Source: Methanobacteriota archaeon (GTDB taxonomy: Archaea > Thermoplasmatota > Poseidoniia > Poseidoniales > Thalassarchaeaceae). Taken from it: a stretch of DNA of 64,000 bases. This document shows positions 1-64,000 of the stretch, in pieces. Every line of letters starts with the position of its first letter. Within the stretch, counting starts at the first letter, position 1. The stretch is taken from NCBI GenBank assembly GCA_018650285.1, contig JABIGF010000021.1:62001-126000 (forward strand). The letters are read 5' to 3'. Made by a program: the position numbers and the translations under genes. Under the pieces are notes generated by a model that was not told the DNA's origin, did no database searches, and was given only the letters and a program-made list of their open reading frames with translations.

Positions 1-533
1 AAGAAATCATCGGTGGTGGAGTATGGCATGGTCGCCGTGTCATGATGGAAGAATCCGGATGGTCAAAAGCGAAAATTGATTCTCTTTTGCGCGATTTGGA
101 AATGTCTCGCTCAGCAGGTGAAAAAATCCTTCTCGCCGGTGTATTTTCAGCCAAATTAAGCGAAGGAGTCGATTATCAAAGAAACCTGCTTGATGCTGTA
201 GTTTGCATTGGCCTTCCTTTAGCCCCTCCATCTGAAGAATTAAAGGCGAAAAAAGATTACTACGAAGAGAGGTTTGGTAGTTCAAACTCATACCGCTGGG
301 CTGTCCAACAACCAGCAGTCAATGCACTAATGCAAGCGATGGGAAGGCCAATCAGAAAAATGGGCGACCGCGCCTTCATATTGATGTTAGAAGACAGATT
401 ATTGATGCCACAATTCAAACGACTGTTGCCAAAAAACATGAATATTCTGACTGTTGCTAGTGAAGAATCAACAAGACGGCATGTGAAACGATTTTTCAAA
501 CGCCATCCTGAACCAGCAATTGGGGATGAATAA
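1..533 (+). CDS. C-terminal part of an XPD/DinG-type superfamily 2 helicase (5' end outside window)
   Basis: The reading frame is open from base 3, so the ORF-track ATG at 42 is an internal codon and the gene starts before the window. Visible are helicase motif V ('VFSAKLSEGVDY') and motif VI ('QAMGRPIRKMGDRA'), the arginine-bearing motif that contacts ATP in the second RecA domain, followed by a short basic tail. This arrangement matches the C-terminal helicase domain of the Rad3/XPD and DinG families, ATP-dependent 5'-3' DNA helicases that usually carry an FeS cluster in the N-terminal half, which is not visible here. The role (repair versus transcription-linked) cannot be told from this fragment. 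The family assignment is sound, the subfamily is not. Confidence 0.85.
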   Translation, partial: EIIGGGVWHGRRVMMEESGWSKAKIDSLLRDLEMSRSAGEKILLAGVFSAKLSEGVDYQRNLLDAVVCIGLPLAPPSEELKAKKDYYEERFGSSNSYRWAVQQPAVNALMQAMGRPIRKMGDRAFILMLEDRLLMPQFKRLLPKNMNILTVASEESTRRHVKRFFKRHPEPAIGDE

Positions 534-534
534 T

Positions 535-636
535 ATGGGAAGCCCAACGTATCTCACCACTCTTGTAAAGGAAAAATTCGATGTGAGGCGGCACGAAGGC
601 TTCAATGAGGTCGGGCGTAACGGAGGGGTTAGGTGA
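535..636 (+). CDS. possible 33-aa small ORF coupled to the next gene
   Basis: An ATG one base after the helicase stop opens a 33-codon frame (MGSPTYLTTLVKEKF..., ending NGGVR) that stops at TGA 634-636 and overlaps the GTG start of the following gene in a GTGA junction. The exact packing between two same-strand genes suggests translated coupling DNA. No family is recognised and the product is too short to judge. It could equally be untranslated leader, so it is offered as a candidate only. Confidence 0.3.
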   Translation: MGSPTYLTTLVKEKFDVRRHEGFNEVGRNGGVR

Positions 637-1115
637 GAGAGATGGAGTGGCAACCAATCACTATTGAAATCGGGCAACAAAAGAACGCCACTGAGCCTCA
701 AAAGCGGGCTACTGGAGGGCTGAACACCTCTCCAGAAGAACTACATCAAAACTTCCTTAGTGACCTTGGCCACTTGCAAGAAATTCATGATTCGCATCAA
801 ACAACAATGACTGGTAATTTTTCACCTGTTGAAGCAAACTTTGACCGCCTTGCTGGAGTCCTATCAACTGAAGCAATGTTGAACCGATTTGAAGGAGTAT
901 CAGAGAATGATTTGATTTCTCTCCCTCTCCTTGGCTGCGAATTATCTGGCGTCCAACTTAGTTGTGGTGAAATTGATGGTTCTTCAATTATCAAACTATC
1001 AGTAACTGGGCGTGACGGTAGCGAACTTGAACAAGCGTTTGCTCTTCCTTCAGGAAGCAATCTTGCCACCGCCACATGGGATGATGGAAAACTCTACCTC
1101 GCCCTTAATCGTTGA
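633..1115 (+). CDS. uncharacterised 160-aa protein, possibly Hsp20/CS-fold at C-terminus
   Basis: The product starts with GTG at 633 or with ATG at 642, four codons into the frame. Residues 1-90 are polar with no clear motif. Residues about 92-160 alternate hydrophobic beta strands and end in 'LPSGSNLATATWDDGKLYLAL', which has the look of the 'LP..vd...i.A...nGvL.v.lp' strand pair at the end of an alpha-crystallin/CS domain. That comparison is by eye, so the small heat-shock-like fold is an inference and the full A-x-x-x-n-G-v-L signature is not perfect. The gene follows the helicase on the same strand and ends convergent with the giant surface-protein gene. Without the fold call it remains hypothetical. 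Confidence 0.6.
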   Translation: MREMEWQPITIEIGQQKNATEPQKRATGGLNTSPEELHQNFLSDLGHLQEIHDSHQTTMTGNFSPVEANFDRLAGVLSTEAMLNRFEGVSENDLISLPLLGCELSGVQLSCGEIDGSSIIKLSVTGRDGSELEQAFALPSGSNLATATWDDGKLYLALNR

Positions 1116-1166
1116 GAGTATTCACTCAACCAACGTTCCAAACCTAAGCGGAATCAACTGAATTGA

Positions 1167-4100
1167 TCAACGCATTGGTATTTCTGCGAGGTTCTCAATT
1201 TCACCAAGTGCTTTACCTAGTGCATCTTGAGCCTGAGCCTTGTGAGCTTCACCCATTTCGTGACGTGAGTAACGAGCCTCTTCAAAGACGCTATCAAGAG
1301 CCACTAATGCATCCTCATTGATTGGCAATGCCTTACGAATTGCCATTTCGAATTCACGAACTGTCTCAAAATCTCTCCTAAGGAATCGGTGTCTCATCAG
1401 AATTGCACAGAGGCTTTCGTAACAGTTGAAAATTGCCTCTCGTGTTTCATCGCCTGCGGCCAACAATTCTGCAGTATAAGCAAATACATCTGCTAATTCT
1501 GCAAGAGCCGATTGCTTACGGCGGCGCCAATAAACTGCAAATGCCACCACTCCTAGAAGAGCAGCACTCAAGCCACCATACACCCAACCGCTGACACCTT
1601 CTTGTGCCTGAGCTGCAGTCAGTACAGTAACTTCCATTGTAGTTTCAAGTCGAGCCCTATCATCTTCTGCAACCTGTTCATCGGTTGAATTGATTTGAAC
1701 ATAGAGTGTACCGTAAGTTTCCCCGTCTCCGTATGGCGCCATTGGCGTTACTGAAACAAACTCAAACCAGAATGAACCATTTGTACCAGTGCGCCCAGTA
1801 AGAGTGCGCGAAAGTTCACGTGATTCGTTGTATAGAACCGCTGTTACTGCAATATCAGATGCAGGCAATTGTGTATCCTTTGCTATCGCCTCAACCCATG
1901 CAATTACACGATCACCATTGTATGGAACTGTTTCCACACCAGTCTGGAAATCAACAGGAACTACAACAAATATGGAGGTGTTTATTTGTCCACCGTTGAA
2001 GTATCTTGATGTGTTATCCATCGCCCTTAGAGTCAAAGTAATTTCATCGGACACCATGAATTGTGGGGCAGTCAATTGAATGCTGAAACTACCATCTTCC
2101 ATCCAAACTACTCGGTCTGATACACCTAAATCGCTCTGATTCCAGTATAGAATCAAATCCATCATATCAACTGGGTTTCCACTTCCACCGACTTCGAGGA
2201 TTCTTCCTTCAATGATTATTGGGTGTGCGGATGATGAACGGATAATGATATTCTCATTAGTAACCAGTTGCCACTCAATATCAGACCATGTGGTTAGAGT
2301 TGTGGTTGCATTTGTGGAAAGCCATGATGGCTCTCCCGCATAGTGTGCCGACAAAGTGTGGTCGCCACGAGCAGAAACCATACTAACTGGAACTAATAAT
2401 TCGAATTCACCAATTGAGTTGGTTGTTACTGTGTCAACAAATACTCCATCAAGTAGAATATCTACACTACGGCTAGAAATACCTGGCAATCCGATTGCAT
2501 CAGAATCATAAAGGCGGCCACTGACATTCCAGAAAGTGCCACGAGTAGCGTCACCATTATCATCACTGACAAGTAATATTTCAGCGTGGTGAGCAACCCA
2601 AATGGTTCCGTTTGCACTAGCTTCACGATACCAACCCTGTGCAGGTGAGTATATCTGGACAGGATGTGAACCTAGGCCGATGTTGTCGGGGATTGTCCAA
2701 ACAGTTGACCAAACACCATCTTCATCAGAGTAGACGTTACCCAATAGTGTACCATTGAATCTAATTTCAAGAGTATGGTTGAACAACCAGCCGTCCGGCA
2801 AATTGTCTCTAATCGTACCCTGAACAGTTAGGTCGTCATTTATGGCTATCTCGGTCGGTAGAACAAGTGCAACATTGACTGCACTGTAGACATTCCAAGA
2901 AGTGTTTGCCTCAGAAGGCAAGTAGAAAGTAGATCCTGTAAATCTAACTTCCATCATCTGAGAGCCAAGTGGCGAATCTGCTGGCACTGGGAAATAAACT
3001 TGGAAATTTCCTTCACTGTCAGTTGTGATATTCGTTAGCCAATTATTGTCGAACCATACTTCAACTGTCAGATTTGATAGTGGATTATCAACGATATCAA
3101 AGAGTGTACCATTGATGATGAGAAGACCTTCTCTATCAACGTCACCACCGCCACCAAGCAAAGTGATGTATGTTGGAACACTAATGTTGACAAATTGCTC
3201 AGCAGATGAGTTGAGGTAGTATTCTGGGTTTGTTGAATCTCCTTGACCCATTGGGTCGACCCACATGAATCCTCCACGGAAGAATACAGTAACCAAATGA
3301 CTACCTGCAGCCGTATCGCCTGGCATAATATACATCAAACTGTAAGTGCCAGTAGTTGCGTTTGACTCAATGAATGCGCCTGTGTCGTTTCCATCTACTG
3401 CAAGATGTAGAATACTTGCTGCAGGAACACCACCGGTTTGAAGCAAGTTTCCATGCTCATCCACCAGCGTACCATTCACCCAAATGACTTCACCTGCGAT
3501 GAATTCTCCTTCCACAGCGTCAATAGTGACAACAGTTGGTGCGAGAATCACAATTAGTGTCGTGTCCTCATCACCAAGAACACCTGTTGTCCCAGACATT
3601 CCAGCATAGCTTGCATTGATTGAAAGTGGACCTGGCATTGTATCTGATGGGACAATCAAAAGTGCCCATGCAGAGCCATTTGAATCAGTAGTCACCATTG
3701 TTGAAATGTTAAGTGTTGGGAATTCAACTATAATTGAAGCATTCGGAATTACTGACAATGTGTTATCTTGCAGCATTACTTGAATTGAAACATTATCTCC
3801 ACGAGTTGTCCTATAATCCGGATGTAAATTCTCAGGAGTTAATATTGTTATTACTGAATAACCGCGACTATCAAATGAATTGTTTCCAGAAGATGAACCA
3901 TAGTAATTCACTGTCGGTGTATATGTTGCATCCAATACGTGTGTTCCTCGTGCAAAGTCTGCATCTAGTGTAATCACTGCAAGCCATGTTCCATTTGATT
4001 GTGCAATAGCATTTGAAACTTGGAAATTATTGGTAAAACCATCAATACTAATCTGTACCTGTGGCAATAATCCGGCGCCATCACGAGCGATAATTCCTGA

Positions 4101-7100
4101 ACCATTGTCCGACACAAGTGAACCTGTCACATTGAATGTGCCACCAGATAATGGATTTTCAGAGATACTATCCACTACTAGGACTGTAATTGAGCGCACG
4201 CTAATTGTGTTAATCATGTGACTTGTTGGGTGCATTTCCCAAATTCCTGTAGCGTTGTAGTAAAGAGTAACAGTAATCGGGCCAAGTGGCTGAGTATTTG
4301 GCACCTGATAAGTCCAAAGTGCTGTTCCATTACTATCTGTTGTGTTTTCAGGAAGCCAAGTATCGTGGAATTGCGCCACTACTTGAGTATTAGTAATTAG
4401 GCGATAATTGTCAGATGCTTCAACAAGAGTAGCGCCAAAACTAATGTTCTCTCCACGAGTAACTACGACAGGAATGAGTGGGTTTTGACCTTCGAAATCC
4501 GTCACCCCAATTACTAGCATACCTGAACTTGCAGTTCCAGTAAGATAGAATGGGCTACTACCATTCAACACTGAAACTACTAGCGTTTTATTGCCATTTG
4601 TTATGCCATCATTCAACGGATCGGTTGGTACAGAAAGATTGAATGTACCATTATTTGCAGTGGCATAACTTGAGATTAATGTCTCAGATGGGTCGCCCAA
4701 GAAGAAGACCTCGATTGAAACAGGACCAGTGAATGGGCGTGATGGGTCATTGCCATCGGCAATTTCACCAACTAATTGGAAACTTGTCCCAGCAGTCACA
4801 TTCAGTGGGACTGAAGATATCGTCACACCTGATGGAACCTGAACAGTGATGTTCATGAAAGTCTCATTACCCCACCAACGGTTAGAACCGTTTGCTAATG
4901 GGTCGGTTGTATCATTATCCATCCAGATACGCACATCATAGTATCCTGGATCCATAGTTGGAGGGACTGCATAATTGAAAATTGCATTCCCGTTTGCTCC
5001 AGATACTATTTGACCAATTGAAGTATTTAGTCCACCCCAATCCCAAGTGAAATTGACGGTTTCGCCTGCAACAGCTGAATTATCACCCACATCAGAGACT
5101 GAGATATTGAAAGGAATTGAATTTCCTGCTTCAACAATAACAACAGTAGTATTGCTTGTCAAAACCAATTCAGATTCTAAACCAATCAGTGCAGCAGGCC
5201 CATTTAACATCTGATAATATGCTCCACGAGAAGTTGCAAAAGTATCGAAATCAAGAATTGTTGTTAGATTGTATCCATCTGAGTTCAAGTTATTTGGCAA
5301 TGTCACGTTGATTGCGTAATTCCCAGTAGTATTACTGGTAATAATCGCACTTCCAATAGGGATGAAAATTGGTGGTGGCGGCTCTCCACCAGGTCCAGTA
5401 GGGCCAGTTCCGGGAAGAGATATTGAGAATCGCACATCTGTAGTATTCATCACAATAGGTGTCCCAAGTACATCATCAGTAAGAGTTCCTGTAATGGTAT
5501 TGGCACCGCCCAAATGAGTCCATTCTTGAGCGAGGTTAATTGACAAAGTCGCAGTGCCAGCCACAAGTAGCAAACCACTAGAATTTGCAGGCTTGTACCA
5601 TTCGCTTCCAGGATTCCCACTCAAATATCCGTCGTAAGAGATATTCCACCAATAGTCGCCAGCAGCGATTGTTGCTGATGGGGTAAATTCACTATCAATC
5701 CAATCGGAATCAGGGTCTGTTGAGACGTTCACAACACTTCCATCAAAAGTCATTGTAAATGTACCATTGAAAGTGACATCTGAATTACCAGTATGGTCCT
5801 GAAGACCAATCATTACCGAAGCGGTTTCACCTCTAACAATTGAATTCAATGAATAACTCATAGTAACTTCACTTCTCAATCCATAACCGATGAAATCGTC
5901 TTGATCGGTTGCACCGGGGATTGCTTGTCCGAATAATAATTGGACATCAAGGTAACCGGGACCTACTGGCATATCGCTACTATTCATCATCCAAGAAATA
6001 TTGAACGCACCATTGGTCACAGCCCAAGTTGTAATGTTTTCATAACTAGTATTGCTACCATTCCTGCGCAACATCAGTGAGATGAAACCGTCCATTGGAG
6101 CAGGTATCCCACCACGGGTAAATACTGTCCCATTAATGTAAATATTTTCATTAATTATTAGAAGTGAATCATTCGCACCCGACCCTGCAACTGTTGCAGT
6201 CATATCTGGTGCTGCTGAAACATTCATTACGAAAACCAGTGAACCTGGGCGCGCATGGTAAATCGGAGATGGCCCCAAGTGAAGATTTCCTTCATGCCAT
6301 CCATCAAAAGTAATTGTAGCATTCCTCAAACCAGGAGTTTCAAGGTCTGTCAAATTCACATCAAATGAGAAGAAACCATCCGCCCAAACAGGAGCCTGGA
6401 GCGTTACATTAGCACCAAGCACAGAAGATGGGTATTCTAATTGTACTGTGAAATTACCCTTTAGAGAAGGGTCTGTTTGTGGGTCTGCGTCCCACAGCAT
6501 GTTCCCAGTGATTGTCGTAGTTGTGCCTGCGCCAACAATTGGTTGCCCTATCGGTTCAGGGCCCGTCAAAGTGAAATTAACATCATCTGTGACATTTAAT
6601 TGGACAGAATAAACTTGATAGTAATATGGCACATAACCTCCTTGACGTGATTCAACGACAACCTTTGCATATCCGGGTGCGGGCATGTAAGCAGGCGTCC
6701 CATTAATTGAGAAATTGCCGTTAGCATCAGTTAGAATTCCTCGGATTCTTGAATCTTCATTCAATGCAGAAGGATTCATGGGATTGGTATCATTTTCTGA
6801 GACAAGATAGGCATTAACAAGTGCACTTTCTGCCCCTGTACTATTGTTGGAGAATTGTAAAGTTCCGTTGACAAAAACAAGGCCACTAGATAAATCTCGT
6901 TCAAATGAAAGAGGATTTACACTCTCATTAACAAATGTGACTTCTTCAGCTGGCGGACAAGGATTAATAGGAATCCAACCCATATCTAGGCCTGTACTGC
7001 TTTGTTCAAGATGTACTTCCGACCAAGTATTCCAATGGTAACCCATTACAGTATAACCTGTACCGTGCCAATCTCCGCCGCTATAACCAGTAACTTTGCG

Positions 7101-10100
7101 AGCCGGAATTCCAGCAACTCTTGCCATGGTTGTGAAAACAGTCACAAATTCTGAACACGAACCTTCACGTGCATCATCAAGGATAAAACGTGTGACGTCT
7201 TCAATCATGGGGACGCCTGAACCATCAAAATTGAGTTTGAAATCAGGGTCGCTTGTGTTCGTATCCTCCTCAGAAAGATATGCTCTTATCGCCTCAATTT
7301 TATCCCACGCACTTGTTGCTGACGCATCAGCAATAACCCCATGCGTGATATTTCGAACCGAAGATTCTATCAAAAGACCATCTAACATTTCTTGGGGGAA
7401 TTCTGTAGCGTATGGAGATGGGTATTCCACGCCAGATTGTAATTCAGTATCTGTATAGTATATTTCAGGAGCGTCAATCATTGTTATCATAACATCTGAT
7501 GCCGAAATGCGAATGTCTCTCGTATGATTAGTTTGATTAAATTCTGCAAGAGAATCTGCCCACATTAGATACTCCGTCGCATAAGCTGGTTGTGGTAAAA
7601 TACCACCTGGAGAAATTGGAACAAGGAATTCAAATTGCCAAGTCTCAGTAGTATTCCAAAATGTGTTATTAGCAACTTGATAGGTATTAATGTCTCCTTG
7701 AGATAATTGTTGCTCAGTCACCAATGAGGAATTTATTCCGTATGCACCACCGGTATAATAGTCGTACGTTTTTACTCTCCAACGATGAACTTTGTCAAGA
7801 TCTGGGCCGCTGCCAGTACTTGTGGTATTATTTGCATAGAATACAACCTGATTTGGATTAATATCATCAGTAGGGTCCCATGGGTTTTGAGGGCTCATTG
7901 CACAATCTTGCCAAAATTGCGGCGGGCATTCATCATAATCAGACATCCCACCACCATCAGTATCTGGATTACGCCAATCAGTACCTGTCTGATTCTCAAT
8001 AACATCAGGTATACCGTCTCCATCTGTGTCAGCAGGGTTCATGTCATCACTTGGGTCCCATTCAGGATTTGTTCCATCAAGGTATTCTTGTGAATCAATA
8101 ACTCCCCCATGGTCTGTATCAATATCTAGCCAATCTGTAACATAAGTATCAGTTGAACCATTTCCTCCACCCATACCTGGAACGAACATCAAGTCACAGC
8201 CAGTATTGTTCTCAAAGTAATTATTGAGAAGGTCACCGTCAGCATCCAAAGTATTGTCACAAGGTTCCATCGGATCTGTTCCATTCATTATTTCATCCAA
8301 ATCATTTTGACCATCGCCATCAGAATCATAGACAGTCGAAATTGAGAACCATCCCCAAATAGATAGGCTCTCTTCCCAATTTGAAAGGCCGTCTCCATCT
8401 GAATCCTCATAATCATCGTCACAGTGTTGATGCACTGAATTTAACGTACCAGAATTAGTGCCCTCAAAGTGACACCAACTACCATTCTTTGAAATTACTT
8501 CAACCGTATTCAGAGGTGGAGGAACAGTCACACCGGTCAGAATATTATTCTGAACGCCGGTATAGGTGAAACTTGTCAAAGCCCCTGATGAATCGTTGTA
8601 ATATGCCAATGCAGCATTGAAAGTTCTCCAATCATAAGGTGTCGTGTCAAAACCAGTAGCATTCATGAGGTACAGCCTTTGAAGACCGGCATTATACCCA
8701 CCTAGTTGAGTTACTATATCTAAAGTAGTAGAATAATCAACCATTGACATACAGGGGTCAGTTGAATGAGAAAGATTAGATTCATCACCATCACCAACGC
8801 CTCCAAAATCGGTATCATAAACATCCCACATTGTACATGAAAGGTTTTCTAGCCAATTGTCAATTCCATCATTGTCGTAATCACCAGCATCTTCGCGTCG
8901 GGTCGGGTCAGTCTCATTTGAATCAACTTGACCATTGCCATTTTTATCCTCTGCACCATCGTCAAATTGGTCGCCATCAGTATTGTTATTTCTTGGGTCG
9001 CTGTGTTGTGGAGGATTTCCATATGTTGAAACATTAGCCTCTATACCATCATCTATACCATCACCATCTGTATCTGCCGCAGTAGGGTCGGTTAGGATGA
9101 ATAATGCTTCCCAACCATCTTCCAAACCATCATTGTCAGAATCATTATCCCAAGGGTCAGTATCAGTGTCTTGGTCAACAGATGCGGTTTGAGATAGACA
9201 TCCGAAGAGTGGGTTACAAGGATTAACATTCTCTGTTGCTTGTTGAATTAATGGATTTCCTGAGACAAAATAAGGGGTCCCGCTACTGGTTGTGGTCCAT
9301 GAAGGATTGACATATTCCTGAACATTGACTAGGCCATCCCCATCAGGGTCACCCATCATACCGTCAATACCAGTAGGGTTTGTGGCGTTCAAACCATTGG
9401 CGACTTCCCAACCATCAGGTAAGCCGTCTCCATCGGTATCCCAGCCATCTGGGTCTTCATCTGACAGGCCATCGCCATCGTCATCGTTAGAACCGCAAAC
9501 TTGGTCTCCATCGTTGTCAGAATCAGCTTGATCCACATCCCCATCTCTGTCATTATCAATTCCATCATTACAAATATCACCAACTGGATCCTCATCACAA
9601 AGGATTACTGTGGAGCCATTACCATCATTTCCTGGCGCACCACAAGCAGGTTGGTTCACTTGCATTGCATCTTCTTCATTCCAATTCCTTACTGGAACCG
9701 TACCATTCCACCAAACACCGTTGTCAAGTACATTCGGTGTGCTTGATGAATCCCAGCCTAATGGAGTGAGGTATGAGTATTCCTGTAGATTTGACAATTG
9801 GTCACCGTCTGGATCTCCAGATGCACCATTGACGGTCAAGGATGAACCGTCATTTGGGTCCAATCCGTACTTCCATTCCCAACCATCAGGTAAACCATCA
9901 TTATCGGAATCCCAATCTTGGCATTGTGTTTGCAATAAAAATTCGGTACCGCAAGTCAAACCATCTCCATCTTGGTCAGTAGATGCAGCGGCTTCCCATG
10001 CTGAAAACTCCAAGGCTGCAAGTGATGTAAATATCATCAGCGCAGTTAGGAAAATTGCCCTCGTTCTAATCTTGCTTTGCAGTCGTGAAACTGCGCTGAA

Positions 10101-10184
10101 TTTTGATTGACCTTGCATAAGCATACTTGAACCCATAAACAAACCATCTCTTATGCTTCTTAATACAGTTGGAGCACAGTTCAT
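1167..10184 (-). CDS. giant 3005-aa surface protein: Ca-binding repeats, transglutaminase-like domain, Ig-like repeats, TM anchor, DUF4129
   Basis: A hydrophobic export segment lies near residues 43-66; residue 17 (ATG at 10136) is a plausible alternative start. Residues about 70-780 carry thrombospondin type 3/EF-loop-like repeats ('DSDNDGLPDGWE', 'DTDGDGIPD'), which bind calcium in known proteins. A transglutaminase-core domain follows, with Cys1010 ('EGSCSEF') and His1050 ('GYHWNTW'). The expected third acid in 'W.p.DP' is Asn1074 ('WIPINP'). Roughly residues 1090-2850 are tandem Ig-like units with 'G.l.D..G.p' and 'tD.nG.f' signatures and many N-x-S/T sequons. A transmembrane helix (about 2865-2886) precedes 'WRRRK' and a cytoplasmic DUF4129-type domain ending 'FEEARYSRHEMG'; DUF4129 and transglutaminase are often linked in other genomes. 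Likely a Ca-stabilised cell-surface protein that processes or crosslinks external protein. Confidence 0.9.
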   Translation of the reverse strand: MNCAPTVLRSIRDGLFMGSSMLMQGQSKFSAVSRLQSKIRTRAIFLTALMIFTSLAALEFSAWEAAASTDQDGDGLTCGTEFLLQTQCQDWDSDNDGLPDGWEWKYGLDPNDGSSLTVNGASGDPDGDQLSNLQEYSYLTPLGWDSSSTPNVLDNGVWWNGTVPVRNWNEEDAMQVNQPACGAPGNDGNGSTVILCDEDPVGDICNDGIDNDRDGDVDQADSDNDGDQVCGSNDDDGDGLSDEDPDGWDTDGDGLPDGWEVANGLNATNPTGIDGMMGDPDGDGLVNVQEYVNPSWTTTSSGTPYFVSGNPLIQQATENVNPCNPLFGCLSQTASVDQDTDTDPWDNDSDNDGLEDGWEALFILTDPTAADTDGDGIDDGIEANVSTYGNPPQHSDPRNNNTDGDQFDDGAEDKNGNGQVDSNETDPTRREDAGDYDNDGIDNWLENLSCTMWDVYDTDFGGVGDGDESNLSHSTDPCMSMVDYSTTLDIVTQLGGYNAGLQRLYLMNATGFDTTPYDWRTFNAALAYYNDSSGALTSFTYTGVQNNILTGVTVPPPLNTVEVISKNGSWCHFEGTNSGTLNSVHQHCDDDYEDSDGDGLSNWEESLSIWGWFSISTVYDSDGDGQNDLDEIMNGTDPMEPCDNTLDADGDLLNNYFENNTGCDLMFVPGMGGGNGSTDTYVTDWLDIDTDHGGVIDSQEYLDGTNPEWDPSDDMNPADTDGDGIPDVIENQTGTDWRNPDTDGGGMSDYDECPPQFWQDCAMSPQNPWDPTDDINPNQVVFYANNTTSTGSGPDLDKVHRWRVKTYDYYTGGAYGINSSLVTEQQLSQGDINTYQVANNTFWNTTETWQFEFLVPISPGGILPQPAYATEYLMWADSLAEFNQTNHTRDIRISASDVMITMIDAPEIYYTDTELQSGVEYPSPYATEFPQEMLDGLLIESSVRNITHGVIADASATSAWDKIEAIRAYLSEEDTNTSDPDFKLNFDGSGVPMIEDVTRFILDDAREGSCSEFVTVFTTMARVAGIPARKVTGYSGGDWHGTGYTVMGYHWNTWSEVHLEQSSTGLDMGWIPINPCPPAEEVTFVNESVNPLSFERDLSSGLVFVNGTLQFSNNSTGAESALVNAYLVSENDTNPMNPSALNEDSRIRGILTDANGNFSINGTPAYMPAPGYAKVVVESRQGGYVPYYYQVYSVQLNVTDDVNFTLTGPEPIGQPIVGAGTTTTITGNMLWDADPQTDPSLKGNFTVQLEYPSSVLGANVTLQAPVWADGFFSFDVNLTDLETPGLRNATITFDGWHEGNLHLGPSPIYHARPGSLVFVMNVSAAPDMTATVAGSGANDSLLIINENIYINGTVFTRGGIPAPMDGFISLMLRRNGSNTSYENITTWAVTNGAFNISWMMNSSDMPVGPGYLDVQLLFGQAIPGATDQDDFIGYGLRSEVTMSYSLNSIVRGETASVMIGLQDHTGNSDVTFNGTFTMTFDGSVVNVSTDPDSDWIDSEFTPSATIAAGDYWWNISYDGYLSGNPGSEWYKPANSSGLLLVAGTATLSINLAQEWTHLGGANTITGTLTDDVLGTPIVMNTTDVRFSISLPGTGPTGPGGEPPPPIFIPIGSAIITSNTTGNYAINVTLPNNLNSDGYNLTTILDFDTFATSRGAYYQMLNGPAALIGLESELVLTSNTTVVIVEAGNSIPFNISVSDVGDNSAVAGETVNFTWDWGGLNTSIGQIVSGANGNAIFNYAVPPTMDPGYYDVRIWMDNDTTDPLANGSNRWWGNETFMNITVQVPSGVTISSVPLNVTAGTSFQLVGEIADGNDPSRPFTGPVSIEVFFLGDPSETLISSYATANNGTFNLSVPTDPLNDGITNGNKTLVVSVLNGSSPFYLTGTASSGMLVIGVTDFEGQNPLIPVVVTRGENISFGATLVEASDNYRLITNTQVVAQFHDTWLPENTTDSNGTALWTYQVPNTQPLGPITVTLYYNATGIWEMHPTSHMINTISVRSITVLVVDSISENPLSGGTFNVTGSLVSDNGSGIIARDGAGLLPQVQISIDGFTNNFQVSNAIAQSNGTWLAVITLDADFARGTHVLDATYTPTVNYYGSSSGNNSFDSRGYSVITILTPENLHPDYRTTRGDNVSIQVMLQDNTLSVIPNASIIVEFPTLNISTMVTTDSNGSAWALLIVPSDTMPGPLSINASYAGMSGTTGVLGDEDTTLIVILAPTVVTIDAVEGEFIAGEVIWVNGTLVDEHGNLLQTGGVPAASILHLAVDGNDTGAFIESNATTGTYSLMYIMPGDTAAGSHLVTVFFRGGFMWVDPMGQGDSTNPEYYLNSSAEQFVNISVPTYITLLGGGGDVDREGLLIINGTLFDIVDNPLSNLTVEVWFDNNWLTNITTDSEGNFQVYFPVPADSPLGSQMMEVRFTGSTFYLPSEANTSWNVYSAVNVALVLPTEIAINDDLTVQGTIRDNLPDGWLFNHTLEIRFNGTLLGNVYSDEDGVWSTVWTIPDNIGLGSHPVQIYSPAQGWYREASANGTIWVAHHAEILLVSDDNGDATRGTFWNVSGRLYDSDAIGLPGISSRSVDILLDGVFVDTVTTNSIGEFELLVPVSMVSARGDHTLSAHYAGEPSWLSTNATTTLTTWSDIEWQLVTNENIIIRSSSAHPIIIEGRILEVGGSGNPVDMMDLILYWNQSDLGVSDRVVWMEDGSFSIQLTAPQFMVSDEITLTLRAMDNTSRYFNGGQINTSIFVVVPVDFQTGVETVPYNGDRVIAWVEAIAKDTQLPASDIAVTAVLYNESRELSRTLTGRTGTNGSFWFEFVSVTPMAPYGDGETYGTLYVQINSTDEQVAEDDRARLETTMEVTVLTAAQAQEGVSGWVYGGLSAALLGVVAFAVYWRRRKQSALAELADVFAYTAELLAAGDETREAIFNCYESLCAILMRHRFLRRDFETVREFEMAIRKALPINEDALVALDSVFEEARYSRHEMGEAHKAQAQDALGKALGEIENLAEIPMR

Positions 10185-10221
10185 ACAAGAAAAGGTGACT
10201 TGATTTCATATCTGCCTACGG

Positions 10222-10237
10222 CAACAGTCAACTGTTG
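10222..10237. promoter_or_regulatory. inverted repeat CAACAGT-CA-ACTGTTG upstream of the giant gene
   Basis: A perfect 7-bp inverted repeat with a 2-base spacer lies about 40-50 bases upstream of the ORF start at 10184. On the minus strand a TATA-like 'TTAAATTAA' lies just upstream (about 10250-10260), so the repeat would fall near the transcription start, a usual place for an archaeal repressor. The whole 10185-10405 gap is strongly AT-rich and holds no supportable gene. A 4-bp hairpin GCCTACGGC lies beside the repeat. Confidence 0.4.
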
Positions 10238-10405
10238 TCACAATAAAGCCCTTAATTTAACAAAAAATGGACCTGATTAATACACCATATATCTACTCAA
10301 TAGTTCAGAAGTTTCTAACCGCCATTCAATGCCCAAAATATACCATCATATAATAACAAATTAGTTGGTTTTATTGCACCCAAAATATGTTTTATTTTGA
10401 CATTA

Positions 10406-11803
10406 TTAATTAGAAGAAAATAATGATTTAATCCAACTAATAAGTCCCCCACTTCGAACGGTCTTTTCGACCTTTGAACCGACCGGTTGTCGCAAAATTA
10501 AATCGCCATCACGACCTAAATCATTGTAGGGGAATTCGAACCTGAAATTCATGAATAGGATTAAATTATCCATGTTTTTAAAGACTGAACTAATTCGGTA
10601 GCCGAATTTTGTTTTGAATTGATTCCCCACATCAGCATAATTTGCAGGGAGTTCAATTTCGGCTAAAAATGGGATGCTTTTTTCAACTTTAGGTGGCAGT
10701 TGATAAATTGAAATTTTTAATTTATCTAAATTATTTTCACTAAGAGCCTGTTTGAAATCTGCCAACGACATTTTTTGCGCTGTTGTTCGCTTTTTTGTTT
10801 CATTTTTTGAATCGGATTTATTCCCCTTAGGTGTAGCAGAACTTGACTGATTACTACTTTGGGTGACAGGATTGTTTTGACTCTCCTTTTTTGACTCTGA
10901 CTGACTCGCAGCCCCACTACCCTTGCCCGAAGCGGAAACTACTGCCGAGCGGAGATGAACATCGACTGGTTGTCCTTTAACCAAATCGACCTTTAATTCG
11001 CCTCCCATCAACTCAACTAGTTGCTCATGGAATGGATTACTCGTTTTGATATTCATCGCCCCCATTAACTCCTTTCGATTAGCAAATTGACAACCAATAT
11101 TTTCACCTACGAGGGCAGTTATCTCAGAAGCAAGAAGGCCATAATTAACTGACCCATCGGATAACCTTGCCCTCACTGCATTACGGAAAGCTTTGCGTGA
11201 TTTCCTAACCGTTGGCAATTCTCCACTTTTCATTTGGGCTTCAGAGCCTTTTTTCTGTTTTGTCTGTGGTGTTTTTTTGGTTTTTTTCTCATCACCAGCA
11301 TTTGTCTCTTTTACCTTTTTATCGGGTTTTTTTGACGGTTTAGGCACTTCAAAAGAAGGGTTTGGCAAGAAGATATCGCCTGCAAACGTGTATGAAATAA
11401 CCTTTGCATCTCGCCATTTGTAGAATCCTTCCTCGCCACTATCTGGATACTTTGAAACATGGTCTTTCATCCTATCATTTGTCACAGCGAATGCTCCTTG
11501 CTGCCAAGCAAAGTGTAGCCAATAATCATCATCATGATCTTGAGAAGGAACTGAAACAACAGTGCCCTTAGCCTTTAACCCGCGTAAGAGGGCTGGATTG
11601 TCTACTCCCTTCTTTCCTGCATTATCGCTCAGATAATGGCGTGGCACAAAAGCATACACTTCGTATCCTAAATCAGCATAATAGGTAATTGCGGTAACAA
11701 TACCCGAGGCTGATGCTGGCCACTTATTCCCTGAATGACTCATGCCCACATTGGGCCCATCAATCACAATCAATACTCTAGACTCATCTGCGTTTTCTGC
11801 CAA
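10406..11803 (-). CDS. NYN/Zc3h12a (Regnase)-like ribonuclease with basic linkers and C-terminal domain
   Basis: Residues about 9-150 form a PIN/NYN nuclease core: 'VLIVIDGPNVG' supplies the first Asp and Asn, 'DHDDDYWLHFAWQQG' the acidic cluster, and 'AVTNDRMKDH' the last acids. This spacing matches the Zc3h12a-like RNase family, which cuts single-stranded RNA with Mg. A Lys/Thr-rich linker (about 155-205) leads to a predicted helical domain (about 205-290), a Ser/Asn/Lys linker and a distinct C-terminal domain (about 345-465). The start is TTG at 11803: the upstream codon is TAA, no ATG occurs before the nuclease motif, and a GGAGG SD lies 9 nt upstream. It sits between two surface-protein genes on the same strand. 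Substrate unknown. Confidence 0.8.
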   Translation of the reverse strand: MAENADESRVLIVIDGPNVGMSHSGNKWPASASGIVTAITYYADLGYEVYAFVPRHYLSDNAGKKGVDNPALLRGLKAKGTVVSVPSQDHDDDYWLHFAWQQGAFAVTNDRMKDHVSKYPDSGEEGFYKWRDAKVISYTFAGDIFLPNPSFEVPKPSKKPDKKVKETNAGDEKKTKKTPQTKQKKGSEAQMKSGELPTVRKSRKAFRNAVRARLSDGSVNYGLLASEITALVGENIGCQFANRKELMGAMNIKTSNPFHEQLVELMGGELKVDLVKGQPVDVHLRSAVVSASGKGSGAASQSESKKESQNNPVTQSSNQSSSATPKGNKSDSKNETKKRTTAQKMSLADFKQALSENNLDKLKISIYQLPPKVEKSIPFLAEIELPANYADVGNQFKTKFGYRISSVFKNMDNLILFMNFRFEFPYNDLGRDGDLILRQPVGSKVEKTVRSGGLISWIKSLFSSN

Positions 11804-11809
11804 TTAGCA

Positions 11810-11824
11810 ACCCCTCCTAGGGGT
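11810..11824 (-). promoter_or_regulatory. hairpin ACCCCT-nnn-AGGGGT enclosing the SD of the NYN gene
   Basis: A perfect 6-bp inverted repeat with a 3-nt loop. In the minus-strand mRNA it reads ACCCCT AGG AGGGGT, so the GGAGG SD is held in the loop and 3' stem just before the TTG start. Opening of the hairpin would be needed for ribosome access, which suggests translational control. The remainder of the 152-base gap up to 11955 holds GC-rich short stems (GCCC/GGGC) but no clear gene. Confidence 0.45.
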
Positions 11825-11955
11825 AAAGACTCAACATCTAGACCTCGTGAATAGTGATGAAAGCCCCTCTTCAGGGCCGCCATCGAATTCTACGCGTCCG
11901 ACCTAAGTCGTTGAATCGCCCTGATGCGGGCTCTATTAGAACCCTCTGAATACAA

Positions 11956-14916
11956 TTAATCATCGATTAATTCAATTTCATCCAAATCTTCGTCAACTGC
12001 TTCTTCTTCTGAGTCGCCCATTAATTCTTCATCAGTAACAGCATCAGGTAGGTCAAATAGTTCATCTTCATCATCTAGATATTCCTCTTCTTCTTCCCAT
12101 TCATTTGTCCGACGCTTACGGCCAGCAATTGCTGCTACAATCAACAATACAAAACCTGCAAGCATCATCTTGGTTGTTGTTCTCATGTTGCTAAGTTCAT
12201 TTGTAATCCTAGTTGTAGGATTATTTATTTCTACTCTAATATCAACATCTGCTTCAGCATTGTATTCATCAGAATAACCTGTAGTGAATGATTGTGGTTT
12301 CCCTATGACTTTGATAGTATGAAAGTCACCATGCCGTGCATCACTTGATGATGACACGTGTAAATTGAATGTAATTTCCGAAAAGGCTGGCACTAATACC
12401 AATGATGATTGAGTATCTGGATTCTGAGCCGTTGCAGCCCAACCACTTGGCGCCTCAGCAGTAAGAACGACTTGCATATCCGTATTACCCTCATTCTTGA
12501 GTCGCATTGTGTAATCAGTAGTATCACCTGGGAGCATTGGTTGGTTTGCTGAAACTTGAACTATCTTCAGCGCAGGAACTCCCTCTCCTACTCCTATACT
12601 AATAGGGAGGTCAAAGAAACGCGGCGTTCCTGAACCAGTTGATTCTTCAATACGTAGGTAAATGGTGTGATTTGCAGCTAATACTTGGTTTGTCAAATGA
12701 ATCTCTAACCAGAATTCTTCAGAGTCCCCTGCTGTCATTTGCATTACCGGCATTGGGTCATTATCAAGATTAGTAATCATATAATCCCAAAGAGTGTAAC
12801 GCCCTTCTTCAGCGTCAGCATTACGATCGTAATCAGCCGGATTGACTATTCTCCAATCAATTAATGTATTTTCGTCACCTGATGTTTGAGTAGCTTCTAT
12901 CCTCATTCTAACATCTATGTACTCATCACTATCATCATTCAAACAGTTCTCATACTCAATGTGACCTAGCCCATTTGAGGCTCCATCACAATCGAAGACT
13001 ACTACCGCTTGCATTCCATTTGTTCTATGCGGGGTGAATTGAATAATAGCTGAAAGCGAGGTATTACCAGCACTGGAAAATTCCACCTCCAACAAACCAA
13101 AATCTGGGTCATCAGGCTGACCTGAAGGATTGACGTAAAGAATCAATACATAATTTGAGTGGCGAGGTAATGTAGGAGTATGCCACAGCCCATCATTAGG
13201 GTCTTGAGTAATCATCTGTCCGGTTTGATTATCAACAAAGTAGAACACAGTCCCACGTGGCTTCTGAGTAACATCAAATCTGAATTCATCAGAATCAAAA
13301 CCCGTGTTGAATAGTTCAATGTAAAAAGGAGTGGGGGGCCCTAAATCATCAACAAACTGAGGCACCGTTACATCAAAAGATTCCGGCCTAGAAGAATTGT
13401 AGATTTGGTTTTCATGCTCAGTATCCCAAAGAGAAATCATTGGCGGAGCAAAAACATCTAGTTTCTCAAGTGTGATTTGAATCATGGTATAATGAACTTC
13501 GGCGCCGCTGGTGTTGTACGCTCTAACAGAAATATCTAGACGAGGAGGAGCATTACCCAATTCAGTAGGTGCTTCCAAAGTCAACTGGGCTGTCACTTCA
13601 TTCCCACCATCAGAAAGTGAATATCCCTCAGGGCGGTCAAATTGTGCCAACCAACTTGAATCAAGGCTTGTTTGAACTGCTAACTCAACATCCAAAGATG
13701 AACCTGAAGAACCTGTGTGCCTCAGTACTAATTGAATTGGAGTAGTCTGGTCTGGGGCGATATACTCTGTATTTCGGTCAGCAGCATTTCTCACATGAAC
13801 GCCATACTGCTCAACCACTACTTCTTCATGCTCAAAAACGAATGGATTCGGACCTTGTATGTCTAATACTGAAAGTGTCAAAGAATAAACTCCAGATTGA
13901 ATACCCGATGGATATGTCCATGTATAACTACCAACAAGTCCGCCATTGTCATTGGTTAACTCGGCGTTGTTGAAAGTGTGGTCAACGGGGTAACTTCCAT
14001 CAGGTGCTCGTAACTGTACACTAACTTGAGTGACATCTTCTCGACCTAGGGCATTCAATACATCAATCTTGAATTCCATTGCACGCTCATCAGGGAGGGC
14101 ATTTGGGAACCATTCCAATGTTTCAGGGTCGGTCCAAAGAGCACCTTCTGTGAAAATTCTAACTTCACTTCCTGCAGCAGCATTAGACCAAAATTCCATC
14201 ATTGAATAATCATCAGAAGAGTCAGGGTCACCCCACATTACTTCTGCATCACAAGATGGGCCACCAAATGGATTACCACCACCTTGGCCTTCACAAGAAG
14301 ATTCTGCTGAAATTTCTAGAGTCAAAGCCCCTCCACTCGGAATCGTCTTGTATTGATCACCGGGCCATTGTAATCTAACGATTTCTTGATGCCATCCACA
14401 ACCAAATAAATCGTCACAAGCACTCTGCTCCTTCTGAGTGGTGGCAACTGTTTCAGAACCTCCTGAAGATGATTCGATTCTCAAAGTAAAGGTGTAAGTT
14501 GCAGTCTGCTGTTGTGAACCTGCTGTAGCCTTGAGGAATATGTTGACTGGAATCTCCCAACCACTGCTACCACCAGAAGCAGCCCTGCCACCTATTGGCA
14601 TATCTGCTAATACCGTCCTTGTTCGGAATTCTAGTGTATCTGTCAAAGCTGAGGCGTTGCTTTGGCCGTTGTTGGGTGTTTTTGTTGTGAGGTATCCATC
14701 GCCTCCTGCGGTTGAATTTCTTTTATCGATGAAAATATTGTATAGTTTCATCGGAATCTCTTCGCCAGAAAAACGCTGTTCTTGAACTGCTACGAGCGAT
14801 TCTTGAGTAGTAGTAGCATATGGGGCGAGTAATGTTGACAACATCACACAGACGAGAAACAAGGATGCAGTTGAGACGCCTCTTGCTGATTGCGAGAGAG
14901 ATGCTGATAGTTCCAC
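11956..14916 (-). CDS. 986-aa exported, membrane-anchored surface protein with acidic cytoplasmic tail
   Basis: The start is GTG at 14916. A signal/anchor segment (about residues 14-34) is followed by a long beta-rich ectodomain with Ig-like and CARDB/NEW3-like stretches; the clearest is near the C-terminus ('LPGDTTDYTMRLKNEGNTDM', about 840-900), which resembles NEW3-type domains of S-layer-associated and protease-linked archaeal proteins. One transmembrane helix (about 913-931, 'MMLAGFVLLIVAAIAG') precedes 'RKRR' and a 50-residue tail that is mostly Asp and Glu. The topology is therefore outside to inside with a cytoplasmic acidic tail. No catalytic motif is seen. The function is unassigned; a structural or adhesion role on the cell envelope is inferred. 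Confidence 0.8.
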   Translation of the reverse strand: MELSASLSQSARGVSTASLFLVCVMLSTLLAPYATTTQESLVAVQEQRFSGEEIPMKLYNIFIDKRNSTAGGDGYLTTKTPNNGQSNASALTDTLEFRTRTVLADMPIGGRAASGGSSGWEIPVNIFLKATAGSQQQTATYTFTLRIESSSGGSETVATTQKEQSACDDLFGCGWHQEIVRLQWPGDQYKTIPSGGALTLEISAESSCEGQGGGNPFGGPSCDAEVMWGDPDSSDDYSMMEFWSNAAAGSEVRIFTEGALWTDPETLEWFPNALPDERAMEFKIDVLNALGREDVTQVSVQLRAPDGSYPVDHTFNNAELTNDNGGLVGSYTWTYPSGIQSGVYSLTLSVLDIQGPNPFVFEHEEVVVEQYGVHVRNAADRNTEYIAPDQTTPIQLVLRHTGSSGSSLDVELAVQTSLDSSWLAQFDRPEGYSLSDGGNEVTAQLTLEAPTELGNAPPRLDISVRAYNTSGAEVHYTMIQITLEKLDVFAPPMISLWDTEHENQIYNSSRPESFDVTVPQFVDDLGPPTPFYIELFNTGFDSDEFRFDVTQKPRGTVFYFVDNQTGQMITQDPNDGLWHTPTLPRHSNYVLILYVNPSGQPDDPDFGLLEVEFSSAGNTSLSAIIQFTPHRTNGMQAVVVFDCDGASNGLGHIEYENCLNDDSDEYIDVRMRIEATQTSGDENTLIDWRIVNPADYDRNADAEEGRYTLWDYMITNLDNDPMPVMQMTAGDSEEFWLEIHLTNQVLAANHTIYLRIEESTGSGTPRFFDLPISIGVGEGVPALKIVQVSANQPMLPGDTTDYTMRLKNEGNTDMQVVLTAEAPSGWAATAQNPDTQSSLVLVPAFSEITFNLHVSSSSDARHGDFHTIKVIGKPQSFTTGYSDEYNAEADVDIRVEINNPTTRITNELSNMRTTTKMMLAGFVLLIVAAIAGRKRRTNEWEEEEEYLDDEDELFDLPDAVTDEELMGDSEEEAVDEDLDEIELIDD

Positions 14917-14928
14917 GGCTATGCCGTG
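14914..14928 (-). promoter_or_regulatory. hairpin CACGGC-TAT-GCCGTG containing the GTG start codon
   Basis: A perfect 6-bp inverted repeat with a 3-nt loop. On the minus-strand mRNA the last three bases of the 3' arm are the GTG start of the 986-aa gene, so the start codon itself would be base-paired in the folded leader. It belongs to the set of start-proximal hairpins described in the findings. Confidence 0.45.
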
Positions 14929-15160
14929 TCAACGGTCCGTTAAAGGGTTCATGGTTCAAAGCACAAAATGTGCGTCATTCCCAACCCTCAATAATTGTGG
15001 CGAATAGTAGACTAAATCAAAGCCGACAAATGACAAAAACGGGGGCAAAAGTAGATTTGAAATTATCTCGTTGAGATGTTGCAATATTCAATCATTACCA
15101 CATCACTTTCAGCCTTCATCCGTTTACTTGAAGTCTGAGGCGTATCCCCGTGCCAATCAA

Positions 15161-15247
15161 GCAGGGGTTGCCAAGCTTGGTCAACGGCGCCGGACTTAAG
15201 CTCCGGTCTCAAGAGGTTCGAGGGTTCGAATCCCTCCCCCTGCACCA
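15161..15247 (+). tRNA. tRNA-Leu (anticodon TAA), CCA encoded
   Basis: The acceptor stem GCAGGGG/CCCCTGC pairs fully. The D arm is GCC...GGC, the anticodon stem CCGGA/TCCGG carries loop CTTAAGC (anticodon TAA, reading UUA and UUG), and the T arm GAGGG-TTCGAAT-CCCTC is perfect. A 13-nt variable region with CTC/GAG pairing marks a class II tRNA, as expected for leucine. Discriminator A is followed by a genome-encoded CCA (15245-15247). No intron is seen. The gene lies alone between the 986-aa gene (divergent) and folB (convergent). Confidence 0.97.
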
Positions 15248-15251
15248 AAAT

Positions 15252-15262
15252 ACTATATTTTT
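15252..15262 (+). terminator. T-rich terminator after tRNA-Leu
   Basis: An AT-rich tract ending in five T residues follows the tRNA CCA by a few bases, matching the oligo-T termination used by archaeal RNA polymerase. It also lies just past the stop of the convergent pterin gene. Confidence 0.5.
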
Positions 15263-15270
15263 CAACTGAA

Positions 15271-15690
15271 TTAGTTGCGCGGATAATCTGGTTTTAACCG
15301 CATCATACGACATCCAATTTCACTAGAATCTGAATATACATCCAGTTTAGTTGCGGTTACTGCTGCTGCAACAACTTCAATCTGCGCAAGAAATGTATCC
15401 AGTAAATCGGCAACAAGAGATTCTAGCAAGTTGACTCGAACACCTGCAACTTTGTCATTAATCCTACCTCGTATGAAATCATAATCAAGAACTTGATCAA
15501 TTGCATCTTCATTGGGAGAATCAGCCCCTGCCAAGTAAATATCAACATCAAATCGAATTCTTTGTGTAACTCCTTGCTCATCTTCATTGACACCAATTTC
15601 TAATTCAACGATAAAATTTCGTAGTTGCAAAGTGGTTAATGCGAAGCCAACCTGTTCCACTAACTGACGTTCAAACTCAAATGATTCCAA
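15271..15690 (-). CDS. folB: dihydroneopterin aldolase (FolB)-like protein
   Basis: The 139-aa product has the FolB/T-fold layout. 'IGVNEDEQGVTQRIRFDVD' matches the bacterial 'IGV..wE...Q....D' segment, 'DYDF' supplies the active-site Tyr, 'NLLESLVADLL' the pterin-anchoring Glu and 'TKLDVY' the catalytic Lys. The family cleaves 7,8-dihydroneopterin to 6-hydroxymethyl-dihydropterin and glycolaldehyde, or epimerises it. Archaeal methanopterin makers use the unrelated MptD, so a bacterial-type protein here is notable. The start is TTG at 15690, directly after the upstream stop, with a GGTGA SD inside the end of the FolM-like gene, so the two are translationally coupled. No nearby ATG offers an alternative. 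Substrate stereochemistry cannot be told. Confidence 0.8.
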   Translation of the reverse strand: MESFEFERQLVEQVGFALTTLQLRNFIVELEIGVNEDEQGVTQRIRFDVDIYLAGADSPNEDAIDQVLDYDFIRGRINDKVAGVRVNLLESLVADLLDTFLAQIEVVAAAVTATKLDVYSDSSEIGCRMMRLKPDYPRN

Positions 15691-16440
15691 TTACTCACCT
15701 CTCTCGTAAAGCACATCTCGGTCACGCCGATTGAATCTCTCGCCGCCATCCACGAATATCACCTGTCCGGTTACACCTTTTGCATTAACAAGGAATACGA
15801 CCGCATCGGCAATATCTTGAGCAGTAGCGCCACGCTCTAGTGGAGTACTATCATGCACCTCTTCAAAATCAGATATTGAGGCGTGCGGAGAGGGCAAAAT
15901 TAAACCTGGAGCAATGCCATTTACTCTAGTGCTAGGTGCAAGGCCAATTGCCAACGATTCTATGAGCCCCCCAAGGGCCACTTTGGAAGTGGTGTAAGAA
16001 AGATAATCTGGGTTTGGATTTTGTAATTTATTATCCAATATATTTACTATACAACCATCTACTAAATTTGGTTGTTTAGATAATTCCTCACATAGGATAA
16101 GTGGGGCTAATGTATTGATTGCTATAGACTGATTGAATAGATTACAATCTAATGAGCCAATTGTATCATATTCAAACAATGAAGCATTGTTAATAAGGAT
16201 GTTTATTTGACCAAATATTTTGCTTGCATTTTCAAATAATAATTGCACTTCATGAGTGTTATCTAAATTGGCTTTAATGGTAGCCGCTTTTGATATTTTA
16301 TTGAGTTCTTCTGCAAGAGATTTTGCTGAGTCTTCTGAGTTGTAATAATGAATGATTACTGAGTGACCTGATTGTGCCAAAGTGCGGCAAATTTCAGCAC
16401 CTATTCTACGACTACCGCCGGTAACTAATGCGACCCCCAT
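15691..16440 (-). CDS. SDR-family pteridine/dihydromonapterin reductase (FolM/PTR1-like)
   Basis: This is a classical short-chain dehydrogenase of 249 aa. The N-terminal nucleotide motif is 'TGGSRRIG', and the double Arg at this site is characteristic of the NADPH-dependent pteridine reductase branch (PTR1, FolM). 'NILINNAS' is the structural NNA motif; the Tyr-x-x-x-Lys catalytic pair is 'YTTSK', and 'VDGG' closes the fold. PTR1/FolM reduce dihydropterins to tetrahydropterins. The next gene on the strand is FolB-like with no gap, which supports a pterin substrate over a generic SDR role. folP is elsewhere in the window (49804). It is transcribed divergently from lipA across a 193-base region. 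Confidence 0.75.
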   Translation of the reverse strand: MGVALVTGGSRRIGAEICRTLAQSGHSVIIHYYNSEDSAKSLAEELNKISKAATIKANLDNTHEVQLLFENASKIFGQINILINNASLFEYDTIGSLDCNLFNQSIAINTLAPLILCEELSKQPNLVDGCIVNILDNKLQNPNPDYLSYTTSKVALGGLIESLAIGLAPSTRVNGIAPGLILPSPHASISDFEEVHDSTPLERGATAQDIADAVVFLVNAKGVTGQVIFVDGGERFNRRDRDVLYERGE

Positions 16441-16633
16441 CTAATCACCGTTAAATTAAGCGATATGCCATTGTGTCTTGAGCCTACCGCGTTGAATTGA
16501 ATGTCCTTTGAAATCAAAGCCTTAACTTCAACCACCCCTCCCCTTCGGTTTGGAGATCTAGTTGGCAGGCCATCACCTACCTCAATCAGACGCTGCCGGT
16601 TCACAATCAGGCGGTTGTGGCGGGGCTGCTCGA

Positions 16634-17620
16634 ATGACTGTAGAGGAACGACGGAAATCCGAAAGAAAGAGGCTTCCTACTTGGTTTAGAACGACATTAC
16701 CAGTAGGTGAAGCGCAAAAACGCTTCAATGAAACAAAATCTAGAGTGAATGAAAATAGCCTCCACACTGTATGTGAAGAAGCTCGTTGCCCCAATGTACA
16801 CGATTGCTGGGGGCGAGGCACGGCAACCTTCATGATTGCTGGACAAGAATGTACTCGCGCATGTAGATTCTGTGCTGTTGGCACAATAAAGACGCCTCCG
16901 CCTCTAGATGAAGATGAACCAGCGAAATTAGCCCAGGCTGTTGCCAACATGGGCATCTCTCATGCAGTCATCACCGTAGTCAATAGAGATGACCTAGATG
17001 ACGGCGGAGCAAGTCACTACAAACAGTGTATTAATGCAGTTAAAAATCAGGCGCCAAATGTGACTTTAGAATTTCTCTGTTCAGACTTAGATGGAAATAT
17101 GTCAGCACTTGCCGACTTGCTACATGAAACCCCACTTTCAGTGTTTGCACATAATGTTGAATGTGTGCCAAGATTAGATGAAAGCGTGCGTGATTCGCGC
17201 GCCTCATTTAATCAATCAATATCTATCTTAAAAGAAGCAAAAAAACTTCGCCCAGACATCCTCACAAAGAGCAGTTTGATGGTCGGAATTGGTGAAACTG
17301 ACGATGAAATTGAAGAGGCGATGAGTTTGCTTCGTGAAGCTGGTGTTGACATCATCACACTTGGACAATATCTTCAACCATCATGGAAGCATTTGGCTGT
17401 CGAGCGCTTTCCAACTCCTGAACAATTCTCTCAATGGGATGAGTACGCCCGCGCTAGCGGATTCAAGGCAGTTGCAAGTGGACCACTAGTACGCTCATCG
17501 TACCGTGCAGGCTTGTTGCTTTCTGAGGCAAAAGGCGGCCAACCTGTCGCCACTCTAGGCACCAATAGTGCGGCTGTAACCAATTTCTCCTCCAGCCCAT
17601 CTAAAGATGGGCCCGCATGA
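16634..17620 (+). CDS. lipA: lipoyl synthase
   Basis: This radical-SAM enzyme inserts two sulfurs into protein-bound octanoyl groups to make lipoyl cofactor. The auxiliary cluster cysteines are in 'VCEEARCPNVHDC', the radical-SAM CxxxCxxC is 'CTRACRFC', and the C-terminal 'RSSY' Ser ligand is present, so all expected ligands are visible. The length (328 aa) is normal when read from ATG 16634 ('MTVEERRKSERKRLPTWF'). The ORF-track start at 16562 adds 24 residues of low-complexity sequence unlike the family. It is the first gene of the lipA-E1a-E1b-E2-E3-lipB run, supplying the cofactor for the E2 encoded three genes later. The operon promoter must lie in 16441-16633. Confidence 0.95.
   Translation: MTVEERRKSERKRLPTWFRTTLPVGEAQKRFNETKSRVNENSLHTVCEEARCPNVHDCWGRGTATFMIAGQECTRACRFCAVGTIKTPPPLDEDEPAKLAQAVANMGISHAVITVVNRDDLDDGGASHYKQCINAVKNQAPNVTLEFLCSDLDGNMSALADLLHETPLSVFAHNVECVPRLDESVRDSRASFNQSISILKEAKKLRPDILTKSSLMVGIGETDDEIEEAMSLLREAGVDIITLGQYLQPSWKHLAVERFPTPEQFSQWDEYARASGFKAVASGPLVRSSYRAGLLLSEAKGGQPVATLGTNSAAVTNFSSSPSKDGPA
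17595..17612 (+). promoter_or_regulatory. inverted repeat GCCCATCT-AA-AGATGGGC at the lipA/E1-alpha junction
   Basis: A perfect 8-bp inverted repeat with a 2-base loop, inside the last codons of lipA and 44 bases ahead of the E1-alpha start. No T-run follows directly, so it is not an obvious terminator. It could act as an intercistronic processing or attenuation hairpin that sets the lipA to dehydrogenase ratio. Confidence 0.35.
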
Positions 17621-17655
17621 AAATCATCATAGTCATACCCCTAAGAGGAGATTAC

Positions 17656-18897
17656 ATGACAGGGGAGGCGCAGGATGGGAGATTGGACGGCTTCACAGTT
17701 CCAGATGCACCTCGTAGACCTGGTGAACAAGCGCATTTTGAACCTTGGACTTTCACCCCTCAAGACCTAAATCGACCAGATCCAAAGACTTGTACATCAG
17801 CAGACACATCTGAACACGCTTCAGGTTTAGTTAGAGTTCTAGATGATGATGGTATTGCCAGTGGTGCTTGGCATCCAAATCTCAGTCCAGATGAATTGCG
17901 CCAAGGACTTGAGATGATGTGTCGTCTCCGAATTTTTGATGACCGAATGATGAAGATGCAACGCACTGGAAAACTCTCATTTTACATGCGGTCATTGGGC
18001 GAAGAAGCAATTGCGATTTCACAAACAATGGCCTTGCAAGAACACGATTGGCTATTCCCAACCTACCGGCAACCTGGCTGCCAATTTGTCCGAGGGCGCA
18101 GTATGGTTAGCATGATTAATCACTGCATCGGCAATGTTGAAGATAATGTCAAAGGGCGTCAAATGCCAGTTCATTACACATATCGAGAAGGACACTACAT
18201 CTCTGTTTCAAGCCCAGTCGGGACTCAATTTTCACAAGCCGTTGGAGTCGCTATGGCAAGCGCCTACAAAGGTGAAGACCAAGCAACGATAACATGGATA
18301 GGAGATGGCGCTAGTGCTGAAGGAGATTACCACTACGCAGTCAACTTTGCTAGCATTTTCAAACCGCCAGTCATTCTTTGCGTTGTCAATAATCAATGGG
18401 CTATTTCCACCCACCGACATTTTGCCTCAGGAGGAAATAATTTCGCTACTAGAGCATTGCCATACGGCATCCCTTCATTCAGAGTTGATGGTAATGATTT
18501 CCTCGCCCTTTATTCAGTCACCAAGTGGGCAAGAGAGAGGGCTTCCGCAGGAATGGGCGCCACTCATATTGAAATCTTGACATATCGAGCAGGTGCACAC
18601 AGCAGTAGCGACGATGCAAGTCTTTATCGTCCTGCAGACGAACATGAACATTGGCCCGGGGGCGACCCAATTGACCGGCTTAAGAATCACCTAATCACTA
18701 CTGGCGAGTGGAGCGAGGAAAAACAAATTGCTCTAGAACAGCAACTCGACGAGGAAGTTGTCGCCGCATACAAAGAAGCGGTAACACACGGTGATTTGGC
18801 GAATGGACCTTGGCCACCAGCCAGCACCATCTTTACTGAAGTATACGAAGAAGTACCTTGGCATATCCAAGAACAAAGAGAGGAGTTAGGAAAGTGA
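17656..18897 (+). CDS. pdhA: 2-oxoacid dehydrogenase E1 component, alpha subunit
   Basis: This is the thiamine-diphosphate subunit of the pyruvate or branched-chain 2-oxoacid dehydrogenase complex. The TPP/Mg motif is 'GDGASAEGDYHYAVNFA...NNQWAIST', the usual GDG...NN layout, and 'MRSLGEEAIAI' precedes it as in BCKDH/PDH alpha chains. The start is placed at ATG 17656 because a GAGGAG SD stands 6-8 nt upstream; the track start at 17617 overlaps lipA and lacks this. The chain is 413 aa. E1-beta follows within 10 bases. Substrate preference cannot be read: the sequence style leans to the BCKDH/acetoin/PDH alpha group, and archaeal homologues include branched-chain enzymes. Confidence 0.92.
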   Translation: MTGEAQDGRLDGFTVPDAPRRPGEQAHFEPWTFTPQDLNRPDPKTCTSADTSEHASGLVRVLDDDGIASGAWHPNLSPDELRQGLEMMCRLRIFDDRMMKMQRTGKLSFYMRSLGEEAIAISQTMALQEHDWLFPTYRQPGCQFVRGRSMVSMINHCIGNVEDNVKGRQMPVHYTYREGHYISVSSPVGTQFSQAVGVAMASAYKGEDQATITWIGDGASAEGDYHYAVNFASIFKPPVILCVVNNQWAISTHRHFASGGNNFATRALPYGIPSFRVDGNDFLALYSVTKWARERASAGMGATHIEILTYRAGAHSSSDDASLYRPADEHEHWPGGDPIDRLKNHLITTGEWSEEKQIALEQQLDEEVVAAYKEAVTHGDLANGPWPPASTIFTEVYEEVPWHIQEQREELGK

Positions 18898-18907
18898 GGT
18901 GATTGTG

Positions 18908-19918
18908 ATGACTGAAATGAACATGATACAATCATTGAACAGCGCTCTTAACAATATGTTAGAGTCAGATCCAAACGTCCTCATTTTTGGAGAAGATGTT
19001 GGTTACTTTGGCGGTGTTTTCCGAGTTACTGACGGCTTGCAGGAAAAACACGGTTCAAACCGTGTGTTTGATGCACCTCTTGCAGAGGGAGGAATCGCTG
19101 CAATTGCCTTTGGAATGGGCCTAAACGGACTACGTCCAGTAATGGAAATTCAATTTGCCGATTACATATTCCCTGCCTACGACCAAATTGTTAACGAAAT
19201 GGCAAAACTCCGCCACCGTAGTGGTGGAGAATTTAGTACACCTGTAACCATCCGAACACCGGCTGGCGGAGGAATCAAGGGTGGACATCATCACTCGCAA
19301 TCTCCTGAAGGGCAATTCACTCACACACCTGGAATCAAAGTGGTTTACTGCTCCAACCCATACAATGCAAAAGGTCTCCTAATCAGCGCAATTGAATGTA
19401 ATGACCCTGTCGTATTCTTTGAACCAAAAAGATGCTACCGCGGGCCATTTTATGGTGACCCTCACAACGTTCCAACTTGGAAAGGGCACCAATATAGCGA
19501 TGTCCCAGAAGAGCACTACACAATACCTATTGGAGAAGCAAATATGGTGATGGAAGGTGACAAATGTACAGTCATTGCTTGGGGAGCAATGGTTCATGTT
19601 GCCGAACAAGGAATCAAAGATTCAGGAATCTCATGTGACCTTATTGACCTTCAATCACTAATCCCATGGGACAAAGATGCAGTCGTAAACTCAGTCAAGA
19701 AAACTGGCCGCTGCGTGATAGTCCACGAAGCCCCAAAAACCAGCGGTTTTGGCGCTGAGATGTCAGCTAGCGTACAAGAGCGCTGCTTCTATCATCTTGA
19801 GAACCCTATTGAGAGAGTCACAGGATGGGATACACCTTTCCCGCACAGCACAGAATGGGATTATTTGCCAAATCCACAAAGGATTGCTGATGCAATAAAA
19901 CGAACACAGGAGGATTGA
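18908..19918 (+). CDS. pdhB: 2-oxoacid dehydrogenase E1 component, beta subunit
   Basis: A 336-aa transketolase-like subunit that completes the E1 heterotetramer. Typical segments are 'GEDVGYFGGVFRVTDGL', 'FDAPLAEGGIAAIAFGMGLNG' and 'MEIQFADYIFPAYDQI', followed by the C-terminal transketolase domain ('CDLIDLQSLIPWD'). ATG 18908 is chosen over the GTG at 18899 because a GAGGTGA SD lies directly upstream. The E2 gene follows 2 bases after the stop, which implies one mRNA and balanced synthesis. All core residues for E1-beta appear present. Confidence 0.93.
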   Translation: MTEMNMIQSLNSALNNMLESDPNVLIFGEDVGYFGGVFRVTDGLQEKHGSNRVFDAPLAEGGIAAIAFGMGLNGLRPVMEIQFADYIFPAYDQIVNEMAKLRHRSGGEFSTPVTIRTPAGGGIKGGHHHSQSPEGQFTHTPGIKVVYCSNPYNAKGLLISAIECNDPVVFFEPKRCYRGPFYGDPHNVPTWKGHQYSDVPEEHYTIPIGEANMVMEGDKCTVIAWGAMVHVAEQGIKDSGISCDLIDLQSLIPWDKDAVVNSVKKTGRCVIVHEAPKTSGFGAEMSASVQERCFYHLENPIERVTGWDTPFPHSTEWDYLPNPQRIADAIKRTQED

Positions 19919-19920
19919 TC

Positions 19921-21213
19921 ATGGGAGTATACGCATTCAGATTGCCCGACATCGGAGAAGGAGTTGTTGAGGGTGAAGTCGTTCAATGGCATGTTGAAGT
20001 TGGAGCATCGGTTGAAGAAGATGAAGCACTAATTGATGTCATGACTGACAAAGCAACTGTCACAATTCCAAGCCCTGTATCTGGAAAGGTCATGTCAACA
20101 GTTGGTAATGCAGGTGAAATTATCGCAGTTGGTACCGTTTGTATTGAATTTGAAGTGGAAGGCGAAGGTAATGCCTCATCGAGTTCTAAACCAACCCCTA
20201 TACCTGAAGCCCCTGTGAAAGAAGAAAGGGCAGAGCCAACTCCAAAAGCTGAACCAAAACCGGCCCCAACACCTTCTCCCGTGGTACAAACCCCAACCAG
20301 CACCCCCTCGAGCACATTGAGTGGTGGGAATGGAGTAGGTGGTCGGGCACTAGCATCCCCGGCAGTTCGCCAGCGAGCGAAGGATGAAGGAATTGACCTC
20401 AGCCAAGTTAGCGGTAGTGGACCTGCAGGAAGAATCAGCCATGCAGACATCGATGCACACAATGAATCCGGAGTATCTAGAGGCGGAATCAAATTCTCCC
20501 ATCCAGGGGAACCGGCAGAAGGGACTACCGAAATACCAATTGTTGGATTGCGACGCAAGATTGCAGAACAAATGACTAAGTCATACACCCAAATACCTCA
20601 TTTCTCATACTTTGAAGAGGTGGATGTTACTGATTTGGAAGCATTACGCCAATGGCTCAATGCAAACCGTACTGCGGACCAACCCAAACTTACCTACCTA
20701 CCTTTCATCATGCAGGCATTAGTCAAACTGTTCAGAGAAGGACATCACGGATGCAATGGACATTACGAAGATGAGAGAGAAGTTCTCGTACTGCATAATG
20801 CCGTAAACATGGGTATTGCAACTACGACTGACCGTGGACTCTATGTCCCAGTTGTGAAAAATTGTGAATCAAGAAACATTTGGGAACTTGGGAGCGAACT
20901 AAGGAGAGTAGCAGGTGCAGCAAGAGATGGTACCGCAACACTCTCTGACTTAACCGGCTCAACCTTCACAATCACCTCACTTGGAAGAGATGGAGGACTA
21001 GGTGCTACACCTATTATCAACACCCCTGAGGTTGGAATCCTTGGAGTGCACAAAGCGATTGAAAGACCGGTGGTTGTTGATGGGAAAATAACCATCCGCA
21101 GAATGATGAATCTATCTTCATCATGGGACCACCGCGTTGTTGACGGCGCTAATGGTGCTGCATTAGTGCAAGGTTTGAAGCATCTTCTTGAGCACCCAAC
21201 ACAGATTCTTTGA
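19921..21213 (+). CDS. pdhC: dihydrolipoamide acyltransferase (E2)
   Basis: One lipoyl domain (residues 1-80) carries the lipoylated Lys44 in 'MTDKATV'. A Pro/Ala/Glu-rich linker is followed by a peripheral subunit-binding domain ('ASPAVRQRAKDEGIDLSQ', about 140-175), a second linker, and the CAT catalytic domain ending in 'SSSWDHRVVDGANGA', which holds the HxxxDG active site. The enzyme takes the acyl group from E1 to CoA. The start is ATG 19921 with a GGAGGAT SD upstream; the TTG at 19915 in the track is less likely. The domain set is complete, and the chain forms the core to which E1 and E3 bind. Confidence 0.95.
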   Translation: MGVYAFRLPDIGEGVVEGEVVQWHVEVGASVEEDEALIDVMTDKATVTIPSPVSGKVMSTVGNAGEIIAVGTVCIEFEVEGEGNASSSSKPTPIPEAPVKEERAEPTPKAEPKPAPTPSPVVQTPTSTPSSTLSGGNGVGGRALASPAVRQRAKDEGIDLSQVSGSGPAGRISHADIDAHNESGVSRGGIKFSHPGEPAEGTTEIPIVGLRRKIAEQMTKSYTQIPHFSYFEEVDVTDLEALRQWLNANRTADQPKLTYLPFIMQALVKLFREGHHGCNGHYEDEREVLVLHNAVNMGIATTTDRGLYVPVVKNCESRNIWELGSELRRVAGAARDGTATLSDLTGSTFTITSLGRDGGLGATPIINTPEVGILGVHKAIERPVVVDGKITIRRMMNLSSSWDHRVVDGANGAALVQGLKHLLEHPTQIL

Positions 21214-21224
21214 GGTGAAATTGT

Positions 21225-22649
21225 ATGGAACAAATTTCTTGCCAAGTTTTAGTTGTAGGCGCTGGACCCGGAGGGTATGTGGCTGCAATTCGCGCCGCAC
21301 AACTCGGCCTTGATACCGTAATTGTTGAAGGCGATAGAGCCGGAGGGACCTGCTTGATTCGCGGATGTATCCCTTCAAAGGCGATTATCCATGCTGCTGA
21401 AAGATTTGAATCACTCAAAGCCCATCAAGATGGGCATATGGGATTGAAAGTTGACGGAGATGTCTCCATTGATATGGCAGCATTAGTTGATTGGAAGAAT
21501 GTCATTGTTGGCAAACTCAACAAAGGAGTTGAAGGGCTTCTCAAAGGAAATGGCGCGAGACTTGTCAAAGGTTGGGCTTCATTCCTTGACGGGAAAACTT
21601 GCAATGTGACTGATTCGGATGGAAACAAAGTCGCCCATATTTCCGCAGAAAATGTTATTCTAGCAACTGGCTCAACACCAATTGAATTACCTTTCATGCC
21701 ATATGATGAGAAATTCATTCTCTCATCGACTGGCGCTCTTGACCTAGAAGAATTGCCAGGAAAGGTAGCAATCATTGGTGGCGGATATATCGGCCTTGAA
21801 CTTGGTTGTGCGCTTCGCAAGTTAGGTGTTGAAATTACCGTCATTGAAGGACTTGATACTGTGGTATCAATTTTTGATGCTGAAATTCGCCGACCACTTG
21901 AACGCTGGCTCAAGAAAAACAAGATTACAGTACATACAAATTGTCTCGCAAAGGGTGCAGAGGTAAACGATTCTTCAGTTGAACTTTCATGGAAAAACGG
22001 TGACGACGAAATAATCTCAGAATCATTTGACAAAGTTCTAGTAACTGTTGGACGTAAAGCCAATATTAATGGCTGGGGATTGGCTGAAACTGGTGTCACA
22101 ATGGACGAATCAGGAAGATTCGTAGCAGTTGATTCCCAATGCAAAACCAACATGCGCGGGATATACGCTATTGGTGACCTAGTCGGTGAACCCCTACTAG
22201 CACACAAAGCGAGCGCACAAGGGGAAATGGTAGCCGAAATTATCGCTGGAAAACGGCGCGATTTTGAACCTGTAGCCATCCCTGCAATCGTCTTTACCGA
22301 ACCAGAGATAGTTAGTGTTGGAATGACTCCAGATGAAGCAACTGCGGCTGGCGAAGAAATCATTGTAGGAAAATTCCCTCTAGCGGCAAATGGAAGAGCC
22401 CTAACTCTTGAGGCTGAAAAAACAGGCGGATTTGTCAGAGTTGTTGCTAGAAAGGATGACCACCTTATCCTTGGGATTCAAGCCGTTGGCAGCCATATTG
22501 CTGAACTTTCTGGTGCATTTGTACTAGCTCTAGAAATGGGTGTGGTGCTAGAGGATATTGCAGGGACCATCCACGCACACCCAACCATGAGTGAAGCGTT
22601 CCATGAGGGTGTACTCAAAACCCTAGGGCACGCCATACACTCAATGTGA
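21225..22649 (+). CDS. lpdA: dihydrolipoamide dehydrogenase (E3)
   Basis: A 474-aa FAD disulfide oxidoreductase. FAD motif 'GAGPGGYVAAIRAAQLG', redox pair in 'GTCLIRGCIPSK', NAD motif 'IIGGGYIGLELG', second FAD motif 'YAIGDLVG' and the dimer-interface His/Glu in 'HAHPTMSEAFHEG' are all present. The segment between the two cysteines (LIRG) differs slightly from the common LNVG. It reoxidises E2 dihydrolipoamide and makes NADH. A TGAGGTGA SD precedes the ATG. It lies between E2 and lipB in the same operon. Confidence 0.96.
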   Translation: MEQISCQVLVVGAGPGGYVAAIRAAQLGLDTVIVEGDRAGGTCLIRGCIPSKAIIHAAERFESLKAHQDGHMGLKVDGDVSIDMAALVDWKNVIVGKLNKGVEGLLKGNGARLVKGWASFLDGKTCNVTDSDGNKVAHISAENVILATGSTPIELPFMPYDEKFILSSTGALDLEELPGKVAIIGGGYIGLELGCALRKLGVEITVIEGLDTVVSIFDAEIRRPLERWLKKNKITVHTNCLAKGAEVNDSSVELSWKNGDDEIISESFDKVLVTVGRKANINGWGLAETGVTMDESGRFVAVDSQCKTNMRGIYAIGDLVGEPLLAHKASAQGEMVAEIIAGKRRDFEPVAIPAIVFTEPEIVSVGMTPDEATAAGEEIIVGKFPLAANGRALTLEAEKTGGFVRVVARKDDHLILGIQAVGSHIAELSGAFVLALEMGVVLEDIAGTIHAHPTMSEAFHEGVLKTLGHAIHSM

Positions 22650-22662
22650 TAGAAGTGATGCG

Positions 22663-23328
22663 ATGCGCAAATTCGATGTGATCCGAGCAGGAATTATCCC
22701 ACACGAACTAGTGGCAAAGGAAATGTTACGCCTTCAACAATTACGCATTACTGACGACATTCTAGACACACTAATTCTTGTAGAACATCCAGAAGTTGTA
22801 ACCATTGGCCCTCGGGCAAGAAATGAGGGAGTCAAGGCTCCACAAGGATATGAGTCAACACCTATAGACCGTGGCGGTGGGTTGACATGGCACGGTCCGG
22901 GGCAACTCGTTGCATACCCGATTTTCAAGTGGGATTTAGAGGGCGAAAGTAACGTCGCAGCGATAATCAACCTGCTTGAACGGTGGATTATTAATTCAAT
23001 TAGACCAATCGGGATTAACGCCTATCGAGATGAAAGAATGCAAGGGGTTTGGTTTGAAAACCAAAAATTCTCAAGCATCGGTCTAAACTTTCTCAAATGG
23101 GTTAGCCGACACGGCTTCACAATCAATTACAACACACCAACTGGTAGAGTTGAAAATTTAGCGAGTTGCGGTCTAGAAACAGGGACTACCACATCGTTAT
23201 GCGCCATAGGTGAAACTGGTATCACCCGTGAATCATTAGAAGCATTACTCATTGGTTCAGCAATTCCAAGCATAAACCGTGAAATTGGCACTTATTCCAC
23301 CTTTTCAATACTTGATGAATCCACATAA
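22663..23328 (+). CDS. lipB: octanoyl-[carrier protein]:protein N-octanoyltransferase
   Basis: A 221-aa LipB-family transferase that moves octanoyl from ACP to the E2 lysine for LipA to sulfurate. The family block 'RGGGLTWHGPGQLVAYPI' is intact, the catalytic Lys is in 'NQKFSSIGL' and the acyl-thioester Cys in 'LASCGLETG'. The presence of both LipA and LipB with the dehydrogenase genes means the operon carries a full de novo lipoylation route. This is a bacterial-type arrangement; many archaea use LplA scavenging or other routes. The source of octanoyl-ACP in an archaeon is unclear. Confidence 0.92.
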   Translation: MRKFDVIRAGIIPHELVAKEMLRLQQLRITDDILDTLILVEHPEVVTIGPRARNEGVKAPQGYESTPIDRGGGLTWHGPGQLVAYPIFKWDLEGESNVAAIINLLERWIINSIRPIGINAYRDERMQGVWFENQKFSSIGLNFLKWVSRHGFTINYNTPTGRVENLASCGLETGTTTSLCAIGETGITRESLEALLIGSAIPSINREIGTYSTFSILDEST

Positions 23329-23371
23329 TTCATTGCGAAGGTTTGAGAACCACGCGACCTAACGAGTTAAC

Positions 23372-24106
23372 ATGATGAAGTCAGGGAACCCCTATTTGCA
23401 CAATGATTCGTTTGGTTTTGGAACAGGTCAAAACAAAATGACCCTTGAGGGTGTGGCTAACAAAACCATGCTACTGCTTGGCATTTGTATTTTCGTATCT
23501 TTCGCCTCGTGGGTGACCTTTACTATCGATCCCGCTATAGGCACAATACTATTCTTCCTTGGTGTAATTGGATCATTAATTGCAGCCTTTTCAATGTGGT
23601 TTATTGATAAAAGAATGGCCATGTATCTTGGCCCGATTTATGCTGCGTTTGAAGGATTGGTTTTGGGTCCTTTTTCAGGGATAATGGAAGCATATTACCC
23701 AGGAATTGTTGTTCAAGCAATTTCTTTGACGTTTGGCCTCTTTGTGACTATGCTAGTAATTTACCGCGCTAAACTCATCAAGCCATCTGAAAATCTTCAG
23801 ATTGGACTAGCATCTGCTATGGGTGCAATTTTTCTAATCTATATGGCATCATTTATTTTAGCAATCGCAACACCATACCAAATCCCCTACATCCATGGAA
23901 ATGGACTTATTGGAATCGGATTCTCTCTACTTGTTATCGGAGTTGCTGCGCTAACATTTGTTATGGATTTTGATTTCATCGAAAAGGGTGTTGAGCAAGG
24001 TGCACCAAAACACCTTGAATGGTATGCTGCTTTTGGATTAATGATTACTCTTGTTTGGCTATATGTTGAACTTCTGCGATTACTTTCTAAATTGCGCTCT
24101 AGATAA
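23372..24106 (+). CDS. Bax inhibitor-1/YccA-family membrane protein
   Basis: The 244-aa protein has about seven hydrophobic segments and the BI-1/YccA traits: 'FEGLVLGPFSG' early, and a C-terminal 'MDFDFIEKGVEQGAPKHLEWYAAFGLMITLVWLYVE' with the Asp and Glu positions linked to ion (Ca2+/H+) leak in studied homologues. It is an inner-membrane protein by topology. It starts at ATG 23372 or 23375. It has its own gap from the lipB stop, so it may not belong to the dehydrogenase operon. Physiological role unknown in archaea. Confidence 0.85.
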   Translation: MMKSGNPYLHNDSFGFGTGQNKMTLEGVANKTMLLLGICIFVSFASWVTFTIDPAIGTILFFLGVIGSLIAAFSMWFIDKRMAMYLGPIYAAFEGLVLGPFSGIMEAYYPGIVVQAISLTFGLFVTMLVIYRAKLIKPSENLQIGLASAMGAIFLIYMASFILAIATPYQIPYIHGNGLIGIGFSLLVIGVAALTFVMDFDFIEKGVEQGAPKHLEWYAAFGLMITLVWLYVELLRLLSKLRSR

Positions 24107-24144
24107 TACAAGAGTTCATCACATCAAGCCTTGTCCACTATTCA

Positions 24145-25305
24145 ATGGATGAACATCCACTCTCCCCAAACCTAGGAGGTGCGACTGGCGGAGGAGATTT
24201 CCCCGCCATTGACTACCTAGAGTGGTATGTACCTCGCTTACAGGCAGGTGTTGACCATGATTTGTCACAATCTGGTTTCCATCACCCATGGGATTGGCAA
24301 AAAATAACCGGTGGGAAACTACCTGAACACTTGACCACTTCTTTAACAAAGGCACCTCTTGACCCACGTATTTGGGTGGCTGAAAGAGAAGGCATTGAAG
24401 TCTCAAGGGTAGCTGGTGGACACGGTGTAAGCCAATCACTGATTTTCGCTTTACTAGCAGTAATGAATCCACAGAAGCCGAGAAAAGTTGCTGTAGAGAT
24501 GCCTTCATATGCACCAGTTTCTCAATTTGCACGAGCCCTAGGCTGCGATGTATTGCCGTTTTGGCGTGGGCCTACCTCATCAACAGATTGTGGCCCGTGG
24601 TCAATAAATCGTCAATCACTTGAATCTATTATTGATGATGTGGCCGCAGTCATTACGACACCTATGCAAAATCCAACAGGTTGGATGATGACCCCAGATG
24701 ACCAACAATGGATCTCTGATATCTGCTCTCAACATGATGTGGGGCTAATATCAGACGAAGTCTATATCGATTCAGCAAGAGGGACTGATGACTATCGCCC
24801 AATGCATAGGTATGGTGACCATTGTGTGAGTGTCAACTCTCTAACCAAGTGCTATGGGCTTGGGCCTTTGCGAGTGGGTTGGATTATCGGTTCAGAAAAA
24901 ACAGCAATAAATGCTAGCCGAGCTTTCCAAAATTTGCAAGGCTCATTGGCAGTACCCTCACTTCGTCTTGCAGAACTTGCTTGGCCAATTATTGATGAAC
25001 CGTTATCATTAATCAAAACAAGACGTGAAAAGAATTTACCACTATTACTCAACGTTTTGGCTGCAAATGGAATTGATTGGTCGCCGCCGCCATCAGGAAT
25101 TTTTGGTTGCATACCTCTTGTAGGGACTATTGATTCCCTACAATTTGTAGAAGATATTTGTACAACACATGGCGTTCTAGCAATACCTGGATTGATGTTC
25201 TCACCCAAACTAACTCAATTTGTACGAGTCGCTTGGGGCGGAGAACCAAAAGAGTTTGCAGCAGCGATGGAAGCATTCAATCTATGTCTGCAAGAGTTGA
25301 AGTGA
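24145..25305 (+). CDS. class I/II PLP-dependent aminotransferase
   Basis: This fold-type I aminotransferase has 386 aa. 'PMQNPTGWMM' is the substrate-binding Asn-Pro-Thr-Gly block, 'ISDEVY' supplies the Asp that bonds the PLP nitrogen, 'SLTKCYGLGPLRVGWI' the Schiff-base Lys, and 'FVRVAWGG' the carboxylate-binding Arg. It resembles the broad aspartate/histidinol-phosphate/alanine group. Its amino-acid substrate cannot be assigned. The upstream region is short and it is followed within about 20 bases by ubiX on the same strand. Confidence 0.85.
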   Translation: MDEHPLSPNLGGATGGGDFPAIDYLEWYVPRLQAGVDHDLSQSGFHHPWDWQKITGGKLPEHLTTSLTKAPLDPRIWVAEREGIEVSRVAGGHGVSQSLIFALLAVMNPQKPRKVAVEMPSYAPVSQFARALGCDVLPFWRGPTSSTDCGPWSINRQSLESIIDDVAAVITTPMQNPTGWMMTPDDQQWISDICSQHDVGLISDEVYIDSARGTDDYRPMHRYGDHCVSVNSLTKCYGLGPLRVGWIIGSEKTAINASRAFQNLQGSLAVPSLRLAELAWPIIDEPLSLIKTRREKNLPLLLNVLAANGIDWSPPPSGIFGCIPLVGTIDSLQFVEDICTTHGVLAIPGLMFSPKLTQFVRVAWGGEPKEFAAAMEAFNLCLQELK

Positions 25306-25326
25306 TAGAACTGTGAGCGAGTAGTA

Positions 25327-25950
25327 ATGCCTTCAGCAGTTGTGGCCATCAGTGGAGCAAGTGGTGCTCGTTATGGGGTCCGCCTTCTTGAGTGTCTGCG
25401 CGAAGCAAATTGGGATGTGAATCTCATTATCAGCAATGAAGGCGCCATCAATCTTGATCTTGAATGCGGAATGACACCAAGCCAACTAGCGACCCTACAC
25501 GGAGTTGTGCTTGAAGACAATGAGAATTTGGCAGCAAAATCTGCTTCTGGCTCAGCGAAATTTGACGCTTACATTATCTGCCCAGCATCAGGCACCACCG
25601 TGGCAAAATTAGCATCTGGAATTAGTGATAATCTAATCACACGCTCAGGAATGGTCGCTCAAAAAGAGAGAAGAAAACTCATCTTAGTGCCAAGAGAAAC
25701 ACCCTATGCAACAGTACAACTTGAGAACATGGCTAAACTTTCAAATTATGGAGTAGTAATATTGCCTGCAAACCCAGGATACTACCACAACCCACAAACG
25801 ATTGAAGATTTAGTTGATTTTGTTGTTGCAAGAATTCTCGACCAACTTGATATTGAACATCAACTTAGTCAACGCTGGTCCGGTGGTGAAATTTCGCTAG
25901 CAAATGACGCGCAGTCAACTAAGTCACCAGATAATGACTTACACACTTGA
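25327..25950 (+). CDS. ubiX: flavin prenyltransferase UbiX
   Basis: A 207-aa flavoprotein that joins dimethylallyl phosphate to FMN to make prenylated FMN for UbiD-type decarboxylases. It begins 'VAISGASGARYGVRLLE', then the cofactor motif 'CPASGTTVAKLASGISDNL', 'VPRETP' and 'MAKLSNYGVVILPANPGYYH', all of which match the family. The C-terminal tail is slightly long. No ubiD lies in the window, so the partner decarboxylase must be elsewhere. Confidence 0.92.
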   Translation: MPSAVVAISGASGARYGVRLLECLREANWDVNLIISNEGAINLDLECGMTPSQLATLHGVVLEDNENLAAKSASGSAKFDAYIICPASGTTVAKLASGISDNLITRSGMVAQKERRKLILVPRETPYATVQLENMAKLSNYGVVILPANPGYYHNPQTIEDLVDFVVARILDQLDIEHQLSQRWSGGEISLANDAQSTKSPDNDLHT

Positions 25951-26008
25951 ACTAGAGCCAAAAGGGGTTGGGTTGATGAAGGTCGTGCGGCACGGAGGTA
26001 TGAGTAAG

Positions 26009-27778
26009 ATGGATTACGAGGGGATGACTTCGGCAGAATTGACTGTTGAATTGAAGCGCCTTGGGCTAGCAAGTAGCGGCTCAAAAAGTGCTAAACTTGA
26101 AAGATTACTCTCAATGGAAACAATCTCTTCTGAATCTGAAATAGGAGATGCTGTATTAATTACAAGCGATTCAACTCTTGCTAGCAGAATGAAAGAGAGC
26201 CGCGAAGTATTCGGAAAAGAAATACCGTTCTTTGGAATCATTGTTGTTACAATTCTCTTCATCTCTATTGCTGCAGGTGGAATACTTGGATTGCCTGCCG
26301 TCATGAGTTGGCTCGAAGATGACCCAAATTACTCCCTAATTGATTTTGATCCATCCGAAGCACGAGCAAGGGCTGAGCACCTTGTCAGTTTGGGTCACAT
26401 TGAATATACAGGTAGAATGTCTGGAAGCCAAGAGGAATTAGCTGCTGCTGAAGCAAACAAACAGAATTTTACTGAATATGGGATGTCGGCCACTCTCGAA
26501 GAATTTGATGTACCGATGTTTGAAATCCAATCTAATCCTAGAATCCATTACTGTATCCCTGGAGATTATTCACTAATGCCAAATCTGAATCCTTGCGGAT
26601 TAGATACACAAGCAACAAGAGTTGAATTCCAACATCGCTTTGATTTCGTTATTCAAGGATACAGCGGTACTGGAAACTACCAATTTGGTGACGACCTAAC
26701 AATCGTCAATTTGTCAAACGGCAGTGACGATACGCTTTGGCCACAGGCAACAGGTCAAATTGGTATGGTCTGGGGTTCTGCAGGAGTAGGGAGCAACACT
26801 GACATTTATGCTAAGGCGATTCAAAATGACCTCGCTGCTCTTTTCCTGACAAATGTCGCATACAACTGTGGAAAAGTAGAGGCTGACGACTGTGTGCCAA
26901 TTTTCAAGACCGTTGATATTGAAGGATTGATGGGGCAAACTGGAGACAACCTTCCTGAAACAATACCATTTGTTCAATTATCAAAAAATATGGGTGAAGA
27001 ATTAACTGAAGTATTTGAAAATAAAGAACAAAATGGTGCAAAAATTGCAATTGAAGTTGATGTTGACAATCAAGGCACAAGACCAGTTAGAGTCCCTTGT
27101 GGAATTATTCAAGGAGATGATGACAAACTCATTATTTTTGGAGCGCACCACGATACCGTGTATAGTGGGCCTGGAGCAGTTGACGACACATCTGGAACTG
27201 CAACCGTTCTAGAATTAGCAAGACAGTTTGGCATAATGTTTAGTGAATATGGAACCCCAAAACACACCATTAAATTCTGCACTTGGGGCGGTGAAGAGGA
27301 AGGACTACACGGCTCAAAAGCTTGGGTTGAAAAGTATGCCGAGTCGCTCAATGAAAACCTGATTCTTTACATTAATCTTGATATGAACCATGTTGACTTG
27401 GACACTGAAAGAGGGAAAAGTTTGACTTTGTTTGGCAACTATGCAAGCGATGTAGAACAGATTGAAAATATCGTCACATTATTTGAAGCGGGACATCCTG
27501 ATTTAGCATCAAGATATGATATTAACATTAGAACTTTGAATGGGCCAAAAAATTCTGATACTGGAATGCCATACAATTCTGACCACGGTCCTTTTGTCTA
27601 TGATATCCAACAAGATGAATCAGATAAGGCGGGTCATGCATTAGTCTGCTATGGTTCTGGTTCATACGAATATCACACCTACGCCGATGACATGAGCCGT
27701 TTCAACGAAGAGAGCCTAGCAGTAAGCGCTATCATCTACGGCACCTATGCGAAGTACCTTGCATGGGGAGAAATTTGA
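26009..27778 (+). CDS. membrane-anchored M28-family zinc aminopeptidase with N-terminal SAP-like motif
   Basis: From ATG 26009 (GGAGGT SD nine bases upstream; the track start at 25904 overlaps ubiX) the 589-aa protein has a SAP-like helix-hairpin at residues 5-37, one membrane helix (about 73-97) and a large external part. The peptidase core holds 'GAHHDTVYSGPGAVDDTSG', 'GGEEEGLHGS', 'NLDMNHVD' and 'SDHGPF', the His, Asp, Glu, Asp and His that bind two zinc ions in M28 enzymes. It likely trims exported or environmental peptides at the cell surface. A SAP-like DNA-binding motif on the cytoplasmic side is unusual for a peptidase. Confidence 0.85.
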   Translation: MDYEGMTSAELTVELKRLGLASSGSKSAKLERLLSMETISSESEIGDAVLITSDSTLASRMKESREVFGKEIPFFGIIVVTILFISIAAGGILGLPAVMSWLEDDPNYSLIDFDPSEARARAEHLVSLGHIEYTGRMSGSQEELAAAEANKQNFTEYGMSATLEEFDVPMFEIQSNPRIHYCIPGDYSLMPNLNPCGLDTQATRVEFQHRFDFVIQGYSGTGNYQFGDDLTIVNLSNGSDDTLWPQATGQIGMVWGSAGVGSNTDIYAKAIQNDLAALFLTNVAYNCGKVEADDCVPIFKTVDIEGLMGQTGDNLPETIPFVQLSKNMGEELTEVFENKEQNGAKIAIEVDVDNQGTRPVRVPCGIIQGDDDKLIIFGAHHDTVYSGPGAVDDTSGTATVLELARQFGIMFSEYGTPKHTIKFCTWGGEEEGLHGSKAWVEKYAESLNENLILYINLDMNHVDLDTERGKSLTLFGNYASDVEQIENIVTLFEAGHPDLASRYDINIRTLNGPKNSDTGMPYNSDHGPFVYDIQQDESDKAGHALVCYGSGSYEYHTYADDMSRFNEESLAVSAIIYGTYAKYLAWGEI

Positions 27779-27790
27779 GAAGGTGAAATA

Positions 27791-28090
27791 ATGGTCAAAA
27801 GAGCACACGCAAGTCACATTCTAATCGCTAGCAAATCACAGGCGATCCAAATTACAGATAAGATAAATTCTGCCCGAAAACCACTCAAAGAGTTTCAAAA
27901 AATGGCGCGCAAACATTCATCCTGCCCATCAGGCTCCAAAGGAGGAGACCTAGGATGGTTTCATGAGAAACAAATGGTCAAAGAGTTCTCTGCTAAAGTT
28001 TGGGAACAGGAACTGAAGGCGATTGATGGCTTCATCAAAACCGGTTTTGGCTACCATATTATTTGGGTACATGAGCGGGATGATGAGTAA
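27791..28090 (+). CDS. parvulin-type peptidyl-prolyl isomerase
   Basis: The 99-aa protein is a stand-alone parvulin domain: 'ASHILIAS' at the start, 'KHSSCPSGSKGGDLGWF' in the middle and 'GFGYHIIWVHER' at the end are hallmark segments, with both active-site His residues. It speeds cis-trans isomerisation of proline bonds during folding and has no signal peptide, so it is cytoplasmic. A GGTGA SD precedes ATG 27791, 13 bases after the peptidase stop, so the two genes are probably co-transcribed. Confidence 0.93.
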   Translation: MVKRAHASHILIASKSQAIQITDKINSARKPLKEFQKMARKHSSCPSGSKGGDLGWFHEKQMVKEFSAKVWEQELKAIDGFIKTGFGYHIIWVHERDDE

Positions 28091-28144
28091 TCTTACATTT
28101 GATGCCAATAAATGAATAATCCACCGTCTACCGAGGTCAATCTA

Positions 28145-28450
28145 ATGGCAGCTGAAATCTTGACCGACGATACTTGGCCATTATTCATCTCACAGAAAGA
28201 GGCAGTGATAATTCTCACTCGCAAGGATTGCAATAACTGTGCACCTTTCGTAAAAGAGGTTGGCAGTAAAGAGTTCCCTGTTGGAGTCGTTGTACTAGAC
28301 AAACCAGGAACTGTGGGATTCAAGACCGCCTACCCCCGTATTGCAGTAGAAGCGAGTGTCCTCCCCTTCTCCATTCTCTTTTCTCGCGGTGAGTGGCTAG
28401 AATCAGTAATGGGCGCCCGCGTAGGCACCATTCTCGAATGGTTTGAATGA
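28145..28450 (+). CDS. thioredoxin-like protein with a CNNC site
   Basis: About 101 aa from ATG 28145 (GAGGTC upstream; track start 28112 adds eleven residues). 'ILTRKDCNNCAPFVKEV' places a CxxC pair at the first helix of a thioredoxin fold, and a cis-Pro-like 'VLPFSIL' and a final helix follow. The dipeptide between cysteines (NN) is unlike WCGPC thioredoxins, so redox potential and partner are open. It has no signal peptide, so it is cytoplasmic. It may be a reductant or sulfur-relay protein. Confidence 0.7.
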   Translation: MAAEILTDDTWPLFISQKEAVIILTRKDCNNCAPFVKEVGSKEFPVGVVVLDKPGTVGFKTAYPRIAVEASVLPFSILFSRGEWLESVMGARVGTILEWFE

Positions 28451-28480
28451 TTAACAGAAAATATGACGCCACCTTCATGG

Positions 28481-28502
28481 GGTAGTGGCTCTACCGAAGA
28501 GC
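28481..28502 (+). promoter_or_regulatory. two mutually exclusive 5-bp hairpins just before a start codon
   Basis: GGTAG (28481-28485) can pair with CTACC (28491-28495), and GCTCT (28488-28492) can pair with AGAGC (28498-28502). The arms overlap, so only one stem can form at a time, and the second ends one base before ATG 28504. It resembles a minimal translation switch, but both stems are only 5 bp. Confidence 0.3.
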
Positions 28503-28503
28503 G

Positions 28504-29022
28504 ATGACCGGCTTGAAACAGGTATTCATGCCAACCGTCATTGATGTTGATGGCACCCCTACCGCACTAGGAGTCACATCCAAGGAAATTGATGCATGGG
28601 ATGTTCTTCGTGCCTTTTTTGGTAAAGCAGAAGATACTGAATTTGTAGGTGCGTTTGTCGAAGTTTGGGAAGTTGATTACATCGGTGAAGAACCTCGCAC
28701 TGAATTGGGAAGAATGGTCCGCAGACCCTGCCCTATTTGTGAACGCTCATCCTTCTGGGAAGAATTGGGTGAACCAAATTACAAAGGGGAACGCCGTCCA
28801 AATACTGGCCGTTGCCACCGCCCAGAATGCTCTGCTTGGATTGAAGTAAACACTGAAGATGCAGAACGATGGGATTGTGGTTGGCCTGCCGCTCAATGGA
28901 CCAAGCGAGTTGAAAGTTACAACTTAGGAATACGTGGCTTAGTTGAGATGCGTGGAGCGGTTACTGCAGCAGGTAAACAACGACGCTCAACAATGAGTAG
29001 TGAATTGATGGAAGACCTCTGA
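28504..29022 (+). CDS. uncharacterised 172-aa protein with a zinc-finger-like cysteine set
   Basis: No family is recognised. The centre holds 'CPICERSSFWEEL...CHRPECSAW', a CxxC followed about 30 residues later by a CxxxxC, suggesting one bound zinc. Residues 1-70 are acidic with alternating strands. The C-terminus is basic and polar. There is no signal peptide or membrane segment. It is the last gene of the plus-strand run and converges on argS four bases downstream. Confidence 0.75.
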   Translation: MTGLKQVFMPTVIDVDGTPTALGVTSKEIDAWDVLRAFFGKAEDTEFVGAFVEVWEVDYIGEEPRTELGRMVRRPCPICERSSFWEELGEPNYKGERRPNTGRCHRPECSAWIEVNTEDAERWDCGWPAAQWTKRVESYNLGIRGLVEMRGAVTAAGKQRRSTMSSELMEDL

Positions 29023-29026
29023 ACAC

Positions 29027-30820
29027 TCACATCTGTTCTATGGCAACAATCCCAAGACTCTCACATCCTGCTTTGAGTAGAATTCTTGCTGCTTCAGAAA
29101 GAGCAAGATTACGGCTATTGACTTCACCCTCAACTAGAACATGGTTGTCACGATAGAATCTATTGTATTCTGTTGCAAGAGAAAGCAGATATGTGCAAAG
29201 TAGATTTGGTCGGTGACTATCTATTGCACCATTCAACTCTTCACCAAATGTTGCAATTCGTTTCACTAATTCACCTGCAGAGTCTGAAAGGTTGGACCAA
29301 TCACCATATTGTTGCGCTCCATCAATCAACGCGCCAACATCGTGACCTTGAGTAGTTAATTTGCGATTGATTGAACAAGCCCGTGCGTGAGAATACATGA
29401 TGAATGGTGCTGAATCTGATTCGAAACTAAGTGCCTCTTCCCAACGGAAATTTATCCCCTTCTCGGGTGAAACACGGATAATGTTGTACCTTACAGCTGA
29501 CACACCCACCGCCTCGCCAATCTCTGAAATCTGTTCTGCGCTGAGGTCATCTCTCATTTCTGTGACAATTGCCGTCGCCCGTGCAGCAGCCTCATCTAAC
29601 AAATCGTCCATGAAGACTACATTACCCCGACGAGTGCTCATCTTCCCTTCAGGTAACTTTGTGAATGCATAGAATACCACTTCTGGGTTCTTAATCCCTA
29701 ATTCATCTAGAGCGATTCCAACCTGCTTTGATTGCAAACGATGATCTTCGCCAAGAATATTGACTAAACGTTCTGCCTCTTGCCATTTCCACTGATGATA
29801 AGCGATATCACGTGTCGCGTAAAGTGAGGAGCCGTCTCCTCTTCGGAAAAAGAACTTCGTTGACTTGCCCGCAACCCCACGACTCTCAAGTTCAAGGTAG
29901 TGTGCCCCATTTTCTGCTGTTCCATGCAAATCACTGGCACCTAATTTTTCCATAATGACTTCAACTGAACCATCAACAATGAATCTTGATTCCTTAGTAA
30001 ATGAATCAAATGTAATCCCAATACGGTCTAACGTTTCCAACATGCCATCAAGAACTGGTTGGTAGGCTGCTTCGAACTTGTCAAGAACATCAGCATCCGC
30101 CTCTTCAGAGGCTTGGACTAATTTGGTCACACCAATTTCAACAGCAGGGTCATCTGCTTTCAGTAGATTTGCCGCCTGATAATAGCGAACCCTCTGATGG
30201 TCCTGTTTTTCTGGATGAGTTAGGACCTCATCCATATCTTCAGCACCTAATATTTCTGAAACCTTGGCCTCATCCAAGTTGTCAAGAGCCCAGGCCAAGA
30301 TTCCAACCTGCTTCCCCATGTCATCAACATAGTATTCTGCTCGAACATTATCGCCGGCTAGGCGATGCATTCGAACAATAGTGTCACCAAGAATTGCATT
30401 TCTTGACCGCCCAACATGAAATGGGCCATTCGGGTTGGCCGATGTATGCTCTATCAATAGAGACGAGGGGGAGCGGAAATGGCCTACAGATTCTGGTTTG
30501 TCTATTGTTTGAGAGACTACCTGTTCAGCAAGCCATTCTACATCAACATAAAAATTGCAGAATCCTCCTTCACTACCAACTTCTGAGCAACCATCCATAC
30601 TAGTCAATTGGGAAGCAACCCTTTCTGCCAAATCTGCAGCAATATCGTTAGGTGCCCGACCCATAATTTTTGCAAGAGCAAAACATGGAAGAGCTAAATC
30701 TCCTTGGTGAGAATGCCTTGGTGATGCTAGATTTTTGAGTGTACCATCAGGATTTTCATCTCCCATCTCAGTTAGTGCGTCCCAAAGAACCGCGCTAATG
30801 ATTTCACTCAGTTGTCTCAT
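29027..30820 (-). CDS. argS: arginyl-tRNA synthetase
   Basis: This class I synthetase has the HIGH-equivalent 'HTSANPNGPFHVGRSRN' and KMSKS-equivalent 'KMSTRRGNVVF', the latter a Ser-Thr-Arg variant common in ArgRS. The N-terminal Add1 domain and the C-terminal anticodon-binding DALR-type region are present. The start is taken at ATG 30820 (residue 16 of the track ORF), four bases after the aRF1 stop; the track start overlaps aRF1 and adds 15 residues. The two translation genes are thus coupled. Confidence 0.95.
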   Translation of the reverse strand: MRQLSEIISAVLWDALTEMGDENPDGTLKNLASPRHSHQGDLALPCFALAKIMGRAPNDIAADLAERVASQLTSMDGCSEVGSEGGFCNFYVDVEWLAEQVVSQTIDKPESVGHFRSPSSLLIEHTSANPNGPFHVGRSRNAILGDTIVRMHRLAGDNVRAEYYVDDMGKQVGILAWALDNLDEAKVSEILGAEDMDEVLTHPEKQDHQRVRYYQAANLLKADDPAVEIGVTKLVQASEEADADVLDKFEAAYQPVLDGMLETLDRIGITFDSFTKESRFIVDGSVEVIMEKLGASDLHGTAENGAHYLELESRGVAGKSTKFFFRRGDGSSLYATRDIAYHQWKWQEAERLVNILGEDHRLQSKQVGIALDELGIKNPEVVFYAFTKLPEGKMSTRRGNVVFMDDLLDEAAARATAIVTEMRDDLSAEQISEIGEAVGVSAVRYNIIRVSPEKGINFRWEEALSFESDSAPFIMYSHARACSINRKLTTQGHDVGALIDGAQQYGDWSNLSDSAGELVKRIATFGEELNGAIDSHRPNLLCTYLLSLATEYNRFYRDNHVLVEGEVNSRNLALSEAARILLKAGCESLGIVAIEQM

Positions 30821-30824
30821 CTCA

Positions 30825-32078
30825 TCAACTCCAAGCCCAACGCAATATGGCAGCCATTCCACCAAAAGCCTGTTTCAAAGTCATTCCTTCTTCTGAATCT
30901 GTTGAAATCAATTTAACATCAGCCGCTGATTGAGTTGCCAATTCAGACAATTCATCCAACAAGTCAATCTCCTTACCTGGGTCTTCACGTACTTGGTCGC
31001 TAGTGGCTTTACAACTTGGGCAATCTGGTATCTCAATGATTCTTTCCACTGACAAAGACCATTCATTCTTGCACTGGCGACAATGAAAGAATACGGTTCT
31101 TTTCCTCAATGACTCTGAAAGTAATAGTGTGTCAACAGCACCTTGGTCAAGTGCAGAGCGAATCATCATCTCACCATAAGTTGCTTTTGGATGCGCCTGC
31201 ATTATCTCTTTGAGAAATCTATCCACAAAAGTGCGTTCTTCTTCCAAGGCGATTTGGTCCATCAAATCGCCAGCATTCTGAACCAACTCGCGCAATCCGC
31301 TTTCATTGGAATAACCGACATCAAACAGCGGCCTTTTGACAATTTTTTGGATTTCATGATGCAAATATCCATTATTAATCACGAAATCTTTGGTGGCACC
31401 TGGTCCACCCACGATAATCCCCTTGAGGTCGGGTAGCATAGGTAACCAATACTCGCAAGCGCGCTCTGTGACCTTCTTGAAGAACTTGTCAGCCGCCTCT
31501 TCAATTAGCCTCTCGAAACGCTGTTGGGACTGTCCACCTTGGCGGTGTTTACTAGGCACAAGACTAGTGATATGCTTCTTGACAAATACCGTACTTCCTG
31601 TCGCCAACCCATACGCCCCCTCACCGCGGTCAATGACCAACAAACCGTACGCTGTACGATTGATGAGCATCTCTTCAAGTTGGGATGTTTCAAATTTATT
31701 GTCACAGCGATATCTGAATGAAGTAAAGGGTTCAGGAGGGTCTTCAATTACGATGGTAGTCATTCTTGACTTATTGTTACCGACGATTACATGGCCGGTA
31801 AAAACGGCGATGCCTTTTTCGCCGGCGTCACGGCGATTTGCCAGCGCCGCTGATGCAGATTCAATCGCATCAATAACATGTTTTCTTGTTAGGTTAGACT
31901 TGATGTTGCGGGCTTGACCAGATTCGTTTGCAAGTTGATGGAGGACATCAGCAACTTGGCGATCAGGAGGGATGATTACAGTTACCAGTTCAGTCCCCAT
32001 TCCTTTGAGTTCCATCAATTCCTCAAGAACACGCTTGAGCCGGAGTTTGGCTGCTTGCTTCTCGGAATCGTCTGCCAT
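30825..32078 (-). CDS. prf1: peptide chain release factor 1 (aRF1)
   Basis: This is an archaeal/eukaryal class I release factor. 'NIKSNLTRKHV' is the stop-codon recognition NIKS loop, 'RQGGQSQQRF' the peptidyl-hydrolysis GGQ motif, and a C-terminal domain with a zinc-like 'HCRQCKNEW...CPSC' pair follows. The length (417 aa) is normal. ATG 32078 is preferred over GTG 32087 because an AGGTGG SD lies immediately upstream, although it sits in a hairpin. It reads all three stop codons. It is transcribed with argS and divergently from the UMP kinase gene. Confidence 0.96.
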   Translation of the reverse strand: MADDSEKQAAKLRLKRVLEELMELKGMGTELVTVIIPPDRQVADVLHQLANESGQARNIKSNLTRKHVIDAIESASAALANRRDAGEKGIAVFTGHVIVGNNKSRMTTIVIEDPPEPFTSFRYRCDNKFETSQLEEMLINRTAYGLLVIDRGEGAYGLATGSTVFVKKHITSLVPSKHRQGGQSQQRFERLIEEAADKFFKKVTERACEYWLPMLPDLKGIIVGGPGATKDFVINNGYLHHEIQKIVKRPLFDVGYSNESGLRELVQNAGDLMDQIALEEERTFVDRFLKEIMQAHPKATYGEMMIRSALDQGAVDTLLLSESLRKRTVFFHCRQCKNEWSLSVERIIEIPDCPSCKATSDQVREDPGKEIDLLDELSELATQSAADVKLISTDSEEGMTLKQAFGGMAAILRWAWS

Positions 32079-32079
32079 C

Positions 32080-32098
32080 AGAACCACCTAGTGGTTCT
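32080..32098 (-). promoter_or_regulatory. 8-bp hairpin AGAACCAC-nnn-GTGGTTCT over the aRF1 SD
   Basis: A perfect 8-bp inverted repeat with a 3-nt loop, ending one base before the ATG of aRF1. In the mRNA it reads AGAACCAC TAG GTGGTTCT, so the AGGTGG SD lies in the loop and 3' stem and would be masked when folded. The loop also holds a UAG. Autoregulation of a release factor through its own leader would be plausible but is unproven. Confidence 0.5.
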
Positions 32099-32201
32099 AG
32101 GCGATTGCCAGCGGGTTATCAATCCTTCATCCTCTCCGCTACTGCTTTTCGCAACTTCAATGGGTTTCTTTGACTAATAATAGCGGACGGGCTTATCAAT
32201 T

Positions 32202-32213
32202 GGCGGCGCCGCC
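32202..32213. promoter_or_regulatory. 12-bp palindrome GGCGGCGCCGCC before pyrH
   Basis: A perfect 12-bp GC palindrome, ending six bases before the UMP kinase ATG, within the 120-base divergent region shared with aRF1. It could be an operator or an RNA hairpin. Confidence 0.35.
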
Positions 32214-32219
32214 GCCATC

Positions 32220-32933
32220 ATGATGAGTCAAGTCGTCATTGTCGCACTTGGTGGCAGTTTGATGTACGATGGCGACATAATTGATGAAGAATGGATCAAT
32301 GCTGCATCTACAATTGTTGCTCAATCTGCAGCGACTGGAACCAAGATTGGAATTGTCATCGGCGGTGGCTACCGAGCAAGAAAAAATATAGCCACTGCGC
32401 GTGAGTCAGGAACAACTAACACGTTTGACCTTGACCTTGTTGGCATAGAAGCTACAAGATTCAATGCGGCTACCTTTGCAACAGCCCTGAAAACTACTGG
32501 AGCAAGTGTAAATGAGACTATTCCAACGACCACACAATCTGCTGCCGATACATTTGCTACCAATTCAATCGTAGTCATGGGTGGTACCGTGCCAGGTCAC
32601 ACAACAGATGCTGTTTCCATCAACTTTGCAGTTGACAGTGGCGCTAGTAGATGCACTATCGCAACAAATGTCGACTTTGTCTATGATAAAGCGCCACAAA
32701 CAAACCCTGATGCAGTCCCCTTTGAGCAAATGACATTAGCCGAACTGCAAGCCATCGTAGGCCCCCCCGAACACCGAGGAGCCGGCCCAAATGTAGTCAT
32801 TGACCCCATCGGCGTCCAAGTTGCTATAGAACATAGCATAGAGTTGGCATTACTAAACGGGAAAAAACTAGATATTTTAGAAAGTTGCCTCGCTGGAGAG
32901 GATTTTAGAGGCACAAAAATAGAGGTGAAATAA
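32220..32933 (+). CDS. pyrH: archaeal UMP kinase
   Basis: The product is a 237-aa amino-acid-kinase fold enzyme that phosphorylates UMP to UDP. 'IVALGGSL' is the phosphate-binding start, 'IVIGGGYRARKNI' the nucleotide-monophosphate loop, and 'IATNVDFVYDKAP' the ATP-side motif. These and the length match the archaeal UMPK branch. ATG 32220 or 32223 are both possible. The following zinc-ribbon gene overlaps the stop by one base. CarAB and dUTPase elsewhere in the window belong to the same pyrimidine pathway. Confidence 0.92.
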   Translation: MMSQVVIVALGGSLMYDGDIIDEEWINAASTIVAQSAATGTKIGIVIGGGYRARKNIATARESGTTNTFDLDLVGIEATRFNAATFATALKTTGASVNETIPTTTQSAADTFATNSIVVMGGTVPGHTTDAVSINFAVDSGASRCTIATNVDFVYDKAPQTNPDAVPFEQMTLAELQAIVGPPEHRGAGPNVVIDPIGVQVAIEHSIELALLNGKKLDILESCLAGEDFRGTKIEVK

Positions 32934-33232
32934 TGGGTAGAATTGAAGAGAGATTGAAAAAATCAATAGCGATGACTGCAGCCACAACCAAGAAGGTTGT
33001 TCAGAAACTATCAGAGAACCCAAAAAGTTCGAAATATGTCGCTGCTCATCGCCATTGTGTCATTTGCCATACACCCATTCCAATTGACTCTGACCCAGCC
33101 CACTGTGGAGCCCAACCCTGTTCAGATAAACATGCTAGACAAGATAAATCTCGAAAAAGGCTAAACTTGATGATGTATCTATTTCCTGCGATCGCAATCA
33201 TGCTCTTCCTACTCCCATTGTTTACTACGTGA
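32933..33232 (+). CDS. DUF2116-like zinc-ribbon protein with C-terminal membrane helix
   Basis: This 99-aa protein has a basic N-terminus, a zinc ribbon ('HCVICHTPIPIDSDPAHCG...CSDKHARQDK') and one hydrophobic tail segment (about residues 78-97) that anchors it to the membrane. The pattern matches archaeal DUF2116 proteins of unknown function. Its ATG overlaps the pyrH stop (TAATG) with a GAGGTGA SD in the pyrH end, so expression is coupled to UMP kinase. Confidence 0.8.
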   Translation: MGRIEERLKKSIAMTAATTKKVVQKLSENPKSSKYVAAHRHCVICHTPIPIDSDPAHCGAQPCSDKHARQDKSRKRLNLMMYLFPAIAIMLFLLPLFTT

Positions 33233-33302
33233 ATCCAATTGGGGAGTTGCAATTGCTCACGCACAAGCGAAGGATTGATTCACCCCGACCTTTACGATTC
33301 CT

Positions 33303-33884
33303 TTGATGATGGTACGCATCATGTCAGCGTTGCCGATGTTTACCGGAGCGTTTTGCATCCTTCTGGTTCTTGTTGGGGCTGTGGGCTATACCGCAGATTC
33401 ATCCACTACTGAAGTCCCAATCCCACCATGTGCACCTGGTTCTGATGATGATTGTGAAATCGGTATGAGCCAAAATAATCTCTCCATCCCCACTCCATTC
33501 ATACTTCTTGATGTCAAAGTCACAATGCAATGGGACCACGGCGACGATGCTTGGATTGGCGTTGTGGATGCTGATGAAATAGACTGGGAAAAATGTGAGC
33601 CTGATGACCAAGGATTGACTGGTTGTACCGCATCTGACTTCAAAATCATTGCTGGTGGACCCGGCTCAGAATCTGGTTTAGAATGGAGTCTTGATCCTGG
33701 GAACACCCGTTTTATCACAGCCGGTCGCGAGAGCACTCTTTCTCTTGAAACAAATGTTGTCACTTATTCCTATAATGTGGGACTCGGCTTATTCCCAATG
33801 TTCATCACTGGAGTTGTAGGGGTTGTCCTCAGCCTTTCTGGTGTACAAATGGCCTTCCCAATTCGTCTACCAAAGAGAGAATGA
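33303..33884 (+). CDS. uncharacterised membrane protein with a small external domain
   Basis: It has 193 aa with a hydrophobic segment at about residues 9-28, a polar, acidic domain rich in Asp, Gly and Cys ('PPCAPGSDDDCEIG'), and a second hydrophobic segment near the C-terminus (about 163-186). The topology suggests an external loop held by two helices. Four cysteines in the domain may form disulfides. No family is recognised. Confidence 0.7.
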   Translation: MMMVRIMSALPMFTGAFCILLVLVGAVGYTADSSTTEVPIPPCAPGSDDDCEIGMSQNNLSIPTPFILLDVKVTMQWDHGDDAWIGVVDADEIDWEKCEPDDQGLTGCTASDFKIIAGGPGSESGLEWSLDPGNTRFITAGRESTLSLETNVVTYSYNVGLGLFPMFITGVVGVVLSLSGVQMAFPIRLPKRE

Positions 33885-33945
33885 AACAAGATGGCGCGTC
33901 GCGTCGTTGAAGAACTGAGTCCGTTTCGGAGGGGTGAGGATTATC

Positions 33946-34062
33946 ATGTCGGGCTTCAAATGTCACGGTTGTGGAGTTGCAATTTCAATTGAAGGGTTAC
34001 CAAGTACACACTTTGGACACAAAGTCTACTGCACCCGTTGCGGGCATGTATCTGATGCGTAA
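33946..34062 (+). CDS. 38-aa zinc-ribbon microprotein
   Basis: This gene is below the ORF-track limit. It reads MSGFKCHGCGVAISIEG... and ends YCTRCGHVSDA, with two CxxC pairs (6-9, 29-32) spaced as in a single zinc ribbon. A strong GGAGGGGTGAGG SD stands just upstream of ATG 33946, and the TAA falls directly before the convergent NOG1-like gene. Such tiny ribbons occur in archaea, but the function is unknown; nucleic-acid or protein contact is an inference. Confidence 0.7.
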   Translation: MSGFKCHGCGVAISIEGLPSTHFGHKVYCTRCGHVSDA

Positions 34063-34064
34063 TC

Positions 34065-35111
34065 TCAGTTGATATCTGAGCGATGCCAGCCCTCGGGCAA
34101 ATTGAGCGGGTCCCCAATATCATCTGCTCCGATTCGTTCGACCAATTCTGCTCGTAATTGTTCAATACCGTAACCTTCTGTTGCAGAAATACAAAGATGA
34201 CCCGAAACCGGATTCACACCTGTATCAATATTTAGCAAGTCAGCCTTGCCATCAACAACAAGAAGTGGAGTTTGAGGCAAAAATGAAGCCACTTCTGCCA
34301 ACAAATTTTGTTGTGACTCCATAGGCGTACCTCCATGTTCAGCAGGGTCTAACAAGAATAATACGATTGAACCAATATGCTCAAGCGCTACAATCGCTTG
34401 CATTTCAATTTTATTTCTTTCATCCATCGGACGGTCTAACAACCCAGGTGTATCCACTAACTGATATCTCCTGCGCCTCTCTGTAAAATGGCCAACATGC
34501 AGTTGCTTAGTAGTGAAAGGATAAGCAGCAACATCAGGTTCATTACTTGAAAGAACACCAATCAATGCTGATTTCCCTACATTCGGCGAGCCAGCAACCA
34601 CAATACATGGTTCAGATGTATCAATTGAGGGGAGTTTTCTAAGTTGGTCACGTGCACGATTTAACCACAACAATGACGGGTTTATTTGGTCAATTATCGA
34701 AGATATGCGCCCATATGCTTCCCGTCTTCGGACATGCATTCCGTCAACATTCATCATTCGGTCAATTTGAGTCTCATATTTCTTAGCGATAGTCATGGCC
34801 TGATTTGAAGCCCATTGCAGATTTGAAAGATGATGGCGATAAGCATCGCATCCTACAGATGCGTTAATCAATGCGCGGTCAAATTCAGATTGTTTATCCA
34901 AAGATGGCCACTTGCTAACATAACCTTTGAGTGTGGCATCCAACACATCGCTGGCAGATTGAATCATTCTAATCATCTGTTTACGAGTCCTAAAGAGGCG
35001 GTCTGAATCATCAACAGAATCTTTTGCTTTTGTAGCTCTTCTAAACGCCTTATCTAGCAACTCATCAGAAAGGAGGACTGTGGGCAATTTTTTCCAAATA
35101 ACGACGGTCAC
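34065..35111 (-). CDS. NOG1/Obg-like GTPase (archaeal Nog1)
   Basis: A GTPase of 348 aa. The N-terminal helical domain is followed by the G domain: G1 'GSPNVGKSALI', G3 'DTPGLLDRP', and 'KIEMQAIVALEHIG', a Nog1-typical segment after G3. The G4 region reads 'VDGKADLL'. Yeast Nog1 acts in large-subunit biogenesis and archaeal forms are thought to act on 50S assembly. The start is GTG 35111 with a GGAGGAG SD upstream; the track ATG at 35144 is less likely. It converges on the 38-aa ribbon gene. Confidence 0.85.
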   Translation of the reverse strand: MTVVIWKKLPTVLLSDELLDKAFRRATKAKDSVDDSDRLFRTRKQMIRMIQSASDVLDATLKGYVSKWPSLDKQSEFDRALINASVGCDAYRHHLSNLQWASNQAMTIAKKYETQIDRMMNVDGMHVRRREAYGRISSIIDQINPSLLWLNRARDQLRKLPSIDTSEPCIVVAGSPNVGKSALIGVLSSNEPDVAAYPFTTKQLHVGHFTERRRRYQLVDTPGLLDRPMDERNKIEMQAIVALEHIGSIVLFLLDPAEHGGTPMESQQNLLAEVASFLPQTPLLVVDGKADLLNIDTGVNPVSGHLCISATEGYGIEQLRAELVERIGADDIGDPLNLPEGWHRSDIN

Positions 35112-35268
35112 GCAATCTCCTCCTATGCTTGCCGGCTCGCCCATCCCCTTTCAATGCAAAGGATTCAAACTAGGGGAGGAAATTGGTAAATTCACAAATT
35201 ATTGACTCGCCACTGAAGGGGTTCTCTTTTCAAGGGTCGAAGTTCTCAGCGCATCAGAGGCGAGAGAG

Positions 35269-35724
35269 ATGGCAGCGAAGAAGAGCAGAAAAAGCAAGGC
35301 GAGTGACCTACCTGATTGGGCAGTATCACTGTGGGAAGATTTAGGAAAACCGAACTTTTCCGAGTTCGAAGATGTCTGCTCGGGCCCATTATTGGATAGA
35401 AGGACTGGCCTTCGCCGTGACGATTTTGTTGAAGTCCTTCTTGATGCAAGATCACTTCAAGGTGATATGGACCCTTGGATGCGAGGGAGATTGATGGGCA
35501 CCAACAAAATTAGCATTGAATTGTTAACACCTGATGGCGGTTACCATTATGTTTCAAGAGATGTAATTGTTGATGTGGTTCTAGTTGCTCACATGCGTGC
35601 AGCCTACATTGATGACAAAGAACTTCTCAAGTATGAAAGAGACGATATGAAACGCCGCAATTCACTACACGAAGAAGTGGAAAAGAGCGCTACTGGCGTA
35701 GATGACAGTCACGTTTGGGGTTGA
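35269..35724 (+). CDS. uncharacterised 151-aa protein, possible small SH3-barrel fold
   Basis: No family is recognised. A basic N-terminus ('MAAKKSRKSK') is followed by a mixed region and, at about residues 80-105, 'GRLMGTNKISIELLTPDGGYHYVSRDVIVDV', whose strand pattern recalls an Sm/SH3-like barrel, though this is only by eye. No signal or membrane segment. It overlaps the start of the ferredoxin-like ORF when that is read from 35702, but not if the latter starts at 35729. Confidence 0.65.
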   Translation: MAAKKSRKSKASDLPDWAVSLWEDLGKPNFSEFEDVCSGPLLDRRTGLRRDDFVEVLLDARSLQGDMDPWMRGRLMGTNKISIELLTPDGGYHYVSRDVIVDVVLVAHMRAAYIDDKELLKYERDDMKRRNSLHEEVEKSATGVDDSHVWG

Positions 35725-35728
35725 GGGA

Positions 35729-36070
35729 ATGAGCGCCATGAAAGGCGGTTCAAAAAGGCCACACCCCACAAGGCATCTCTTCATCTGCACCCATGAACGA
35801 GATGTTGATTCGGACAAAGGTTCTTGTTCTGCAAAAGGCAGTTTAAATCTCTTAAAAAAACTGAAGCATGAGGCCAATAACAGAGGGCTAAAAGATGTTC
35901 AAATAAGCCGCTCAGGCTGCCTTTCAAGATGCAAATTTGGTACTACTTGTGTCATTTATCCTGAAGGGACATGGTATTCAGTTGACAACAATGAAGAAGA
36001 CATAATGGCCCTACTTGACCATCTTGAATCAGGGAATAAATCTGCAAGAATTGAAATGATTCTTGATTAG
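35729..36070 (+). CDS. thioredoxin-fold 2Fe-2S ferredoxin
   Basis: The 113-residue product (ATG 35729; ATG 35738 also possible) holds 'RHLFICTHERDVDSDKGSCSAKG' and 'SGCLSRCKFGTTCVIYPEG', four cysteines in the C...C...C...C layout of thioredoxin-like [2Fe-2S] ferredoxins (NuoE/CbiW-type). It is probably a cytoplasmic one-electron carrier. Partner unknown. It stands alone, separated from the PEP synthase gene by 162 AT-rich bases. Confidence 0.8.
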   Translation: MSAMKGGSKRPHPTRHLFICTHERDVDSDKGSCSAKGSLNLLKKLKHEANNRGLKDVQISRSGCLSRCKFGTTCVIYPEGTWYSVDNNEEDIMALLDHLESGNKSARIEMILD

Positions 36071-36204
36071 ATAATATCCAATAATCTCTGATTATTTCTG
36101 CCATCACTAGTGGATATCTTATTGCGAGTAATCAATATCCCACAGGGTGGTTTCAAAATTACACTACCTTAGTCTTATTTACTGTCTTTTACACGCTCTA
36201 TTCA

Positions 36205-36225
36205 CTGGCAATAGCCAGGTTGGCT
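36205..36225 (+). promoter_or_regulatory. overlapping alternative hairpins before the PEP synthase start
   Basis: CTGGC-AATA-GCCAG (36205-36218) and AGCCA-GGT-TGGCT (36213-36225) share arm bases, so only one can form. The second holds the AGGT of a weak SD in its loop and ends seven bases before TTG 36233. This matches the 28481-28502 arrangement. Upstream, GGATAT and ATATCC half sites (36112-36117, 36135-36140) form a looser candidate operator. Confidence 0.3.
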
Positions 36226-36232
36226 GATTCTC

Positions 36233-38872
36233 TTGACAGACGCTCGTTTAGTTGAATGGTTTGACGATGTGGACATGAATAATTCAGAGAGTGTCGGTGG
36301 CAAAGGAGCATCACTTGGTGAATTGCACCAGAATCTAACCAAAGCCGGTGTATGTGTCCCAAATGGATTCAATGTCACCGTTGACGCCTTCAAAGAATTC
36401 ATCAATTCGGAGATTCCACCAGCAACTTGGGATAACGTCAGAAATCCAGAAGGTGTTGAAAAAATAAGAGCGGAAGCGATTGGATGCACAACATTAGCTG
36501 ACGCACTGAAAATTTGTCTTGATGGCGCAGACCCAAGTGACCACCTCAACATGCACAGTAGAGCATCATTAGCACGCGCCTTGGTACGAGATACCCCCGT
36601 CCCAGAAATCATCAGACAAGCGATAATTGAAGCATATAGTCAACTTTGTGAAGAATATGGCCAAGGAACAGATGTCGCAGTCCGTTCATCTGCAACAACG
36701 GAAGATTCAGCAGAAGCATCTTTCGCTGGACAATACGAATCGTTTCTCAATGTTAGCGGCGAGAGAGCCGTCATCCAAAAATGGCGGCAATGTGTAGCCA
36801 GCCTATTCACAGAGAGAGCCATTGGCTACCAACTCGAGAAGGGGATGAATCCGCTTGACAGTGCTCTTGCAGTAGTTATCATGAAAATGGCTCGCTCAGA
36901 TAAAGCGTGCTCGGGAGTGATGTTTACCATTGACCCAGATTCGGGCCATCGTGGAGTTATCCACATCGCCTCAGCCTATGGGCTTGGAGAATTAGTAGTT
37001 CAAGGGAGCATCACACCAGATACCTACACCGTATGGAAAGAGGGACTCAAAAAAGGAAAGTTTGCTATCGTTCATCGCTTCCTAGGTAGTAAGGATAGAA
37101 AAATGATTTATGCCGAAGGAACAGTCAATGAAGTAACCACTACTAGTGTAACTCTAGACGAAAGACGATCATGGTCGCTTACTCACAAAGAATGTCGAAA
37201 ACTTGCAGAAATGGCCTTGGCGATTGAAGAACACTACGGCCAACCAATGGATATTGAATGGGCGAAAGATGGATTTACAGAGCAACTATTCATCGTTCAA
37301 GCGCGTCCAGAAACAGTCCATTCTCAAGCAAGCACAGCAAAAATAATCCGTTACAAAATGGAAAGTTCACTGATAAAGAAAATAAAGAAAAGTGGAGGAG
37401 TTCTCGCCACCGGTCAAGCAGTTGGAAAAAGAATTGGGTCTGGCCATGTTAGGTCATATCGCTCCTATGAAGAGGTACTAGAAGGGAAACGCATCATCCG
37501 CAAAACATTATCTGAGGGAATTAGAATTGAAGAAATCCCTCATGAGCAACGTGTCTTTGAAAATGGTGATGTATTGGTAACTGAAATGACGACACCAGAT
37601 TGGGAACCACTCATGAAACAAGCATCTTTGATTGTTACACGAAAGGGTGGAAGAACTTCTCATGCAGCGATTATTGCTCGAGAATTTGGCATTCCCGCAA
37701 TTGTTGGCTGTGCTGAAGCAATGGAACTTGAAAACCTGTCAGAAGTCACAGGTAGTTGTGCAGAAGGTGATACTGGGTATATTTATTCAGGGATACACCC
37801 ATTTGAAATAACGGAAATTGAAGTAGATTCAACTGTTGAATTACAAACCAAAATAAAGTTGAATGTAGGCTTCCCAACAAAGTCACTTGTAGACTCTCAG
37901 TTGCCTGTTGATGGAGTCGGATTAGCACGAATAGAATTCGTTCTTTCAGCAGAAGTAGGTATTCATCCACTCGCCTTTGTACATCACAATGAGTTGAAGC
38001 ACTTCATTGAAACTGGAGAAATTCAAGACTCATTGAAACCTTATTCCGATGCTATTGCAAATGAAGATATTAGTGTCATTTCAAGTGCAGTTGAAGCAGT
38101 TGAAAGACGGGCATGGCTATACAAAGATAAACGTGGATTATTCATTGATAAATTGCGAGAAGGCGTCGGTTTGATTTGCGCTGCATTCCATCCTCGTCCT
38201 GTATTAGTTCGGCTCTCTGATTTCAAGTCAAATGAATATCGAGAACTACTTGGCGGCAGAATTTTTGAGCCGAAAGAAGAGAATCCGATGATTGCTTGGC
38301 GCGGAGCTTCACGATATCTAGACCCTAATTTCAAACCCGCGTTCCAGATGGAACTTGAAGCGATGGCTTCGGTAAGGCACGACTTTGGTTTAGACAATTT
38401 ACAATTGATGGTACCATTTTGCCGCTCACCAGAAGAAGGTGAGGCTGTAAAAAATCTACTCAACGAGCACAATGTGGGACCAGATTCAGATGTGCCACTA
38501 TTTGTTATGGTTGAATTGCCATCAAATGTAATCGACGCTGATAATTTCATCAGCAAAATGGAATTATTCGGAGGTTCAATCGGCTCCAATGATTTAGTTC
38601 AAACAGTTTATGCTGTTTCAAGAGATGATTTAGAAGGATATCAACATCCAGTTGATGCTCGCTCACCTGCTGTGAAATCAATGATTCGTCAAGCAATAAA
38701 CAAATTCAAAGACGCCGGATTAGAAATAGGAATCTGTGGGCAAGCGCCATCTGACTATCCAGAAGAATTCCCCGCATTCCTAATTGAATGTGGGATCACA
38801 AGCATTTCAGTAACACCTGATACTGCTATGGCTGTCCGAATATCTGTTGCAAAAGCCGAGGGGAATCTCTGA
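36233..38872 (+). CDS. ppsA: phosphoenolpyruvate synthase (pyruvate, water dikinase)
   Basis: A protein of 879 aa, longer than most archaeal homologues. 'VEWFDDV...VGGKGASLGEL' opens the ATP-grasp domain, 'RSSATTEDSAEASFAGQYES' is the ATP-binding block, 'GGRTSHAAIIAREFGIPAIVGC' carries the phospho-His, and the C-terminal PEP-binding barrel ends with 'GSNDLVQTVYAVSRDD' and 'GICGQAPSDYPEEF'. The enzyme makes PEP from pyruvate and ATP and is gluconeogenic. The start is TTG 36233, as the first conserved residues ('VEWFDD') lie upstream of the first ATG at 36275. Confidence 0.93.
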   Translation: MTDARLVEWFDDVDMNNSESVGGKGASLGELHQNLTKAGVCVPNGFNVTVDAFKEFINSEIPPATWDNVRNPEGVEKIRAEAIGCTTLADALKICLDGADPSDHLNMHSRASLARALVRDTPVPEIIRQAIIEAYSQLCEEYGQGTDVAVRSSATTEDSAEASFAGQYESFLNVSGERAVIQKWRQCVASLFTERAIGYQLEKGMNPLDSALAVVIMKMARSDKACSGVMFTIDPDSGHRGVIHIASAYGLGELVVQGSITPDTYTVWKEGLKKGKFAIVHRFLGSKDRKMIYAEGTVNEVTTTSVTLDERRSWSLTHKECRKLAEMALAIEEHYGQPMDIEWAKDGFTEQLFIVQARPETVHSQASTAKIIRYKMESSLIKKIKKSGGVLATGQAVGKRIGSGHVRSYRSYEEVLEGKRIIRKTLSEGIRIEEIPHEQRVFENGDVLVTEMTTPDWEPLMKQASLIVTRKGGRTSHAAIIAREFGIPAIVGCAEAMELENLSEVTGSCAEGDTGYIYSGIHPFEITEIEVDSTVELQTKIKLNVGFPTKSLVDSQLPVDGVGLARIEFVLSAEVGIHPLAFVHHNELKHFIETGEIQDSLKPYSDAIANEDISVISSAVEAVERRAWLYKDKRGLFIDKLREGVGLICAAFHPRPVLVRLSDFKSNEYRELLGGRIFEPKEENPMIAWRGASRYLDPNFKPAFQMELEAMASVRHDFGLDNLQLMVPFCRSPEEGEAVKNLLNEHNVGPDSDVPLFVMVELPSNVIDADNFISKMELFGGSIGSNDLVQTVYAVSRDDLEGYQHPVDARSPAVKSMIRQAINKFKDAGLEIGICGQAPSDYPEEFPAFLIECGITSISVTPDTAMAVRISVAKAEGNL

Positions 38873-38898
38873 CCAATTTCTATTCGAAATGGTACGAT

Positions 38899-39309
38899 TC
38901 AAAGTTTGACTGGGCGTGTTGCACCGCAAGCTTGACACTTGAGAAGAGTAGTACGATCTGCCTTGATGAATCTAGTATCAGGGGCATTACACTGCCCGCA
39001 CAAAACGAATGTTTTCACATAATTGCCTAACTTTTCGCGAATCCTCTTTGGTGGGATTCGCCCCTTGAGAAGAACACGGCGTTCTTCTCTTGAACCTGAA
39101 GTACCCAATTCATTCTGAAGAAAATGATAGATGTGGTTTCCATCACGGTCCATCATATCCACGATATCACTAAAATTGCGGATAATCGTCTGACTGCCTT
39201 CAATCAAGATATCAGGCTCTGGAAGTTTCCAACGTGCTGAAGATGACAAATCCTGAGGGATATTGTCGCGAGCGCGGTTGAGAAGTGACTCATAGTCAAA
39301 GTCTGCCAT
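38899..39309 (-). CDS. translation initiation factor 2 subunit beta
   Basis: The 136-aa product is taken from ATG 39309 ('MADFDYESLLNRAR'); the track start at 39345 adds twelve non-conserved residues. 'LKGRIPPKRIREKLGNYVKTFVLC' and the zinc ribbon 'CGQCNAPDT...CQACGATRPV' are the typical aIF2-beta core. It forms aIF2 with the alpha and gamma subunits, bringing initiator tRNA to the ribosome. It is convergent with ppsA and divergent from dut. Confidence 0.96.
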   Translation of the reverse strand: MADFDYESLLNRARDNIPQDLSSSARWKLPEPDILIEGSQTIIRNFSDIVDMMDRDGNHIYHFLQNELGTSGSREERRVLLKGRIPPKRIREKLGNYVKTFVLCGQCNAPDTRFIKADRTTLLKCQACGATRPVKL

Positions 39310-39382
39310 TAGATTCGCCGACCTGCGCCCCCCTGTTAAGGGCACCGTTAATTCAACAGCCTATGCGCGCCCCGCCGTAACC

Positions 39383-39832
39383 ATGCGAGAGCGTGTGGCC
39401 GTCCAATTCACCAAGATTCACCCTGATGCCCAAGCCCCAACTCAAGGGTCGTCCCTTGCTGCAGGATGGGACTTACGTGCCATTGAAGAAACAACAGTCT
39501 CTTCAAGAACTTCTGCCAAAGTAAAAACCGGTTTGAAAATTGCCATACCAGCAGGATATGAGGGTCAAATTCGGGCGCGCTCATCACTTGGTGCTAAAGG
39601 GCTCATATTGCCAAACGCACCCGGAACTATAGATGCAGACTACCGTGGAGAATTGATGGTTTTAATGACCTGGATTGGCGAAGGTGAATCATACACAATC
39701 CCCAAGGGTGAAAGAGTTGCTCAATTGGTTATCGCCCCAGTTCCCAAAGTAGAATTTATGGAAGTTTCAGAAGAGGAACTTAGTGAAACCGAACGTGGCG
39801 AAGGCGGGTTTGGCTCAACTGGTAGATTCTAA
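39383..39832 (+). CDS. dut: dUTPase (trimeric dUTP diphosphatase)
   Basis: All five dUTPase motifs are visible in the 149 aa: 'AAGWDLRA', 'RARSSLGAKG', 'GTIDADYRGEL', 'KGERVAQLVI' and the flexible C-terminal 'RGEGGFGSTG', which closes the active site. The enzyme converts dUTP to dUMP, keeping uracil out of DNA. The intact fifth motif argues for a true dUTPase rather than dCTP deaminase. Confidence 0.97.
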   Translation: MRERVAVQFTKIHPDAQAPTQGSSLAAGWDLRAIEETTVSSRTSAKVKTGLKIAIPAGYEGQIRARSSLGAKGLILPNAPGTIDADYRGELMVLMTWIGEGESYTIPKGERVAQLVIAPVPKVEFMEVSEEELSETERGEGGFGSTGRF

Positions 39833-39908
39833 TCAACTCGTAGAATATTTACTCTTTCATCATCGCTAGAGCGGAATTATTTGATTGCCTGAAAAAGACG
39901 TTTCAGAA

Positions 39909-39925
39909 CACCGCCTATGGCGGTG
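39909..39925 (+). promoter_or_regulatory. 7-bp hairpin CACCGCC-TAT-GGCGGTG upstream of the GfcR-like gene
   Basis: A perfect 7-bp inverted repeat with a 3-nt loop, ending 34 bases before ATG 39960 and 77 bases after the dut stop. There is no T-run, so it is not an obvious terminator. It is close in form to hairpins at 14914 and 42136 (GCC/GGC arms, loop TNY). Confidence 0.4.
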
Positions 39926-39959
39926 GGTTCATAGTTGGCGAGCGGCCCCTTGAATTTGA

Positions 39960-40538
39960 ATGGCATTAAGCGTTGATGAATTGAGAGCGAAAGTGTTACA
40001 ACTTCGTGAAGAAGGTTTGAATGATAAACAGATTGCAGATGAGATGTCTATCTCTAAATCTACAATCACTTGGCTACAAGGCACTTCTGCGCCAGAAGGT
40101 AAGCCTGACGATGTCCGAATTGGATGGCGTACAATTGGCGTTAGACCGCAACGAATTGATGCGATTGGCACAATCATGGCCGATATTGTTGACGAACAGT
40201 TCCCAGAAGGAATTGATACGATAGTAGGTATCAGCCTCAACGGTATCCTTTTTGCCAACTCGGTAGCTGACCAAATCGGCGCTGAAATATCCATTTTCCG
40301 CAGTGCAATAGGAGAAAATGGGGGCGCACTATCTCACAAATACGCCAATGTAGGTGGTCGGAAGGTAGCAATTGTTGATGACCTATTGAACAGTGGTGAA
40401 ACCATGAGAGGAGCCATACAAGCATTACAAAATGACGGCGCTGAAGTCGTCATTTGTCTCGTACTAGTCAATAAAACTGAGAATAATGAAATCAGTGGAG
40501 TTCCACTACGTGGACTCATTCGAGCAATTTCAGTGTAA
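39960..40538 (+). CDS. GfcR-like transcriptional regulator with orotate phosphoribosyltransferase fold
   Basis: An N-terminal helix-turn-helix (about residues 4-45, 'LNDKQIADEMSISKSTITWL') is followed by a type I phosphoribosyltransferase domain with the PRPP loop 'VAIVDDLLNSGET'. This pairing is typical of archaeal PyrE-like regulators such as haloarchaeal GfcR, which control sugar metabolism genes. The intact PRPP loop means ligand binding or catalysis is possible. The targets here are not known. LysRS follows about 13 bases downstream on the same strand. Confidence 0.85.
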   Translation: MALSVDELRAKVLQLREEGLNDKQIADEMSISKSTITWLQGTSAPEGKPDDVRIGWRTIGVRPQRIDAIGTIMADIVDEQFPEGIDTIVGISLNGILFANSVADQIGAEISIFRSAIGENGGALSHKYANVGGRKVAIVDDLLNSGETMRGAIQALQNDGAEVVICLVLVNKTENNEISGVPLRGLIRAISV

Positions 40539-40551
40539 GCAGGTGTAAGTG

Positions 40552-42126
40552 ATGCACTGGGCAGATGTCATCGCAGAGCGATTGGCAAAGCAAGGCGATT
40601 CACATGTAATCGCCACTGGAATTACACCGTCGGGCCCAATTCATGTAGGAAATATGCGAGAAGTTCTGACTGCCGACCTAATTGTAAGGTCGTGCGAAAG
40701 GATCGGCATAGATGCTGAATTAGTTTACATCGCTGATACAGCAGACCCATTGAGAAAGGTCTATCCATTTCTAAAAGATGACGAATACTCTCAACATGTC
40801 GGCAAAGCTTTGGCAACAATTCCTTCTCCTGATGGCAATGGAAATTATTCAAATTATTTCTTGACGCCATTTTTTGAAGCATTAAATGACCTAGGTGTAG
40901 AATATCGGGTCGTTGACTCATACCAATCATACCAAGAAGGAAAATACACTACTGCGGCAAAAACTGCAATTGATAACCGTGAAAAAATTCGTGATATTAT
41001 TTCAGAAATATCCCAACGCCCACTTAATGACGATTGGTTTCCATACAACCCCGTTGATGATGAAGGAAAAATGCACGGCGTCAAAGTCACCCATTGTGAA
41101 TGGCCATGGATAGAATGGCAAACAGAAAATGGCCATACTGGTCGTACAAATATTGAGAAGGGCGGCGGAAAACTTCCCTGGCGTCTAGATTGGCCTGCTC
41201 GCTGGGACTGGCTAAATATTTCCTTCGAAGCATACGGTAAAGACCATTCCGCAGCAGGTGGTTCATGGGATACTGGACAACACCTCTCTCCAATATTTGG
41301 CTCGCCCCCGCCAATGGGTATGATGTATGAATGGATCTACCTCAAAGGAAAAGGGGCAATGGCTAGTAGTAAAGGCAACACAGTAAGTGGAAAAGAACTC
41401 CTTGATATTGTACCGCCAGAAATCATGCGTTTTTTGATTACTCGAGTCAAGCCAAGCAAGCACATAGATTTCGACCCTGGAGAAGGATTGATTTCTTTGG
41501 CTGACGAGTATGAACGTTTGGAGCAAAAATACCACACCAAATTGAGCACACTTGAGCATAAGAGCGTTGAAGAAAGTAGCCGTAAGGAGCAGCAACTTAT
41601 TGATGAAGCGCGAAAGTTTGAGTTGGCGCAAGGAATTCGTTCTGGAACTAGTTACGATGGGGGGCTTGGAATTTCATTCAGTCACCTCTCAACCCTATGT
41701 CAAATCAAATCAAAAAATGCTGACCTACTAGATTCATTGGCACGCACTCACGGAATTGATGTCACTCAACCAGATAGCCGCCTTGTCGACCGAGTTGGAA
41801 GAATGAGAAATTGGCTTAATTCAGAATGGTTTCCAGAAAATGCGCGGATAAAATTGGCGAACTCTATTGATTCTAGACAATTTGAAGAAAATGAGATAGA
41901 TTTCCTAAATACTTTTTCAGATAATATCAAAGAGATACGTTGGATTGAAGATGAGATATTAACGGCAATTAGAGGGACTATTTCAACATCGGAATTGGCT
42001 CCACGTGAAGCGTTTACCTCATTATACAGATCTCTACTTGACAGGGAACGTGGGCCAAAGTTAGGAGCGCTTCTCGCTGAACTTGAAAAACAAGATATCC
42101 TAGACCTTCTTGACGGAATCAACTAG
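40552..42126 (+). CDS. lysS: lysyl-tRNA synthetase, class I
   Basis: The 524-aa product from ATG 40552 carries 'GITPSGPIHVGNMREVLTAD' (HIGH-equivalent HVGN) and 'MASSKGNTVSG' (KMSKS-equivalent), the signature of the class I LysRS found in most archaea and unrelated to class II LysRS. The alpha-helix cage C-terminal domain is present and the length is normal. Confidence 0.96.
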   Translation: MHWADVIAERLAKQGDSHVIATGITPSGPIHVGNMREVLTADLIVRSCERIGIDAELVYIADTADPLRKVYPFLKDDEYSQHVGKALATIPSPDGNGNYSNYFLTPFFEALNDLGVEYRVVDSYQSYQEGKYTTAAKTAIDNREKIRDIISEISQRPLNDDWFPYNPVDDEGKMHGVKVTHCEWPWIEWQTENGHTGRTNIEKGGGKLPWRLDWPARWDWLNISFEAYGKDHSAAGGSWDTGQHLSPIFGSPPPMGMMYEWIYLKGKGAMASSKGNTVSGKELLDIVPPEIMRFLITRVKPSKHIDFDPGEGLISLADEYERLEQKYHTKLSTLEHKSVEESSRKEQQLIDEARKFELAQGIRSGTSYDGGLGISFSHLSTLCQIKSKNADLLDSLARTHGIDVTQPDSRLVDRVGRMRNWLNSEWFPENARIKLANSIDSRQFEENEIDFLNTFSDNIKEIRWIEDEILTAIRGTISTSELAPREAFTSLYRSLLDRERGPKLGALLAELEKQDILDLLDGIN

Positions 42127-42135
42127 GTCAAGAAA

Positions 42136-42148
42136 CTGCCTTCGGCAG
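42136..42148 (+). promoter_or_regulatory. hairpin CTGCC-TTC-GGCAG between lysS and the next gene
   Basis: A perfect 5-bp inverted repeat with a 3-nt loop, ten bases after the lysS stop and 50 bases ahead of ATG 42198. No T-run follows. Part of the hairpin set with loop TNY between GCC and GGC. Confidence 0.3.
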
Positions 42149-42197
42149 AACCGTGGAGCATTATGTTTGAAATGTGATGGGGTTGTGTAAGCCTCTG

Positions 42198-43433
42198 ATG
42201 GCGGTCTACTGCCCCAAGTGCGAAGGTCCTAATGAGGCGACTGCAAAGTTCTGCCTACAATGTGGAAATGACTTCGAAGTTGATGGCCCAATTACCGCCA
42301 CAGGACACGATGTAAAATCCCTGAAAGATGCGATTCGTAGTCGTGATGATCTTTCAATGGCAGATAAATTTGACCTTATCGCAAAAGTGGAAGAAGGAGC
42401 AAATCCAATTGAATTAGGACTCGCCGCATCGTCAGCGCAAGCGGCTGATGATGCGCAACAAACGGCGATGGCTGCAGCACCTGCAGCAACGACAAGTAGC
42501 GCCGCTGTGCCAGTATCTAATTTTGCATCTAGCCCTGCTGCTTCTGCGGCTGTCGCATTAGTCTCTCAAGAGAGTGATGCATGGAATCTAGTAATGACAG
42601 GCAGAATCAAAACTTCAGACCCAATATTCCAGCAAGCAATGAATCTAGGAATGGATGCAAGTCACCATATCCACGACATCTCACATGGGGGTATCGATGA
42701 AACAAACCTCACCAACGATGACTTGCGAGCCATCCCTGTTCTAAAACCACCCAAGCGCTCCTTTTGCCCAAAGTGTGGTTCAGATATCCTATCACATAGT
42801 AACTTACAGTGGAAGAAATGGCGTGACCACTCTGCAGAAGTTGTCCAAGTTCAAGCACAAGCAGCAATGGAAGCGGCTCTAGTTCAAGTTGCAGCCCATT
42901 ACGTTCAAGCAATAGATAGTCTTGAAATATCCAAAAAGGAATCTGAGGAAAAACTTGCCAACTTTAACGAAGATGAAATGTCAAAGAAACTTGAACCAAA
43001 AATCAGAGAGAAAGTTCGAGAAGAATTAGAGAAAGAATACAAATCCAAATCGGTAGCAACTGCTGGAGTAGGTGGGACAAAGGCTGCCCCTAAAGGAGCA
43101 ACCCGCACCTCAAAACCAAAGAAGAGTGGTGGAAAGATAGGTGGAGCAGCAGGATTGTTCGGTGGTGGTCCGAAAATCACGAAGAAATACGAAGGAGAAC
43201 CTGCTGGGAAAGCCGATTGGTTCCTTGCAGAAGCTCTTGACACAATCTATGACCCTCACGGCACTGGTAAAGCCCTCAAACCAAAGACCATACTCGCACG
43301 TTCAAGTGATGGGAATGTTCGCGTTCAAGATGTTATCCGAATCTACTCTACAGAAGGGGAAGAGGGATTGAGTGAATTGGCTTGGACAAGCCCATCAACA
43401 CGCTACATCATTGAAGCATTCGATGCCTGCTGA
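42198..43433 (+). CDS. uncharacterised zinc-ribbon protein with Ala-rich and coiled-coil regions
   Basis: The product is 411 aa from ATG 42198. A zinc ribbon opens it ('YCPKCEGPNEATAKFCLQCG'). An Ala/Thr-rich low-complexity stretch (about 85-130) and a single CxxC ('FCPKCGSD') follow, then a coiled coil (about 210-285), a Lys/Gly-rich linker and a folded C-terminal segment (about 335-411). No enzyme motif, signal or membrane segment. A scaffold or nucleic-acid-linked role is only a guess. Confidence 0.75.
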   Translation: MAVYCPKCEGPNEATAKFCLQCGNDFEVDGPITATGHDVKSLKDAIRSRDDLSMADKFDLIAKVEEGANPIELGLAASSAQAADDAQQTAMAAAPAATTSSAAVPVSNFASSPAASAAVALVSQESDAWNLVMTGRIKTSDPIFQQAMNLGMDASHHIHDISHGGIDETNLTNDDLRAIPVLKPPKRSFCPKCGSDILSHSNLQWKKWRDHSAEVVQVQAQAAMEAALVQVAAHYVQAIDSLEISKKESEEKLANFNEDEMSKKLEPKIREKVREELEKEYKSKSVATAGVGGTKAAPKGATRTSKPKKSGGKIGGAAGLFGGGPKITKKYEGEPAGKADWFLAEALDTIYDPHGTGKALKPKTILARSSDGNVRVQDVIRIYSTEGEEGLSELAWTSPSTRYIIEAFDAC

Positions 43434-43450
43434 TAATTAGCAAAAACAAA

Positions 43451-43696
43451 TTATTTGCCGAAAAATTTTCTTTTTGCTTCCTTTTTCATCTGTTTTTTAA
43501 CCATATCAGTCGCTTTTTCTTCAATCGCCGCGGCTGCTTTCTTGGTGACTTCCTCGGCCTTGGATGAAACAGCATCAGTCAACGGCTTTGCAGCTGTTTT
43601 CATTGCATCTGCTGCCTTCTTCTTCACTGCTGCTTTTCCAGCCCCACCAACTTTTGAAGCAAGTTTCCCAAGTCGTTTTGGTTTCTCGTCGCCCAT
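43451..43696 (-). CDS. 81-aa Lys/Ala-rich basic protein
   Basis: Reads from ATG 43696 ('MGDEKPKRLGKLASKVGG'); the track start adds 13 residues. It is mostly Ala, Lys, Glu and Met in heptad-like order ('AADAMKTAAKPLTDAVSSKAEE'), with a basic end ('KKEAKRKFFGK'), similar in style to histone H1-like tails or to amphipathic stress proteins. Homology cannot be judged by composition. It lies 62 bases after the carB stop on the same strand, so it may be the last gene of that operon. The opposite-strand 108-aa ORF is its shadow. Confidence 0.6.
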   Translation of the reverse strand: MGDEKPKRLGKLASKVGGAGKAAVKKKAADAMKTAAKPLTDAVSSKAEEVTKKAAAAIEEKATDMVKKQMKKEAKRKFFGK

Positions 43697-43758
43697 AATT
43701 ACCAGTTTGCGATTGATGCCATCATATTTCCGCATTGCCTATGTGAATTACTTTGTAA

Positions 43759-46700
43759 TCACTTCAGATAATCGACTTTGAGGGCTCTTGGCTCAGGAAT
43801 ACCATCTCGCATTGCAGCAATAGCCTCAGCCTCCATCCTTGCACCTGACATTGTTGTCACAAACGGAATGTTTAGTTCAACTGCCAAACGGCGCATCATG
43901 TTACCATCAAGAACAGCGCCGCCACTCTTGCTTGGCGTATTTATCACCAAGTTGATCTTGCCTTGCCTCATTAAATCAAGAGCGTCTGGAGAGTGCCTCT
44001 CTGCAATTCTGAATACACGCTCAACTGGGACCTCCCCTAACTTTAGAGCATTTGATGTACCTGCTGTCGCGTAAAGTGTAAAGCCCATTTCAGAAAGTTT
44101 TGAGGCTATGGGCAACAATTCTTCCTTATCTCCGTCCTTGACAGTGAGATACACCCCTCCTTTGATTGGCACAGGTAACTCGGTTGCTAAACGAGCTTTT
44201 AGATAGGCTCGCGCAGAATCAGTATCACTACCCATCACTTCACCTGTTGATTTCATTTCAGGCCCTGGGGCGGGGTCAAGTCCACGCAATTTGATGAATG
44301 GGAATACTGGCGCTTTGACACACACCAATCCGGTAGTTCGCTCTGGGATTTCTAGGTCTGCTAACTTCGCACCAATAGTGACATGGGCTGCAATTCTTGC
44401 TAACGGGATACCAGTTGATTTAGCCACGAAGGGGAAAGTTCGTGAGCCCCTAGGATTGACTTCCAACACATAGAGTTCATTTTCACATATTGCAAATTGG
44501 ATGTTGTAGCACCCAACGATATTGAGACCAATACCAATTTTTCTAGTCCAATCCTCAACTTGAGACATTATTTCGTCACTGACATTCTGTGGCGGGATGA
44601 AACAAGTTGAGTCACCTGAATGGATTCCCGCCTCTTCCAAATGTTCCATTATTGCGCCAATGAGAACTTCTTCGCCATCAGAAACAGCATCCACATCAAG
44701 TTCTATTGCGTGCCCCAAATACTCGTCTGCAAGAAGTGGCTTGTCTGGATTAATGAATGCTTCATTCATGTATGCGTTAAGTTGGGCATCGCTAGTAAGT
44801 ATCTCCATACCTCTACCACCTAAGACATACGAAGGACGGATTAACACAGGATATCCTATCTCAGCAACTGCCTCTCTGACTTCTTCGGGGGTGCTACCAG
44901 TCTGCCCTCTGGGCATCTTGAGGCCAGTTCTCAAAGCAAATGCTTCGAACCGTTCACGGTCACTAGCTTCATCCACCGCATCTGGAGAGGTACCTTCCAA
45001 TTGTAAATTAAGCCCGAGAGATGAAAGATGGTCAAGTCTACTATCAAGAGGCAGGGCCAAATTAATTGCAGTCTGACCTCCGAATTGTAACAAAATACCA
45101 TCTGCGCCTTCACGCAAAAGGATTTCAGCCACACATTCCAAAGTTAATGGGTCAAAATAGAGGCGATCAGAAGTATCGAAATCGGTTGAAACTGTTTCAG
45201 GATTATTATTGATAAGAATTGCTTCGTGTCCAACTTCTCTAATCGCCTGTACAGCATGAACGGCGCCATAATCGAACTCAATTCCTTGGCCAATACGAAT
45301 TGGGCCTGAACCAATGACAACTAATCTTCTAGCCTCTTCTCCTTGGTCAGAAGTCTTGCGCGGTTGGGTCACCATGTCAATTCCTAAATCACCATTTGGC
45401 TCGTAAGTTGAATAATAATAAGGAGTGACTGCGGCAAACTCAGCAGCGCAACTGTCCACCATTCTATAGACAGGATGGATATCTAATTCATGTCTCCTTG
45501 CCATCACATCAAACTCAGTCTTACCTGGCTCTTTAATGCGCCACCCAGATGCTGGATATCCTGACAAAGCATCAGCAATGTGAGCATCAGTTAATCCATT
45601 TGATTTCCAGCAACGCATCTGTTCAGAACTGATATCAGCAGCCATCAAACCTGAAGCACCTGCTGAAACAACTTCACCATCCATCGCTGCCATGCGCTTG
45701 AATTTCTCTAAGAACCAACGTGTGATAGAAGTGATTTCCTCCACTCTATCAACAGTCCATCCTCTTCTGAATACTTCGTATAGCGCACCCATTCTTCGAT
45801 CAGTAGCAACTCTAATCCACTCTTCGAGGATTTCATCAGGAAGTGATTCATGAGCCCTTTCACCCATCCCTTCACCCTCAGAGGTGTCTGCCATAGTCAG
45901 CGGGCGTGGGTGCGGTTGCCCATATTCAAGTGAGGCCCATGCCTTGAGGAATGCCTCTTGGAACGAGCGCCCTATTGCCATCACTTCACCTGTGGATTTC
46001 ATTGATGTCCCAAGTGTTCTATCGGCCGTTCTGAACTTGTCAAAGGGCCATCTTGGAATCTTGACTACACAGTAGTCTAGAGTAGGCTCAAAGGCAGCAG
46101 TAGTCCCTTCCCCTGTAATTGGATTAGGTAATTCATCCAAAGTGTAGCCTACTGCAATCAATGCCGCCATACGCGCTATTGGATAACCAGTAGCCTTGCT
46201 TGCTAAAGCGGATGAGCGGGAAACCCTAGGATTTACTTCAATTACAACATATTCACCTGTATCTTGATTGAAAGAAAATTGAACGTTACATCCACCCTTA
46301 ATGTCAAGACGGCGGATTAATCGTAATGCTGCATCCCTCAACATCTGATGGTCGCGGTCAGAAAGTGTCTGCTGTGGCGCTACAACAACTGATTCGCCTG
46401 TATGGACGCCCATTGGGTCAATATTTTCCATTGTACAAACAATGATGCAATTATCATTTGCATCTCGCATCACTTCGTACTCATGCTCTTGCCAACCCAA
46501 AATACTCTCTTCAATCAATACTTGACCTATCCGTGAATGAAGTATCCCTTGACTGGCTATCTCTACTAACTCTCCACGATTCCATGCCGTACCACCGCCA
46601 AGACCACCAAGAGTGAATGCAGGACGCACAAGTAATGGGAAATTACCAATTGTTTCAGCCGCTTCAAGAACTTCATTAATTGAATTACAAGCGTGAGCTT

Positions 46701-47133
46701 GGCAAATAGGCAATCCAATTTCACTACACACTTGATTGAACAGGTGTCGGTCTTCTGCTTCATCAATTGAAACTAGGTCACAACCGATGAGTTCCACATC
46801 TAATCGCTCCAAGGTGCCGTCGTGGGCAAGGGCTGATGCGAGATTCAAGGCTGTTTGCCCACCCATACCAGCGAGTAAAGCATCTGGATTTTCGATTTCC
46901 AATATTCTTCTAATTACATCTGGTAACAGTGGTTCAATGTAAATCTGGTCGGCCATTTCCGGGTCATTCTGAATTGTTGCAGGATTACTGTTTACAAGAA
47001 TTACTTCGTAACCATCGGCTCGCAATGCTCGGCACGCTTGCGAGCCTGAGAAATCAAACTCTGCTGCTTGGCCGATTTTTATTGGTCCAGAACCTAATAT
47101 CATGATGCGCTGCAAATCATCTCTACGAGGCAT
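43759..47133 (-). CDS. carB: carbamoyl-phosphate synthase large subunit
   Basis: An 1124-aa protein with two ATP-grasp halves ('MILGSGPIKIGQAAEFDFSG' and 'VVIGSGPIRIGQGIEFDYG'), each with glycine-rich loops and 'EVNPR' metal motifs, and a C-terminal MGS-like domain ('ATAGTSNALK', about 1000-1124). It makes carbamoyl phosphate for pyrimidine and arginine synthesis from bicarbonate, ATP and ammonia given by CarA. Its ATG overlaps the carA stop, so the subunits are coupled. Confidence 0.96.
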   Translation of the reverse strand: MPRRDDLQRIMILGSGPIKIGQAAEFDFSGSQACRALRADGYEVILVNSNPATIQNDPEMADQIYIEPLLPDVIRRILEIENPDALLAGMGGQTALNLASALAHDGTLERLDVELIGCDLVSIDEAEDRHLFNQVCSEIGLPICQAHACNSINEVLEAAETIGNFPLLVRPAFTLGGLGGGTAWNRGELVEIASQGILHSRIGQVLIEESILGWQEHEYEVMRDANDNCIIVCTMENIDPMGVHTGESVVVAPQQTLSDRDHQMLRDAALRLIRRLDIKGGCNVQFSFNQDTGEYVVIEVNPRVSRSSALASKATGYPIARMAALIAVGYTLDELPNPITGEGTTAAFEPTLDYCVVKIPRWPFDKFRTADRTLGTSMKSTGEVMAIGRSFQEAFLKAWASLEYGQPHPRPLTMADTSEGEGMGERAHESLPDEILEEWIRVATDRRMGALYEVFRRGWTVDRVEEITSITRWFLEKFKRMAAMDGEVVSAGASGLMAADISSEQMRCWKSNGLTDAHIADALSGYPASGWRIKEPGKTEFDVMARRHELDIHPVYRMVDSCAAEFAAVTPYYYSTYEPNGDLGIDMVTQPRKTSDQGEEARRLVVIGSGPIRIGQGIEFDYGAVHAVQAIREVGHEAILINNNPETVSTDFDTSDRLYFDPLTLECVAEILLREGADGILLQFGGQTAINLALPLDSRLDHLSSLGLNLQLEGTSPDAVDEASDRERFEAFALRTGLKMPRGQTGSTPEEVREAVAEIGYPVLIRPSYVLGGRGMEILTSDAQLNAYMNEAFINPDKPLLADEYLGHAIELDVDAVSDGEEVLIGAIMEHLEEAGIHSGDSTCFIPPQNVSDEIMSQVEDWTRKIGIGLNIVGCYNIQFAICENELYVLEVNPRGSRTFPFVAKSTGIPLARIAAHVTIGAKLADLEIPERTTGLVCVKAPVFPFIKLRGLDPAPGPEMKSTGEVMGSDTDSARAYLKARLATELPVPIKGGVYLTVKDGDKEELLPIASKLSEMGFTLYATAGTSNALKLGEVPVERVFRIAERHSPDALDLMRQGKINLVINTPSKSGGAVLDGNMMRRLAVELNIPFVTTMSGARMEAEAIAAMRDGIPEPRALKVDYLK

Positions 47134-48455
47134 CAGGCACCACCTCGCTTTGAAAGTGGTAATTTTCCATCCATCTCTTTGGCAACGATTTCTGAAAACC
47201 TGTCAAACAAATAATCTGCATCGTGAGGACCTGGGCACGCTTCGGGATGATACTGGACGCTAAATGCGGGTCGGCCAACAACATCCAAACCCTCTACTGT
47301 CCTGTCATTAGCATTAACAAAACGAACTGTGGTTTCCGCCTCAGAAAGGGCAACAGGGGCTCCTTGGCTCTGCCATATTGGATGGGGTGCGAGTGGCTCC
47401 TCTCCTCTAGGATTGACTGCGAAACCATGATTCTGGCTAGTGATACTAACCTTACTAGAGATTAAATCAACAACCGGTTGATTAGCACCTCGATGACCGT
47501 AGCGCAATTTGTAGGTTTCAAGACCCGTTGCTAACCCTAGCAATTGATGGCCTAAGCAAATACCCATTACTGGCATGTTTTCTTCTAATCCAGTAGCTAA
47601 TGCTCGTCGGGCTGCCATAGCCTTACCACCGTGAGCGGGGTCACCTGGCCCATTTGAACAGAATAGAGCATCTATCTGCCAATCGGAAACAAGAGTATCA
47701 TAACCAACATCAGGCGGACACCATAGCACCTCAAATCGATTACTTAATTGTCTAAGAATGTTGTATTTTATTCCACAATCTAACGCCGCAATCCTAGGTT
47801 TTGGAATCCCATTTGCATCCAACACACCTTCATTGAGGAGAACTGCATCATCTCTACTAACTTCATCAACTAAATCTTCCAAATCAGGTGAAGTCATCTT
47901 TTCGAGCCGCGAGCGCATCTCTTCTTCCATTTCTAGTGGGCCGAATTGACACAGAATCACGCCGTGCTCTCGCACCCTGCGTGTCAAAGCCCTAGTGTCA
48001 ACCGAAGTTATCCCTGGCACACCATGAGCAAGCAAGAAATCGTCTACTGAGCCAATACAATCACGATGGTCTGGGTGATCTATCCACTCGCGACACACCA
48101 CACCTCGTGGCCAGACTCCCGAAGATTCTGAAATTCCCTCGGCAACCCCATAGTTACCAAGTAATGGCCAAGTGAATGTCAATACTTGGCCTGCGAATGA
48201 TGGGTCTGAAAGAGACTCTTGAAAACCGGTCATCCCAGTAGTGAAAACAAGTTCCCCTTCGCCAATTGCTTCTGCCCCGAAAAGGTCGCCCTCAAATCTA
48301 GAACCGTCGGCAAGAAGTATGACGCCTTTGCCGGACGCACGCTTTGAGCCGACAATATCGCCTGAAAGTAGGATGTCGGCGGCATCAATCCCGCAAAATG
48401 GATTAAAAACGCCGGATTGGCCTTCTCCGGGACTAAAGCCGCCGTGTGAAGTCAC
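47133..48455 (-). CDS. carA: carbamoyl-phosphate synthase small subunit (glutaminase)
   Basis: Starts at GTG 48455. About 43 residues precede the first conserved block 'GVILLADGSRFEGDLFG', longer than usual. The class I glutamine amidotransferase domain has the nucleophile in 'MGICLGHQLLG' and the His/Glu pair in 'QYHPEACPGP'. It hydrolyses glutamine and passes ammonia to CarB. No closer ATG exists before the conserved block, so the extension may be real. Confidence 0.94.
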   Translation of the reverse strand: MTSHGGFSPGEGQSGVFNPFCGIDAADILLSGDIVGSKRASGKGVILLADGSRFEGDLFGAEAIGEGELVFTTGMTGFQESLSDPSFAGQVLTFTWPLLGNYGVAEGISESSGVWPRGVVCREWIDHPDHRDCIGSVDDFLLAHGVPGITSVDTRALTRRVREHGVILCQFGPLEMEEEMRSRLEKMTSPDLEDLVDEVSRDDAVLLNEGVLDANGIPKPRIAALDCGIKYNILRQLSNRFEVLWCPPDVGYDTLVSDWQIDALFCSNGPGDPAHGGKAMAARRALATGLEENMPVMGICLGHQLLGLATGLETYKLRYGHRGANQPVVDLISSKVSITSQNHGFAVNPRGEEPLAPHPIWQSQGAPVALSEAETTVRFVNANDRTVEGLDVVGRPAFSVQYHPEACPGPHDADYLFDRFSEIVAKEMDGKLPLSKRGGA

Positions 48456-48551
48456 CCTTGCACCTTAGAATCGTGCTTGCAATCCGCTCATAATCATTGA
48501 CACGCGGGAAAAGACAAAACTAAGGAATTAAAACCCAATAATTCATCTGAA

Positions 48552-49082
48552 TTATTCTTCTTGACGCATATCCTTTCCACGTCCTGAAGGATGGATTTCT
48601 AACTTCCCGCCTTTGAAATGTTCTGGTGGAAATACACCATCATTGAGTCTCTCCATAAAACCGGCTAATGCTGCCACCTCGCTATGAGGCTGATTACCGA
48701 CGGCTACGTTGTACTGGCACATTTCATAATATTCGCGTGATACTTTTGCCCCGCCAACAACAATTACAATCGGTTTATCACTTGGCAAATCAGGAATTAC
48801 TTCTTGATACGGCAGACCATACATTGTCAGATGGACGGCTATGCCACCATCTGCAACAAATCGCCTTAGGAATCCAAGTGGCGACGATTCGTGATGAACC
48901 TCCATGTCGCCACCAAATCTCTCCTTCACATCTATCAAAGATTGCAATATTGCTGAATCATTATCGCCAGCAAGTAAGAATTGCTTCGCACCATATACGC
49001 GTGCAGTAAGTCCTAGGTGAGTAGACATACGGGGGTCACGCCCTGCCCTGTGAGATAAACGAAGAACAGTGATGTCGCCCAT
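48552..49082 (-). CDS. tRNA (cytidine-56)-2'-O-methyltransferase (aTrm56)
   Basis: A SPOUT-class enzyme of 176 aa from ATG 49082 (GGGTGAGG SD). 'TVLRLSHRAGRDPRMSTHLGLTARVYGA' is the diagnostic start of archaeal Trm56, and 'VVGGAKVSREYYEM...AVGNQPHSEVAALAGF' the knotted cofactor site. It methylates C56 in the T-loop of tRNA. Together with the aa-tRNA synthetases it marks the archaeal translation machinery. Confidence 0.93.
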   Translation of the reverse strand: MGDITVLRLSHRAGRDPRMSTHLGLTARVYGAKQFLLAGDNDSAILQSLIDVKERFGGDMEVHHESSPLGFLRRFVADGGIAVHLTMYGLPYQEVIPDLPSDKPIVIVVGGAKVSREYYEMCQYNVAVGNQPHSEVAALAGFMERLNDGVFPPEHFKGGKLEIHPSGRGKDMRQEE

Positions 49083-49093
49083 AACCCTCACCC

Positions 49094-49780
49094 TTAGGCG
49101 GGGGTGGTCTCTTCTTCATTCTTGTCAAAGTCACCTGCACCTAACATTAGTGGCTCATCGAGTTCAGACATCTCAAGTGGGAACGATTGTAGCATTTTTT
49201 GTACCCACGAAAGAAGGATTGCATCAAGAATCATATGTGTTGAATAATGAATCATTATTGCTAAAGCACCAATTCTTAACGATTGAAGGACCATTGAAGG
49301 ATTACCTTCATCTGTAAAAATAATCCAACCCACTGGCTCCAAAGTAAAGTAAAGTGCAATTATTATCAAAATACCACCAAATGCACCCGATTGCCAAGAT
49401 GTGCGCTCTCGGCTATGCATCAATAATACTGTAGCAATGAGAACTAGTAATGGGATTAATAATGAAACTTGAAGAAAACCTAGATCGAAAATCATTGAAT
49501 TAGGCAAAGTAGCATCATTATCACCTAATCTATTACCCATTATAGAAACAGTTAACCACCAAAATATCCCAACAGTGGCAAGCAAAATACCGCCCAAAAA
49601 AGAGCGACTATGAATCATTTGACCCATCTCATGGCGGTCTTTAGGCTGAAGTCGATTTAGAACGCTATTTGCTAATTCCAAATTCTCAGGGTGTGGCAAT
49701 TTCCCATCACTGTCCATGACTTCGATGCGGGATTCTGCACCGTTATTCTCGTCATTCAACGAGGCTCCCGCACCATTCAT
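49094..49780 (-). CDS. uncharacterised four-helix membrane protein
   Basis: The product has 228 aa from ATG 49780, with an acidic, polar N-terminus (about 60 residues), then about four hydrophobic segments ('FLGGILLATVGIFWWLTVSIM', 'VSLLIPLLVLIATVLLM', 'GGILIIIALYFTL', 'GALAIMIHYSTHMILDAILL') and a short acidic tail. No family is recognised. Its stop lies 11 bases before the aTrm56 start, so the two are likely in one transcript, divergent from folP. Confidence 0.75.
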   Translation of the reverse strand: MNGAGASLNDENNGAESRIEVMDSDGKLPHPENLELANSVLNRLQPKDRHEMGQMIHSRSFLGGILLATVGIFWWLTVSIMGNRLGDNDATLPNSMIFDLGFLQVSLLIPLLVLIATVLLMHSRERTSWQSGAFGGILIIIALYFTLEPVGWIIFTDEGNPSMVLQSLRIGALAIMIHYSTHMILDAILLSWVQKMLQSFPLEMSELDEPLMLGAGDFDKNEEETTPA

Positions 49781-49803
49781 GAAGGCCTTGGTCACTGCGT
49801 GGG

Positions 49804-50697
49804 ATGATAAACGATTGCCCCAAGCCGGTGGTCAAGATGCGTGACTTGGCACCTTTCTTGAGACGCCGTAATGATGGACAACCCCGTTTGATGGGGATTG
49901 TCAATGTCACACCTGATTCCTTCCATGCTGCATCTAGGAGCGCTTCTGTAGAAGCTGCTGTAGAGATGGCATTGCAAATGTGGAATGATGGTGCTGATTG
50001 GATTGATGTCGGTGGCGAATCAACTCGACCTGGCGCTAAACCTGTATCTGTAATTGAAGAAAAATCTCGAGTTGTACCAGTTATTGAAGCACTAAGGCAA
50101 GTTAACCCTGATGGGCTAATATCAATTGATACTCGCCGACCAGAAGTTGCCACCGCTGCTCTAGCCGCTGGCGCTAATATGGTCAACGATGTTTCTGGCC
50201 TGCGAAACGCGGAAATGTTTAATCTGATTATAGAATCAAAATGTCCCGTGTGCATTATGCACATGCTTGGGGAGCCAGGAAATATGCAATCAGGACCAAA
50301 CTACAACGACGTAGTAAGAGAAGTAAGCGACAGTTTACTTTCAACTGCCCGCCGCCTTATCGCAAACGGCCACCCTTCAGAACTCATTATTCTAGACCCT
50401 GGAATTGGTTTTGGAAAGAACATGGAGCATAACCTAGAACTTCTATCAAACAGTCAATCATTCCGCGGGAAAGAAGACTTTTCCCTACTTTGGGGGGTAA
50501 GTCGAAAATCTGTTTTCAAGGACCTATTGAATCGGACATTAAGTGACGAAAGACTAGCAGGGACATTGGGTGTTGCTGCACATGCCATGACACTAGGGAT
50601 AGACATTTTGAGAGTTCACGACATTAATGAGCATCATGATTTATTGACTATCATGTCTGAGTTAAGTTCGCGGACACAACAAGAAGAGGGAGAATAA
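49804..50697 (+). CDS. folP: dihydropteroate synthase
   Basis: A 297-aa TIM-barrel enzyme with 'GIVNVTPDSFHAASR' (pterin site), 'DVGGESTRPGA' (Asp/Glu and pABA contact), 'ISIDTRRPEV', 'NDVSGL', 'LDPGIGFGK' and 'GVSRKSVF', all of them DHPS signatures. It joins pterin pyrophosphate to 4-aminobenzoate. Some archaeal homologues act in methanopterin paths; the close match to the bacterial folP blocks and the FolB and FolM-like genes near 15.3-16.4 kb suggest a folate-type pathway here. Confidence 0.93.
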   Translation: MINDCPKPVVKMRDLAPFLRRRNDGQPRLMGIVNVTPDSFHAASRSASVEAAVEMALQMWNDGADWIDVGGESTRPGAKPVSVIEEKSRVVPVIEALRQVNPDGLISIDTRRPEVATAALAAGANMVNDVSGLRNAEMFNLIIESKCPVCIMHMLGEPGNMQSGPNYNDVVREVSDSLLSTARRLIANGHPSELIILDPGIGFGKNMEHNLELLSNSQSFRGKEDFSLLWGVSRKSVFKDLLNRTLSDERLAGTLGVAAHAMTLGIDILRVHDINEHHDLLTIMSELSSRTQQEEGE

Positions 50698-51857
50698 TGG
50701 CAGTCCCAATCATAGATATTGATGAAAATCTGCGCATTATTGGCACCGCTCATGTAAGCCGTGAAAGTGCTGAAGTCGTCAAACAGCAAATTGCAGAATG
50801 GCAACCTGATGTTGTAGCAATTGAACTTGATGAAAATCGTTTGGCGAGTCTCAAAGACCCTCAAAAATTTGATGATGAAGCGCTTACTAAAGTCCTAAAG
50901 GAAGGTCGCACATCCCTACTACTCTTCCAAAGCCTGCTAGCAATTGAGCAACGAAAAATGGGAATTGAAGCAGGAGAAAAAGTAGGAGTCGACCTATTGG
51001 CTGCTGTTGATGCTTCAGAAGAAGCAGGGATTCCAATTGAACTAGTTGATAGAGATATTCAAATCACACTCAAACGAGCTTGGAAAAAGATGAAGTTTCG
51101 TGAAAAATGGCGAATCCTTTACTCCCTAATTGCTGAAGAATCGGATGAAGAAGAAATTGATGTTGAAGAATTACTTGGAGATGGAGATTTAATCACTCAA
51201 CTGATGGAAGAATTGCGAGTTAGCGCTCCAGGTGCTGGCGAAGTACTAGTTGACGAAAGAGACGAATATTTGGCTGGCTCTATTGAAAAATTACGTGACC
51301 GCGGTAAAGTGTTAGCAGTTATTGGAGCGGGTCATCTTAACGGTGTAGAAGAGCGGCTAATGAAGAAAGAAAAATTGTCTGAAGAAAAATGGGATGAATT
51401 ACACGCAGTACCTCACCCTAGTGCGATTTGGAAGGGCCTAAAATGGGGATTCCCCATCATCATGATTGGTCTCTTTGGGTACCTTTTGACGCAAGGGAAT
51501 TATGAGGAATTACTCACTGTCGCGTATACTTGGTTGGCATTTAATGCTGCACTTGCTGCTTTTGGTGCATTACTAGCGCGAGGCCATCCTCTAGCCATCC
51601 TCACTGCCGCACTTGCCTCACCTATCACCTCGCTGAATCCAACTCTTGCTGCAGGTTGGTTTGCAGGGGCTGTGCAAATGAAAATTGCCAAACCAACAGC
51701 CAAGGACCTCCAAGATTTCTTGAAACTAGATTCCTTTGGATTATTCTGGAGTAATCGAGTTGGACGCGTCCTATTAGTCACCGCTCTAGCCAACGTCGGG
51801 TCATCAATTGGAGCGTACCTCGCTGGAACTGCCATTTTAAGCACCTTAATCGCATAA
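50697..51857 (+). CDS. TraB/PrgY-family membrane protein
   Basis: Starts with a TAATG overlap after folP. The N-terminal TraB domain holds 'IIGTAHVSRESAEVV' and 'AVIGAGHLNGVE', with 'VVAIELDENR' after the first motif; these GTAH and GAGH motifs carry His residues that may bind metal. About four hydrophobic helices fill residues 245-386. Members are proposed to cut or block signalling peptides (PrgY) or Wnt (TIKI), but archaeal function is unknown. Confidence 0.85.
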   Translation: MAVPIIDIDENLRIIGTAHVSRESAEVVKQQIAEWQPDVVAIELDENRLASLKDPQKFDDEALTKVLKEGRTSLLLFQSLLAIEQRKMGIEAGEKVGVDLLAAVDASEEAGIPIELVDRDIQITLKRAWKKMKFREKWRILYSLIAEESDEEEIDVEELLGDGDLITQLMEELRVSAPGAGEVLVDERDEYLAGSIEKLRDRGKVLAVIGAGHLNGVEERLMKKEKLSEEKWDELHAVPHPSAIWKGLKWGFPIIMIGLFGYLLTQGNYEELLTVAYTWLAFNAALAAFGALLARGHPLAILTAALASPITSLNPTLAAGWFAGAVQMKIAKPTAKDLQDFLKLDSFGLFWSNRVGRVLLVTALANVGSSIGAYLAGTAILSTLIA

Positions 51858-51895
51858 GCGGACGGTTGAATAACTGCTTCTAAGTCGCCGGCAAT

Positions 51896-53128
51896 ATGAC
51901 AGAAGATGTAGTCATTATCGGCGGAGCGAGAACACCATTTTGTGAATGGCTTGGTGGTAAACGCGGAGATGGAGAACTAGGTGGATTATTGGCAGAAGTT
52001 TCAGCAGAAGATTTGGGCGCTACAGCGATTCGTGGAGCCTTAGATAAGACTGGAACAGACCCAAACACAGTAGATCATCTAGTAATGGGATACGCATTAC
52101 AAACCTCTGACCAAGCCATTTTTGGTGGCCGGCACGCCGGACTAAAGGGCGGAATCCCTCAAGAAGTACCAATGTTAACCCTTTCAAGAATATGCGGAAG
52201 TGGCGCTCAATCAATTGTTTCAGGAGCGCAGATGATTATGTTAGGTGACGCAGAAGTTGTTGTCGCTGGTGGAATGGAAAATCTCTCCCAAGCACCTCAC
52301 GTGCTCAGGGGGATGCGTGACACCTACAAACTAGGCAGGCCACCTCGTGCAGGCGATGAACTATCCAAAGACATGGAAGATTACCTCTTCACCAATCTAT
52401 TAGATGGCATGTGTGGTTCTTTCATGGCACAAACAAGTGATGAACTATGCAAACGCAAAGGCGTTGAACGTATGGAAGTAGACGAGTTTGCAGCGCTAAG
52501 TCATCAACGCACAGAACACAGCGTGAAAAACGGTGTTTGGGCGGAAGAAATTGTTGAGGTAGAAACACCTAACGGAATTGTTGGTGCTAGTGATGAAGAC
52601 CATGTAGTATTAGGGACTACTTCTGAAACTCTTTCAGGCCTTAGAACCCACTTCGGCCCAGATTCTCTAGTCACAGCAGGGAATGCATCTGGTGTGGTTG
52701 ATGGTGCTGCAGCAGTAGTCATCAAGTCTGCAAGCCGCGCCCAAACAGATGGCGACCAACCTCTTGCCCGTATCGTATCTTGGGGAATAGTTGGGTTAGA
52801 ACCAGCAATCATGGCCTATGGCCCTGTTCCAAGTAGCCGCAAGGCACTAGAAAAGGCTGGATTAACTGTTGATGATATTGACCTCTGGGAAATTAACGAG
52901 GCTTTTGCTGGCCAAGCCGTGGCTTGTATCAAGGACCTTGGAATTGACGTCGAAAAAGTCAATGTCAATGGTGGCGCTGTAGGACTTGGCCACCCATTAG
53001 CCGCAACTGGAACCCGCCTTGTTCTAACTCTCGCACTTGAACTCAAGCGTCGCGGTGGAAGATATGGTATCGCAACCGCATGTATTGGTGGCGGGCAAGG
53101 AATTGCCGTATTGATTGAATCAATGTGA
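51896..53128 (+). CDS. thiolase (acetyl-CoA C-acyltransferase)
   Basis: A 410-aa thiolase. Nucleophile Cys100 is in 'RICGSGAQSIVSG', 'NVNGGAVGLGHPLAATG' supplies the His, and 'TACIGGGQGIA' the second Cys; 'EINEAFAGQAVA' is the conserved NEAF block. All residues needed for Claisen condensation or thiolysis are present. This cannot be narrowed to a biosynthetic (mevalonate) or degradative (beta-oxidation) role without neighbours; none of the adjacent genes help. Confidence 0.93.
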   Translation: MTEDVVIIGGARTPFCEWLGGKRGDGELGGLLAEVSAEDLGATAIRGALDKTGTDPNTVDHLVMGYALQTSDQAIFGGRHAGLKGGIPQEVPMLTLSRICGSGAQSIVSGAQMIMLGDAEVVVAGGMENLSQAPHVLRGMRDTYKLGRPPRAGDELSKDMEDYLFTNLLDGMCGSFMAQTSDELCKRKGVERMEVDEFAALSHQRTEHSVKNGVWAEEIVEVETPNGIVGASDEDHVVLGTTSETLSGLRTHFGPDSLVTAGNASGVVDGAAAVVIKSASRAQTDGDQPLARIVSWGIVGLEPAIMAYGPVPSSRKALEKAGLTVDDIDLWEINEAFAGQAVACIKDLGIDVEKVNVNGGAVGLGHPLAATGTRLVLTLALELKRRGGRYGIATACIGGGQGIAVLIESM

Positions 53129-53130
53129 AA

Positions 53131-53943
53131 TTACAAGATGTATGTTGAAAAATCATACAAATAGCGCATCAAACTAAGACTAACTGCTACTAAGAAAGTG
53201 TTTGTAACCACTCTTTTTGGCACATATTGAATTGCATATTTGGCCCCAAAAAAGGAACAACAAAAAGCCAAAGCAGGAATCAAAATCATTGGTAGCAGTC
53301 CAATACGATCTACCAATACCCCTAGGGTACCATCAATGATTATGTGGCTAACTAAGGCAACAGGAACAATGGTCGCACCAATCAGATAACTAGTCCCTGC
53401 AGCTTTATGGGCATCCATTCCTAACAAGGAACGGTGTAGTGTGACAAGAATTGCCCCCCCTCCAATCCCCAACAAACCTGAAGCAATACCGGCCAAGGAT
53501 GTCCCCAACCGATACTTGCCAATCTGTTCAGAAACATTAACCTCAATAGTAGAACCATTTGCTTCTCTTCGCATTCTTGTAAGTGTTCTCTCAATAACAA
53601 ATGCGAGAATTATCGCGGCAAGAATCTTGATAACAACAGGGTCAACGTTTTTGATTAACAATGAGGCAATAATAGAACCAACTACAGCCCCAGGTATTGC
53701 CATTTTTCGCCCCACACTTGCTACAATTTTATCGGCATGCCCACCTTTAGAATGTGACATGCTGCTCCCTAATGCAACCATAAATACCAATCCAAGTGAA
53801 CCTAACAAAGCATCTTCAATTGACCAACCCAAAAGGTAGTGAAAAATTGGCACGAATAGCACCCCTCCGCCAAGTCCTAATGGTGAAAATGCTAAGGCTA
53901 CACCTAAGAGCAAAAAGATACCAATCATTATCATTAGTTCCAT
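53131..53943 (-). CDS. TauE/SafE-family anion exporter, last gene of the sulfur operon
   Basis: A 270-aa membrane protein with about eight hydrophobic segments and the two-fold TauE/SafE repeat ('SPLGLGGGVLFVPIFHYLLG' and 'SGLLGIGGGAILVTLHRSLLG'). Studied members export sulfite, sulfoacetate or related anions. Its start is 8 bases after the molybdoenzyme stop, so it is expressed with the sulfur genes and plausibly exports the oxyanion made by them. It converges on the thiolase gene with a 2-base gap. Confidence 0.85.
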   Translation of the reverse strand: MELMIMIGIFLLLGVALAFSPLGLGGGVLFVPIFHYLLGWSIEDALLGSLGLVFMVALGSSMSHSKGGHADKIVASVGRKMAIPGAVVGSIIASLLIKNVDPVVIKILAAIILAFVIERTLTRMRREANGSTIEVNVSEQIGKYRLGTSLAGIASGLLGIGGGAILVTLHRSLLGMDAHKAAGTSYLIGATIVPVALVSHIIIDGTLGVLVDRIGLLPMILIPALAFCCSFFGAKYAIQYVPKRVVTNTFLVAVSLSLMRYLYDFSTYIL

Positions 53944-53951
53944 TTCAACAC

Positions 53952-56690
53952 CTACTCCTTCTTGAGAATGAAATGTTCAGCCTTTGGTGCCAATGGGCGT
54001 TTCATCCACAATGGTCTACGCTCACCACGTGGGTGCGTTTCTCTCTCTTTAGCCCAATCATTCCATTTCTTGTAATGCGCCATTGATTTGTTCATATCAA
54101 CTTCAACATCGCCGTAGGCCTCACCATCTCTAGGTTTTGAAAGCCAAACTTTCTGCAACCAACAATGTGCACCACTAATTGGATCGGGTTGAACTGCGTG
54201 AGTGATATTTTGATGGACACCACCATCTCGCCACCAGATTCTGTTTGTATCAGGGTCACTAGATTCCCATGAATTGACGCCTTCAACAGTACGCATTCTC
54301 ATTTTTCCATCGCCATTATCTGTTATTTCAACAGTATTTGTCATGAAACGATTTCCACGGTCTTGTTCCCTACGCCATCTTCCGATGTGATGAGAACAGG
54401 CTACAACACCTGGTTTTATTGATTCTGTAACCCACACCTTGTCTACAAACCAACCAATTTCTGTCTGAATCTTTAGTAATTCGCCTTCTGAAACACCTAA
54501 CTTCTCAGCATCCTTAGGATGAATCCAAATTGGGTTCTTGTGAGCGATTTCAGCCAACCATTTTGCATTAGCTGAACGGGAATGAATATGTTGTGGTAAA
54601 CGGAAATTTGGCAGAAGACAGTAAGCATTCTCTTCCTGTAATTTTGATGGGTGGACATGACTATTAATTCGATAGTGAGGTATTGAATGCTCAGGATATC
54701 CAAACTCAATCATAGTCTCAGAGTAAAACTCCTGTTTGCCGCTTGGAGTTGGCCAACCTTCTTTTTCATGCACATTGTAAACAGACGGTTCAATCAAGAA
54801 AGCACCGTGCTTCCTCATGTAATCAAGTGCCGTCAACCCCTCTTTTTCAGCGGCTTCAGGAAGCCCTGGAACATTCTCAAATGTGAATTGGTAGTACTCA
54901 TCTACGGTGATTTTTTCACCCTCTCTGTATGGGCTCATGAAATGCTCACGGATACCCATCGTGCCATCATCAATCCTCCACGAAAGTTCAATCCAAAATT
55001 CATCTTCTTCCCAAACCGAACCAGGATTTACCTCGTGAGTGAACTCTACCTCACGACCCTCTCTTCGTGCATACTCTCGAAGGACTGGTTGTCTGAATGC
55101 AACCCATTTACCCGCTTGTGTGGCGTATGAATTGATGTCATGCCTCTCTGATGAATGGCCCATAGGAAGGACATAATCGGCTAAAAATGCCGTTTCGTTC
55201 CATGTTGGCGTTAATGCCACATGGCAGCCAATTGAATCCTCATTCTGTAGCATCTCCATCCAAGAGAATCCATCAGGATATGTCCAAACAGGATTGAATA
55301 CACGAGTGAAATATACATCCATCTCACCTCTTCCTTCTTTCACCATGTGTGGCAAAATATGGCTCATTTCGTAATGAGCTAGTGTATATTCAGGAGGATA
55401 GTGTAATTCATTCCAGCCATCAGGTGCTGGTGGCTCATCAAAGAGAGTCGGCTTGTACTTAGTCCACGAATTAGGGGCTGTGCCACCAACGGTCCCTACC
55501 GAACCAGTCAACACATTCAGGAAATGTAAGGTTCGGCTAACTTGCCAGCCACCAAGATTTCCAATACTTGCTGAGCGCCAGACATGAGCAGAAAGTGCAT
55601 TTCCAGCCTCAGCAACGATTTCACCGACTTCAATCACCTGTTCAACAGGAATCCTACACTCTTCAGCAGCAAATTCGGGAGTATAATCGGCATATTCCTT
55701 CTTCATTAATTCAATGAAATTCTCAAAATTACAATCTACATCAGGATGGTCGGCCTTGAGCCACATTTCCCAATTAACCCAATTTTCAAGGAACTCGCGA
55801 TCGTAAGTCCCCTTGTCAAGAATCATCTTCGCCCATGCGAGGAATAATGCGGGTTCAGAACCAGGCCATGTCGGCACCCAATGATCTGCCATTGCCGCAG
55901 TATTCGAAAGACGTGGGTCAATGACGATGAGTTTAGCACCATCCATCATGCCCTCCAATATCCTCTGTGCGTGCGGGTTGAAGTAATGGCCTGTTTCCAA
56001 GTGAGAGGAGGTGAGAAGAATTACCTTCGCGTTAGCGTGGTCAGGCGAAGGGCGGTCGTGTTTATGCCAAAGTGCATAACCTGTCCGAGCCCCTGCTGAA
56101 CAAATATTTGTATGGCTGTTGTGACCATCAACCCCCCACGCTTTGAGTACGCGATTTGCATATCCTTCATGGCCCGGACGACCGACGTGATAGACTACCT
56201 TGTCAACAGCACCAGTCTTTAGAGATGCTCGGATTTTCTCAGAAATCTCATCAAGTGCTTCTTCCCAAGAAATTTCTTCCCAATCCCCAGAACCTCTCGC
56301 ACCTTTACGACGCATTGGATGAAGAATTCGCTCAGTATCCTGGATTTGATTGATTGTTGCAGGACCCTTTGCACAATTTCTCCCTCGGCTTCCAGGGTGA
56401 TGCGGGTTGCCCTCAAACTTGGCAACATCTCCCGAATCTTTGTCAACATAGGCCAATAGGCCACAAGCCGATTCACAGTTGAAGCAGGTTGTTGGTACAA
56501 GTGAGTAATTTCTCTCTATTCTCTTTGGCCAAGCATTTGCATCAAGCTCAGTGTGATTATGCCACTCAGAAGGGTCGGGGTATCGCCGCAGTGGCCCATC
56601 CGCGCCATATGCCCACTCTCTTTCCGAAATCTTTGGGATTAAGCGCACACTCTCCGCTATTTTTTCAATGATTGATCTTTTTGCACCCAT
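53952..56690 (-). CDS. molybdopterin oxidoreductase catalytic subunit (Psr/Phs/Ttr-like), no Tat signal
   Basis: A 912-aa DMSO-reductase-family protein. The FeS cysteines lie in 'CFNCESAC' with a fourth in 'GRNCAKG', about 30 residues further on. Cys197 in 'SHTNICSAG' fits the Mo ligand position of the polysulfide/thiosulfate reductase group. 'SSHLETGHYF', 'IVIDPRLSNTA' and the C-terminal 'DAEKLGVSEGELLKI' are cofactor-binding segments. The N-terminus has no twin-arginine signal, so the enzyme should face the cytoplasm, unlike PsrA or TtrA. The start is ATG 56690 with an AGGTGAT SD. It lies 9 bases after the FeS/NrfD subunit. Substrate is not assigned; sulfane or oxidised sulfur is inferred from neighbours. 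Confidence 0.85.
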   Translation of the reverse strand: MGAKRSIIEKIAESVRLIPKISEREWAYGADGPLRRYPDPSEWHNHTELDANAWPKRIERNYSLVPTTCFNCESACGLLAYVDKDSGDVAKFEGNPHHPGSRGRNCAKGPATINQIQDTERILHPMRRKGARGSGDWEEISWEEALDEISEKIRASLKTGAVDKVVYHVGRPGHEGYANRVLKAWGVDGHNSHTNICSAGARTGYALWHKHDRPSPDHANAKVILLTSSHLETGHYFNPHAQRILEGMMDGAKLIVIDPRLSNTAAMADHWVPTWPGSEPALFLAWAKMILDKGTYDREFLENWVNWEMWLKADHPDVDCNFENFIELMKKEYADYTPEFAAEECRIPVEQVIEVGEIVAEAGNALSAHVWRSASIGNLGGWQVSRTLHFLNVLTGSVGTVGGTAPNSWTKYKPTLFDEPPAPDGWNELHYPPEYTLAHYEMSHILPHMVKEGRGEMDVYFTRVFNPVWTYPDGFSWMEMLQNEDSIGCHVALTPTWNETAFLADYVLPMGHSSERHDINSYATQAGKWVAFRQPVLREYARREGREVEFTHEVNPGSVWEEDEFWIELSWRIDDGTMGIREHFMSPYREGEKITVDEYYQFTFENVPGLPEAAEKEGLTALDYMRKHGAFLIEPSVYNVHEKEGWPTPSGKQEFYSETMIEFGYPEHSIPHYRINSHVHPSKLQEENAYCLLPNFRLPQHIHSRSANAKWLAEIAHKNPIWIHPKDAEKLGVSEGELLKIQTEIGWFVDKVWVTESIKPGVVACSHHIGRWRREQDRGNRFMTNTVEITDNGDGKMRMRTVEGVNSWESSDPDTNRIWWRDGGVHQNITHAVQPDPISGAHCWLQKVWLSKPRDGEAYGDVEVDMNKSMAHYKKWNDWAKERETHPRGERRPLWMKRPLAPKAEHFILKKE

Positions 56691-56699
56691 CAAATCACC

Positions 56700-58112
56700 T
56701 CAAATTAAACTCTCCAACTGTGGCCCTTGGACCACATGCTTACCATGATTCCAAGCCAATAACAATACCACTGCAGAAATAATGCCGGTAACCACACTTG
56801 GTGAAACTAAAGGCAAGAGAACTGCTCCACCAACAACTGCTGTCTCAATCGTAAACTTCAGTGGAAGTGTCGAGTCTCTCGCCCATGAACGGCCCTTGGC
56901 TTGTTGCAATAACCATGCAGTGTATATCCCAGTCAGGAAAGCAAGAGGAATGCCTGCATAAGCAAGCCACTCTAGGAATGTTCTATCAAGGTCAAATAAT
57001 AATACAGCCATACTCATTGAAAGTACTGCCCCATATCCTCCGATAATGTACGCTCCCCTGACAAGCCAGGAGGACCAGTTAGGCCTCAAAAAAACATAGA
57101 GAAATCGCTCTGGGCGGTCAAGGTCAAGCAAAAGGAAGATTCCTGTGACCCCTAAGAAGACTAGACCCACACCCAATACAGCCCACCATAGTTGGTCGGT
57201 CATGACGAGGTTACCCGATAGCCACATGAGCATAGCAATCATGTATGTGCCAGAAGCGATTGCTTTAGTCCAAATATAGGCTGAAACTTCCCACCCCCAA
57301 AGAATACCCTTGGAAGGAGCATCATATGCACGCTTTGGATTTACATTTTCATTTACCAATTTCTCTGCTACATCTCGGATAATTGCTTGGTCTCTTGGTG
57401 CTGCATTGCGAGCCTTCTTTTCAAGAGCAAGTTGTACGAGCATTGAGGGTGTATCTGCATCGCTCAGGCGCGCATCAGCATATTTTGCAAAATGGCCTAC
57501 ACCTAATTCCTGCTCGGACCACATACCTGCACCGGTCCTCTCAGTTGCCTGAGGATTAAGCATCACTTCACTTCCCTTTACATAGAATAGATTTGGTTTA
57601 GTTCCAGCTTCTGGTTTACGTACCATCACATCATTATCTAAAATACGCAGTGCAATTTCTGATTCGGGGTCATCTAAATCGCCAGAAATAATTGATTGTG
57701 TAGGGCAAACAATCACGCAGGCTGGCTCATATGAATTCTCAATTCTGTGAGCGCAATAATTACACTTCGCTGCTGTGCCCTTGTTAGGATCGATGTATAG
57801 AGCATCATAAGGGCAAGCTTGCATGCAGGATTTACACCCTATGCAACGCTCATCATCAAAGTCAACAATCCCATCGCCACGCGTATATAGTGCAGTAACA
57901 GGGCAAATGGTTGTACAAGGAGCATCCTCGCAATGATTGCAACGGTGGACTGAAAATTCTCTAGATGAATTTGGATAAGTTCCTGTTTCGATGTACTTAA
58001 CATGAGTTCGATTAACACCAATTGGCACATCGTGCTCAGATTTACAGGCTACAGTACATGCATGGCAACCGATACAAGTACGGTTATCAATTACAAACCC
58101 ATAATTAGCCAT
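56700..58112 (-). CDS. fused FeS (PsrB-like) and NrfD (PsrC-like) membrane subunit
   Basis: From ATG 58112 (GGAGGTTTT SD; the track start adds 24 residues). Residues 1-180 form an electron-transfer chain with four 4Fe-4S motifs ('CIGCHACTVAC', 'CNHCEDAPCTTIC', 'CIGCKSCMQAC', 'CNYC...CVIVC'). After a linker, about six hydrophobic helices (about 285-470) match NrfD, including 'LLDLDRPERFLYVFLRPNWSSW'. B and C subunits are usually separate; here they are one chain of 470 aa, and the NrfD part is shorter than usual. It should pass electrons between the Mo subunit and membrane quinone. Confidence 0.85.
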   Translation of the reverse strand: MANYGFVIDNRTCIGCHACTVACKSEHDVPIGVNRTHVKYIETGTYPNSSREFSVHRCNHCEDAPCTTICPVTALYTRGDGIVDFDDERCIGCKSCMQACPYDALYIDPNKGTAAKCNYCAHRIENSYEPACVIVCPTQSIISGDLDDPESEIALRILDNDVMVRKPEAGTKPNLFYVKGSEVMLNPQATERTGAGMWSEQELGVGHFAKYADARLSDADTPSMLVQLALEKKARNAAPRDQAIIRDVAEKLVNENVNPKRAYDAPSKGILWGWEVSAYIWTKAIASGTYMIAMLMWLSGNLVMTDQLWWAVLGVGLVFLGVTGIFLLLDLDRPERFLYVFLRPNWSSWLVRGAYIIGGYGAVLSMSMAVLLFDLDRTFLEWLAYAGIPLAFLTGIYTAWLLQQAKGRSWARDSTLPLKFTIETAVVGGAVLLPLVSPSVVTGIISAVVLLLAWNHGKHVVQGPQLESLI

Positions 58113-58152
58113 TAATAAAACCTCCAATTTGATTTGAAATTCGTTAAATCGT

Positions 58153-59304
58153 TTAACTTGTATGATTTGATGCAGCGCATTCATTCTTTCCTAAATCCAT
58201 GACATTCTGCTCATCGTTGCAAGGTGTCAAATGCCCTGAATTGACTTTACGGATTTGCCCATATATTTCGGGCTGTTGCCTCATATTTGATTGTATGAAT
58301 GAAACAAAATCGTCAATATCATCAATACCATATATTTCCTCATTATTTCTCTTAATTGTCCCAAAATCATTAATGATGCGCATTTCTGAATCTGCCTCAG
58401 CAGACCAATCAGTATAATGCCCTGGGAGCACAAGTAGTGAGTCTGGTAATATTGAAATTCGCTCTTTGATAGTGCCATAGAGCATTTTTGCCCACTCAAC
58501 TACCTGATTACCCAAATCAGGACGGCCAACACTAACAATAAATACAGTGTCTCCAGAAATCAAATATTTTTCACCTATCACATATGAGGTCGAACCTGGT
58601 GTATGTCCGGGTGAATGAATACAAAGAGTTGAGGGGCCACCTTCATTAGAAAAATCAAACGATTCACCATCAATTAATGAACGATATTCGTGAATTGCGG
58701 AACCATAATCGCCATCATGAGCAACAAAAGTCGCACCCGTTTCCTTGGCAATAAGTGGACTTCCTGAAATATAATCTGCTTGAAGATGCGTTTCAAAAGT
58801 ATGTGTTATGTCAGCACCACGAGATTCCGCAAAATGCTGATAAAACTCCACATTTCTTGAGGGGTCGAAAAGAAACATTTCGCCCTCATACACCAAACCA
58901 TACGAACATGAAGCCTTGCCAGGCCTATTGAACTGCCACATTTCATACGAATCGCTATCAGAGTTAATTCTCTTAGAAACTAGAACATTACCCCATGACA
59001 CAATCCCGCCTTCAAGATGAGATATATCTTCGCGACCAAAATCAGCCATCACAGAGGCAACGAATTCTGATGAACCTTCTTTAGCACAAACAATTTTCAG
59101 TGGTTTGCCCGATGGTACTTTCGCAACACTAGATTCAGGCCTCTCTATAAAATCAAAATATGGGATGTTCAACATCTCTATTTCATTAGGGCCCTCTACA
59201 CTAAAGTTGGAGAAATCTTCTTCATTCCTAACATCAAGTAAAATAAAATCAGCACCCGACTCAATTGTCTCAAAAAGTTCTGTGGCCGTAAAAGTAGTAA
59301 CCAT
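58153..59304 (-). CDS. rhodanese-MBL fusion, persulfide dioxygenase (ETHE1)-like
   Basis: From ATG 59304 (GAGGTGAT SD), 383 aa. Residues 1-110 are a rhodanese domain with active Cys73 ('IVCAKEGSS'). Residues about 120-340 are a metallo-beta-lactamase fold. The site reads H173-L-Q-A-D-Y ('ETHLQADYISG'), H234 ('SPGHTPGS') and D252 ('SGDTVF'). Known ETHE1 iron is held by exactly the first His, the later His and the Asp, so the iron site is kept while the second-metal ligands of glyoxalase II (the second and last His) are lost. Expected activity: oxidation of glutathione- or protein-bound persulfide to sulfite. Many described fusions have the opposite domain order. Confidence 0.85.
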   Translation of the reverse strand: MVTTFTATELFETIESGADFILLDVRNEEDFSNFSVEGPNEIEMLNIPYFDFIERPESSVAKVPSGKPLKIVCAKEGSSEFVASVMADFGREDISHLEGGIVSWGNVLVSKRINSDSDSYEMWQFNRPGKASCSYGLVYEGEMFLFDPSRNVEFYQHFAESRGADITHTFETHLQADYISGSPLIAKETGATFVAHDGDYGSAIHEYRSLIDGESFDFSNEGGPSTLCIHSPGHTPGSTSYVIGEKYLISGDTVFIVSVGRPDLGNQVVEWAKMLYGTIKERISILPDSLLVLPGHYTDWSAEADSEMRIINDFGTIKRNNEEIYGIDDIDDFVSFIQSNMRQQPEIYGQIRKVNSGHLTPCNDEQNVMDLGKNECAASNHTS

Positions 59305-59314
59305 TTCAATCACC

Positions 59315-59824
59315 TCAAATGAAAAGTTGTAAATCCGCGTCGGCTGCAAATTCTAGGAATGTTGCCGCGCCACCAATAGTTACTCCATCAATGAATTCGT
59401 CTAATTCAAAACCAAATACATCCATTGTCATTTGACATCCAATCAACTCAACACCAAGTTGCGCACACATATCTCGAAGTTCTGTTATTGTCGCCACACC
59501 TTTGTTCTTGAAGGTCTTCTTCATTAGACTAGTTGCAACGGTTTCAAAACCAGGCACATTGTTTGAAACAACATTTGGAATCGGCCAATCAATCCCTTGG
59601 AATGCTTTGGGACCAAATGGCATCTTCATCGGCATCGAAGGGTTTCCTGCTGGGCTAACTTTTGCTTTGATTTTTTTCTTCAATAGTGGCAACCCATAGA
59701 AAGTGAAGAAGATTTTGACATCCATATCCATTGCAGCCGCAGTAGAAGCTAGAATAAATGGAGGGTATGCCCAATCAAGAGTACCTTTACTAGCAATAAT
59801 GGCCATTGTTTTCCTATCACCCAT
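59315..59824 (-). CDS. DsrE/DsrF-like sulfur carrier (DsrE2/3 group)
   Basis: The product has 169 aa from ATG 59824 ('MGDRKTMAIIASKGTLDWAYPPFILAST'), with a GGTGA SD; the long track start runs through tusA. 'KIFFTFYGLPLLKK' and 'GVELIGCQMTMDVFG' are typical of DsrE-like proteins next to TusA and rhodanese genes. The Cys in 'IGCQMT' is the likely sulfur-binding residue. It moves sulfane or thiosulfonate sulfur in the cytoplasm. There is no obvious membrane helix. Confidence 0.85.
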   Translation of the reverse strand: MGDRKTMAIIASKGTLDWAYPPFILASTAAAMDMDVKIFFTFYGLPLLKKKIKAKVSPAGNPSMPMKMPFGPKAFQGIDWPIPNVVSNNVPGFETVATSLMKKTFKNKGVATITELRDMCAQLGVELIGCQMTMDVFGFELDEFIDGVTIGGAATFLEFAADADLQLFI

Positions 59825-59825
59825 T

Positions 59826-60059
59826 TCATTCACCCTTCCTAATGTAGAAAACAAATTTGTCTCCTTCTTCGCAACTCTCGACCAAAACGTGCCCAACTCG
59901 AGATGCCCACGCAGGCATGTCATTACAAGCACCAGGATCAGTCGATATTACTCGCAACACTTCACCATCTTTCATCGTATCAATTTTCATTTTTGTCTTT
60001 AAGATTGGCAAGGGGCAATTCATCCCACTGCAATCCAATTCATCATTGTATTCTTTCAT
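59826..60059 (-). CDS. tusA: TusA-family sulfur carrier
   Basis: A 77-aa protein from ATG 60059 ('MKEYNDELDCSGMNCPLPILKTK'), AGGTGA SD upstream. The CPxP motif holds the persulfide-bearing Cys. The track ORF of 117 aa is the same frame with 40 extra upstream residues that overlap the ArsR gene. TusA passes sulfur to partners such as DsrE or enzymes. The DsrE ATG begins one base after the stop, so translation is coupled. Confidence 0.9.
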   Translation of the reverse strand: MKEYNDELDCSGMNCPLPILKTKMKIDTMKDGEVLRVISTDPGACNDMPAWASRVGHVLVESCEEGDKFVFYIRKGE

Positions 60060-60070
60060 ATTTTTCACCT

Positions 60071-60397
60071 TTATTCTTCTGAGTACATTATTTTTTGCGA
60101 CTCTATTAGACAGTTTAGCATCTTTAGAATCAAGGGGCTGGCTATTGAGTAAAACATTCGATTGCCATCGCGGCGGCAACTAACGATCTTACGGTCTTTC
60201 ATTTGCCGTAATAACTGACTTGTGACCGGTTGAGATAACCCTGTATGCCTCTGAACCTCTCCAACACTCTTCTCTCCGCTTTCCAAGAATTCAACTATTC
60301 TAATACGGTCAGAGTGGCCTAGCATTTTGACAATACCAGAAACTTCTTGGAGAAAAACAGCGTTAAACACTGTAGATTCATGTTCTCCTGTAACCAT
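60071..60397 (-). CDS. ArsR-family winged-helix regulator of the sulfur operon
   Basis: A protein of 108 aa: 'MLGHSDRIRIVEFLESGEKSVGEVQRHTGLSQPVTSQLLRQMKDRKIVSCRRDGN' is the helix-turn-helix and wing of ArsR/SmtB regulators. The metal-binding 'CxC' of ArsR is missing. Cys74 ('IVSCRRD') and Cys96 ('MLNCLIE') remain, and a thiol-based sulfide sensor like BigR/SqrR is possible, although the first Cys is not at their usual position. It is the first gene of the seven-gene sulfur operon and faces inverted repeats (60409-60484), so autoregulation is likely. Confidence 0.85.
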   Translation of the reverse strand: MVTGEHESTVFNAVFLQEVSGIVKMLGHSDRIRIVEFLESGEKSVGEVQRHTGLSQPVTSQLLRQMKDRKIVSCRRDGNRMFYSIASPLILKMLNCLIESQKIMYSEE

Positions 60398-60408
60398 TCA
60401 TCGCACCT

Positions 60409-60422
60409 ATACCAACCGGTAT
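60409..60422. promoter_or_regulatory. inverted repeat ATACC-AACC-GGTAT at the ArsR transcription start
   Basis: A perfect 5-bp inverted repeat between a TATA box (60431-60438) and the ArsR ATG (60397). At archaeal spacing the transcript would start around here, so a bound repressor would block it. Confidence 0.45.
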
Positions 60423-60430
60423 GCCCGGCA

Positions 60431-60438
60431 GTATATAA
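60431..60438 (-). promoter_or_regulatory. TATA box of the sulfur operon
   Basis: Reads TTATATAC on the minus strand, 34-42 bases upstream of the ArsR start, the usual archaeal distance for a short leader. Confidence 0.45.
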
Positions 60439-60446
60439 CTATCATC

Positions 60447-60484
60447 ATATATTCAAATATATTGATTATTAGATATATTCAATA
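60447..60484. promoter_or_regulatory. AT-rich operator-like repeats over the divergent rhodanese promoter
   Basis: ATATATT-CA-AATATAT (60447-60462) is a perfect 7-bp inverted repeat. TATTGA...TCAATA (60460-60484) is a longer imperfect dyad that covers a TATA-like GATATATT about 30 bases before the rhodanese start. Both are of the type bound by ArsR-fold regulators. A CCGGCCGG palindrome also stands just before the rhodanese ATG. Confidence 0.45.
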
Positions 60485-60508
60485 AGGGCGAGTCTCCCGG
60501 CCGGCTCA

Positions 60509-60856
60509 ATGTGGAACCTGTTCAGTAGCGCAAACGACATCTCGGCTAGCCAAGTGATAAAGAAAATTGATGATGGATGGAGGCCGTATATCATTGATGT
60601 TCGCTCACGAGGTGAAGCGAATCAAACAGGTGTCATGAAAGGGACTAAACTCATCCACCCACATGGAAAAATTGCTGAAAAGAGGAAGGAACTCCCTCGT
60701 GACCGAGATATTCTCATCATCTGCCGAAGTGGAGCGAGGTCAAGTGTCGCCCTAAATAAATTGAAAGCGATTGGCTTTGAAAATGATTCTCTCTTCAACC
60801 TAAAAGGTGGGATCAAAGCCTATGCAAGAGCCGGTGGCGCTATCAAACGCCTTTGA
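60509..60856 (+). CDS. single-domain rhodanese
   Basis: A 115-aa sulfurtransferase with active Cys in 'IICRSGARSSVAL' (the CRxGxR loop), preceded by 'YIIDVRSRGEA' and followed by 'LKGGIKAYARAGGA'. It moves sulfur from thiosulfate or persulfide to thiol acceptors such as TusA. It is divergent from the ArsR gene across 111 bases with shared operators, so it likely belongs to the same regulon. There is no signal peptide, so it is cytoplasmic. Confidence 0.9.
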   Translation: MWNLFSSANDISASQVIKKIDDGWRPYIIDVRSRGEANQTGVMKGTKLIHPHGKIAEKRKELPRDRDILIICRSGARSSVALNKLKAIGFENDSLFNLKGGIKAYARAGGAIKRL

Positions 60857-60859
60857 CAA

Positions 60860-62308
60860 CTACATCTTCAGAGTATCTGGCCCACCAAGTGGCAACTCAG
60901 TCAATGGCCCCAATGGGCCACGAAGAGCAGGCCCTGCGGACAGTGTGCCAATAATCGCTTCAGTATTGTAGATATTATGTGATAATGCAATCCAAGGCCT
61001 GCCTTCAATATCTATCACGACATCAATGAAATCTCCAAAGCCGCCACAACGAACTGAACCGCAATCTTCTGTCTCATCAAGATAATCCGATTTCACATTG
61101 ACTGCAACCGTTGTTATCAGTGGATTCTCAGCATAAGCATCCGTAATCATACCCATGTAACCAGACCATTCTGAATGATTTGACTCACCAATGTAGCCAA
61201 ACACAACTCTTCCATCTGCCCCACCAGCTATCGTTGGGAATCCTGTATAGTTTACACCTAGCGGCGCAACCATCAGTGGCTCAGACCAAGTATCACCTTG
61301 GTCTGAGGAAAACGAGTAGTATGGCAAATCATCTGTAGCGACCCAAAGCGCGTGAACATTGTCGCCTTCATCTGTCCCAATAGCAACTTCATGCCCACGC
61401 GATTGATGCTGTGTGTCAATCGTATGCTCGCTCCAAGTGCGACCTCCATCAGTAGAGCGGTATGCGGCAGGGCCATCGCAAGAAGGATTTCCACGATATA
61501 TCGCCCCATCATTTGCGCCGATTAAGTGGCCGTGAAGGCCGGCGCATTGTGAAACACCATTTGGCCAACCTGGAACTTGTCCTTCCCAAGTCATCCCCCC
61601 ATCGAGTGAAGTGTCACAAAAAGCACCTAGTGGACCTTGGTTACCCGTGTTGATACAGAAAACATAGATTGTTTCATGAAATAGCGGGCCAGAAAAATCG
61701 GGACCAGGAGGAACCGAAGCAACTGATTGATGGTCTTGAGGGGTGTAAACACCTGATGCAGGGAAAGGGGCGCTCCAACTATCACCTTCATTGTCGGACC
61801 ATTCAACAAACATTGTTGCCAATGCGTGCATATCGAATTTCATGATACGGTCAGTCCACGGGTCAACATAGACGTACGGGTCGTTAGAGTTGGCAATTTG
61901 TCCTGTAGCACCAGTCAGAAATGGCCCTACATCTTCCCAGTTTTGACCCTGGTCTTGACTACGAATAATGTGTGTACCCATCCCCAAACCATTGTGGTTA
62001 GTAAAGACGATAGTGCCTGAAGAAGTGACTCCAATAGTTGGTTCAAAAGTATCGTATCCAGTGCCATAATAGGTCCCTAGTGACCAAATTGGCGTCATGT
62101 TTGTTGACAAGTTTAGTTGGTCTGCTGACATATCAAGTGCGTTTGTCCAGTTTGAAAAATGATAGAATGTGTTGTTAGCGATTGGCTGGTCAAAATCGAA
62201 CACTGACGGCTCTTTCTCAACTAGTGGTTCATCCTTTCCAAAACAGCCAGAAATTGCAGGTGCAATCATTGTGAGCAGAACCAACATCGCAAAGGCACGT
62301 GGTCGCAT
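60860..62308 (-). CDS. sialidase-like (Asp-box beta-propeller) lipoprotein
   Basis: A lipobox 'ISGC' follows the signal segment (residues 1-21), so the protein is likely lipid-anchored outside. Five Asp-box repeats, S-x-D-x-G-x-x-W ('SQDQGQNWED', 'SDNEGDSWSAP', 'SLDGGMTWEG', 'STDGGRTWSEH', 'SSDQGDTWSEP'), mark a BNR beta-propeller of about six blades. True sialidases also need three Arg and a Tyr/Glu pair; I could not locate a full set, so binding or other hydrolase action is as likely. Convergent with the rhodanese gene. Confidence 0.8.
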   Translation of the reverse strand: MRPRAFAMLVLLTMIAPAISGCFGKDEPLVEKEPSVFDFDQPIANNTFYHFSNWTNALDMSADQLNLSTNMTPIWSLGTYYGTGYDTFEPTIGVTSSGTIVFTNHNGLGMGTHIIRSQDQGQNWEDVGPFLTGATGQIANSNDPYVYVDPWTDRIMKFDMHALATMFVEWSDNEGDSWSAPFPASGVYTPQDHQSVASVPPGPDFSGPLFHETIYVFCINTGNQGPLGAFCDTSLDGGMTWEGQVPGWPNGVSQCAGLHGHLIGANDGAIYRGNPSCDGPAAYRSTDGGRTWSEHTIDTQHQSRGHEVAIGTDEGDNVHALWVATDDLPYYSFSSDQGDTWSEPLMVAPLGVNYTGFPTIAGGADGRVVFGYIGESNHSEWSGYMGMITDAYAENPLITTVAVNVKSDYLDETEDCGSVRCGGFGDFIDVVIDIEGRPWIALSHNIYNTEAIIGTLSAGPALRGPLGPLTELPLGGPDTLKM

Positions 62309-62420
62309 GATGCGGCGAATGCCAACCTAACTTCAATCGTTCGGTGAGGCCGAGTCAGAGTTAACACAGGAGATGTTAGCAAATCGAGGGTTTTCACCCT
62401 TCATCTTCATCATCTGGAAA

Positions 62421-63818
62421 TTATTCAGAATCTTCTTTTTGTGAAACAGTACCAAGATATTCAGGAAGTTCAACCCCTGCATTGGCAGCCACATCATGGA
62501 TCGGTGGTAGGCTCTTGACAAGACTACTGATGAAATTGGATGTTGAACTTCCATCTCCATCACCGCCAGAATCCCAAACTGTGATATTGTCAATCTTCAG
62601 ATTCTTGATTGCTTCAACCTGTGCCTCAACCATAGACTCAATCTTCTCTACCATGAGTAAAGTTGCTGCAGCCTTAGGGTCGCCTCCAGCACCGGCCACT
62701 AAACTCTTGTAACCAGTTGCTTTTGCTTCCAACACCTTCTGCACACCTTCTGCTTCAGCAGTATATCGTGCTAGAATTGCATCTGCTTCACCCTGTGCAA
62801 TACGGCGTTGGCGTTCTGCCTCAGCATCTGCAGCAATTTCAATTTGAGTCTTGGCAATCTCTTCACGCACAATCTCATCTGCACGCATACGCTCCTGCTC
62901 AAGCAGGTACTGTGCTTTCTGAACTTCCATCTCTGCAATTCTTCGAGCAACTTCAGCACGACGCATTGCTTCGGCTTCTTTCTCTGCTAATCCAGCATTG
63001 TATTCTGCAATGTTAGCCTTGGCAGTGTTCTCACCCTCGATTGCCAGTGCTTCTTGGCCTTGCACGAAAATACGCTGGTCTGCTCTAGCAGCCTTCTTTC
63101 CTTTCTCTGCCTCAGCCTCGTTTTCTGCAACTTGAATATCACGTGCACGGTTTGCTTGTGCAGAACCAATTGCACCATCACGGTCTGCAACTGCGACATC
63201 TGCTTTTGCAGCGTTAACTGCAGTAGCAGCTGCCTTCATACCGATGCTCTCAATGTATTCTGAATCGTCAGTAATATCTGTGATGTTGACGTTAATGAGG
63301 TACAATCCCAACTTGTGCAATTCATGCCCAACGTTGAGTGTGATTCGCTCAAGGAAATTGTCACGGTCTTGGTTAATCTGCTCAATTGTCAAAGAAGCAA
63401 CAGTCAAACGAAGTTGACCAAAAATAATTTCAGAAGCCATCTCCTCAATTTGCGATTTATTCAAATGTAGAAGACGCTCTGCAGCATTGTTCATGATGAG
63501 CGGGTCTGTACTAACACCCACAGTAAAAGTTGACGGGACGTGAATTCGAATATTCTGTAGTGATAGTGCATTGGTTAGGTTAATCTGAATGGTCATCGGG
63601 ACCAAACTGAGTTTCTTATAATCCTGAATCAATGGCCAAACCATCGTTGCACCACCATGGATACAACGAGATGCCCTACCACCTTTGACGCGACCGTAAA
63701 CGACCAATATTTCGTCAGATGCACATCGTTTGTAACGAGTTACAATCATAATAAACCCGAAAGCGAATAACAATAGTGTGCTAAATAAAATAATTACTAA
63801 CCATGTTTCTGCTGCCAT
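62421..63818 (-). CDS. flotillin/SPFH-family membrane protein
   Basis: A 465-aa protein: one N-terminal membrane helix (about residues 6-26), an SPFH/band 7 domain (about 30-200, with 'LYLINVNITDITDDSEYIE'), a long Ala/Glu-rich coiled coil (about 210-390) with the 'AEAEAE' style of flotillins, and a Gly/Ser tail. Flotillins form membrane microdomain scaffolds. A GAGGTGG SD lies upstream, and the NfeD-like gene just before it is the usual genomic partner. Confidence 0.92.
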   Translation of the reverse strand: MAAETWLVIILFSTLLLFAFGFIMIVTRYKRCASDEILVVYGRVKGGRASRCIHGGATMVWPLIQDYKKLSLVPMTIQINLTNALSLQNIRIHVPSTFTVGVSTDPLIMNNAAERLLHLNKSQIEEMASEIIFGQLRLTVASLTIEQINQDRDNFLERITLNVGHELHKLGLYLINVNITDITDDSEYIESIGMKAAATAVNAAKADVAVADRDGAIGSAQANRARDIQVAENEAEAEKGKKAARADQRIFVQGQEALAIEGENTAKANIAEYNAGLAEKEAEAMRRAEVARRIAEMEVQKAQYLLEQERMRADEIVREEIAKTQIEIAADAEAERQRRIAQGEADAILARYTAEAEGVQKVLEAKATGYKSLVAGAGGDPKAAATLLMVEKIESMVEAQVEAIKNLKIDNITVWDSGGDGDGSSTSNFISSLVKSLPPIHDVAANAGVELPEYLGTVSQKEDSE

Positions 63819-63827
63819 TTTTCCACC

Positions 63828-64000
63828 TCATTCCTCTTCACTTACTAACTCATCGCCGTCACTTAATAATTCAACAATCAGTGTTGAACCAATTACGTCG
63901 ACGACTTTGATAAATTCGCCTGTATCAATATGCAGGCTCTTGTCTTTGGCACGTGCCGTCAATGTACGAAGTGTACCATCTACGGCAACCTGGACCTTGC
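63828..64000 (-). CDS. NfeD-like protein, C-terminal end (start outside window)
   Basis: Not in the ORF track because fewer than 60 codons fall in the window. On the minus strand the last 57 codons read KVQVAVDGTLRT...ending ELVSEEE, with 'HIDTGEFIKVVDVIGSTLIVEL' as the five-strand OB-fold of NfeD C-termini. It ends nine bases before the flotillin start; NfeD and flotillin genes are a common pair. The protease or membrane part lies beyond the window. Confidence 0.75.
   Translation of the reverse strand, partial: KVQVAVDGTLRTLTARAKDKSLHIDTGEFIKVVDVIGSTLIVELLSDGDELVSEEE

Follow-up and report, generated by a model that had tools for sequence, protein, structure and literature searches.

The window, as the whole stretch of 64,000 nucleotides analysed here is called, comes from Marine Group II archaea (Poseidoniales), from a genome of 2.1 Mb in 28 contigs. 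It encodes on its minus strand a protein of 3005 aa, hereafter the giant, which the preliminary description had presented as a surface protein joining a transglutaminase (TGase)-like domain and a DUF4129 domain in one chain (Table 1). The reading frame is confirmed, with the correction that its strand is minus, and 40 uninterrupted full-length orthologues of about 2950-3030 aa, encoded in other genomes, rule out an assembly or frame artefact as well as a chance ORF. The nearest relatives begin at Met21 (...SSMLMQGQSKFSA), the probable true start, which is followed by a signal peptide read from the sequence as a basic stretch, a hydrophobic core, and an AAA-S junction.

Table 1. Features of the giant gene and of its upstream neighbours, in positions of the window.
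Feature	Position	Strand	Remarks
Giant TgpA-like stalk protein, 3005-aa ORF	1167..10184	minus (10184→1167)	Stop codon included
Signal peptide and likely true start Met21	9981..10124	minus	To about residue 68; predicted
Head of TSP3 type, rich in Asp, residues 70-777; Ca binding putative	7854..9977	minus	Four TSP3_bac stretches, slightly under the cut-off
TgpA-like ectodomain with transglutaminase core, residues 778-1095	6900..7853	minus	Pfam, model, and PDB match
Cys1010, triad Cys, invariant	7155..7157	minus	114/114
Asn1052, triad His slot	7029..7031	minus	His 0/114; His in outgroups
Asn1074, triad Asp slot	6963..6965	minus	D/E/N/Q in relatives
Cys1076, second invariant Cys	6957..6959	minus	114/114; outgroups have Thr, Ser or another residue
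15 Ig-like units, residues 1103-2745	1950..6878	minus	Iterated HMM
Sixteenth Ig-like beta-sandwich, membrane-proximal, about residues 2746-2855	1620..1949	minus	Model, Foldseek
Membrane helix, about residues 2866-2887, then RRRK	1524..1589	minus	Model helix; hydrophobicity and positive-inside rule from sequence
DUF4129, residues 2921-2989, predicted cytoplasmic	1218..1424	minus	Pfam
Gene with NYN/Zc3h12a-type ribonuclease domain	10406..11803	minus	Between the 986-aa gene and the giant
986-aa surface protein, C-terminal membrane helix and acidic tail, NPCBM_assoc	11956..14916	minus	Directly upstream of the giant in relatives

Profile searches, on which the preliminary description had let its domain calls depend, place both named domains above their Pfam cut-offs: Transglut_core matches residues 958-1075 (E=1.6e-11, 44.9 bits against a cut-off of 23) and DUF4129 the C-terminal end (E=1.4e-6, 28.7 bits against 24.8). 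A TSP3-type head corresponds to the calcium-binding repeats; TSP3_bac, like Big_3_5 and CarboxypepD_reg, scores slightly under its cut-off when this single sequence is searched, and calcium binding itself is putative. NCBIfam gave only partial matches of the giant to TSP3-rich proteins, far under the cut-off. The array of Ig-like repeats is borne out by the iterated HMM and is extended by the structural model of residues 2735-3005, which consists of a beta-sandwich, one long helix (2866-2910) that includes the membrane span and runs past it, and a bundle of helices at DUF4129. Foldseek matches this last sandwich to Ig/FN3/macroglobulin-type folds, in a search of the C-terminal model whose matches are dominated by the Ig domain, and the HMM calls the unit in only some relatives. 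Solved relatives of DUF4129, when sought by sequence, yielded chance-level matches only. With a single membrane helix and the charge rule, the outside-membrane-inside topology of the earlier reading is also what is predicted here; the charge rule and knowledge of the family would put DUF4129 in the cytoplasm.

The part of the chain between the Asp-rich head and the Ig-like units resembles TgpA, a membrane-bound TGase of Pseudomonas aeruginosa. The segment-wise structure prediction suggested earlier gave for residues 775-1095 a model with a mean pLDDT of 90 and a pTM of 0.89, for which the top-ranking PDB structure is TgpA's periplasmic domain (6g49, E=3.1e-12, probability 1.00). The same entry also comes first by sequence when the family profile is used (E=1.9e-9). 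The N-terminal multi-helix region TgpA_N (PF11992) gave no match to the window protein with the threshold relaxed to E<=5; a homologue from Marine Group III matches the far end of TgpA_N (E=7.7e-7), slightly under the cut-off. The features of the TgpA type that are found in the giant include a TgpA-like extracytoplasmic domain with Transglut_core and a C-terminal DUF4129 after the membrane helix. By profile and by structural model, the giant is a TGase-DUF4129 protein of the TgpA type with an Ig stalk inserted.

A search for the same architecture, likewise proposed in the preliminary description, found orthologues throughout Poseidoniales and related giants in Marine Group III. The TGase region is matched in 54/59 relatives and in 24/25 of the best assemblies, nearly always once per genome; judged from these genome sequences, the giant is order-wide and essentially single-copy in Poseidoniales. 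A contig titled "uncultured Rhodobiaceae bacterium" (L084, CALDQY010000118.1) encodes the archaeal giant too; misbinning in a public MAG is the probable cause. Besides the window protein, 40 other full-length orthologues were read, and the resulting 41 proteins share a mean pairwise identity of 47% (minimum 35%). Identity is highest in DUF4129 (67%) and the head (65%), followed by the TGase part (42%), the stalk (41%), and the membrane linker (24%). Their length is practically frozen: the mature chain measures 2893±8.8 aa to the end of the FEEARYS motif, with 690±5.5 aa in the head, 299±3.1 in the TgpA-like part, and 1836±7.6 in the stalk and membrane segment. The coefficient of variation of length is 0.5% for the giant against 2.9-13.7% for flanking orthologue groups, a crude comparison to which start codons and split genes add noise. 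By the iterated family HMM, all 35 non-redundant proteins have either 15 or 16 Ig-like units, and this fixed number suggests that the reach of the protein is itself under selection.

Typical repeat-variable adhesins differ in unit number between relatives, and with 15-16 units in 35/35 non-redundant proteins a repeat-variable adhesin can be discarded. An adhesin for particles or phytoplankton in the wider sense would fit a TSP3-type head followed by Ig repeats, and the TSP3 ("thrombospondin") genes of Poseidoniales have indeed been read as adhesion genes (PMC6461757). That role appears highly improbable for the giant, whose length and number of units stay fixed between genera that differ in niche, and it would leave the conserved DUF4129 tail and the gene module described below unexplained.

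The catalytic triad of the TGase domain is incomplete, as seen in an alignment of 114 distinct Poseidoniales domain sequences. When the giant is aligned to 6g49, the triad His position of TgpA falls on a residue other than His, and among the 114 homologues this slot (1052) is occupied by T, R, S, A, G, N, or D, and never by His. The Asp slot (1074) carries D in 61 sequences, E in 42, N in 8, Q in 2, and Y in 1. A substitute His was looked for among the same homologues, where no other His column is invariant. The triad Cys is always present, and so is Cys1076, whose conservation is partly selected because some loci were fetched with a pattern containing it; in the set found without such a pattern it is kept in 41/41. 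Marine Group III and most other giants retain the triad Cys and His, with Thr, Ser, or another residue at the position of Cys1076. Two giants of other Thermoplasmatota (L236, L238) show a different decay of the TGase, with the catalytic Cys replaced by Ser and the His kept, and the second TGase of a further one (L237) has Gly in place of the catalytic Cys, again with the His kept. The other TGase of the window's genome, a protein of 524 aa, has a C, an AHAW motif, and an Asp at the triad.

The full triad of an active transglutaminase is thus not found in the giant, which has the Cys, lacks the His together with all its homologues, and has a variable Asp slot. It has instead the traits of a pseudo-enzyme: the TGase fold is kept, according to the prediction, and the loss of the catalytic His is conserved across the clade. 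In the aligned sequences the His is lost order-wide in Poseidoniales, and the Cys is lost elsewhere in the same phylum; the giant's TGase domain looks catalytically degenerate, and catalysis is presumably absent. The isopeptide bonds raised in the preliminary description are not supported by this comparison, with the triad His absent from 114/114 and kept in outgroups, and cross-linking by the giant is unlikely. An active surface transglutaminase, amidase, or cysteine protease could still be imagined to cross-link or trim surface proteins through an unusual site at Cys1010, with Asp/Asn1050, the Asp1074 slot, or Cys1076 replacing the His. The invariance of Cys1010, the predicted preservation of the fold, and a Transglut_core score above the cut-off would agree with such an enzyme. 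An active cross-linker is nonetheless not the leading view, given that every homologue lacks the His and that none of the other His columns is invariant; with an Asp slot that accepts D, E, N, or Q and outgroups that keep the His, such an enzyme is considered unlikely.

In the genetic neighborhood of the giant, the relatives have the gene of the 986-aa surface protein directly upstream, on the same strand and at a distance of -3 to 119 nt in 38/41 loci. The insertion of the gene with the NYN domain is confined to the window's genus (L015 and L034 have it as well), and elsewhere the 986-aa gene and the giant almost touch. Marine Group III also has a homologue of this surface protein in the vicinity of the giant or the DUF58 locus. 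This operon-like linkage to another surface protein is among the arguments for a surface-layer or envelope-building protein, in which the giant would be a lattice stalk or anchor and the link of DUF4129 to MoxR would be ancestral baggage or serve assembly only. An order-wide, essentially single-copy protein of fixed length would also suit that role, and Ig arrays form S-layers elsewhere, according to one report (PMC10120038). Against it, no lattice role is described for TgpA (PMC3507681), and DUF4129 is among the most conserved parts of the chain, which does not look like baggage; a role of this kind is rated as improbable.

DUF4129 searches revealed two giant proteins with this domain in most Poseidoniia genomes. 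The Marine Group II pair consists of the window type and a second giant of about 2580-2690 aa (L169-L172), in which the family-profile search found no match to a TGase. The second giant of the window's genome (L169 1140-8888, G000:C26) has 2582 aa and an N-terminal half very rich in Asp; its relatives are present across the order, and in the gene tree their DUF4129 groups with TGase-less Thermoplasmatota proteins. Marine Group III giants also come in two types, of about 2000 and about 2700 aa. Genes for DUF4350, MoxR, and DUF58 come after the giant, on its own strand, in Marine Group III and in many other Thermoplasmatota; for several members the DUF4350 score lies under the cut-off. No such neighbors occur within the stretch read at three outgroup loci that have a TGase giant (L228, L236, L237). 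In Marine Group II, the module genes are unlinked to the giant and occur as a DUF4350-DUF58 cluster, a DUF4350-MoxR-DUF58 cluster, and a lone MoxR. At four loci (L197, L199, L201, L203), the DUF4350-DUF58 cluster has no MoxR of its own and adjoins a gene for a CDC48-type AAA ATPase. A small form of the module, made of a 273-aa DUF4129 protein, a 193-aa ORF, MoxR, and DUF58, exists without a giant ectodomain (L240, G278:C1, 2897-6369).

Copy numbers follow the same pattern, with exactly two DUF58 in each of the 24 Poseidoniia genomes checked and two strong MoxR in 7/7, although the agreement between giants, MoxR, and DUF58 is a correlation among related genomes. Outside Poseidoniia, DUF58 is present in 13/13 DUF4129-positive genomes vs 9/22 without detected DUF4129 (Fisher p=0.0006, kinship uncorrected). 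A control search also detected DUF58 in Haloferax volcanii, a genetically tractable archaeon. Several deep forks in the gene trees are weak or open, and the trees do not tie the window giant to one particular DUF58/MoxR cluster. The conservation of the DUF4129 tail and the MoxR-DUF58 operons of the homologues speak for the earlier proposal of a surface role linked to the cytoplasm, and a relay inward by the giant, which may sense or shape the cell surface, is plausible.

The explanation that best accounts for these observations, and to which somewhat better than even confidence is given, is that the giant is an enlarged, non-catalytic envelope stalk or receptor of the TgpA type, coupled to a MoxR-DUF58-DUF4350-DUF4129 module; it is probably a structural or sensing stalk rather than a cross-linking enzyme. 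The Asp-rich head and the pseudo-TGase would together bind without catalysis, at the tip of a stalk of fixed length (16 units of about 4 nm) that keeps them roughly 60 nm away from the membrane, and would probably contact a surface polymer or the co-encoded 986-aa protein. DUF4129 would serve on the cytoplasmic side as the docking site of the MoxR/DUF58 ATPase, which would assemble, remodel, or read out the stalk there. The fact that the giant is unlinked to MoxR or DUF58 in Marine Group II counts against this explanation, and the retained Cys1010 leaves room for some Cys chemistry. A bolder version, a possibility but a doubtful one, sees in the giant a fixed-height structural ruler of the Poseidoniales envelope, whose pseudo-enzyme head is coupled via DUF4129 to an ATP-driven MoxR-DUF58 machine.

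Among the planktonic archaea of surface sea water, Poseidoniales are described as the most abundant, and they have no cultured representatives (PMC6461757). An order-wide, length-frozen surface protein could define their envelope, and candidate cytoplasmic partners can now be named. The automatic label "transglutaminase" would be misleading for the giant, which adds to the cases of TGase-fold domains that lose one or another catalytic residue (the His in the giant, the Cys in other members of the phylum) with domain and module retained. This retention points to binding, rather than cross-linking, as the way in which part of the TgpA/MoxR/DUF58 systems, themselves poorly understood, operates. 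The literature searches found no paper connecting transglutaminase with Marine Group II, or with DUF4129 and archaea together, and none on the giant or on Poseidoniales envelope architecture; the sole match for Marine Group II and MoxR was unrelated. If the ruler reading is true, the giant would be an archaeal envelope organiser of a kind not found described in that literature, and a transglutaminase would have been recruited as a binding domain after the loss of catalysis.

Among known systems, TgpA from P. aeruginosa (PA2873; 6g49/6g4h) shares with the giant its extracytoplasmic TGase domain, by fold and by profile, and both are membrane proteins. TgpA has 668-688 aa, five to six membrane helices, and a periplasmic TGase domain with an intact triad and TGase activity, and plays a role in viability (PMC3507681), whereas the giant lacks the triad His, carries a signal peptide and the inserted Ig stalk, and crosses the membrane with a single helix. 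The second Marine Group II giant co-occurs with the window protein and has in common with it a signal-like start, the Asp-rich head, the membrane helix, and DUF4129, but no TGase was detected in it. The Marine Group III giants (L173 with about 2660 aa, L174-L178 with about 2000 aa) share TSP3, TGase, Ig units, membrane helix, and DUF4129, and the TGase of L173 is the closest outgroup match to that of the giant; they differ in that triad Cys and His are kept and the gene still lies in the DUF4350-MoxR-DUF58 operon. A further parallel is the PFNA operon of Bifidobacterium, with the gene order pkb2-fn3-MoxR-DUF58-tgm (PMC6803598, PMC8430577), which likewise brings a TGase together with MoxR, DUF58, and a large surface protein of repeat domains in a single genetic unit. 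That operon includes a kinase and encodes the FN3 protein separately from the TGase, whereas in the system of the window repeat stalk, TGase, and DUF4129 form one chain, and the operon of its relatives includes DUF4350.
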